From positions 1 to 36,614 of the forward strand of contig DATKAB010000190.1 in NCBI GenBank assembly GCA_035498555.1: a stretch of 36,614 nucleotides of DNA, written 5' to 3'. Of this stretch, positions 1 through 36,614 are shown piece by piece (position 1 is the first letter of the stretch; each line of letters begins with the position of its first letter). The notes beneath the pieces were generated by a model. That model was not told the DNA's origin and searched no databases. It saw only the letters and a program-made list of their open reading frames with translations. Position numbers and translations under genes: made by a program. Source of the DNA: Candidatus Sulfotelmatobacter sp. GTDB lineage: Bacteria; Eisenbacteria; RBG-16-71-46.

Positions 1-1
1 G

Positions 2-1612
2 CGCGTCGGGCCCGCCGGCGCGGTGTTCAGCTACGACTCGCTGGCGAAGAATCGCGACGCCGGCTGGCCGGAACATTTCGAGGGGCGCGACCTGCGCCTC
101 ACGCCGATCAAGCCCGGCGTGGTCTACGGCACCTATCGCTACCGGGTGCGCTTCGGAGCGGACGAACAGACCGGGCTGTCGGAGCGGATCTTCGTCTCGA
201 CGCCTTCGGGCTGGAAGATCGCGGTCTCGACCGCGTTCCCTTCGATCGACGGAATCCCGCCACCTCCGCTCGCGGTCGTCGGAGCGACGCTCGTGGACGG
301 CAACGGCGGTGCACCCGTTCCGAACGCCACCATTCTCATCCGCGACGGCAAGATCGACGCCGCCGGACCGAGTAGCAGCGTCAGGGTTCCCGCCGGCGTG
401 GACACCCTCGACGCGCGCGGCTGCTGGGTGCTGCCCGGGCTGATCGACGCGCACGTTCATTACTCGCAGACCGGCTGGGCCGACGGGCGCCCCGACGCGA
501 TGGACCTGCGCGCGCGCTTCCCCTACCCGGACGTCGAGCGGCGCCTGCGCGACCATCCCGAGCGCTTCCATCGCGCCTGGCTCGCGTGCGGCGTCACCGG
601 CGTGTTCGACGTCGGCGGCTACGCCTGGACGCTCGACATGGCGCGCGCCGTCGAGAAGAACACCGAGGCGCCGCACATCTCGGCCGCTGGCCCGCTGCTC
701 TCGACCGTGGATCACTGGCTCAATCTGCCGGGCGAGAAACAGCTGGTGTTCCTGCACGACAGCCTGAGCGCGGTGGAAGGCGTGCGCTACCTGAAAAGTC
801 TGGGCGCCGCCGCGGTCAAGATCTGGTTCATCGTGCGGCCGGGAAGCGATTTCGAGGCCATGGATCACGCGGTCAGGATCGCCGGCCAGGAAGCGCACGC
901 GCAGGGGCTGCGCCTGATCGTCCATGCCACCGGGCTCAAGGAGGCCAAGGCCGCGCTGAAGGACGGCGCCGACTATCTCGTCCATAGCGTGCAGGACTTG
1001 CCGGTGGACGAAGAGTTCCTCTCGATGGCGAAGCGCAATCACACGCTCTATTGCCCGACACTCACCGTGCTCGATGGCTACGTGAACATGCGGGCGGCGG
1101 CCGCGAGCGGCGGGGTTCCCGACGTCGACGACCCCAATGGCGCGGTGGATTCGCTGACGCTCGCCCACGTGCGCGCGACCGCCGCCGAGGCGAAGCGCGC
1201 CGGCGTCGCGGTCACGCTGATGACCAAGGGTCGCCTCGATTCGCTGCACGCGCAGATGGCCGCCAACCTGCGCGCGGTGCGCGACGCCGGCATCCCGATC
1301 GTGATGGGCACCGACGCCGGCAATCCGCTGACGCTCCACGGCCCCGCGATCTACGCCGAGCTGGAGACCATGCAGAAGGACGGGCTTTCGCCGATGGAGG
1401 TGATCGTCGCCGCCACCCGGAACGGCGCGCGCGCCATGGGCCGCGAGGCCGATCTCGGCACGATTGCGGCCGGCAAGCTCGCCGACCTCGCGATCGTGGG
1501 AGCGGATCCCACCCGGGACGTCGCCAATCTGCGCAAGCTGCGCTGGGTGGTGCGCGACGGAGTGGTGCGCTCGAGCGAGGAATTGCGCCGGGCGGTGGCG
1601 CTCACTCACTAG
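2..1612 (+). CDS. Amidohydrolase family protein with N-terminal NTF2-like segment (5' end outside window)
   Basis: Metal-dependent hydrolase of the amidohydrolase superfamily (imidazolonepropionase/prolidase-like branch); the substrate cannot be deduced. The frame is open from base 2, so the start lies outside the window; the first internal start-type codon is GTG at 23. Numbering from there: residues 1-75 look like the end of a SnoaL/DUF4440 NTF2-like domain (YRVRFG...GWKIAVS). An amidohydrolase beta-sandwich follows (about 83-137), then the TIM barrel with metal motif HVH at 144-146, a candidate carbamylated Lys266, His301 and His321, and the catalytic/metal Asp431 in MGTDAGN. The C-terminus (GTIAAGKLADLAIV) is typical of the superfamily and complete. 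All expected ligands are present, so it is probably active. The call is secure at superfamily level only. No signal peptide can be judged because the N-terminus is missing. Confidence 0.9.
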   Translation, partial: RVGPAGAVFSYDSLAKNRDAGWPEHFEGRDLRLTPIKPGVVYGTYRYRVRFGADEQTGLSERIFVSTPSGWKIAVSTAFPSIDGIPPPPLAVVGATLVDGNGGAPVPNATILIRDGKIDAAGPSSSVRVPAGVDTLDARGCWVLPGLIDAHVHYSQTGWADGRPDAMDLRARFPYPDVERRLRDHPERFHRAWLACGVTGVFDVGGYAWTLDMARAVEKNTEAPHISAAGPLLSTVDHWLNLPGEKQLVFLHDSLSAVEGVRYLKSLGAAAVKIWFIVRPGSDFEAMDHAVRIAGQEAHAQGLRLIVHATGLKEAKAALKDGADYLVHSVQDLPVDEEFLSMAKRNHTLYCPTLTVLDGYVNMRAAAASGGVPDVDDPNGAVDSLTLAHVRATAAEAKRAGVAVTLMTKGRLDSLHAQMAANLRAVRDAGIPIVMGTDAGNPLTLHGPAIYAELETMQKDGLSPMEVIVAATRNGARAMGREADLGTIAAGKLADLAIVGADPTRDVANLRKLRWVVRDGVVRSSEELRRAVALTH

Positions 1613-2014
1613 CGCGCGGGGCGGCCGAGCTCATGCGCCGGCGCGCGTCACGTTTCGCCCACGGCGCGGCCGGTGAAGCCGCGCGGTTCGCGCCGAAAAA
1701 GCGGCGCCGGGCCGTGTCGGAGGTGCAGTCTTCCACGGGCCCGGCAACCGAGTACCGTCGAGGTCTTGCGTTGCGACGCACGCGCTGCCGCGCGCCGCTG
1801 CTACCTCCCCGACAGCACATCACGTCGGTGTCTTGGGGCCTGGCCCGGTACCCTGCCCACGTCCGATGTTAGCGCATGCTGGCCGGTGGGTCATGCCAAA
1901 CCGCCGCCGGATCTCCCGCTCTCAAGCTCGGCAGCCGCCCGGCCGAAACCTCCCGGGCCCGAGGTCCGCGCCCTCCCGCCCGGCGCGCCGCGACCCGGTC
2001 GGGAGGAATTGGCC
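1613..2014. other. 402-bp intergenic region, no gene seen
   Basis: Open frames crossing this stretch are arginine- and proline-rich and look like chance frames of GC-rich DNA. A small hairpin (GCGCCG at 1690-1695, CGGCGC at 1702-1707, A-rich loop) lies 78 bp after the amidohydrolase stop but lacks a T-run, so it is a poor terminator candidate. The only clear signal is the ribosome-binding site GGGAGGA at 2001-2007, which serves the next gene. I see no convincing promoter. Confidence 0.5.
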
Positions 2015-3073
2015 GTGTCACTGTTCTCGAAGAACCAATGGCAACCGTGGGCTCGATCGTGGGGCGTGAGCCACTACCCACAGCGTGGAGCGTTTGGTCG
2101 CAACGAGCAGATCGCGGGCCTCCGCAATGGTTACCTGCTTCAGGTGAGCTGGGGCGGCGACAAGAACGCGACGCTGATCGTGCGACTCCGCTTCCCGATG
2201 GGCGCCAGCCTCGAAGGCATTCGCGCGGCACTCGCCGCCGACCCGTCGCTGGACGCGCTCCCCGGCAAGGGCAAGGCGCGCGCGAAGACGGTGATCGAGA
2301 TCGGCCCCGAGAAGATGGTCCGGCTCGGGTTCATGCCCGAGTTCATCCTGCGCGACGGAAGCCTGCTGTGGAGCCGCCGCTTCGCCTGGTCCACGCCGAA
2401 GGCCGAGCAGCTCAAGGGATGGGTGGACACATTGATGATGGCGCTGGCCAGGGCGGCGCCGGCGTTCGACGGCAAGTGCGAGCAGTGCCACACCACCGCC
2501 GTCCGCCAGTTCGTGTTCGTGGACGGCGTACCGAAGCTGCTGTGCGGGACCTGCCAGGAGCGCCTGCGCGTCGAAGGGCAGATGGCCGAGCGCAACTACG
2601 ACATGCTCGAGGCGCGGTATCTCAACGGCGCGCTGCTCGGGCTCGGCATGGCGTTGCTCGGCGCCGCCGGCTGGGCGGCGCTGGCCGCCGGAACCGGCTG
2701 GATCCTGGTGGCGGCTGGGCTCGGAATCGGCTGGCTGGTGGCGGTGGCCTATCGCCGCGGCGCGGGCCGAGTGGATCGCACCGGGCAGCTGATCGGCGCG
2801 GTGCTGACGCTCGGCTCGGTGGTGTTCGGCCAGGTGCTGTTCTACGCCTGGAGCGTCATGCGCGTGCGGCCCGACGTGGGCTTCAGGATCGGCGCCGGCT
2901 GGCTGGTTTACATGCGGCTGTGGGCGACCAGTCCAGGCACCGACATCATCGCGGTGGTGTTCGGGCTGGTGGGCGCGCTGGCCGCGTTCGGCATGCTGCG
3001 GCGCAAGGTCCAGGGCGCGGTGATTCGGACGGCCGACGAGGATCCGCGGGTTACGGCGAGGCGCGCGGCGTAG
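2015..3073 (+). CDS. Zinc-ribbon integral membrane protein of unknown function
   Basis: Not recognised as a named family. The open frame runs upstream to 1673, but that extension is low-complexity. GTG at 2015 is preceded by GGGAGGA (2001-2007) with a 7-nt spacer, so it is taken as the start, giving 352 residues. Residues 1-150 are predicted soluble, with alternating charged and hydrophobic stretches. Two CxxC pairs (Cys155/158 and Cys177/180) form a likely zinc ribbon, followed by a charged linker. About four hydrophobic helices occupy roughly 205-335, and a short basic tail ends the protein. The layout suggests a cytoplasmic metal-binding domain tethered to the membrane. It lies alone between the amidohydrolase and the inverted repeat at 3086-3229, so context gives no function. 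The reading frame is confident; the role is unknown. Confidence 0.8.
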   Translation: MSLFSKNQWQPWARSWGVSHYPQRGAFGRNEQIAGLRNGYLLQVSWGGDKNATLIVRLRFPMGASLEGIRAALAADPSLDALPGKGKARAKTVIEIGPEKMVRLGFMPEFILRDGSLLWSRRFAWSTPKAEQLKGWVDTLMMALARAAPAFDGKCEQCHTTAVRQFVFVDGVPKLLCGTCQERLRVEGQMAERNYDMLEARYLNGALLGLGMALLGAAGWAALAAGTGWILVAAGLGIGWLVAVAYRRGAGRVDRTGQLIGAVLTLGSVVFGQVLFYAWSVMRVRPDVGFRIGAGWLVYMRLWATSPGTDIIAVVFGLVGALAAFGMLRRKVQGAVIRTADEDPRVTARRAA

Positions 3074-3085
3074 AGCAAAGGTCGA

Positions 3086-3229
3086 GGCGAGGCTGGTGGG
3101 GGTTGAAGCGGGCTGCTCGCTGCGCCGCCGACTTCCTGTCGGCGGCTTGCTCTCGGGTCCGCGCCCGGCATCCTGCCTCCACAGCCGCGGGCCCGAGAGC
3201 AGCCCGCTTCAACCCCCACCAGCCTCTCC
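3086..3229. repeat. Large structured inverted repeat (30-bp perfect outer stem with two inner hairpins)
   Basis: Bases 3089-3118 are perfectly complementary to 3197-3226; two more pairs extend the stem to 3086/3229 across one mismatch. Inside lie two further hairpins. Hairpin A has GCCGCCGAC at 3124-3132 against GTCGGCGGC at 3138-3146, with loop TTCCT. Hairpin B has 3152-3163 against 3186-3197, 12 pairs with one T-G wobble; it can extend to 15 pairs (3149-3163 with 3186-3200) at the expense of the outer stem. The folded form is a three-way junction with alternative pairings. It sits 12 bp after one gene and just before the predicted -35 of the ECF sigma gene. It may be a REP/BIME- or MITE-like repeat, a structured RNA, or an oversized terminator. 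There is no T-run, so a simple intrinsic terminator is unlikely. Confidence 0.85.
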
Positions 3230-3239
3230 CCATCGCCGC

Positions 3240-3268
3240 GTGATACTCCTCGACTCCCCCCGTATCAT
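3240..3268 (+). promoter_or_regulatory. Candidate promoter of the ECF sigma operon, possibly leaderless
   Basis: The -10 hexamer TATCAT (3263-3268) lies 17 bp after GTGATA (3240-3245), which matches four of six bases of TTGACA. The ATG at 3277 follows after only 8 nt and has no Shine-Dalgarno sequence, so transcription would start at or next to the start codon. The -35 begins 11 bp after the inverted repeat ends. Whether the promoter is read by the housekeeping sigma or by the ECF factor itself cannot be told. Confidence 0.45.
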
Positions 3269-3276
3269 TCCCGGCA

Positions 3277-3822
3277 ATGGCGAACGAGACCATGGCGGTC
3301 AGCCGCTGGTGGACCTGGGTCGTTCCGGCCCGTGAAGAAGACTGGGATGCGCTGTATGCGGAGCAGCTGCCGCGCGTCTACAACTTCTTCCGCTACCGGG
3401 TCGGCCACGGGCCCGAGGCCGAAGACCTGACCTCGGTCACCTTCGAGAAGGCCTGGCGCGCGCGGCACCGGTACCGCCGCGACCTTTCGGCCTTCACCAC
3501 CTGGCTCTTCACCATCGCGCGCAACGTGGCGGTGGACCACTTCCGCCAGCGCCGGGCGCACGCCCCGATCGAGGCGGCGGCCGATCTGCCGGGCGGCCTG
3601 ACTCCCGAGGAGCTGGCGGAGCGGCGCTCCGACGTCGAGCGCCTCTCACGCATGCTCGAAGCCCTGCCCGACCGCGAGCGGGAGCTGCTGTCCTTGAAAT
3701 ACGGTGCCGGTCTCACCAATCGGGCGATCGCTCGACTGACCGGCCTCAGCGAATCCAACGTCGGCACCATCGTCCACCGCACCATCGCTGGACTGCGCGC
3801 CGACTGGCCCGAAGGAGTCTGA
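3277..3822 (+). CDS. ECF-type RNA polymerase sigma factor
   Basis: A 181-residue sigma-70-family factor of ECF size with only regions 2 and 4. Region 2 covers about 22-95: LYAEQLPRVYNFFRYRV, then the core-binding/-10 recognition segment ending in FTIARNVAVDHFRQRR. After an acidic linker, region 4 covers about 125-176 (LPDRERELLSLKYGAGL and the helix-turn-helix AIARLTGLSESNVGTIVHR). ATG at 3277 is chosen because a -10-like TATCAT lies 8 nt upstream; ATG at 3292 is an alternative. The stop is 2 nt from the next ATG, so sigma factor and putative anti-sigma factor are translationally linked. It probably directs transcription of its own operon with the ABC exporter, and perhaps a stress regulon. 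The ECF subgroup was not assigned. Confidence 0.93.
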   Translation: MANETMAVSRWWTWVVPAREEDWDALYAEQLPRVYNFFRYRVGHGPEAEDLTSVTFEKAWRARHRYRRDLSAFTTWLFTIARNVAVDHFRQRRAHAPIEAAADLPGGLTPEELAERRSDVERLSRMLEALPDRERELLSLKYGAGLTNRAIARLTGLSESNVGTIVHRTIAGLRADWPEGV

Positions 3823-3824
3823 CG

Positions 3825-4802
3825 ATGGACGACCGTTTCCTCTCCCAAATGCGCCGCGATCCCCCGCCCGAGCTGCGTGAGGGCCTGCGCGCCAGACTTC
3901 GCGCGCAGGGGCCGGCGACGCGACTCTCGGCGCTGCGCCCGGCGCCGGTGCTGGCGGTGGCCTTCGCCGCCGCGCTGGTGGCGTCGCTGTTCGCGTTCCC
4001 CTCGATGCGCGCCTCGGCGCAGGCGATGCTCGACCTGTTCCGCGTGCGCAAGTTCGCGGCGGTGAGATTCGACGGATCGCGAATGGACAAGCTGCGCGAG
4101 CTGGACAAGGACCACGCCTTCATGGTGTTCGATCAGAAGCAGGAGATCCACGATCCGGGCCCGCCCAGGTACGTGCCCACGCCCGAAGCCGCGAGCGCGC
4201 TGGCCGGGATCGCCGTGGAGAGGCCGGGCTATCTGCCGAACGGCATGACGCTCGACAGCGTGTTCGTGACCGGCCCGGGCGACGCGAAGATGTCGGTAAG
4301 CGAGGAGAAGCTGCGCGCACTGCTCGACGCGCTCGATCTTCGCGACGTGTCGGTGCCGGCCGGGCTCAACGGGAAGATGGTCGAGATGCGCCACGATCCG
4401 ATCGTGATCCAGCGCTACAAGAGCTCGCGCTCCGACGCCGCGTTGATTCAAGCGAAGAGTCCCGAGCTGTCGGTGCCGGCGGGGATGGACATCCCGCGCC
4501 TGGCCGAGATCGGACTGCGCGTGCTGGGCTTGGACGCCGGCGAAGCGCGCCGCATCGCCCAGGACACCGACTGGCGCTCGACGGTGCTGGTGCCGGTGCC
4601 GATCAACGCCAGCACCTTCCGCCAGGTGACGGTGCACGGCCAGGGCGGCCTGTTGATCACCACCACCGCCGAGACCAGCAGCGACGGCCAGCACCATCGC
4701 CCGCGCGCCGTGGTGCTGTGGACCGAGAACGAGCGGGTCTACGCGATCACCGGGAATCTCGACGGCGAGGACGCGCTGCAGATGGCGGAGTCGGTGCGGT
4801 AG
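3825..4802 (+). CDS. Membrane-anchored DUF4367-like protein, putative anti-sigma factor
   Basis: 325 residues. A short charged cytoplasmic N-terminus (1-40) precedes one transmembrane helix (about 42-61, PAPVLAVAFAAALVASLFAF). A long extracytoplasmic region follows with two features of DUF4367-type domains: a YLP-containing segment (ERPGYLPNGMTLDSV, near 134-148) and a C-terminal strand pattern (LWTENERVYAITGNL). No zinc-binding anti-sigma motif (HxxxCxxC) is present. The gene starts 2 nt after the ECF sigma stop, and this order plus the topology is the usual layout of a membrane anti-sigma factor. The inferred role is to hold the sigma factor at the membrane and release it on an envelope signal. 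It could instead be a downstream sensor or lipid-binding protein, so the anti-sigma role is likely but unproven. Confidence 0.7.
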   Translation: MDDRFLSQMRRDPPPELREGLRARLRAQGPATRLSALRPAPVLAVAFAAALVASLFAFPSMRASAQAMLDLFRVRKFAAVRFDGSRMDKLRELDKDHAFMVFDQKQEIHDPGPPRYVPTPEAASALAGIAVERPGYLPNGMTLDSVFVTGPGDAKMSVSEEKLRALLDALDLRDVSVPAGLNGKMVEMRHDPIVIQRYKSSRSDAALIQAKSPELSVPAGMDIPRLAEIGLRVLGLDAGEARRIAQDTDWRSTVLVPVPINASTFRQVTVHGQGGLLITTTAETSSDGQHHRPRAVVLWTENERVYAITGNLDGEDALQMAESVR

Positions 4803-4811
4803 CCTCTGGGC

Positions 4812-5729
4812 ATGCCCGAGGCGGTGGTCGAGACGCGCGGACTGCGCAAGCAGTTCGGCGAGAAGGTGGCGGTCGAGGAACTCACCCTGCGGGTCCACGC
4901 CGGTGAGGTCTTCGGCTTTCTGGGCCCGAACGGCGCCGGCAAGACCACCTCGCTGAAGATGCTGCTCGGCCTGGTGGAACCGACTGCCGGCGAGGGCAAG
5001 GTGCTGGGTGCCCCGATCGGCGATCGGCGCGCGCGCGCCAGGCTCGGCTTCCTGCCCGAGCACTTCCGGTTTCAGGAGTGGTTGACGGGCCGCGAGCTGC
5101 TGCACTTCCACGGCCAGCTGTTCGGCATGCGCGGCCCCTCGCTCGACGCTCGCGCCGACGAGCTGCTCGCGCGCGTGGACCTGCTGGACGCCGCGCACCG
5201 GCCGATCCGCACCTATTCCAAGGGCATGATGCAGCGCGTGGGGCTGGCGCAGGCGCTGATCCATTCGCCCGCTCTGGTGTTCCTCGACGAGCCGACCTCG
5301 GGGCTCGATCCCCTGGGGCGGCTGCTGGTGCGCGACATCATTCGCGAGCTGCGCGAGCAGGGCACCGCCGTGTTCCTGAATTCGCATCTGCTCGGCGAAG
5401 TCGAGGCGACCTGCGACCGGGTCGTGTTCGTCAAGGAAGGGCGCACGGTGCACGAGCTGTCGCTCGGGAGCGAAGGCGCGGGCGTGGATGTGGAGCTGCG
5501 CGCCGCCGGGCTGGACGCGCCGGCGATCGAGGCGCTGGCGAACATCGGCACGGTGACCGAGTCGCGGAACGGCACGGTACGGATGCGGGTGGCGAGCGAC
5601 GATCGGCTGCCCGAGATCGTCCGGCTCCTGGTCGCCCGCGGCGTCGCGCTCTACGAGATCAAGGCGGCGCGCAAGTCGCTCGAGGCCTGGTTCCTCGAAG
5701 TGATGGGCGACGAGCAGCGGCCGGGCTGA
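4812..5729 (+). CDS. ABC-2 type transporter, ATP-binding subunit
   Basis: 305 residues. The ATPase domain (1-220) has Walker A GPNGAGKT (near 39-46), Q-loop region, signature YSKGMMQRVGLAQAL, Walker B LVFLDEPTSGLDP and an H-loop (NSHLLGE). The TSGLDPLG form and the C-terminal domain (about 225-305) are typical of ABC-2 exporters of the CcmA/NatA/GldA type. It pairs with the permease 5 nt downstream and probably exports a lipid, peptide or drug-like molecule, or drives a membrane process; the substrate is unknown. ATG at 4812 follows the previous TAG stop by 9 nt without a Shine-Dalgarno site; the stop codon forms part of a TAGCCT hexamer 6 nt before the ATG. It is probably co-transcribed with the sigma/anti-sigma pair, which suggests envelope-stress control. 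Confidence 0.93.
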   Translation: MPEAVVETRGLRKQFGEKVAVEELTLRVHAGEVFGFLGPNGAGKTTSLKMLLGLVEPTAGEGKVLGAPIGDRRARARLGFLPEHFRFQEWLTGRELLHFHGQLFGMRGPSLDARADELLARVDLLDAAHRPIRTYSKGMMQRVGLAQALIHSPALVFLDEPTSGLDPLGRLLVRDIIRELREQGTAVFLNSHLLGEVEATCDRVVFVKEGRTVHELSLGSEGAGVDVELRAAGLDAPAIEALANIGTVTESRNGTVRMRVASDDRLPEIVRLLVARGVALYEIKAARKSLEAWFLEVMGDEQRPG

Positions 5730-5734
5730 TCGCG

Positions 5735-6571
5735 ATGCGCGCGATTCTGGTGATGGCGCGGCTCACGCTGCACGAGGCGGTGCGGCGCCGCATACTCACC
5801 GCGGCGCTGATCTGCGGCGGCGCGTTTCTGGCGCTGTTCGGGACCGGGCTCCACTTCATGGTGCGGAACCTCGGCCGACACAACCTGATGACGCTGGTCG
5901 AGCGGCAGGTGGCGCTCAACATGATGACGCTGGCCGGACTCTACGCCACCAATTTCCTGATGGTGATGGCGGCGGTGATGCTGCCGGTGGACACGCTCTC
6001 GGGCGAGATCCACTCGGGCGTGATCCAGACGCTGGCCGCGAAACCCATCCGCCGCTCCGAGATCGTGCTGGGCAAGTGGCTCGGCCATTGGCTGGTGCTG
6101 GCCGGCTATTTCGTATTGCTGGCGATCGGCGTGCTGACGATCGCGCGCCTCGAAGCGCACTTCACGCTGCCCAACGTGCAGCACGGCCTGCCGCTGATGC
6201 TGCTCGAGGGCACGGTGTTGCTCACGCTCTCGATCGCCGGCGGCACGCGCTTCACCACCATCACCAACGGCATGATCGCGTTCGGGCTCTATGGCCTGGC
6301 GTTCATCGGCAACTGGGTGGAGCAGATCGGGACCTACACCGACAACTCGGCGGCGCGGAACGTGGGCACGATCGCGAGCCTGATCATGCCGAGCGAGGCG
6401 CTGTGGCAGCGAGCGGCGTGGTTCATGCAGCCGGCGATCACGCGCGAACTGGGCAACACGCCGTTCTCGCCGGTCTCGGTGGCGAGCGGGGCGATGGTGT
6501 GGTGGGCGGCGGGTTACTGCGCGGTGGTGCTGTGCGTCGGGCTCGCGTGGATGCGGCGGCGGGCGCTGTAG
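5735..6571 (+). CDS. ABC-2 type transporter, permease subunit
   Basis: A 278-residue integral membrane protein with about six helices, of the ABC-2 permease type. The N-terminus (ARLTLHEAVRRRILTAALI) resembles the family's amphipathic entry helix. The segment VDTLSGEIHSGVIQTLAAKPIRRSEIVLGKW is split here into its key parts: SGEIHSG with LAAKPIRR and LGKW, the hallmark of this permease group. ATG at 5735 lies 5 nt after the ATPase stop, and the open frame further upstream is only a shadow of the ATPase gene. It forms a transporter with the preceding ATPase, presumably as 2+2 subunits in the inner membrane. Its stop at 6571 faces the stop of the beta-helix gene 15 bp away, with no terminator visible between them. 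Confidence 0.88.
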   Translation: MRAILVMARLTLHEAVRRRILTAALICGGAFLALFGTGLHFMVRNLGRHNLMTLVERQVALNMMTLAGLYATNFLMVMAAVMLPVDTLSGEIHSGVIQTLAAKPIRRSEIVLGKWLGHWLVLAGYFVLLAIGVLTIARLEAHFTLPNVQHGLPLMLLEGTVLLTLSIAGGTRFTTITNGMIAFGLYGLAFIGNWVEQIGTYTDNSAARNVGTIASLIMPSEALWQRAAWFMQPAITRELGNTPFSPVSVASGAMVWWAAGYCAVVLCVGLAWMRRRAL

Positions 6572-6586
6572 CGAGGCGCGGCGCCG

Positions 6587-8236
6587 CTATCCATTCGCGC
6601 TGCGCGAGAGCTCCAGCCAATTGGTGCCATCGCAGATCAGCGTAATGGTGCGATTGGGGCCACCCTTGAAGTCGCCGTTGAGCCGGAGATTCACGCCGTC
6701 GGTCAGGGTGGCACTCCCGGTGAACACCAGCGTTACGCGGTGCTTGGGCCGCACGGTCACGATCGACGTCACCGGTTCCGATCCGTTGACCAGAAACACG
6801 TCGTCGCTGCCGTTGGGGAGCGACAGCACCGCGCGGTTGGCTCCGCCGCGCTGCGCGGGCGGAATTGCGGCGCCCGCGCCCGCCACCACCAGGCCGCGGC
6901 GCTCGCCGGTGACCGAGCTTTGCTCCATCGAATTGTCGATCACCAGCTCGTCGGTCTCTTTGTACAGGCGGACCACGTCGGTCCCGGTGAGCGCGCTCAC
7001 GAGCAGCTGAGCATTGGTGATCCGGCCCATCGCCATGCCGCTCGGGCCGGTCTTGAGCAGCCGCGACGGCGCGGCGTGGCCCTGGTGATAGAGACCGTCG
7101 ACCAGAAAGTTGTTCATGCCGCTGATCTGGAACGAGTGGTCGACGATCGTATCGCCCGGTCGGATCTCGCGCTCGCGATAGCAGTCGCGCAGCACGAGGT
7201 CGTTCGAGACCAGGTCGGTCGAGAGCACCGGCGTCGTGCCCGGGCCCTGAAACGAGCATTGCAGGAAGCGGCTGATGCTGGTGCGAGCCAGGTGCACGTG
7301 CCCGCGCCGCAGCGGTTCGCCCGGGTAGTCCGCGCCGCCCTCGCGCCAGAAAGCCAGTTGGGTGGCGCCGTCGGGCGTTTCGATCGCTGGCTGGCTCAGC
7401 TTGAGATCCGACGCCGAGGCGGAGGCGACGGTCGTCCCGATGGCGATCCCCATGCCGAAGACTTCGTCGCCGGGCGCGACGCCCGTGAACGGCGAACTGC
7501 CCGATGCCGAGACCGCGTCCTTTCCGGCGGTCACCTTGCAGCCGTTGACATCGTAGTAGCGCCCGAAGCCCGGGCCATTGAATTCGCACCGCGAGAAGAA
7601 ATTGTTGTTGGATCCCGCGCCGCCGAGGCGAAGGCTTCCGCCGCTCGCCGCTTCGAACGCCGTGCACTCGATCATGACCAGCTTGGAGACGTAGTTCTGC
7701 TCGTAGCCGTCGCACACGAACTCGAACGACCAGTTGGGCGAGCGCCACACCACCACGTTGTTGATGGTGAGGCCGGCCATCCTTCCGGCCGCGCCCTTCT
7801 TGTACCAGCGGATACCGCGGCCGGCGCCGGGAGCGATCTGGCTGTCGGGCCGGGTGATGAACAGGTTCTCGAGCAGGCAACTGCCGGCGATGTTGAGGAA
7901 GATCGCGTCCACGTCCTTGTCGCCGTCGTGTACCAGGAACGACAGGGCGCAGCCGTAGCCGTTGGCGACGCCGATCAGCGCGGTGGGCTTGGTGATGACG
8001 AGCCCGTTGAAGGCGGGTACGGTCTTGGACGAATACCAGCCGGCCGGCACGTGGATGGTGCCGCCCATGTCGGGCAGCGCGTCGTGCGCGTGCTGGAACG
8101 ACGGATAGTCGAGCACGCTCACCTGCCCGCCGAGTCTCGCGGTGACCGCCGCCGGCTCGAGCATCGCGGCGTGCGCCCGGCCGATCGGCGGCATCGCGGC
8201 CAGCGCGAACGCGCGCATGAACTCGGCGCGTTTCAT
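6587..8236 (-). CDS. Secreted right-handed beta-helix protein (pectate-lyase-like fold)
   Basis: 549 residues. A weak N-terminal export signal (MKRAEFMRAFALAAMPP...AHA, 1-23) has a basic N-region but no twin arginine. The segment GGTIHVPAGWYSS (58-70) is the classic first turn of pectate-lyase-3/GH28-type beta-helices. Short irregular repeats rich in N, G and hydrophobics continue to about 470 (INNVVVW, LVMIECTAF, FFSRCEFNGPG, VLRDCYRE). The C-terminal strands (about 490-549, ending TLICDGTNWLELSRS) resemble the terminal domain of phage tailspike-type and secreted glycan-binding beta-helix proteins. No catalytic residues could be identified, so a polysaccharide lyase or hydrolase role is only possible. 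An alternative start is Met7. A TAGAAT -10-like hexamer lies at 8263-8268. The position after the beta-lactamase suggests possible co-transcription. Confidence 0.75.
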   Translation of the reverse strand: MKRAEFMRAFALAAMPPIGRAHAAMLEPAAVTARLGGQVSVLDYPSFQHAHDALPDMGGTIHVPAGWYSSKTVPAFNGLVITKPTALIGVANGYGCALSFLVHDGDKDVDAIFLNIAGSCLLENLFITRPDSQIAPGAGRGIRWYKKGAAGRMAGLTINNVVVWRSPNWSFEFVCDGYEQNYVSKLVMIECTAFEAASGGSLRLGGAGSNNNFFSRCEFNGPGFGRYYDVNGCKVTAGKDAVSASGSSPFTGVAPGDEVFGMGIAIGTTVASASASDLKLSQPAIETPDGATQLAFWREGGADYPGEPLRRGHVHLARTSISRFLQCSFQGPGTTPVLSTDLVSNDLVLRDCYREREIRPGDTIVDHSFQISGMNNFLVDGLYHQGHAAPSRLLKTGPSGMAMGRITNAQLLVSALTGTDVVRLYKETDELVIDNSMEQSSVTGERRGLVVAGAGAAIPPAQRGGANRAVLSLPNGSDDVFLVNGSEPVTSIVTVRPKHRVTLVFTGSATLTDGVNLRLNGDFKGGPNRTITLICDGTNWLELSRSANG

Positions 8237-8297
8237 TGCGGGACCGCTTTCATGGCGCCGGGATTCTACTCCTGGTTCGCACGGCCTCGAGGCCGCG

Positions 8298-9329
8298 CTA
8301 CTCCGGCGCGTTCCAGGAATCGAACACGGCCTTCGCCACCTCGGCGATGGTCTTCTCGGCGCGCGGGACGGGTCCGCGCACGTCGCGGATCAGCACCGCG
8401 ATCGCGACGCGCCCGCCGCCGCCCGGCAGCGTGATCACGCCCACGTCGTTGACCGCTGCGGTGTGGTCCCCGAGCGACCAGCCGGTGCCGGTCTTGTGGG
8501 CGAGCTTGACCGGCTTCGGCAACCCGGCGCGCAGCCGACCCGCTCCGGTGGTGGTGCGCTCGAGCATCGCCCTCATCGTGTCGGTGGAGGCCGGCGAGAG
8601 TGCCGCGCCATGCCACAGCATCGCGAGCAGCGCGGTGAAGCCGCGCGGTGTCGCAGTATCGCGCGGATCGGCCATGAACTTGCGATCGGCCTCGGCGCGC
8701 CTTGAAATGGGCACCGCGTCGCGCGCCGCCTTGAGGCTGGCCGCGGTCTGCGTGGAATCGAACGGCAGCGAGAGCCCCACCCAGTCGTTACCGCTCTCCC
8801 GCTCGTCGCGATCCACGCGCAGCTCGCTGACACTCCACAGGCGCAACTCCTGGGTGACGACCGCCGGTCCGCCGACGCGGCGCAGCAGTACGTCGCAGGC
8901 GGTGTTGTCGCTGGTGGTCAGCATCCGGTCGAGCAGATCGTGGAGGGTGACGTCGACGCCGCCGACTGGATGGGCGTCGGTGAGCGCGCTCGCCGCCGGG
9001 TTCATGTCCCAGGCGTTCAGGTGCACGATTTCGTCGAGCTTGATGGCGCCCTGGTCCACGCCCGAGAGCACGGTCATCGCGATCGGCAGCTTGAAGGTGC
9101 TGGCCATCGGGAAGCGCTCGTCGGCGCGAATCGCTGCGAAGCGCCCGCTGTCGAGATGCAGCACCGAGATGCCGCACACCCCCGGGCAGTCGCCGGCGAT
9201 CGCGGCGAGCCGGCGCTCGAGCCCGGCATCGCGCGAGAGCGCGTGTGCCGGCGAAGCGAGCGCCACCGCGAACGCCACGCACGCGATGAACAGGGCGGCG
9301 GCGCGCGGGACTGCTCGCATGCCCGGCAT
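8298..9329 (-). CDS. Class A-like serine beta-lactamase family protein
   Basis: 343 residues with a Sec signal peptide (1-30, cleavage after AHA). Active-site motifs: Ser77-Thr-Phe-Lys80 (nucleophile motif SxxK, in FPMASTFKLP), Ser140-Asp-Asn142 (SDN) and Lys279-Thr-Gly281 (KTG), plus the family box TPRGFTALL. The omega-loop has Glu176 in VDRDERESG, the expected deacylating Glu166 of class A, but the usual Asn170 position reads Gly180, with Asn one residue later. Hydrolysis of beta-lactams is therefore likely but not certain. The start ATG (9329) shares a base with the ricT stop as TGATG, so it is translationally coupled; ATG at 9320 is an alternative. The enzyme would act in the periplasm. 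It could instead process peptidoglycan-like substrates. Confidence 0.88.
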   Translation of the reverse strand: MPGMRAVPRAAALFIACVAFAVALASPAHALSRDAGLERRLAAIAGDCPGVCGISVLHLDSGRFAAIRADERFPMASTFKLPIAMTVLSGVDQGAIKLDEIVHLNAWDMNPAASALTDAHPVGGVDVTLHDLLDRMLTTSDNTACDVLLRRVGGPAVVTQELRLWSVSELRVDRDERESGNDWVGLSLPFDSTQTAASLKAARDAVPISRRAEADRKFMADPRDTATPRGFTALLAMLWHGAALSPASTDTMRAMLERTTTGAGRLRAGLPKPVKLAHKTGTGWSLGDHTAAVNDVGVITLPGGGGRVAIAVLIRDVRGPVPRAEKTIAEVAKAVFDSWNAPE

Positions 9330-10228
9330 CAGGCCTCGGGTGGCGGCGCTTCGTCGCGCGGCGACTCGCCGTTCGAATCGCCGCCGCGCTTCTTCTTCCC
9401 GCAATTGCAATCGCCGCACTTGTGATAGGGCCCCGGCGGCAGATCGGCGTAGGCGATGCGATGCTCCCCGCCTTCGTCGTCGCGCACCCACACCGCTTCC
9501 TGGTAAACCTCGGTGCGCGTCACCGTCATCTGGCCCTGGCCGGTTTTCAAGACGGCGCCGGCGGGCGGCAGGCGATCGGCGCTGTCGCGGTACTGGACCA
9601 GCTCGTAGGCCAGGCAGCACATCAGGCGGCCGCACGCGCCCGAGATCTTGCTCGGGTTCAAGGAGAGCTGCTGCTCACGCGCCATCTTGAGCGTCACCGG
9701 ATGGAAATCCTTGAGCCAGGTCGAGCAGCAGAACGCGCGCCCGCACGGACCACAGCCGTCGAGGCGCTTGGCTTGATCGCGCACGCCGATCTGGCGCAGC
9801 TCGATCCGGCACTGGAACTTCGCGGCCAGGTCCTTCACCAGCTCGCGGAAGTCCACGCGATGCTCGGCGGTGAAGTAGAACGTCAGGCGATGGCCGCCGA
9901 AGGCCGCTTCGGCCTCGGCCAGCTCCATCTTCAGCTCGCGCGCCTCGATCCGCTGCTGGCAGTACGAGAACGCCGCGACCTCCTTTTCCTTGAGGTGATC
10001 CTCGCGGTCGAGATCTTCCTCTTCGGCCTTGCGGATGATCTCGCGCGTCACGTTGCCGGGTTTCTTGAGCGCGATCAGCGTCGCGTCTTTCAGGAACACG
10101 GTGCCGATCATCTCGCCGTGTTCGCCCTGCACGATCACGCGATCCCGCAGCCGCAGCCAGATGTTGCGTGAGTTGAGGAAGAACTCCCTGCGCGAGCCGC
10201 GCAATGCGACCTGAACGATGTCCGCCAT
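9329..10228 (-). CDS. ricT: RicT (PSP1/YaaT) iron-sulfur complex subunit
   Basis: A 299-residue PSP1-domain protein of the RicT/YaaT family. In Bacillus subtilis RicT acts with RicA and RicF as a [4Fe-4S] complex affecting RNase Y-dependent mRNA maturation, sporulation and competence. The cysteine pattern is intact: Cys159, 162, 167 and 168 in CGPCGRAFCCSTWL and Cys199, 204 and 205 in CGRLMCCL. An extra C-terminal cluster (Cys271/274/276, KCGDCNCGKKK) and an acidic/proline tail extend the usual length. It lies in the same run as holB, which also neighbours yaaT in Firmicutes, with a DUF1189 gene between. The stop overlaps the beta-lactamase start. The 165-nt upstream gap suggests a possible own promoter. 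The family call is firm; which partners exist outside the window is unknown. Confidence 0.93.
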   Translation of the reverse strand: MADIVQVALRGSRREFFLNSRNIWLRLRDRVIVQGEHGEMIGTVFLKDATLIALKKPGNVTREIIRKAEEEDLDREDHLKEKEVAAFSYCQQRIEARELKMELAEAEAAFGGHRLTFYFTAEHRVDFRELVKDLAAKFQCRIELRQIGVRDQAKRLDGCGPCGRAFCCSTWLKDFHPVTLKMAREQQLSLNPSKISGACGRLMCCLAYELVQYRDSADRLPPAGAVLKTGQGQMTVTRTEVYQEAVWVRDDEGGEHRIAYADLPPGPYHKCGDCNCGKKKRGGDSNGESPRDEAPPPEA

Positions 10229-10393
10229 CGCGAACCTCTATGGCGCGGAAGCCCGCGCGTGCCGCACGCCGGACGAGACCGGCGGATCGTGTCGCGTGTC
10301 ATGTCCCGCCGCTTCGGGCGGCGGGCTATCGGGAAGAGCGGCGCGGAGGTCCGGCCGGCTCGGGTACGCGACAACAATAGCCCAGCCCGGCCC

Positions 10394-11239
10394 TCAATGC
10401 ACCGGCGTTGGTGCGGGCGGCGGCGCGGGGGGAGGCGCGCTTGCCGGCGGGGCGAGGCCCGCCGCGGCCCCGGGCTCGGTCGCGGCCTGGACCGCGAACC
10501 ACAGATAGGCGAGGGCGATGGCGAAGCCGAGCACCCACGAGAACACGAAGTTCGAGCGCGTCCACGCCAGCAGGAAGTCGTAGAACAGCGCTGGCGTGAT
10601 CGCCACCGCCGCGACCCGGAACGCGCTCTGGAACTGGAACGATGGGTCGCGGTTACGGGCCAGCGCCAGCCCGAGCGCGGAGAAAATCAGCACCTTGATG
10701 AGCGCCGAGAGCCAGAAGCACAGCAATCCCGCGAGGCCGACCAGCGTCGCGAACCAGGCCCCGATTTGCGCCAGCCACTTGAAGCCCTTGGCCTGCTCGT
10801 AGCGAAAATCCAGATTGGGCGGGAAGTCGTAGCTGCGCGACTCCCAGCCCGACGAGCGCTCGATCATCAACTGGTGCGCGGTCAGCAGCACGTGCGCGCC
10901 GGCCTGGCGCGGCGAGGTGTACTGGCCGGCGGTGTCGATCACCGCGAGTAACGCGTTGTCTTTGGGATCGCGGATCATCACCGGCAGCGGCGCGTCGATC
11001 AGAACGTGGCCGTGTTTGATGTTGAACGGTGGAATCTGCCGGAGCACTCCCGGCGCGCGCACCGTGCAGAACTGCGCGGTCCGGATCTGGATCCTCACCG
11101 CTCGCGGAATCCAAAACAGGAGCATCGCCAGCAGCAGGTAGCCGACCGCGGCGCCCGGCCAGTTCCGCGCGACGTCCTGATAGAGCGCCTTCGAGAAGAA
11201 CGAGAGCGGGATTGCCTGCAGAACGTTGAAGCGTCGCAT
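10394..11239 (-). CDS. DUF1189 family membrane protein
   Basis: 281 residues. The N-terminus (PLSFFSKALYQDVARNW) and layout match DUF1189 inner-membrane proteins. One helix near 29-46 is followed by an extracytoplasmic domain of about 110 residues (VLIDAPLPVMIRD..., LLAVIDTAGQY) and then about four helices between 155 and 265. A proline/alanine-rich tail (PPAPPPAPTPVH) ends the protein. ATG at 11239 has a clear GGAGG site with a 5-nt spacer, downstream of the holB TAG stop by 18 nt, so it is part of the holB transcription unit. The molecular function of DUF1189 is not established. The cell-division and replication neighbours suggest a housekeeping envelope role, but this is only context. Confidence 0.8.
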   Translation of the reverse strand: MRRFNVLQAIPLSFFSKALYQDVARNWPGAAVGYLLLAMLLFWIPRAVRIQIRTAQFCTVRAPGVLRQIPPFNIKHGHVLIDAPLPVMIRDPKDNALLAVIDTAGQYTSPRQAGAHVLLTAHQLMIERSSGWESRSYDFPPNLDFRYEQAKGFKWLAQIGAWFATLVGLAGLLCFWLSALIKVLIFSALGLALARNRDPSFQFQSAFRVAAVAITPALFYDFLLAWTRSNFVFSWVLGFAIALAYLWFAVQAATEPGAAAGLAPPASAPPPAPPPAPTPVH

Positions 11240-11257
11240 CGCGGCCTCCGACTTCGG

Positions 11258-12472
11258 CTAGTAATTCCACCGCCCGGTGGGATGGCGTGGCCAGTCGCCT
11301 TCGCCGAGCCGCGCGCCCGCGACTCGTGCCATTCCCGAGAACATCGCGACGTCGGCGGCGACGTTGCCGTCGATCGCCCGCAGCATCTCTTCCAGCACCA
11401 TGAGCCGCCGGCGGATCTCGGTGGCGTCGAGCCCGGCCGCCTGGCGCCGGATCTCGGCGGCGCGATCGAAGTGGACCAGCGACTCCTCGACACCGCCGTA
11501 GCGGGCGCGCAGCAGATCGCGCAGCCACAGCTCGTGGAACTCGACCATGCGCTTGAGCGAATCGCGGCCGGTGCGGCCGAAGTTCATGTAGCGCTGAACC
11601 GTCTGCCACAACGCGCCGGGGTCGCCGCGGAGCGCGGGCTCAAGCAGCGCCAGCGCCTTGTTGCGCAGCTCGATGGGATCGCCGGCGTCGCGCAGCTCGA
11701 TCGCGCGCGCAAGCGAGCCGCCGGCCAGCGCCGCCAGCAGGCGCGATTCGCGCTCCGGCACTCTCAACTCCCGCTCGAGCTGCTCGCGCACCAGCGACTC
11801 GGCGAGCGGCGCGAAGCGCACCTTCTGGCAGCGCGAGCGGATCGTGGCCGGGAGCCGAGTGGGGCGCGAGGTGGTGAGGATCCAGACGGTGGCGGCGCCC
11901 GGCTCCTCGATCGACTTGAGCAGCGCCGAATACTGGTCCTCGCGCATGCGATCGGCGTCGCGCACCACCACTACGCGGCGCGACGACTCGAACGGCTTGA
12001 ACGCAAGCTCGCGCAGCAGCTCGCGCGTGATCGACAGCCGGATCGACGCCGCCTTCTCGTAGCGGAAGACATAGAAGGGATTCGCGCGGAGCGCGGCGAG
12101 CGTCTCGGCCATCGTGTTGTCGAGCTCCTTCTCTTCGCCCGAGACCGGAAAGAGGAACTTGAGATCGGGATGCGCGAGCGTGCGGGTCTTCACGCAGGCG
12201 GCGCAGACGCCGCACGCGTCGTTGGCGGGCGCGTCGCTCTGCTCGGCGGGCGCCGGCGCGTCGAACAGGCCGGGCGCGGCGTTCGACGAGGCCGGCACGC
12301 CGTGCTCGCACAGGATGGCGCTCGCGAAGGCCAGCGCGCCGGTCATCTTGCCGACGCCGGCCGGGCCGTGGAACAGGTAGGCGTTGGCGAAGCGCTGGCC
12401 GCGGATGATCGCGCGCAGGTACGCGGAGGCCTCGGGCTGGCCGAGCAGTTCGGAAAGCTTCACGCCGAGCAC
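11258..12472 (-). CDS. holB: DNA polymerase III delta prime subunit
   Basis: A 404-residue clamp-loader subunit of the AAA+ family that helps load the sliding clamp on DNA. P-loop GPAGVGKM at 36-43 has Met where Thr or Ser normally contacts the nucleotide. A four-cysteine zinc module is present (Cys55, Cys87, Cys90, Cys93; CGVCAAC). Walker-B-like VVVVRDADRM and the SRC motif (Arg212-Ser-Arg-Cys215) follow. The lid and C-terminal collar helices run from about 220 to 404. GTG at 12472 is the start, 9 nt after the envC stop, with GTG at 12463 an alternative. No Shine-Dalgarno site is visible, and a TAGTCT hexamer ends 6 nt before the GTG. The replaced P-loop residue fits the weak or absent ATPase of many delta prime subunits. 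Confidence 0.92.
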   Translation of the reverse strand: MLGVKLSELLGQPEASAYLRAIIRGQRFANAYLFHGPAGVGKMTGALAFASAILCEHGVPASSNAAPGLFDAPAPAEQSDAPANDACGVCAACVKTRTLAHPDLKFLFPVSGEEKELDNTMAETLAALRANPFYVFRYEKAASIRLSITRELLRELAFKPFESSRRVVVVRDADRMREDQYSALLKSIEEPGAATVWILTTSRPTRLPATIRSRCQKVRFAPLAESLVREQLERELRVPERESRLLAALAGGSLARAIELRDAGDPIELRNKALALLEPALRGDPGALWQTVQRYMNFGRTGRDSLKRMVEFHELWLRDLLRARYGGVEESLVHFDRAAEIRRQAAGLDATEIRRRLMVLEEMLRAIDGNVAADVAMFSGMARVAGARLGEGDWPRHPTGRWNY

Positions 12473-12481
12473 GGCGCGAGA

Positions 12482-13684
12482 CTACTTCAACCACCCCTCG
12501 GGATCGAGCGAGGCGCCGCCCTTCCGCACCTCGAAGTGGAGCTCGGCGCCCTTGAGTGACCCGGTGTCGCCGCTCTTCCCGATCACCGCGCCCGGCAGCA
12601 CCTCCTGGCCCACCGAGACGTCGATCTCGGAGAGGTGGGCGTAGAGGGTGTAGTAACCGTCACCGTGATTCAGGATCACCATCATGCCGTAGGCTTCGAA
12701 ATCGTCGCTGGTGTAGTCGACGCGCGCGCGCGCCACCGCGCGCACCGGGGTGCCAATCGGGCTCGCGATGTCGATGCCGTTGTTGGGCACCACCGTGCCC
12801 CACTTGGGGTGCTTCTCGGGGCCGAAGTGCCCGATGAGGTCGCCGCGGAGCGGCCAGTCGAGCTTACCCTCGCCGCGCGCGAAGTCGCCGGTGTAGGGCT
12901 CGGGCACGCGCCCCTGGGCCCTGGCGCGCGCGGCTTCGTCGCGCCGCTTCGATTCGAGCTGGTTCAGGAGTCGCTGGATGCTGTGCGCGGTGCGCTCGAG
13001 ATCGGCGGCGGCGGCCTCGTAGGCCTCGCGCTGCGTCTGAATCGTGTGCACCGTGGTCTCGTGCTCGGTGCGCAGCTTGTCGAGCCGCTGATTCTCGACG
13101 CTGGTCTTCTTCTCGTTGCGCCCGATGTCGACCAGATTGGTTTCGAGACGCAGCTTGTCGGCCTCGACCATCTCCTTCTGGGTCTGCACTTCCTCGAGCA
13201 GGATGCGGTCCTGCTCGGCCACCATCACCAGATAGTCCCAGCGCGCCAGCAGCTGCCCGAAGGAGCGCGTCGAGAGCAGGAACTCGAGATCGCGCGCGGC
13301 CCCCGACTTGTAGATGCTGCGCAGCCGTGCGCCGAGCCGTGTCCGCTGGGCCTGCAGCGTCAGCTCGCTGCGCTGGAGATTGGTGCGCGTGACGTCGAGC
13401 TGCTGGTCGAGCTGGCCGCGACGCGTCTGCAACGTGCGCAGGCGCCGGCGCGTCATGTTCAGCTCCTTCTCGGTGCGCCGGAGCTTGACGGTCTCCTGGC
13501 TCTCCTGACCCTTCAGCTTCTGAGCGGCCTCGCGGCTCTCGCGCGCCTGGCGCTGGACCATCTCGAGCTCGCGGCGCTTGGCCATCTCGAGGCTGTCCTG
13601 GGCCGAAAGCGGTGCGGCGATCAACGCGCTCAGGGCGGCAAGGGCGGCGAACGCGGCGCCGGTCGAATGGCGCCGCGGGCTCAC
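12482..13684 (-). CDS. envC: EnvC-like murein hydrolase activator (degenerate M23/LytM domain)
   Basis: 400 residues: signal peptide (1-28, ending SAQD), a long coiled coil (about 30-255, rich in E, R, Q, L) and a C-terminal LytM/M23 domain (about 275-400). Two of the five metal/catalytic positions are replaced: VPNNGIDIASP has Asn301 where active enzymes have the zinc His (Asp305 kept), and GAELHFEVR has Glu instead of the first His of HxH. YAHL is retained. This matches EnvC-type activators, which are recruited by FtsEX and switch on amidases rather than cutting peptidoglycan themselves. The GTG start at 13684 overlaps the ftsX stop by 4 nt (GTGA), giving tight coupling. The upstream open frame is a shadow of ftsX. 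The cognate amidase is not in the window. Confidence 0.9.
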   Translation of the reverse strand: MSPRRHSTGAAFAALAALSALIAAPLSAQDSLEMAKRRELEMVQRQARESREAAQKLKGQESQETVKLRRTEKELNMTRRRLRTLQTRRGQLDQQLDVTRTNLQRSELTLQAQRTRLGARLRSIYKSGAARDLEFLLSTRSFGQLLARWDYLVMVAEQDRILLEEVQTQKEMVEADKLRLETNLVDIGRNEKKTSVENQRLDKLRTEHETTVHTIQTQREAYEAAAADLERTAHSIQRLLNQLESKRRDEAARARAQGRVPEPYTGDFARGEGKLDWPLRGDLIGHFGPEKHPKWGTVVPNNGIDIASPIGTPVRAVARARVDYTSDDFEAYGMMVILNHGDGYYTLYAHLSEIDVSVGQEVLPGAVIGKSGDTGSLKGAELHFEVRKGGASLDPEGWLK

Positions 13685-14538
13685 GGGCCGACCGAGCGGA
13701 GCACGCGCGCCAGTGCGAGCTGGGCGGCGAACCAGCCGAGCGCGAGCGCGGCGCCGAAGTAGGCGAGCGTCCACGACAGCGGCAGGAAGCCGATGCCGAG
13801 GATGCGTCGCGCCAGCGCCTGCTGCGCGGCGTAGAGGAGGCCGAGCGCGATCAGCGCCGCGACGCCGGCCACCAGGGTGGCCTCGATCACGAACGGCGTG
13901 GCGATGAAACGATCCGAGGCGCCGAGCCGGCTCATGATCTCGACCTGCTGGCGGCGCGCGAGCACCGTCAGGCGCAGCGTGTTGTACATGACGAACAGGA
14001 TCGCCAGCGCCGCGACGGTGCCCACCACCAGCGCCGCGAGCTTCAGCGAATCGGTGAGATTGTCGAGCCGCCTCACCCATTCGGCGCCGTAGCGAACGTC
14101 CTCGACCTCGGGCAGCTCGCCGACCTGCTTCGAGACCGCCTCCATGGCGGTGGCGTTCAACAGCTCGGGCTTGAGCTTGACGCGGATCGAGGCCGGCAGC
14201 GGATTCTCGCCCACCGCCTCGAGCAGCTCGGGGTCGCCGACCGATTGCGAGAACTCGTCCCAGGCCTGCTGCTTGCTCACGTAGGTCGCGTCGCCGTAGA
14301 GGTCGTGCAGCCTGCCGAGCAGCATGTCGCGCTCGGAAGGCGTCACGTTGTCGCGCAGGTAGACCACCATCTCGCGCCGGTCGCCCAGGACCTGGAGCCC
14401 GATCTCGGCGTTGTGGGTGAGCAGCAGGAACAGGCCGGAGAGCACCAGCGCGCCGGTCAGCGACAGCACCGCGGTGACGGCGAGGCCGCGATGCTGCCGG
14501 ATCGAGCGCCAGGTTTCGCGGAAGAAAAAGAGGTACAT
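13681..14538 (-). CDS. ftsX: Cell division protein FtsX
   Basis: A 285-residue member of the FtsX/permease family. A cytoplasmic N-terminus and helix 1 (about 19-40, LAVTAVLSLTGALVLSGLFL) come first. The extracytoplasmic loop (about 45-165) contains the family segment EMVVYLRDNVTPSERD and the YVSKQQAWDEFSQ region that in characterised FtsX contacts the wall-hydrolase activator. Three more helices follow (about 170-190, 222-243, 258-278). The cytoplasmic motif VLARRQQVEIMSRLGASDRFI between helices 2 and 3 is typical. ATG at 14538 lies 2 nt after the ftsE stop, and the envC start overlaps the ftsX stop. FtsE, FtsX and EnvC would act as one mechanotransmission complex at the septum. Confidence 0.94.
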   Translation of the reverse strand: MYLFFFRETWRSIRQHRGLAVTAVLSLTGALVLSGLFLLLTHNAEIGLQVLGDRREMVVYLRDNVTPSERDMLLGRLHDLYGDATYVSKQQAWDEFSQSVGDPELLEAVGENPLPASIRVKLKPELLNATAMEAVSKQVGELPEVEDVRYGAEWVRRLDNLTDSLKLAALVVGTVAALAILFVMYNTLRLTVLARRQQVEIMSRLGASDRFIATPFVIEATLVAGVAALIALGLLYAAQQALARRILGIGFLPLSWTLAYFGAALALGWFAAQLALARVLRSVGP

Positions 14539-14540
14539 GG

Positions 14541-15440
14541 TCAGGCTCCGGCGACCGGTGTCGAGGGGGGCGGGGAAGTCGGCGACTCGGGCTCGGGCGC
14601 CGCGAAGTGGGTGATCTCGAGCGGCGCTGGCCGAGCGGGCGGCGGCTCCGCGACCGACTCGGGCGGCGATGGCGGCGCCGGCGCTGCGGTGGGCGGCGGC
14701 GCGACGACTGCCGGCGGCGGCTCCGCCGCGGGCCGCGAAGGCGCGGCCATCAGCGGCGGCGGCGGGGCGTAGCCGGGCGGGAAGGTCGCGCCGTAGAGCT
14801 TGCCGTCCTCGATGGTGATGATGCGTCCCGGGAGCGCCTCGGCCAGCTCGCGCCGCGTGGTGGTGACCAGCAGCGCCGCGCCCTCGGCGTGAATGCGCCT
14901 CAAGAGCGCCACGATTTCGCTCGCGCTGCGCGGCTCGAGCGCGCCGGTCGGCTCGTCGGCCAGGATCACCGCCGGCCGATTGACGATCGCGCGCGCGATC
15001 GCGCAACGCTGCCGCTCGCCGAACGACAGCTCGAGCGGGAACGCGGTCTGCTTGGACTGGAGCCCGACTTCCTCGAGGGCGAACAGCACGCGCGGGATCA
15101 CCTCGTCGTCGCGGAACTGGCCGGCGATCCGCACCGCCAGCGCCACGTTCTCGAACACCGTGCGGTCGCCGAGCAGGCGGAAGTCCTCGTAGACGATGCC
15201 CAGCGTGCGCCTGAGCAGCGCCCGCTGCCGGCGCCTCAGTCCACCGCCGCGGAACGTGCCCACCGTCACCGTGCCCGAGGTGGGTTGCAGCTCGTGGGTG
15301 ATGAGCCGGAGGATGGAGGTCTTGCCGGCGCCGCTCGGGCCAAGGAACACCACGCACTCGCCCTCGTCCATGTGCCACGACACGGAATCGAGCGCCAGGC
15401 GCTCTCCGTAGCGCCGCGACACCTGCTCGAACGTGATCAT
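14541..15440 (-). CDS. ftsE: Cell division ATP-binding protein FtsE with proline-rich C-terminal tail
   Basis: 299 residues. Residues 1-225 are an FtsE-type ABC ATPase: Walker A GPSGAGKT (near 34-41), Q-loop YEDFRLL, signature ELSFGERQR, Walker B AVILADEPTGALEP. Two motif positions differ from the common FtsE form: LSGGE reads LSFGE, and the D-loop NLD reads ALE. A tail of about 70 residues follows, nearly half Pro and Ala (PPPPLMAAPSRPAAEPPPAVV...), so the protein exceeds the usual length of about 220. ATG at 15440 is chosen over the TTG at 15449: it lies 7 nt after a TAACTT -10 box with no Shine-Dalgarno site. It powers FtsX and thereby EnvC in septal wall hydrolysis. The effect of the altered motifs is unknown. 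Confidence 0.92.
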   Translation of the reverse strand: MITFEQVSRRYGERLALDSVSWHMDEGECVVFLGPSGAGKTSILRLITHELQPTSGTVTVGTFRGGGLRRRQRALLRRTLGIVYEDFRLLGDRTVFENVALAVRIAGQFRDDEVIPRVLFALEEVGLQSKQTAFPLELSFGERQRCAIARAIVNRPAVILADEPTGALEPRSASEIVALLRRIHAEGAALLVTTTRRELAEALPGRIITIEDGKLYGATFPPGYAPPPPLMAAPSRPAAEPPPAVVAPPPTAAPAPPSPPESVAEPPPARPAPLEITHFAAPEPESPTSPPPSTPVAGA

Positions 15441-15447
15441 CGAGTCC

Positions 15448-15477
15448 AAGTTAGCAGAGGGGCGGCCGGGCCCTCAA
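15448..15477 (-). promoter_or_regulatory. Candidate promoter of the ftsE operon
   Basis: Read on the minus strand, TTGAGG (15472-15477) and TAACTT (15448-15453) are separated by 18 bp, and TGC directly before the -10 makes an extended form. The ATG of ftsE follows after 7 nt, suggesting a leaderless transcript. It lies just past the surA terminator hairpin, as expected for a new transcription unit. The same TGCTA-type -10 occurs before mfd and moxR. Confidence 0.5.
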
Positions 15478-15483
15478 TGAAAT

Positions 15484-15518
15484 GGCGCTCCGCCCCGGCC
15501 CGGCCGGGACGGAGCGCC
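15484..15518 (-). terminator. Probable intrinsic terminator after surA
   Basis: GGCGCTCCG (15484-15492) pairs with CGGAGCGCC (15510-15518). An inner CCCGG/CCGGG stem (15494-15498 with 15504-15508) gives a 14-pair hairpin with one mismatch. It begins 21 bp past the surA stop. On the minus strand it is followed by a short T-rich stretch (CATTTCATTG) rather than a full T-run, so termination strength is uncertain. Confidence 0.6.
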
Positions 15519-15538
15519 GATGCCACCCTCACCGGCCG

Positions 15539-16861
15539 TTACCGGTACTCGATCTGCGCCTTGTTGCGCAGGGTCACCACCCACGCTTCGTATTTCTCAC
15601 GCGCCTGGATCTCGGCCACCGCCTTGGGCAGCTCGTCCTTGATCTCGTCGAGTTGATAGGGCCGCTCGGGATGCTTGTCGAGCAACTTGAAGATGTTGAA
15701 GCCGAGCTGATTGGTGAGCACGTCGCTGAGCTGTCCGACCTTGAGCGAATCGAGGCCGGCGCGGATGTCGGGCTGGAGCGCGGTGGCGACGATGAAGCCC
15801 AAATCGCCGTCGTCGGTCTGCGGGCCCTGGTACTTGCTGTACTTCTTGACCAGCGTGCCGAACGGCGTGCCCTTCACCGCCTGGGCGTGAACGTCTTCGG
15901 CCAGCTTCTTGGCGCGCTGGATGTCGTCGTCGCTCAGCGGCACGCGAATCAGGATGTGACGCGCATGGCACTCGAGCAGCGGCTTGCCGTCGGGTCCGAG
16001 GCTGTCGGTGTGCGCCATGGTCTTCACCGTATCGCGCTCGAGCGGCTCGACGATGTGGTAGCCATAGGGCGTCCGGATCGGCTCGCTCACCGTGTTGAGC
16101 TTGGTGTTGAACGCCGCGTTCTCGAGCGCCGGCTCCATCGTGCCGCGGGTGAAGAAGCCGAGATCGCCGCCCGAACGCGCCGAACCCGGATCGTCGGACA
16201 CGTCGGCCGCCACCTTGGCGAACTTCTCGCCGGCGAGGATGCGCTTGCGCGCCGCGATCGCCGCGGCCTTCCCCTTGGCTTCGGAAATGGAATCCGGCAT
16301 GGGCGGGATCTGGATCACGGCGAGCCGCATCTCGGCCGACTTCTTCGGGAACTTGTCGGGATGCGCCTTGAAATAGGCCTCGGCCTCGGCCTGCGGCACC
16401 GGCTTCTTCGGGAACATCTTGTCGAGCAGCCGTTTGCCGATGATCTGCTTCTCGAGGTCGCTGCGGTACTTCTCGCGCACCTTGGCGTCGGTGAGGTTCT
16501 CCTTCTGGAGCTGATCCTGATAGGCGCTCTCGCCGCCCAGCTCTTCCTTCTTCTGCTCGACCGCCAGGTCCACCTGTTTGCGCACCTCGGCGTCGCTGAC
16601 CGTGATGCCCTGATGGCGCGCCTCGGCCACCACCAGCTTGTCGTCGATCAACTGTTCGAGGATCTGCTTGCGCAGCGTGTCGGCCAGCATCGAGTCGGGA
16701 CGGATGTGGGCCTGGGCGACGAAGCTCATCAACTGTTCCTCGACATCGCTCTGGAGCACGACCTCGTCGTTGACGACCGCCGCGATGCCATCGAGCCGCT
16801 GCGCGGCGAGCGGGGCGGCCGCGAGCAGGACCAGCAGGGCCACCGGAAGGCCTCTGAGCAT
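15539..16861 (-). CDS. surA: SurA-type periplasmic chaperone / peptidyl-prolyl isomerase
   Basis: 440 residues: Sec signal peptide (1-20, LPVALLVLLAAAPLAAQ), an N-terminal SurA domain (about 22-165, starting LDGIAAVVNDEVVLQSDVEEQL) and two parvulin (PpiC) domains. The first spans about 170-275 (GGDLGFFTRGTM, PYGYHIVEPLE) and the second about 295-390 (HARHILIRVPLSDDD, DGDLGFIVATALQPD). A short C-terminal helix region closes the fold. SurA escorts outer-membrane proteins across the periplasm. ATG at 16861 gives the cleanest signal peptide and has GGAGG 11 nt upstream; ATG at 16879 (MEDCLRML) is the alternative. It is the first gene of its unit, with a TATACT -10-like box at 16990-16995 upstream and the terminator hairpin at 15484-15518 behind it. 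SurA-like is safe; strict orthology was not tested. Confidence 0.92.
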   Translation of the reverse strand: MLRGLPVALLVLLAAAPLAAQRLDGIAAVVNDEVVLQSDVEEQLMSFVAQAHIRPDSMLADTLRKQILEQLIDDKLVVAEARHQGITVSDAEVRKQVDLAVEQKKEELGGESAYQDQLQKENLTDAKVREKYRSDLEKQIIGKRLLDKMFPKKPVPQAEAEAYFKAHPDKFPKKSAEMRLAVIQIPPMPDSISEAKGKAAAIAARKRILAGEKFAKVAADVSDDPGSARSGGDLGFFTRGTMEPALENAAFNTKLNTVSEPIRTPYGYHIVEPLERDTVKTMAHTDSLGPDGKPLLECHARHILIRVPLSDDDIQRAKKLAEDVHAQAVKGTPFGTLVKKYSKYQGPQTDDGDLGFIVATALQPDIRAGLDSLKVGQLSDVLTNQLGFNIFKLLDKHPERPYQLDEIKDELPKAVAEIQAREKYEAWVVTLRNKAQIEYR

Positions 16862-17217
16862 TCTCAAGCAATCCTCCATCTTTGCGATTTCGAGCGCCGG
16901 AGCCCGCCGGGCCGCGCGGAGCTGAGTCACGAGGAGCGGGCGGCGAAGAGCCCGGACCTTCGCGACGGGGTCGGGCGTGAAGGGCGGGCAGTATAGCCGT
17001 TCGGCCCTTCGCCACCCACCGCGGCGCCTCTGCAATCCGCGCGCCCACCGCGTGGACCACGCCGCGACCGTGACTTACCGGCCGCGCTGGTGTGCCCGGC
17101 GTGCCGCGCTCGTCGCAGGATCGCCGCGCGGACCGCCCCCGAACACGATACTCTTAGATCGCCCCGGGGCTTCCCGGGTTGCTCCCCGGAAACCCTCAGG
17201 ATTCACGAACCTTGAAC
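16862..17217. other. 356-bp divergent intergenic region between surA and the histidine kinase gene
   Basis: No convincing gene. On the minus strand a TATACT hexamer at 16990-16995 could be the surA -10 and would leave a leader of about 120 nt; no good -35 is visible. On the plus strand GATACT near 17148 is a weak -10 candidate for the kinase gene. Open frames reaching in from either side are arginine-rich shadows. Confidence 0.45.
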
Positions 17218-19428
17218 ATGTCTTCTGCCTCCAGCGGCGCGATCGCCGCGCCCTCGTCTTCGCGCACCCCGGTGCGAGCCCGCCGGCTCGTGGCGGTGGG
17301 CGTCATCATCCTGTCGGCCGCGATCGGCCTGCCGCGCTTCCTCACCCACTCGCCGTTCTCGCGCTTCGGGGTGCAGCTCGACTGGAGCCATCCCCAGGGC
17401 CCGATCCGGGTGAGCAAGGTGGTGGCGCCGCCCTCGCAGGGGCTGCTGCGCGAGAACGATCTGATCGTCTCGGTGGACGGGGAAGCGCTCACGCTCGAGA
17501 CCGCGCGCGAGCGCGCACGGCAGGGCGGCTGGCCGCGCGGCCCGATCACGGTCCAATACCTGCGCGAGGGCCGGGCCATGCAGGTGGTGCTGCCGCCGGT
17601 GCACCTGAGCGCGTGGCAGCGGATCCGGCTCTACACCTGGCAGCTCGCGGCGATGATCGCGGTGCCGCTGGTCGCCTTCCTGCTCGTGTGGCGGCGCCCC
17701 GATCTCGGCACCGCCTGGACCTTCCTCGCCTACGCATGCGCACAGGGTCTCAGCGCCCTCTACCAGATCTTCCGCTTCCCGCAGGCCGACTTCGGCCCGG
17801 CGTTCCGCTTCTACCTCGAGGCCTATCACGCGCTGACGTTCTTCGCGCCGGCGGTGTTCCTGCACTTCATGACGGTGTTCCCGCGCCCGCGCTGGAGCCG
17901 GCGCACCGCGATCTACAGCGTGTGGTTCTGGCTGGTGGTGGCGGCCTACGTGGTGGCGCCGCTGCTGTTCCCGCTGGCCAGCGCGCTCGGCGCGCGCGCC
18001 GACGACGTCTACGTGTGGTTCGACGTGATCTGCTACACGCTCGGCACGCTGTCGCTGCTCGAGCGATTCGCGAAGCCCTCGCGCCCCGACTGGTCGCCCA
18101 ACTGGACCGAGCGGGCACTCGCGGTGGGCGTGGGGGTGACGCTGTTCGCCTCGACCGTGCTCGAGATCGTCGACGCGGTGAGCCCGCAGCCCTATCTGGT
18201 GGCGATGACCACGCTGCCGGCGCTGCGCATCCTGTTCACGCTGCTCACGCTCGCCTGGCTCGCCTCGCCGCTGGTGATCGCCTATCTCATCGCCAACGAT
18301 CCGGCCTTCGATCCGCGCCGGCTGCTGGTGCGGAGCCTCCCGTACGCGCTGCTCTCGGGCGTGCTGGCCGCGCTCTACCTCGCGATCGTGCTGTCGGCGC
18401 AGCGCCTGTTCGCGGCCGCCACCGGCGAGCAGGCCATGGCCTTCAACGTGCTGGCGGCGCTGGCGGTGGCGTTCGCGTTTGCACCCTTGCGCTGGCGCGT
18501 GCAGCGGGCGCTCGACCGGTTGTTCGGCCGCGACCCCGACGCGCTGCGGCGCGCTCTGGATCAGGCCGGCCACGAGTTGCTGGGGGCGCTCGATCCCTAC
18601 GAGGTGCGCAGCTCGGTCCAATACGGCATCGAGCATGGCCTCAAGCGCCACGTCGCGATCGACTGGCCCGAGAGCGGCGCGCCGCGCGTCCTGGATCCGG
18701 AGGAAGTCCCGGAGGGCGCGCACACCGCGGTCAACAACCTGTTGATGCAGGCCGGCGTGCGCCTCGAGAACCTGGCGCTGCAGTCGCAGCGCGCCGCCGC
18801 CGAACGCCGCGAGGTCGAGCTGCGGGAGGCCGCGACCCGCGCCGAGCTGCGGGCGCTGCAGGCCCAGGTGCAGCCGCACTTCCTGTTCAACGCGCTGAAC
18901 GCGCTTTCCTACCTGACCGAGACCGATCCGCGCGCCGCCCAGCGCTTCGCCGAACGGCTGGCCGACATGCTGCGCTACACGGTGGAAGCCAGCGATCGGC
19001 CGGCGGCGCTGCTCTCGGAAGAGATCGACTTCGTCGAGGATTACCTGGGCGTGGCGCGGGAGCGCTACGAGAACCCGCTGGTGTTCGAGGTGCACGGCGA
19101 TCAGGAGCTGTTGAGCACGGCGGTGCCGCCGCTGCTGCTGCAGCCGCTGGTCGAGAACAGCCTGAAGCACGGCTGCTCGCCCGACGCCCAGCCGCTGCAC
19201 CTCTCGCTCGACGTCCGGCGCGAGAACGGGAGCATCCGGCTGGAGTTCGCCGATGACGGCGTGAGCAATGGCAACGGCGGCCCCGGGCTCGGCGTGGGGC
19301 TGCAGAACCTGGAGCAGCGCATGCGGCGCTTCGCCGGCGGCGGCTCGCGCATGAGCGCGGGCCCGCGTCGCGAGGGTGGTTACGCGGTGACGCTGTACTG
19401 GCCGCTGGAGCGCGGAGGACATTCATGA
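17218..19428 (+). CDS. LytS-type sensor histidine kinase with PDZ-like and multi-pass membrane domains
   Basis: 736 residues. One helix (about 23-40) leads into a PDZ-like domain outside the membrane (60-126; QGLLRENDLIVSVDGEAL). About nine helices follow between 140 and 430. The kinase core is of the LytS/YehU class: phosphoacceptor His554 in QVQPHFLFNALNAL, Asn647 in LVENSLKHG, then glycine-rich ATP-lid motifs (FADDG, GPGLGVGLQNLEQRM). A coiled coil (about 515-550) joins membrane and kinase parts. ATG at 17218 is preferred over TTG at 17179, although neither has a Shine-Dalgarno site. Its stop overlaps the next start (ATGA), so it forms a two-component pair with the LytTR regulator. The ligand is unknown. 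PDZ domains often bind exposed C-termini, so sensing of misfolded envelope proteins or peptides is possible, by inference. Confidence 0.9.
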   Translation: MSSASSGAIAAPSSSRTPVRARRLVAVGVIILSAAIGLPRFLTHSPFSRFGVQLDWSHPQGPIRVSKVVAPPSQGLLRENDLIVSVDGEALTLETARERARQGGWPRGPITVQYLREGRAMQVVLPPVHLSAWQRIRLYTWQLAAMIAVPLVAFLLVWRRPDLGTAWTFLAYACAQGLSALYQIFRFPQADFGPAFRFYLEAYHALTFFAPAVFLHFMTVFPRPRWSRRTAIYSVWFWLVVAAYVVAPLLFPLASALGARADDVYVWFDVICYTLGTLSLLERFAKPSRPDWSPNWTERALAVGVGVTLFASTVLEIVDAVSPQPYLVAMTTLPALRILFTLLTLAWLASPLVIAYLIANDPAFDPRRLLVRSLPYALLSGVLAALYLAIVLSAQRLFAAATGEQAMAFNVLAALAVAFAFAPLRWRVQRALDRLFGRDPDALRRALDQAGHELLGALDPYEVRSSVQYGIEHGLKRHVAIDWPESGAPRVLDPEEVPEGAHTAVNNLLMQAGVRLENLALQSQRAAAERREVELREAATRAELRALQAQVQPHFLFNALNALSYLTETDPRAAQRFAERLADMLRYTVEASDRPAALLSEEIDFVEDYLGVARERYENPLVFEVHGDQELLSTAVPPLLLQPLVENSLKHGCSPDAQPLHLSLDVRRENGSIRLEFADDGVSNGNGGPGLGVGLQNLEQRMRRFAGGGSRMSAGPRREGGYAVTLYWPLERGGHS

Positions 19429-20201
19429 ACGAAGCGGCACCGGTGCGGATCCTGATCGCGGACGACGAGCCGCGCGCGCGGCAGTTCCTCGAGAAACTGC
19501 TGGGCGAGCACGAGGACGTGGACGTGGTGGGTGCGGCGCGCGGCGGCGTCGAGGCGCTGCAGATGGCGCAGACCCTGACCCCCGAGGCCGCCTTCCTCGA
19601 CATCCACATGCCGGATCTCTCGGGTCTCGAGGTGGCGAGACAACTGGCGCGGAACGATCGGGTGCCGCTGGTGGTGTTCGTCACCGCCTACGATCGCTAC
19701 GCGGTCGAGGCGTTCGAGGTGGCGGCGCTCGACTACGTGCTGAAACCGGTGAAGCGCGAGCGGCTGGCCGACACCGTCCGCCGCGTGGTGAGCGAGATCC
19801 GCACCGGGCGGCCCGCGTCACGCGGCAAGGAGCTGCGCGAGGCGCTCGAGACACCCGAGCTGGAGCGCCAGTTTCCGCCGCTGCGCCGCCTGCCGGTACG
19901 GCATCGCCGCGAGGTGCGCCTGCTCGATCTCGAGCACGTGCCGCTGGTCTTCTCGCGCGACCGGCTGGTGCTGGCGCGGGCCGAAGGCCGCGAGTACCTG
20001 GTGGACTACACGCTCCAGGAGCTGGAGCAGCGGCTGCCCGAGGGCACGTTCGTGCGCGTCCATCGCGGGGCGCTGGTCAACATGAACGCGATCGAGTCGT
20101 ACGGCGGCGAGGACGGCGTACTGGTGCTGAAGCTCAAGGACGGATCGCGCGTGGAGGCCAGCGAGCGCCGCGCCGCCGAGGTACGGCGGAGGCTGAAGTA
20201 G
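19425..20201 (+). CDS. LytTR-family response regulator
   Basis: 258 residues. The receiver domain (7-122) has acidic pocket Asp13/Asp14, phosphoacceptor Asp59 (FLDIHMP), Thr87 (VFVTAYD) and Lys107 (VLKPVK). A linker (about 125-155) precedes the LytTR DNA-binding domain (about 158-258), with the typical VDYTLQELEQRLPEGTF and VRVHRGALVNMNAIES segments. ATG at 19425 overlaps the kinase stop by 4 nt, with GGAGGA just upstream. It is the cognate output protein of the PDZ/LytS kinase and should bind direct-repeat LytTR sites in target promoters; none were identified in the window. Its stop lies 1 bp from the stop of the convergent lipoprotein gene, leaving no room for a separate terminator. Confidence 0.95.
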   Translation: MNEAAPVRILIADDEPRARQFLEKLLGEHEDVDVVGAARGGVEALQMAQTLTPEAAFLDIHMPDLSGLEVARQLARNDRVPLVVFVTAYDRYAVEAFEVAALDYVLKPVKRERLADTVRRVVSEIRTGRPASRGKELREALETPELERQFPPLRRLPVRHRREVRLLDLEHVPLVFSRDRLVLARAEGREYLVDYTLQELEQRLPEGTFVRVHRGALVNMNAIESYGGEDGVLVLKLKDGSRVEASERRAAEVRRRLK

Positions 20202-20202
20202 C

Positions 20203-21867
20203 CTAGCTCCCGGCCAGCGGCGGCACCGGCCAGGGCAACCGCTTCAGCTTCTCGCGGTGAACCTCGGTCGGGAAGCTGGTCTGCAGCTGCCGGATCACTT
20301 CGCTCAACCGGCGCTCGCGCGCCACTTCCAGCGTCTGCTGCTGGAGCAAGTTGCGCTGCTCCGGCTCGAGATTCGCGAGATCCGGCTGGATCTGCACCTT
20401 GGACTCGAGCTGGAAGATGCGCCACTCGCCGGTGCGGAGCCTGAAGGGCCCGTAGCCGTTGCCCGGCTGCATCTGCAGCAGGGTGTTCCGGTACTGAGCC
20501 CATTCCATGCTGGGCGGCGAGAAGGTCACGTCCAGCTCTTCCACCGGCGGTGACCCGGGCGCCATCGCCGCCGCCTTGCGCAGATCTCCGGCGTGCGCGG
20601 CGTGAGTGGTGAAACGCGCCGCGCCCGCCGAATCCGGGAAGGTCACCACCAGCAGCTTCGCCGATTCGAGCCGGTCGTAGCGCTGGCGGTTGCGTTCGTA
20701 GGCCAGGCGCGCGTCGTCCGGCTCCTGCGTGGCCCTGGCCGCCACCTCCTCCTGATAGTAGGCGTCGAGCACGTAGCCGTTGACCGCCTGATCGAGCTCG
20801 CGGTTCCACTCGGGATCCTCGGCGATCATCCGGCGGCGCGCTTCGGTCGCCTCGATCTGGTTCGAGCACTGGAGCAGGATCCACTCCTCGATCGAGGGCA
20901 GCACGTTGGGATTGGGCCGCTCGCCCTCGCCGGTGAGGAGCGCACGGATCGCGTCCTGCAGCGTGAAGACCCGGTCGCCCTCGGGTGTGTGCCAGCGCGC
21001 CAGCGGCTGCGCGCCCAGCTGCGGCGGCAATTGCGCCGGCGTGTTGGGCCCGCCCGCCATGTGCGCGAACAGCGCCTGGCTCCCGCCCGGCACCAGCCGG
21101 AGCTGGTACTGCGCGCGCATCTTCTGCTGATTCTGAATCAGCACCGTGCGCTGCTTCCGCTGCCGGATCATCTCGGCGAGCAGCGGGCGCTGCGCGTCGA
21201 TCGGAACCTGCGGGCGCTTCGAGCGCCGGGTCACGCGCACCACGAACCATCCCTGACCGGGGACCTCGAGCGGCCCGATCAGCTTGCCGATCGGGGCGGT
21301 GCGCAGCAGCTGGTCGAGCGGCTCGACCAGGTTGCCCGAGCTCTGATCCCCGAGATCGCCTCCGGGCGGCAGCAGGCCGGTGGGATTGAACTTGTTGGCG
21401 ACGGCGGCGAAGTCACCGGTGCGCTGGACCTCGTCGAACGCCCCCTGAGCGAGCGCGCGAGTGAAACAGTAGATCGCCTGCATGCGCGCCGAGCTGTCGC
21501 GCCAGGCGTAGAGCTGCTCGACCTCGGCGTCGCTCACCGGGATGTTGCGCGGCGCGATCTGACGGTGGAGCGCCTCGCTCAACAGCTCCTTTTCCTTCAC
21601 GCCGCGGAAGTGGCTGATCAGCGTGTCGCGATACCAGCCGAGATCCTCGGCGTGGCGCAGCATGAGCTGGCGATGGATCAGGTCGTCGAGCAGCATCGCC
21701 TTGGCGGAATCCGGTGGGCCCGGGTACTGGTCCTGCGCCGAGCGCGCGGCGGCCAGAAAATCGTTGACCGAGATCTCGCGTCCACCGACGCGGGCGAGCA
21801 GGCCGCCATCCTTCGCGCAGCCGGAGAGCAGCGCGGCGGCGAACAGGCCGATCAGGGCGATTCGCAT
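20203..21867 (-). CDS. PpiC/SurA-like peptidyl-prolyl isomerase lipoprotein
   Basis: 554 residues starting at the ATG of MRIALIGLFAALLSGCAK, with a lipobox LSGC (Cys16). An N-terminal SurA-like helical region (about 25-115; VGGREISVNDFLAAAR) precedes one parvulin-like domain (about 120-220; GGDLGDQSSGNL, GQGWFVVRVTRR). A second, more divergent helical/PPIase-like half runs from about 260 to 540. Start choice: ATG at 21867 lies 10 nt after the mfd stop and yields a perfect lipoprotein signal; a longer frame would overlap mfd. A TAGGCT hexamer formed with the mfd TAG stop ends 7 nt before the ATG. Likely a membrane-anchored periplasmic folding factor complementing the SurA protein at 15539-16861. 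Isomerase activity is uncertain because the second half is divergent. Confidence 0.85.
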   Translation of the reverse strand: MRIALIGLFAAALLSGCAKDGGLLARVGGREISVNDFLAAARSAQDQYPGPPDSAKAMLLDDLIHRQLMLRHAEDLGWYRDTLISHFRGVKEKELLSEALHRQIAPRNIPVSDAEVEQLYAWRDSSARMQAIYCFTRALAQGAFDEVQRTGDFAAVANKFNPTGLLPPGGDLGDQSSGNLVEPLDQLLRTAPIGKLIGPLEVPGQGWFVVRVTRRSKRPQVPIDAQRPLLAEMIRQRKQRTVLIQNQQKMRAQYQLRLVPGGSQALFAHMAGGPNTPAQLPPQLGAQPLARWHTPEGDRVFTLQDAIRALLTGEGERPNPNVLPSIEEWILLQCSNQIEATEARRRMIAEDPEWNRELDQAVNGYVLDAYYQEEVAARATQEPDDARLAYERNRQRYDRLESAKLLVVTFPDSAGAARFTTHAAHAGDLRKAAAMAPGSPPVEELDVTFSPPSMEWAQYRNTLLQMQPGNGYGPFRLRTGEWRIFQLESKVQIQPDLANLEPEQRNLLQQQTLEVARERRLSEVIRQLQTSFPTEVHREKLKRLPWPVPPLAGS

Positions 21868-21877
21868 CCGCCACAGC

Positions 21878-25381
<3,504 letters not shown>

Positions 25382-25400
25382 TGGGTCGGGACCAAGCACG

Positions 25401-25430
25401 AAAAGCCGCCACGGATTCTCCGCGGCGGTT
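25401..25430 (-). terminator. Intrinsic-terminator-like hairpin in the mfd leader
   Basis: On the minus strand CCGCCGCGGA, loop GAA, TCCGTGGCGG forms ten pairs with one G-U wobble (25406-25415 with 25419-25428), followed by CTTTTCG. The form is canonical, though the T-run is short. It lies 84 bp after the stop of the thioredoxin-like gene and 19 bp before the chosen mfd ATG. It could end the upstream transcript, attenuate mfd, or, if mfd starts at 25438, be coding sequence. Confidence 0.55.
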
Positions 25431-25465
25431 CCATACATCGCGGCTCGTTCCCCGCGACACAGGCG

Positions 25466-25494
25466 AAGCTAGCAGGGGGCACCCGCGCTCTCAA
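25466..25494 (-). promoter_or_regulatory. Candidate promoter of mfd
   Basis: On the minus strand TTGAGA (25489-25494) and TAGCTT (25466-25471) are 17 bp apart, with TGC directly before the -10 box. Predicted initiation near 25459 would place the terminator-like hairpin (25401-25430) inside the mfd leader. The spacing is optimal and the site matches the ftsE and moxR candidates. Confidence 0.5.
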
Positions 25495-25513
25495 CCCGAC
25501 GCGGGTGGTGCGG

Positions 25514-26158
25514 TCAGTGGACCGAGGAGGTTTCCGTGGTCGCGGAATTCCTGCCGAACATCCGGGCGAGGCGCGCTTCGAGATCGCTGGCCACCAGGTC
25601 GCAGCGCGCATGGCGCGGGTCGGTGCTGTGATGGTATTCGCCCCCGCCCTGCACCCAGCAGATCTTCCCTTCCCGATCGATCAGGAAGGAAACCGAGGTC
25701 CAGTTGCGCTCCGGATGTCCCGCGAGCCAGTAACGTGACAGCGTCGTCCACTGTTCGTCGATCGCGAGCGGGCCGTGGAAGCCACGCTCCTCCGCCGCGC
25801 GCTTCACGTCGGCGTCCTTGACCGGATGCGGTGGCTTGGGATGGAACACGCCGATCACCACCAGGCCATCCTTCTGGTAGCGCGTGCGCAGCGCTTCGAT
25901 CTCGGGCAGCGTCGCTTCGCAGTAGTGGCAGTCCACGTTCCACCAGCGCATCAGCACCACCTTGCCGCGCAGCTTCTCGAGCGAAAGCGGCGCACCCACC
26001 CAGCGGGTGAAGCTCCACGACGGGGCGGGCCTGCCGATCAGCTCGGCGCCCGAATCCGGATCGTCGGCCGGCATGCCGCAGGAGTTCGCCGGCGCGCTTC
26101 CGAACAGCAGGGCACCGGCGAGCAGCAGCGTGGAAATGCCCGTCCGGAACGGATTCAT
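25514..26158 (-). CDS. Secreted thioredoxin-fold (TlpA/redoxin-like) protein
   Basis: 214 residues. A signal peptide (1-26; TLLLAGALLFGSAPANS) is followed by Cys27, but the lipobox is poor. The thioredoxin-like domain (about 40-205) opens with GRPAPSWSF and carries the redox motif Cys77-His-Tyr-Cys80 in RWWNVDCHYCEATLPE. The family's FLIDREGKICWVQGG strand pair is present, followed by an inserted His-rich stretch (GEYHHSTDPRHARCD). Likely a periplasmic thiol-disulfide reductase or a peroxiredoxin-like variant; the CxxC favours the TlpA/ResA type. ATG at 26158 has no Shine-Dalgarno site but a TAGTCT hexamer 8 nt upstream, hinting at leaderless transcription. It is divergent from the OmpA-family gene; the intergenic region is 172 bp. 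Partner proteins such as DsbD or CcdA are not in the window. Confidence 0.87.
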   Translation of the reverse strand: MNPFRTGISTLLLAGALLFGSAPANSCGMPADDPDSGAELIGRPAPSWSFTRWVGAPLSLEKLRGKVVLMRWWNVDCHYCEATLPEIEALRTRYQKDGLVVIGVFHPKPPHPVKDADVKRAAEERGFHGPLAIDEQWTTLSRYWLAGHPERNWTSVSFLIDREGKICWVQGGGEYHHSTDPRHARCDLVASDLEARLARMFGRNSATTETSSVH

Positions 26159-26330
26159 GACGCGCCAGACTAGCCCCTTCGCGCCACCGCCACCAGAGCC
26201 GCGAAGCGCTCGCCGGGCGGACTCGAAACTCGTGGGTGCGCAAGCCTCCGGAATCGGCTATAGCTTTCCGCTCTGCATCGGGGTGCGCTGCCCCGAAATC
26301 CGACGGGCACTCTTATCCAGGAGGTGTCTC

Positions 26331-27131
26331 GTGAAGCGCATCGTGCTGTGCGCACTTTTCATGGTGATCGCCGCCGGCGCGCGCGCAGGCGCGCCCACCG
26401 GCCCCCATGTCGATCCCAAGGCCCCCTGCTACCGCTGGCCGGCCGTGGACTGGGACGAAGACGGCGTGTTCGATCGCGTCGACAAATGTCCGAACACGCC
26501 GCACGGCTGCTCGGTGGACCAGTGGGGGTGCTCGCTCGACGGCGATGGCGATGGCGTCTGCGACGGGCTCGACCAGTGCCCGAACACGCCGGCCGGCCTC
26601 AAGGTGGACAAGGATGGCTGTGCCGAAATCGAGCGCACCAGGATGTCGGCGCGCTCCGCCCCGACGCCTGCGCGGGAAGCACCACCGCCGCAGCCGCCGC
26701 CGCCGCCGCCGCCCGCGCCGGTGAGCCCGATGGAGCGCAATCTGATCGAGACCGGCAGCATCCGGCTCGAGAACGTGTACTTCGAGTCCGGCAGCAACAA
26801 GCTGCTGCCCGAATCGGAGAGCACGCTCGACGAGGCGGGATCGGTGCTCGAGAAGTTCGCCGACGTCAAGGTCGAGGTGCAGGGCCACACCGACACGCGC
26901 GGTCCGGCCGCCTACAACATGAAGCTCAGTCAGAAGCGCGCCGAGGCGGTACGGCAGTACCTGCTCGATCACTTCCATCTGCGTCCCGAGAACTACACCG
27001 CCAGGGGTTACGGCGAAACCCAGCCCGAGACCCGGGAACGCAACGAAGAAGAACTGCTGCGCAACCGTCGCGTGGTGCTCAAGGTCACGAACCCCGAGGT
27101 GCTGCCGCGCGGGGTCGAAGTCACTCATTAG
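26331..27131 (+). CDS. OmpA-family protein with thrombospondin type 3 repeats
   Basis: 266 residues. A signal peptide (1-19, LCALFMVIAAGARA) is followed by two calcium-binding thrombospondin type 3-like repeats (about 40-100; DWDEDGVFDRVDKCPNTP and DGDGDGVCDGLDQCPNTP). A proline-rich spacer (about 115-135) leads to a C-terminal OmpA peptidoglycan-binding domain (about 145-250; VYFESGSNKLLPES, VEVQGHTDTRG, LSQKRAEAVRQYL, ARGYGETQP). There is no N-terminal beta-barrel, so it is more like a periplasmic tether or Pal-like protein than a porin. The GTG start at 26331 is supported by AGGAGGTG at 26319-26326; longer in-frame starts lack this. A TATAGC -10-like box lies at 26259-26264. It is followed by mscL after 17 nt, so the two are probably one operon. 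Confidence 0.92.
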   Translation: MKRIVLCALFMVIAAGARAGAPTGPHVDPKAPCYRWPAVDWDEDGVFDRVDKCPNTPHGCSVDQWGCSLDGDGDGVCDGLDQCPNTPAGLKVDKDGCAEIERTRMSARSAPTPAREAPPPQPPPPPPPAPVSPMERNLIETGSIRLENVYFESGSNKLLPESESTLDEAGSVLEKFADVKVEVQGHTDTRGPAAYNMKLSQKRAEAVRQYLLDHFHLRPENYTARGYGETQPETRERNEEELLRNRRVVLKVTNPEVLPRGVEVTH

Positions 27132-27148
27132 CGCCGGGAGGCCACGCG

Positions 27149-27547
27149 ATGATCAAGGAGTTCAGGGACTTCCTGCTGAAGACCAACGCGCTCGCGCTGG
27201 CGGTGGGCGTCATCATCGGCGGCGCGGTCGGCAAGGTGGTCAGCTCGCTGGTGGCCGACATCCTCATGCCGATCATCGGCCTCGCGATTCCCGGCGGTGA
27301 GTGGCGCGAGGCCAAGCTGGTGCTGACGCACAAGGCCGACGGCTCGGTGGGCGCCGCGGTGTCGTATGGCAATTTCCTCGGCTCGGTCGTGGATTTCGTG
27401 ATCATCGCCTTCTGCGTGTTCATGATCACCAAGGCCCTGCTGCGCGAGAAGCCGGCGCCGGGGCCCGCCACCAAGGTGTGCCCGGAGTGCAAGGAAGTGA
27501 TTCCCGCAGACGCCCGCAAGTGCCGCGCCTGCGCGAGCACGGTCTAG
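27149..27547 (+). CDS. mscL: Large-conductance mechanosensitive channel MscL with C-terminal zinc ribbon
   Basis: 132 residues. Classic MscL: N-terminal amphipathic helix (MIKEFRDFLLKTN), TM1 (about 16-43, LAVGVIIGGAVGKVVSSLVADILMP), a periplasmic loop (44-76) and TM2 (about 77-98, LGSVVDFVIIAFCVFMITKAL). The usual cytoplasmic helical bundle is replaced or followed by a zinc ribbon with Cys111, Cys114, Cys125 and Cys128 (CPEC...CRAC). The channel opens under membrane tension to release solutes during osmotic downshock. ATG at 27149 has GGGAGG at 27136-27141; the longer open frame is a shadow of the OmpA gene. It is probably co-transcribed with the OmpA-family gene and ends at a strong terminator. 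Confidence 0.95.
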   Translation: MIKEFRDFLLKTNALALAVGVIIGGAVGKVVSSLVADILMPIIGLAIPGGEWREAKLVLTHKADGSVGAAVSYGNFLGSVVDFVIIAFCVFMITKALLREKPAPGPATKVCPECKEVIPADARKCRACASTV

Positions 27548-27566
27548 CCGCTCGCCACCAGGATCA

Positions 27567-27604
27567 GGCCGCGCCGTTCTCACGAGCGGCGCGGCTTTCT
27601 TTCC
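27567..27604 (+). terminator. Intrinsic terminator after mscL
   Basis: GCCGCGCCG (27568-27576) pairs with CGGCGCGGC (27587-27595) around a 10-nt loop, nine perfect GC-rich pairs, followed at once by TTTCTTTC. It starts 20 bp after the mscL stop. Stem plus T-rich tail is canonical. Confidence 0.85.
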
Positions 27605-27638
27605 CCACCCCACCCGTCGCCACCCCAGGAGACTCGCC

Positions 27639-28679
27639 ATGAGACTCGCGATCGCGCTTTGCCTTTCGCTGCTTCCGTTCGCCACCGCCCCGGCACTCGC
27701 CCAGAGCGCCGACAGCACCACCGCGGTCCAGCGCTGGAAGCGCACCGGTGTCCTCAGCCTCGACGTGACGCAAGGCTCGTTCAGCGACAACTGGGCGGGT
27801 GGCGACAACGGTTCGTTCGTGTGGGTCGCCAATCTGAACAGCACCGCCGAGAAGCAGTTCGGCCCGCGCTTCAACCTCCAGAATCGGCTGGAGCTGGCCT
27901 ACGGCCAGACCGCGCAGCAGGTGCAGCAGGCGAATTCGACCAAACGGGTGTGGCAGACGCCCGACAAGACCACCGACCGCATCCTGTTCGAGTCCACCGG
28001 TCGCTTCACCACCGGCTCGTGGGCCGAGCCCTACGCCGGGCTGCGTCTCGATTCGCAGTTCCGCGACGAGAGCTACGCACCGGTCGCGATCCTCGATTTC
28101 AATCCGGTCAAGCTCAAGGAGTCGGCGGGCATGATCCGCGTGTTCGTGAAGACCGCCGACCGCGAGGCGGTGTCGCGGCTCGGCGTCGGCGCCCGTCAGA
28201 CCATCGGCCGCAGCATCAACGCCGTCACCCTCGCCACCGAGCACTTCACCAGCAGCGACGGCGGTCTCGAATGGCAGACCAACGTCACGCAGCCGCTATT
28301 CGGGAGCAAGGTGGTCTACAAGGGCGAGCTGCTGATCTTCCAGGCGCTGATCTATTCGCAGGCCACCGCGCTCAACGACTACGTGGCGAAGCTGCGCACC
28401 GGCGACGCCACTCAGCCCGCCGATCCCCATGCCGAGAACGTGGCCGATTTCTGGAAGGCGCCCGACGTCAATTTCCAGAACACCTTCACCACCCACATCA
28501 CCAGGTACCTGGGGGTGAATCTGTTCGTGCAATGGGTCTACGACAAGTTCGACAATGCCGCCAACGTCAACCCGTCCCAGAATCTCGACGTTCTATCTCC
28601 GGAAGTGAGCAAGAACATCCGCAAGTCCGGCCAGTTCAAGGAGACGCTGGCGCTGAACTTCAAGTTCTCGATCTTCTGA
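27639..28679 (+). CDS. DUF3078 domain-containing predicted outer-membrane protein
   Basis: 346 residues with a clear signal peptide (1-21, IALCLSLLPFATAPALAQ). The rest shows alternating beta-strand patterns and the DUF3078 hallmark near the N-terminus (WKRTGVLSLDVTQGSFSDNWAGG, cited here by its parts LSLDVTQGSFS and NWAGG). The protein ends in aromatic Phe (LNFKFSIF), as expected for an outer-membrane barrel recognised by BamA. DUF3078 proteins are known mainly from Bacteroidota and relatives; no function is assigned. ATG at 27639 has AGGAGA a few bases upstream. The terminator at 27567-27604 lies only 34 bp upstream and no promoter is obvious, so the gene may depend on read-through or on an unrecognised promoter. 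The convergent BatA gene ends 19 bp away. Confidence 0.85.
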   Translation: MRLAIALCLSLLPFATAPALAQSADSTTAVQRWKRTGVLSLDVTQGSFSDNWAGGDNGSFVWVANLNSTAEKQFGPRFNLQNRLELAYGQTAQQVQQANSTKRVWQTPDKTTDRILFESTGRFTTGSWAEPYAGLRLDSQFRDESYAPVAILDFNPVKLKESAGMIRVFVKTADREAVSRLGVGARQTIGRSINAVTLATEHFTSSDGGLEWQTNVTQPLFGSKVVYKGELLIFQALIYSQATALNDYVAKLRTGDATQPADPHAENVADFWKAPDVNFQNTFTTHITRYLGVNLFVQWVYDKFDNAANVNPSQNLDVLSPEVSKNIRKSGQFKETLALNFKFSIF

Positions 28680-28698
28680 CGCGTTCGGAGTTCGGCGT

Positions 28699-30762
28699 TC
28701 AGGCGGCGCGCGAGTCGGCGGGCCTGGCGGGCGTTCCCAGCCCCCAACGGCCGAGGAGGGTCTCGGCCACCAGCAACAGCAGCGCGAGGGTCACGAACCA
28801 GCTCCACAGCTCGCGACCGTAGCGCGCCTCGCGCACGCGCCGGGCGAGATCGGCGCCGGGATGGAGCACCGACGCGCGCCCGGCGGGGAATCGGCCGAGC
28901 AGCTCCGGTTCGGGCAGCGGCTCGAGGTCCGACTCGCCCGCATCGACGTTGACCGCGAACGAGGAGCGCAGCCGGCCGTTCTGCAACACGCGGTAGAGCC
29001 CGGGGGCTTCGATGGGCGCCGACTGGAGCCGCGTCGTGCCGCGGTCGGCGCGCAGCTCGGAAGCCAGCTCGTTGCCGTTCGAATCCTCGATGCGCCAGGC
29101 GCCGGTGCTGGCGGGCGCCCCGTAGCGGTCTCCGGGCGCGTACGACGCGGCCGCCGAGCCGCGCGCCACCACTTTCACGATCTGGTGCACGAGCGGCAGG
29201 AACGCACCGCTCACCGCGAAGTCGGAGGCGTCGGGCGACAGTGAGGCGATCAGGAACAACGCGTGCGGCGTCTCGACCAGGGCGGCGTGGGCGGCGTCGT
29301 ACTCGAGCAACGCCCGCCCGCGGCTGCCGGGCGTGAAGGCGCGCACCCGCTGGAATCGTGCGCTCGAGAGCGGCTCGCCCGGCCGCGCCGGGAATCCGGC
29401 GAGCACCGGATGCACCGGCACCACGCGCGACAGCCGCCAGGCCGAGCCCTCGGGCGCCTCGGCCACCGGCCCGAGGGTTCCGGCGCCCAGCTCGCGCAGC
29501 AGCGAGCCGTTCCAGAACTCGGCGTCGGAGCGCTCGTCGAGCGCCACGAACAACGGCCCGCCGGCACGGGCGTAGTCGAGCACCGCCTGCAGCTCGGCCG
29601 GACCCAGCCGCTCGAGACCCGAGAGCACCAGGACGTCGGCCTCGGCGAGGCGCTCGGCGAGATGCGCCGCATCCACGCGCTCGACCGCGAGCCCCGAGGC
29701 CGGCGAGCCGGCCGCCAGAGCGAGCGCGAGCGGCGATGGCGGTCCGTCTTCTCGGAGCAGCACGCGCAGCGTTCCCGCGCGTCCGGCGGCGAAGTAACGG
29801 ACGTTGTCGAGCGCCAGCGCGTCGTCGGGAATGTGCGCCACGCCGCCGGTCTCGGGCGCGGCGGAGAGCGGCAGCAGCGTCGCGGCCTGCCCGCGGCTCG
29901 GCAGGTTGAGGAAGCCGCGGCCGATCTCGGCGCCGCCCGCCGTCACCTGCACCGCGCGATCGCCGGCGCTCGCGCCGTAGCTCGCGCCGGTGACGCTGAG
30001 CGCGGCGCCGTTCTCGGCCGGAGCGAGCGAGGCGTCGAGCAGCGCGGCGTTGGCCCGGCTCACCGGAGGGGTGGGCAATAGATAGGTGCGTACGTTGTTC
30101 CAGGCGCCGGCCGGAAGCGGCGAGGAGCCGGCGCCCTCGCGGTCGGCGCCCGCGTGGAATCCGGCGCGCTGGAAGTCCGAGATCCAGAACAGCTCGCGGT
30201 TGAGCGCGTGGCTTTCGGAGAGCGCGCGCGCCGCGAACGCGAGCGCCAGGTCGTGGTCCGTGGTGCGCGCCGAGGGCTCGAGCCCCTGGAGCGCCGCGCG
30301 CAGGCGCGGCAGGTCCGAGCTCGGCCGCGGAGTCACCGGCCTCACCTGGTCGTCGTAGGGCACCAGCAGCAGCTCGTCGGCAGGGCCGAGCGTGGTGAAG
30401 AGGTCCTCGACGGCGCGGCGCGCGTCGAGGAACACCGGGCCGTGCAATCCGTCTGCGGTCATGCTGCCGCTGCGATCCAGCAGCGCCACCACGGTGGTGG
30501 CGGCGCGCCCGCCGCCCGACGAGCCCCGCAGCGCCGGGCGCGCCATGGCCAGCGCCAGCGCCGCCACCGCCAGCGCCCGCAGCAGCAGGAGCAGCCACTG
30601 ACGGAGGCGCAGGCGCCGGATCTCGCTCTGGTTCACCTCGGTGAGGAATTCCAGCGACGGGAACTTCACCTCGCGCGGGCGGCGCCGCGTGAACAGGTGA
30701 ATGATGATCGGGATCGAGGCTGCCGCCAGCCCGAACAGGAAGAGCGGGTTGAGGAAATTCAT
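28699..30762 (-). CDS. BatA/VWA-domain membrane protein
   Basis: 687 residues. The N-terminus is the BatA domain (MNFLNPLFLFGLAAASIPII, then IHLFTRRRPREVKFPSL, residues 1-37) with a first helix at 5-22 and a second near 55-75. A von Willebrand factor A domain follows (about 88-230) with MIDAS motif DRSGS at 96-100. A long extracytoplasmic region comes next, containing a glutamine-amidotransferase-like segment (about 330-460; VLVLSGLERLG). A C-terminal helix lies near 655-675 (FVTLALLLLVAETLLG). Such proteins accompany MoxR ATPases and DUF58 proteins. ATG at 30762 shares a base with the DUF58 stop (TGATG); GTG one codon earlier is possible. It is the last gene of the moxR-type operon and probably works with DUF58 in MoxR-dependent envelope protein maturation. 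Confidence 0.9.
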   Translation of the reverse strand: MNFLNPLFLFGLAAASIPIIIHLFTRRRPREVKFPSLEFLTEVNQSEIRRLRLRQWLLLLLRALAVAALALAMARPALRGSSGGGRAATTVVALLDRSGSMTADGLHGPVFLDARRAVEDLFTTLGPADELLLVPYDDQVRPVTPRPSSDLPRLRAALQGLEPSARTTDHDLALAFAARALSESHALNRELFWISDFQRAGFHAGADREGAGSSPLPAGAWNNVRTYLLPTPPVSRANAALLDASLAPAENGAALSVTGASYGASAGDRAVQVTAGGAEIGRGFLNLPSRGQAATLLPLSAAPETGGVAHIPDDALALDNVRYFAAGRAGTLRVLLREDGPPSPLALALAAGSPASGLAVERVDAAHLAERLAEADVLVLSGLERLGPAELQAVLDYARAGGPLFVALDERSDAEFWNGSLLRELGAGTLGPVAEAPEGSAWRLSRVVPVHPVLAGFPARPGEPLSSARFQRVRAFTPGSRGRALLEYDAAHAALVETPHALFLIASLSPDASDFAVSGAFLPLVHQIVKVVARGSAAASYAPGDRYGAPASTGAWRIEDSNGNELASELRADRGTTRLQSAPIEAPGLYRVLQNGRLRSSFAVNVDAGESDLEPLPEPELLGRFPAGRASVLHPGADLARRVREARYGRELWSWFVTLALLLLVAETLLGRWGLGTPARPADSRAA

Positions 30763-31670
30763 CACATCAGCCGCGAGCGTTTCTCGAGGTAGGCGAGCAG
30801 CGCGCGATCGAAAGGCGTGCGCGTGTCGAGCGGCACGTAGTCGATCAGGTGTTCGCGGCAGCTGCGGCGATAGTGCTCCTGCCAGGCCGCCAGCTTCTCG
30901 CGGTAGCGCCGCGCGATCTCCCACGGCTCGGTGGTGAGCCGCGCGCCGCTTTCCATGTCCACGAACGTCGAGGTATCGGTGTAGGGAAACTCCGATTCGT
31001 CGGGATCGAGGATGTGGAACACCACGACCTCGTGCTGGCGGTGGCGGAAGTGCTGCAAGCCGAACAGCACGTCTTCGGGTTTGTCGAGCAGGTCCGACAA
31101 CAGCACGATCAGGCCGCGGCGCTTGATGCGCTCGGCCAGCTCGTGGAGCGCGGGACCGAGGCGCGTGCGGCCCTCGGGCTCGCCGGCGCCCAGGGTCTTG
31201 AGCAGCACGTCGAGATGCGAGCGCACCGCCCGCGCCGGCACGAACTGGCGCGGATGCTCGGCGAAGGTGAGCACGCCGACCGCGTCCTGCTGCTGGAGCA
31301 TGAGATAGGCGAGCGCCGCCGCCAGCGAGCGCGCGTAGTCGAGCTTGCTCATTACCGCGCGGGCCGATCGGAAGCCCATCGAGCCCGACAGATCCAGCAG
31401 CAGGTGGCAGCGCAGGTTGGTTTCCTCGGTGTATTGCTTGACCAGCAGGCGATCGGTGCGCGCCCACACCTTCCAGTCGAGGTTCTTGAGCGGGTCGCCC
31501 GGCATGTACGGGCGATGCTCGGCGAACTCGACACTGAAGCCGTGAAACGGCGAACGGTGCATGCCGGCGATGAAGCCCTCCACCACCAGCCGCGCGCGCA
31601 CGTCGAGGTGGCCGAGCCGCGCCACCACCGCCGGGTCGAGATAGACCTGAGGTCCGCCGGCGGTGGTCAT
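30762..31670 (-). CDS. DUF58 domain-containing protein
   Basis: 302 residues, no signal peptide or membrane helix. The DUF58 signature is present in the first half (GMHRSPFHGFSVEFAEHRPY and GDPLKNLDWKVWARTDRLLVK, given here by its main part KNLDWKVWARTDRL). A VWA-like domain begins near 88, with the MIDAS-like motif DLSGSM at 93-98. The family works with MoxR AAA+ ATPases. ATG at 31670 overlaps the stop of the upstream methyltransferase by 4 nt (ATGA), and the stop overlaps the BatA start, so the three genes are coupled. The open frame further upstream is a shadow of the methyltransferase gene. The biochemical role of DUF58 is unclear; a chaperone or metal-insertion partner is the usual suggestion. 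Confidence 0.92.
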   Translation of the reverse strand: MTTAGGPQVYLDPAVVARLGHLDVRARLVVEGFIAGMHRSPFHGFSVEFAEHRPYMPGDPLKNLDWKVWARTDRLLVKQYTEETNLRCHLLLDLSGSMGFRSARAVMSKLDYARSLAAALAYLMLQQQDAVGVLTFAEHPRQFVPARAVRSHLDVLLKTLGAGEPEGRTRLGPALHELAERIKRRGLIVLLSDLLDKPEDVLFGLQHFRHRQHEVVVFHILDPDESEFPYTDTSTFVDMESGARLTTEPWEIARRYREKLAAWQEHYRRSCREHLIDYVPLDTRTPFDRALLAYLEKRSRLM

Positions 31671-32458
31671 TCCGCGTATCCCCAGGCGATCATCGGCTGA
31701 TCGGGGCGCTCGAGGGGACCGCCCTCGAAGCCACCCTGGATTTCCCAGCGCGGAAAACCGGCGGTGCGCAGCAGCAGCTCCATCTCCCAGCGATAGACCC
31801 AGCGCTGATTGGCCTCGGCGCGATGCGTGGCGATCTGCGCGCCGGTGGCGTCCAGCTCGCGGATCTCCATGCGCGAGCGCTGGAGCTGCAGCACCGGGTC
31901 CTTGAAGCGTGTGTCCCACATCTGCAGGCGATGGTCGCTGCCGGGAATCGTGATCTCGCGCTCGAGCACCGGCTCGCCGTCGGGTTCGCTCCAGTACCGG
32001 GGCGCGGGAAAGCTCATGAACACCACCGCCGCGCCGCCCGGAGCCAGGTGCCGGCGCATGCAGGCCAGCGCGCGGAGCTGGTCGTCGACCGTCTCACAGT
32101 GGGCGAAGGCGTTGAAGGCACAGATGACGCGCGCGTAGCGGCGCGGCATGGTGAAGTCGCGCATGTCGGCGAGCTCGAGGCGCGGATGGAAGCCGCGCGC
32201 CGCCGCGCGCTCGCGCGCACGCGCCAGCATCGGCGCCGAGGCGTCGAGGCCGTCGGCGTCGATGCCGGCGTCCAGCAGCCGCAGCAGCACGCGCCCGGTG
32301 CCGCAGCCGACGTCGAGCAGCGCGCCCGGCCCGCGACCAGCCGCCTCGCCCTCGCGCGCCACGCGCAGCCAGAACGCCTGATCGAAGTCGAGGTCGTCGA
32401 GCATCCGGTCGTAGAGCTCGGGCTGATCGTAGGGAGAATCGACGCGCTCTTCGCTCAC
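31667..32458 (-). CDS. Class I SAM-dependent methyltransferase (paralog 1)
   Basis: 263 residues from GTG at 32458. The SAM-binding motif I is LLDVGCGTGRV (47-57), with motif II Asp in DGLDASAPML and later core strands (LADMRDF, VICAFNAFAHC, LAPGGAAVVFMSF). The C-terminal half (about 140-263) is the beta-rich extension seen in small-molecule methyltransferases of this group, ending QRWVYRWEMELLLRTAGF. The GTG lies 2 nt after the upstream stop, has a GGTGGA site, and gives an N-terminus aligned with paralog 2 (both have PELYD near residues 11-17); ATG at 32473 is the alternative. Its stop overlaps the DUF58 start. The substrate is unknown. Confidence 0.85.
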   Translation of the reverse strand: MSEERVDSPYDQPELYDRMLDDLDFDQAFWLRVAREGEAAGRGPGALLDVGCGTGRVLLRLLDAGIDADGLDASAPMLARARERAAARGFHPRLELADMRDFTMPRRYARVICAFNAFAHCETVDDQLRALACMRRHLAPGGAAVVFMSFPAPRYWSEPDGEPVLEREITIPGSDHRLQMWDTRFKDPVLQLQRSRMEIRELDATGAQIATHRAEANQRWVYRWEMELLLRTAGFPRWEIQGGFEGGPLERPDQPMIAWGYAE

Positions 32459-32460
32459 GA

Positions 32461-33249
32461 TCAGTCCACCCATGCGTGCCACAGGAGGGAGTCGCCTTCG
32501 CGAATCGGTCGATCGGGCGGCGGCCCGGACTCGCCGATCCGGGGCATCGGCAGCGCCTCCCAGCGCGTGAACCCGGCGGCGCGCAGCAGCAGCTCCATCT
32601 CGGGCTTGTAGACGTAGCGCAGATCGAAGCGCAGCTCGCGCGCTCCGACCACCTCGCCCGACGGCGCGACGAACTCGACCCGCCGCTCGACGTGCTGTCG
32701 CTGTTCGACGGGATCGAGCGTCACCGCGTCGATCACCCGAAGAGTTCCCGGGGCGAGCCGATTCGGGATCTCCTTCACCAGGTGAGACGTGCCGTCGAAA
32801 CCGGCCATCAGCTTCGGGTCGGGATGGAAGGCGCTGAGGTGCAGCCGCCCGCCGGGGAGCAGATGCTCGCGGCAGCGGGTGAGCGTCGCGATCTGGTCAT
32901 TCTGGGTGAGGTTGTGCAGAAAGGCGCTGAACGGAATGGTGACCAGCGCAAAACGGCGATCGAGCGCGAAGTCGCGCATGTCGGCGCGATGAAGCCGCGC
33001 CGCGAGGCGGCGCTCAGCGAGCCGCCGCCGCAGCGCCGCCAGCATATCGTCGCTCAGATCGAGCCCCTCGGCGTCGACGCCGGCTTCGAGCATCGGGATC
33101 AGCACGCGGCCGTCTCCGCAGGCGATCTCCAGCACCGGCCCGCCCGCCGACTTCGCATCGCCGACGTGGATCGGGACGTCGGCGACCATGTCGGCGTAAA
33201 TCGCATCGTAGAGCTCGGGATCGGCGTAGTAGGGGGCGGTGGCGTTCAT
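32461..33249 (-). CDS. Class I SAM-dependent methyltransferase (paralog 2)
   Basis: 262 residues. Motif I is LEIACGDGRV (40-49), followed by AEGLDLSDDML, HRADMRDF and the post-motif LLPGGRLHLSAFHPD. The C-terminus (LRYVYKPEMELLLRAAGFTRWE) closely mirrors paralog 1, indicating an ancient tandem duplication; overall identity looks modest, so the two probably differ in substrate. ATG at 33249 lies 7 nt after the permease stop and has GAGG upstream, so it is preferred over the longer frame from 33276, which would overlap the permease. Paralog 1 follows after 2 nt. Methyl transfer to a small molecule or lipid is likely; nothing identifies the acceptor. Confidence 0.86.
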   Translation of the reverse strand: MNATAPYYADPELYDAIYADMVADVPIHVGDAKSAGGPVLEIACGDGRVLIPMLEAGVDAEGLDLSDDMLAALRRRLAERRLAARLHRADMRDFALDRRFALVTIPFSAFLHNLTQNDQIATLTRCREHLLPGGRLHLSAFHPDPKLMAGFDGTSHLVKEIPNRLAPGTLRVIDAVTLDPVEQRQHVERRVEFVAPSGEVVGARELRFDLRYVYKPEMELLLRAAGFTRWEALPMPRIGESGPPPDRPIREGDSLLWHAWVD

Positions 33250-33256
33250 GAATGCC

Positions 33257-34633
33257 TCACGCGCCCCGGCGTCCACGCCACAGCCAGTAGACCGGGAAGC
33301 CGGTCAAGGCGATCAGCACGCCGGCCATGGCGCGCGGAATCGGCGTGTGCGGGATCGAGCCGCTGTTGGTGAAGTCGCTCCAGATGATGATCGCGGTCAC
33401 CAGCAGGAACATCAGTGGCGTGAGCGGATAGAGCGGCGTGCGATACGAGGCCGGCTCCTGTTCTCCGCGCGCCACCTTGCGGCGCTGGACGAAGATGGTC
33501 GCGGTGGTCACCGCGTAGAACGCCCACGAGGTGGTGACGAACCAGCCCGACACGTCGTCGAAGCCGCTCGCGGCCTTGAGCCACAGGCACGACAGCACCG
33601 CCTGGATCCAGAGCGCGGTGGACGGCGTCTCGCGGCGCCGATCCAGCGCGGCCAGCGGCTTCCAGAGCAGGCCGTCGGCGGCCGCCGCCTGCGTGACCCG
33701 CGGGCCGGTCAGGATCGCGCCGTTGGTGGTGCCGAAGGTCGAGATCGCCACCAGCACCGCCAGCGCCTTCATGCCCCATCCGCCCAGGAGTCGCGAGATG
33801 GTCTCGGAGCCGACCGCCTCGTAGCTCGCCACCTCGTTGGCGCCGAGCACGTGATAGTAGGCGAAGTTGGTGAGCACGTAGACCGCGATCACCAGCCAGG
33901 TGCCGCCGAGGATCGCGATCGGCATGTTGCGCTGCGGATCGAGCACCTCGCCGGCCACGTACGTCGAGTCGGTCCAGCCATCGTAGGCGAACAGGATGGT
34001 GATCATGGACAGCGCGAAGGCCAGCAGCAGCGGATGCCCGGCGTTCCCCGCCGCCATCGCATGCTCGACCGGAGTCGGCGCGTGCGTCGTGGGAAGCGCG
34101 AACGCCGCCACGCACAGCGCGAGGATGCCGATCACCTTGGCGGTGGTGAACAACGACTGCGTTCCCGCGCCCTCTTTGACTCCGAGCCAGTTGATGAAGG
34201 TGAGCAGCACGATGCTGGCGCAGCCGACCGTGAACTCGGCCGAATGGCCCCAGCCCATGACCTGGCAGAAGTAAAGCGCGAACACGCTGGTGATCGAGGC
34301 GATCACGGTCGGCTTGATCACCCACAGGTTCGCCCACCCGAAGACGAACCCCCACGCGTCGCCGAAGCCCTCGCGGATAAACACGTAGAGCCCGCCGGTT
34401 TTCGGATGCCGCACCGCCAGCTCGGTCAGGACCAGCGAGCCGCAGATCGAAAGCAGGCCGCCCACGACCCAGGCCATGATCACCGGCGTGAAGCCGGGCA
34501 GCTCCTGCGCCACCGAGTGCGGCGAGCGGAAGATGCCCGAGCCGATGATGTTGCCGACCGTGATCGCGGTGGCGGCGTACAGGCCGATCTGGCGATGCCA
34601 CTCGTGGGCGGGACGGAGCGACGTTTCGGCCAT
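33257..34633 (-). CDS. APC-superfamily amino acid permease
   Basis: A 458-residue, roughly 12-helix transporter of the amino acid-polyamine-organocation superfamily. The N-terminal family motif is intact (GLYAATAITVGNIIGSGIF, TM1), as is TM2-3 (WVVGGLLSICGSLVLTELA, then PKTGGLYVFIREGFG). TM6 (ILFAYDGWTDSTYVAGEVLDP) and the loop PQRNMPIAILGG are typical of the LAT/YkfD-like branch. ATG at 34633 has GAGG at an 8-nt spacer, 35 nt after the moxR stop. It probably imports or exchanges neutral amino acids in the inner membrane, but substrate is not predictable. Its place between moxR and DUF58 is unusual. The next methyltransferase gene begins 7 nt after its stop. Confidence 0.92.
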   Translation of the reverse strand: MAETSLRPAHEWHRQIGLYAATAITVGNIIGSGIFRSPHSVAQELPGFTPVIMAWVVGGLLSICGSLVLTELAVRHPKTGGLYVFIREGFGDAWGFVFGWANLWVIKPTVIASITSVFALYFCQVMGWGHSAEFTVGCASIVLLTFINWLGVKEGAGTQSLFTTAKVIGILALCVAAFALPTTHAPTPVEHAMAAGNAGHPLLLAFALSMITILFAYDGWTDSTYVAGEVLDPQRNMPIAILGGTWLVIAVYVLTNFAYYHVLGANEVASYEAVGSETISRLLGGWGMKALAVLVAISTFGTTNGAILTGPRVTQAAAADGLLWKPLAALDRRRETPSTALWIQAVLSCLWLKAASGFDDVSGWFVTTSWAFYAVTTATIFVQRRKVARGEQEPASYRTPLYPLTPLMFLLVTAIIIWSDFTNSGSIPHTPIPRAMAGVLIALTGFPVYWLWRGRRGA

Positions 34634-34668
34634 GGCGAATCCTCGGAGTGGGAAGCCGAAGCGCGTCG

Positions 34669-35700
34669 CTACTCGACCGGCACGCTTTTCAGCAGATCGG
34701 CGATGATGCGGTCGGGTTTGATGCCCTCGGCCTCGGCGGTGAAGTTGGTGACGATGCGGTGGCGCAGCACCGCCGGCGCCACTGCCTGCACGTCCTCGAT
34801 GCCGGGCGCAAATCGCCCGCGCAACACCGCGCGCGTCTTGGCGCCCAGCACCAGGTACTGCGAGGCGCGTGGGCCCGCGCCCCACGACACCCACTGCCGC
34901 ACGAAGTCGGGCGCGCCGTTGGCGGCCGGCGCGCCTTCGCCGCCCACGCTGCCCGAACGCGTCGCGCGTGCGAGGCGCACCGCGTAGCTCACCACGTGGT
35001 CGGCGGCCGGGACACGGCGCACCAGCCTCTGCAGCTCGAGGATCTGCGCCGCGCCCAGCACCCGATCGATCGAGGCCTGGTAGGCCGAGGTGGTCAGCGC
35101 CACGATCTTCTCTTCCTCGTCCTGCTTCGGGTAGTTCACGTGCACGTGGAACATGAACCGGTCGAGTTGCGCCTCGGGGAGCGGGTAGGTGCCTTCGAGC
35201 TCGATCGGATTCTGGGTGGCGAGCACGAAGAAGGGAAGCTCGAGCTTGTAGGTCTCGCCGCCAGCCGTGACTTCCTTCTCCTGCATCGCCTGGAGCAGCG
35301 CCGCCTGGGTCTTGGGCGGTGTGCGGTTGATCTCGTCGGCCAGCACGATGTTGGCGAACACCGGGCCGCGGATGAAACGAACATGGCGGCGGCCGGTGGG
35401 CTGATCCTGCTCGAGCACGTCGGTGCCGGTGATGTCGCTCGGCATCAGATCGGGCGTGAACTGGATGCGGCTGAACTTGAGGTCGAGCACACGCGCCAGG
35501 CTCGAGATGAGTAGCGTCTTGGCCAGCCCGGGCACCCCGACCAGCAGCACGTGGCCGTTGGCGAAGAGCGCGGTCAGGAGCTGATCGACGACGTCGTCCT
35601 GGCCGACGATCACCTTGCGCAGCTCGGTGAGAATCTTCTCGCGGGCGTTCTTGAGCGCATCGACGGCCTGCAGGTCGGAAGCGGCAGTTTCGGGCGTCAC
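34669..35700 (-). CDS. MoxR-family AAA+ ATPase
   Basis: 343 residues. Walker A GVPGLAKT at 55-62, Walker B with Asp122-Glu123 (IVLADEIN), sensor 1 in ATQNP (161-165), the family box GTYPLPEAQLDRF (170-182) and the C-terminal lid (about 260-343; VLGAKTRAVLRGRF). Members are chaperone-like ATPases that work with VWA-domain proteins. The GTG start at 35700 has GAGG at a 5-nt spacer; longer frames lack homology. The promoter candidate at 35771-35800 would give a leader of about 64 nt. It heads an operon running to the BatA gene at 28699, with a permease and two methyltransferases inserted before DUF58. Confidence 0.94.
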   Translation of the reverse strand: MTPETAASDLQAVDALKNAREKILTELRKVIVGQDDVVDQLLTALFANGHVLLVGVPGLAKTLLISSLARVLDLKFSRIQFTPDLMPSDITGTDVLEQDQPTGRRHVRFIRGPVFANIVLADEINRTPPKTQAALLQAMQEKEVTAGGETYKLELPFFVLATQNPIELEGTYPLPEAQLDRFMFHVHVNYPKQDEEEKIVALTTSAYQASIDRVLGAAQILELQRLVRRVPAADHVVSYAVRLARATRSGSVGGEGAPAANGAPDFVRQWVSWGAGPRASQYLVLGAKTRAVLRGRFAPGIEDVQAVAPAVLRHRIVTNFTAEAEGIKPDRIIADLLKSVPVE

Positions 35701-35770
35701 GGAGGCCTCGTCGGGCTCGGGAATCGTGGGCGCGCCCGCGATCGGACGCGCGCGGTGCAAAGAGGCGGAA

Positions 35771-35800
35771 AGCCTAGCACGCGCGCTTTTGGGCGGACAA
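35771..35800 (-). promoter_or_regulatory. Candidate promoter of the moxR operon
   Basis: On the minus strand TTGTCC (35795-35800) and TAGGCT (35771-35776) are 18 bp apart, again with TGC directly before the -10 box. It lies in the 187-bp gap between the partial secreted protein and moxR. No terminator with a T-run was seen between them. Confidence 0.45.
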
Positions 35801-35887
35801 TCGAAGCGCCGCGCGCGGCGCGTTGCGCGACGGACGAGGCCCGCGTCGTGACGATTCGTTGACGAGTCAGGCCGATTCGAGGGTGCA

Positions 35888-36614
35888 TCACTCGAGGACG
35901 ACGAGCCGGCTGGCACGAGACTCGGGCGTGTCGAGCGGGCGGAGGAAGTAGAGCCCGGCGGGGATCCGCCGGCCCACTCGGTCGCGGAGGTTCCAGGCGA
36001 ACGCGCCCCGCGGGCCAATCGCGCCATCGAGCACGGTGCGCCCCGCGAGGTCGAGAATTCGGAATCGCGCGCCGGGCCTGCCGATGAGCATCGCCCGGGC
36101 CCGCGCCGGATTGGGCGAGGCGTGCAACCGGGGTTCCGAGCCCGTGGAGGGGGCAAGGCCGAGCGTCGCCGGCGCGCGCCCTGGACCCAGCACCGTGAAC
36201 CCGATGCGCGCCTCATCGGGCGGCAGCGGCAGCCAGCCGTCGAGCGAGTCGGGCGGGTCGGGCACGTGATAGAGGTAGCCGCGCAGGGTCACCGTTCGCC
36301 CGAGACGCGTGGCGACCTCGGCCCACGGCGCGTAGTGGTCGAGGTGGAAGTCACCACGCAGCGCCATGGTGCCGCCGACGCGTGGCCAGACCCGGGCCGA
36401 ATCGGTGAACGAATCGGGCAACGCGAGCGTCGCGCTCACCTCCACCAGCTCGGCGAGCCGGTGGTTCCACCATGTTCCGCGATCGAAGGTGCCGAACGAA
36501 TCCGCCGCCACTCTCAGCGTGTCGAACACGCCGGTCGGACGCGCGATGGTCTCGGTTTCATCGTGCCAGACGCCGGTGCCGGGCGGGATCAGCCGCAGCG
36601 CCGCCGCGGCGTCG
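35888..36614 (-). CDS. C-terminal part of a secreted protein with FlgD-Ig/type-A-like sorting domain (5' end outside window)
   Basis: The frame stays open to the right edge, so at least 241 residues of the C-terminal end are present and the start lies beyond 36614. GTG at 36529 is only an internal codon. The visible N-terminal part contains beta-rich segments (TFDRGTWWNHRLAELVEVSATL, by its parts TWWNHR and VEVSATLAL; WPRVGGTMALRGDF) with no recognised catalytic motif. The last 75 residues form a FlgD-Ig-like/type-A-like C-terminal domain: SPNPARARAML, RFRILDLAGRTVLDG, FAWNLRDRVGRRIPAGLYFL, SRLVVLE. Such tails mark secreted or surface proteins in Eisenbacteria and other FCB-side lineages, and resemble type IX secretion sorting domains. 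Whether type IX secretion exists here is unknown; the function cannot be assigned. Confidence 0.8.
   Translation of the reverse strand, partial: DAAAALRLIPPGTGVWHDETETIARPTGVFDTLRVAADSFGTFDRGTWWNHRLAELVEVSATLALPDSFTDSARVWPRVGGTMALRGDFHLDHYAPWAEVATRLGRTVTLRGYLYHVPDPPDSLDGWLPLPPDEARIGFTVLGPGRAPATLGLAPSTGSEPRLHASPNPARARAMLIGRPGARFRILDLAGRTVLDGAIGPRGAFAWNLRDRVGRRIPAGLYFLRPLDTPESRASRLVVLE

Follow-up and report, generated by a model that had tools for sequence, protein, structure and literature searches.

The closest described systems are the REP, BIME and REPIN repeats with their RAYT (TnpA-REP) transposases. These are dispersed extragenic palindromes, often located downstream of genes, and their strand-polar hairpins, inverted doublets and compensatory changes, together with the co-occurrence of a Y1 transposase, usually as a single copy, are all shared by the element described herein. 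REP transposases are Y1 (HUH) enzymes that read single-stranded DNA hairpins in a strand-specific manner (PMC8266576, PMC3116915). Whilst a REP or REPIN is a stem–loop of 20–40 bp with GTAG at the foot of the stem, the present element is a three-way junction of ~130–160 bp without GTAG; it differs further in its two direct GGA-loop hairpins, its long copy-specific arms, a copy number that is low for REPs (≤30 found per genome) and in copies that are not seen flanking the Y1 gene. Relatives of the REP transposases that lack GTAG repeats and occur with other dispersed palindromes are on record (PMC3733652). The TIR repeats of TIRtrons and TIRYTs treated there are likewise dispersed inverted-repeat families without GTAG, with a RAYT-like link in some genomes, but they flank the transposase gene, and the GGA core is not among the features described in the section consulted.

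Since two defining REP features (GTAG and a short, simple palindrome) are missing and two (inverted doublets and a Y1 gene) are present, the element is not filed as a REP; it is best called REP-like in behaviour, a variant of the dispersed palindromic repeats. A first-pass annotation of this locus had suggested a mobile palindromic repeat of the REP/BIME type, which is supported in kind (a dispersed family, inverted doublets, placement 3′ of genes), but without GTAG and with no target duplication evident by eye. The integron attC site (RYYYAAC...GTTRRRY) was also considered, and set aside by eye, as the arms are perfect and lack the expected asymmetry.

Structure of the element in the window

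The window, i.e. the whole 36.6 kb stretch of DNA analysed, contains only one ungapped inverted repeat with a score above 15, and this is the element itself (3086–3229, minus strand), one copy of the dispersed three-way-junction repeat. An inverted-repeat search of the window returned perfect, mutually complementary 30 bp arms at 3089–3118 and 3197–3226 around two hairpins, bearing out the outer stem proposed in the annotation, and these reach 3086–3128 and 3187–3229 when mismatches are allowed. The RNA minimum free energy of the element is −123.6 kcal/mol, compared with a mean of −71.8 for shuffled sequence (z −13.1), with 0 of 200 shuffles being as stable. The sequence of the left arm is unique in the genome, in that a search for the arm motif with 0–3 mismatches returned this locus only, with chance-level matches elsewhere.

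Hairpin A occupies 3124–3132/3138–3146, with the loop TTCCT, and hairpin B lies at approximately 3148–3163/3186–3201. On the minus strand, which carries the GGA loops, the first hairpin (3148–3201) has the core TGGAG-GCAGGATGC-CGGGC and fits the family unit CGGAGNCAGGANGNCGGAG except at two positions, and the second (GCCGCCGACAGGAAGTCGGCGGC, 3124–3146) retains an AGGAA loop, with base pairs replacing the internal GGA/GGA loop. Competition between hairpin B and the outer stem, as anticipated in the annotation, is real and involves 3197–3201: TGCTC is present twice, such that this part of the right arm pairs either with 3114–3118 or with 3148–3152. The duplicated TGCTC is a branch-migrating junction. 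The idea that hairpin A is a 29 bp insertion with a TGCTC duplication was dropped, because the two-hairpin core is shared by the family. As previously noted from the sequence, there is no terminator T-run on either side (3227–3245 and the opposite side), and the element ends (at 3226–3229) 11 nt before a sigma operon promoter.

A dispersed family beyond DNA identity

DNA searches of the own genome, 59 relatives, the class, plasmids and phages returned no further copy, which on its own would have suggested a unique terminator; this was set aside, as covariance models reveal a family. The element is single by DNA identity and a family member by covariance model because the arms and much of the core diverge, whilst the structure persists. 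The annotation had equated a single copy without covariation with a simple terminator; the copy is indeed single by DNA identity, but the family found with covariance models displays strong covariation.

Long inverted repeats of any sequence were sampled in ~1.49 Mb of the own genome (window included) and in 0.78 Mb of a relative, G001. Several elements of 120–164 bp occur in these stretches, with shuffled sequence yielding none at score 17. Six of them, including the window copy, possess two hairpins each, with GGA in both terminal loops and always on one strand, thereby orienting the window element on the minus strand. Their hairpin pairs are GACAGGAAGTC/GCAGGATGC, GCCAGGACGGC/GCAGGATGC, CCAGGGATGG/GCCCGGATGGC, ACAGGGATGT/ACCGGATGGA, GACAGGACGTC/GCCCGGATGGC and CCATGGATGG/GGCAGGAAGCC, and the fold of one of the six includes an extra small hairpin. 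Only ~4 % of perfect hairpins generally carry GGA, and GGA-loop enrichment is absent among all hairpins, hence such loops are a specific mark of the element. When weak inverted repeats were screened automatically for enclosed GGA hairpin pairs, the outcome was no better than with shuffled sequence, and the GGA-pair signal is confined to long-arm elements.

A covariance model constructed from the window copy alone (R1) matched 11 copies in G007, a member of the same taxonomic family, and one in G008. The G007 copies share a core of ~100 nt, with outer arms that are different and mostly complementary. A two-hairpin pattern derived from these copies and searched in GTDB r220 genomes identified copies in the Candidatus Eisenbacteria MAGs WS_2, WS_3 and NC_groundwater_1813, in three Planctomycetes MAGs and in one uncultured Clostridia assembly; matches in Sorangium, Okeania, Streptomyces, a deltaproteobacterium and Moraxellaceae were rejected as GGA-rich repeats without arms. 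G007 is WS_3 and G008 is WS_2 (identical sequences), and model matches at equal coordinates suggest that G013 is NC_groundwater_1813; the organism of the window is hence probably a member of Candidatus Eisenbacteria.

A second model (R2), built from 16 copies of relatives and including no sequence of the window's genome, recovers the window element at 3092–3226, on the minus strand only, with 49.2 bits and an E-value of 3.7 × 10−10 (genome). The reciprocal matches of R1 and R2 therefore establish the family relation both ways. With R2, 138 copies were found in 18 of 20 genomes of the same taxonomic family, up to 30 per genome, alongside one marginal match among 27 genomes of the same class outside it. 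These counts are lower bounds, as the strict filters used let a 37.6-bit copy at L145 escape; at normal filter settings, four clear copies (window, L062, L145 and L146) and some weak ones are recovered from the sampled part of the own genome. Rfam 15 contains no match to the element above the gathering score, and a scan of IMG/VR revealed no copy. Being absent from Rfam and from the literature found, this is apparently an undescribed and uncatalogued structured repeat, common to several phyla.

In each family member, a long, copy-specific outer stem surrounds two hairpins that point the same way; both end in an AGGA(N) loop, and as a rule each also contains a symmetric internal loop, GGA/GGA. 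The conserved core is a pair of hairpin units of the form C[GGA]GNC-AGGA(N)-GNC[GGA]G, both on the same strand. In the 16-copy consensus there are two units CGGAGNCAGGANGNCGGAG, in which the AGGA(N) loop is closed by GNC/GNC and followed by the GGA/GGA internal loop, and AGYGAG leads into the second hairpin. The search pattern itself included the second unit and some of the first, so their invariance partly reflects how the copies were selected; the R1 matches and the copies of the window's genome are free of this bias. Paired changes on both sides are found in 25 of 36 pairs of the 16-copy alignment (MAFFT, structure-blind), with a covariation score of 0.353, compared with 0.149 when shuffled and ≤0.168 when slid. 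Alongside this strong covariation, a structured non-coding RNA, another candidate named in the annotation, may be considered.

Arms match their own partner (mostly 12–29) and not the arms of other copies (mean 7.5), such that near-identical cores lie at unrelated sites with copy-specific arms. The Planctomycetes arms resemble one another, and arms are therefore not always site-derived. There are no conserved ends between copies, complementarity being restricted to arms within a copy; GTAG is absent from the conserved columns of the 16-member alignment, and visual inspection of the sequences on either side of the window copy and its relatives showed no target duplication. That a rigid GGA-loop core is combined with perfect arms peculiar to each copy raises the question of whether hairpins are targeted or arms are made.

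Genomic placement and rival readings

Where the surroundings could be read, approximately half of the copies have the 3′ end of a gene no more than 50 nt away, as judged by gene calls from a GC-frame heuristic. Several are wedged between convergent genes with 1–10 nt to spare, one Planctomycetes copy is directly behind a tRNA gene and three are located between apparently divergent genes. Most copies are singlets; the eight close pairs are all in −/+ order (seven in Eisenbacteria, one in a planctomycete). In five of six tandem settings, the preceding gene and the GGA strand are antisense to each other, a sample too small to build on, and as a sign of the transcribed strand the GT and AC mismatches in the arms (21 vs 11) are not significant.

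Hairpins behind genes are a wider feature of this lineage. Perfect hairpins of at least 12 bp start within 60 nt of a stop codon in 16 of 21 and 25 of 34 cases, with 4 % expected, and mostly without a T-run, which suggests T-less terminators or 3′ barriers; across stretches of the own genome and G001, perfect hairpins of 12–18 bp are ~20-fold enriched just behind stop codons. Within the window, the gene upstream of the element (2015–3073, plus strand, start uncertain) has no Pfam family, and its stop codon lies 16 nt before the outer arm. Relatives at an E-value of 1 × 10−20 are present in 4 of 19 other genomes of the taxonomic family.

Downstream, and outside the element, are the ECF-type promoter TGATAC (3241–3246) ... 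CGTA (3261–3264) of the sigma operon and the ECF sigma factor gene (3277–3822, with Sigma70_r2 and Sigma70_r4_2), both on the plus strand. The promoter is genuine, as TGAT[AG]-N15-CGTA occurs at identical spacing before 11 of 11 sigma orthologues examined; TGATAC-N14-CGTA (window 3241–3264) is autoregulatory-looking, and is kept before the sigma gene in 11 genomes. The annotation had envisaged the element as a switchable control of this stress operon, acting through alternative pairing, and in keeping with this it stands 11 nt before the promoter and has 5 bp at the junction with two possible partners. However, ten sigma-operon orthologues outside the own genome all keep the same promoter and have no element, which is therefore not standard equipment of the operon, and a dedicated switch is not supported. 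The pairing ambiguity, moreover, is a 5 bp branch migration within a −124 kcal/mol fold, and we find this reading barely credible. An ordinary, large bidirectional 3′-end hairpin under selection, serving as a T-less terminator or RNA-decay barrier and having no mobile origin, would suit the placement directly behind genes, the enrichment of native T-less hairpins there and the G004 orthologue of the upstream gene, which likewise ends in a strong hairpin. Like an intrinsic terminator, the element places a strong GC-rich hairpin immediately after a stop codon, but it has no T-run, and it differs in its three-way junction and in a core common to several loci. It is the sharing of this ~100 nt GGA core between unrelated loci and phyla that weakens the 3′-end explanation, which also fails to account for the −/+ doublets and for copies between divergent genes; as a full account it is improbable.

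A classical MITE of a DDE insertion sequence would fit the size and the terminal inverted repeats, and another repeat kind of the own genome (GGTCGTGCTCCGAAGATTGC arms) does look MITE-like, with a possible 9 bp duplication at one copy. In the present family, on the other hand, the ends differ between copies, the conserved part is internal and no target duplication is evident by eye, making a MITE very unlikely. Greater weight, albeit still limited, can be given to a CsrA-binding RNA module, in which transcripts of the GGA strand would act as scattered CsrA sponges or binding sites, with one CsrA dimer bound per pair of AGGA loops. Every copy has two CsrB-type AGGA(N) hairpin loops, and these CAGGA(N)G loops equal the CsrB repeat CAGGA(U/A/C)G, whilst ACAGGAUGU fits the SELEX consensus RUACARGGAUGU (PMC7652899). 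Two csrA genes are present in the own genome, and csrA is found in 18 of the 20 genomes of the taxonomic family. CsrB/RsmZ-type sponge RNAs similarly repeat CAGGA(N)G in the hairpin loops of one strand, but the element has two loops per copy, is dispersed, has no known transcript and does not match the distribution of csrA: the MAGs G010 (96 % complete) and G005 (82 % complete) contain copies with no csrA match, and csrA is frequent in families that lack the element. The antisense orientation of the GGA strand and the mere 21 to 11 excess of GT over AC mismatches, both noted above, also count against such a module, which we hold to be unlikely; the CsrB-like loops mean that some RNA role may nevertheless apply. 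If CsrA does bind the element, it would represent a mobile CsrA sponge.

A Y1 transposase as candidate partner

The element is probably a REP/REPIN-like, non-autonomous mobile repeat, of which the window contains one diverged minus-strand copy. We infer this from the near-identical cores at unrelated sites, the patchy distribution, the inverted doublets and the 3′ placement; no empty site was observed. G000 has a Y1_Tnp gene (C24:23562–23900), as do 19 of 20 genomes of the taxonomic family, normally as a single copy (in G001 at C25:57962–58300), and 3 of 27 others. Accordance is not complete, as G008 has 11 copies and no Y1 match, whereas G003 and G012 have a Y1 gene and no element matches; no model match lies near the Y1 gene, the nearest being at 5.3 kb in G001. 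This Y1 gene, putatively RAYT-type, tracks the family, as a correlation within one clade that phylogeny may account for. Nevertheless, this distribution, together with the occurrence of csrA in genomes that have the element and in genomes that lack it, points to a Y1 transposase rather than CsrA as the putative partner of the element.

In the proposed mechanism, a Y1 (HUH) transposase would recognise the GGA-loop hairpins on one strand of the element, folded as single-stranded DNA, and would move it without duplicating the target. The element would tend to land in T-less hairpins at gene ends, or its arms would merge with them, and either course would explain the unique, perfect arms. At the window locus, the main effect of the element would then be to give the upstream gene a strong 3′ structure, with its position before the sigma promoter being incidental. 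More tentatively, there could be a class of mobile element, spread over several phyla, whose conserved, strand-polar GGA-loop three-way junction a Y1 transposase recognises in single-stranded form; insertion would be specific to the loops of hairpins at gene ends, the copies gaining long, perfect, site-specific arms and a terminator becoming a larger structure; we regard this as possible, though doubtful. Should a RAYT indeed move the element, the substrate range of these enzymes would widen beyond GTAG stem–loops.

Other structured sequences were encountered in the same genomes. The MITE-like repeat kind of the own genome is 119–142 bp long, is bounded by the terminal inverted repeats GGTYGTGCTCCGAAGATTGC, lacks GGA loops and is located at L037 12289–12428 (the copy with the possible 9 bp target duplication), L141 3758–3897, L072 2340–2481, L109 16375–16516, L052 17078–17215, L039 14267–14385 and L144 638–756. 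In G001, a palindromic repeat with arms AGTGACGGATGCCCG is found at L127 9623–9801, L124 19–136 and L115 19–79; two of these are at contig ends, and it is therefore probably repeated in that genome. A 6S RNA gene of the own genome lies at L062 2001–2191, and the window itself harbours a near-perfect 17 bp inverted repeat with a 1 nt gap at 15484–15518 (GGCGCTCCGCCCCGGCC/GGCCGGGACGGAGCGCC).
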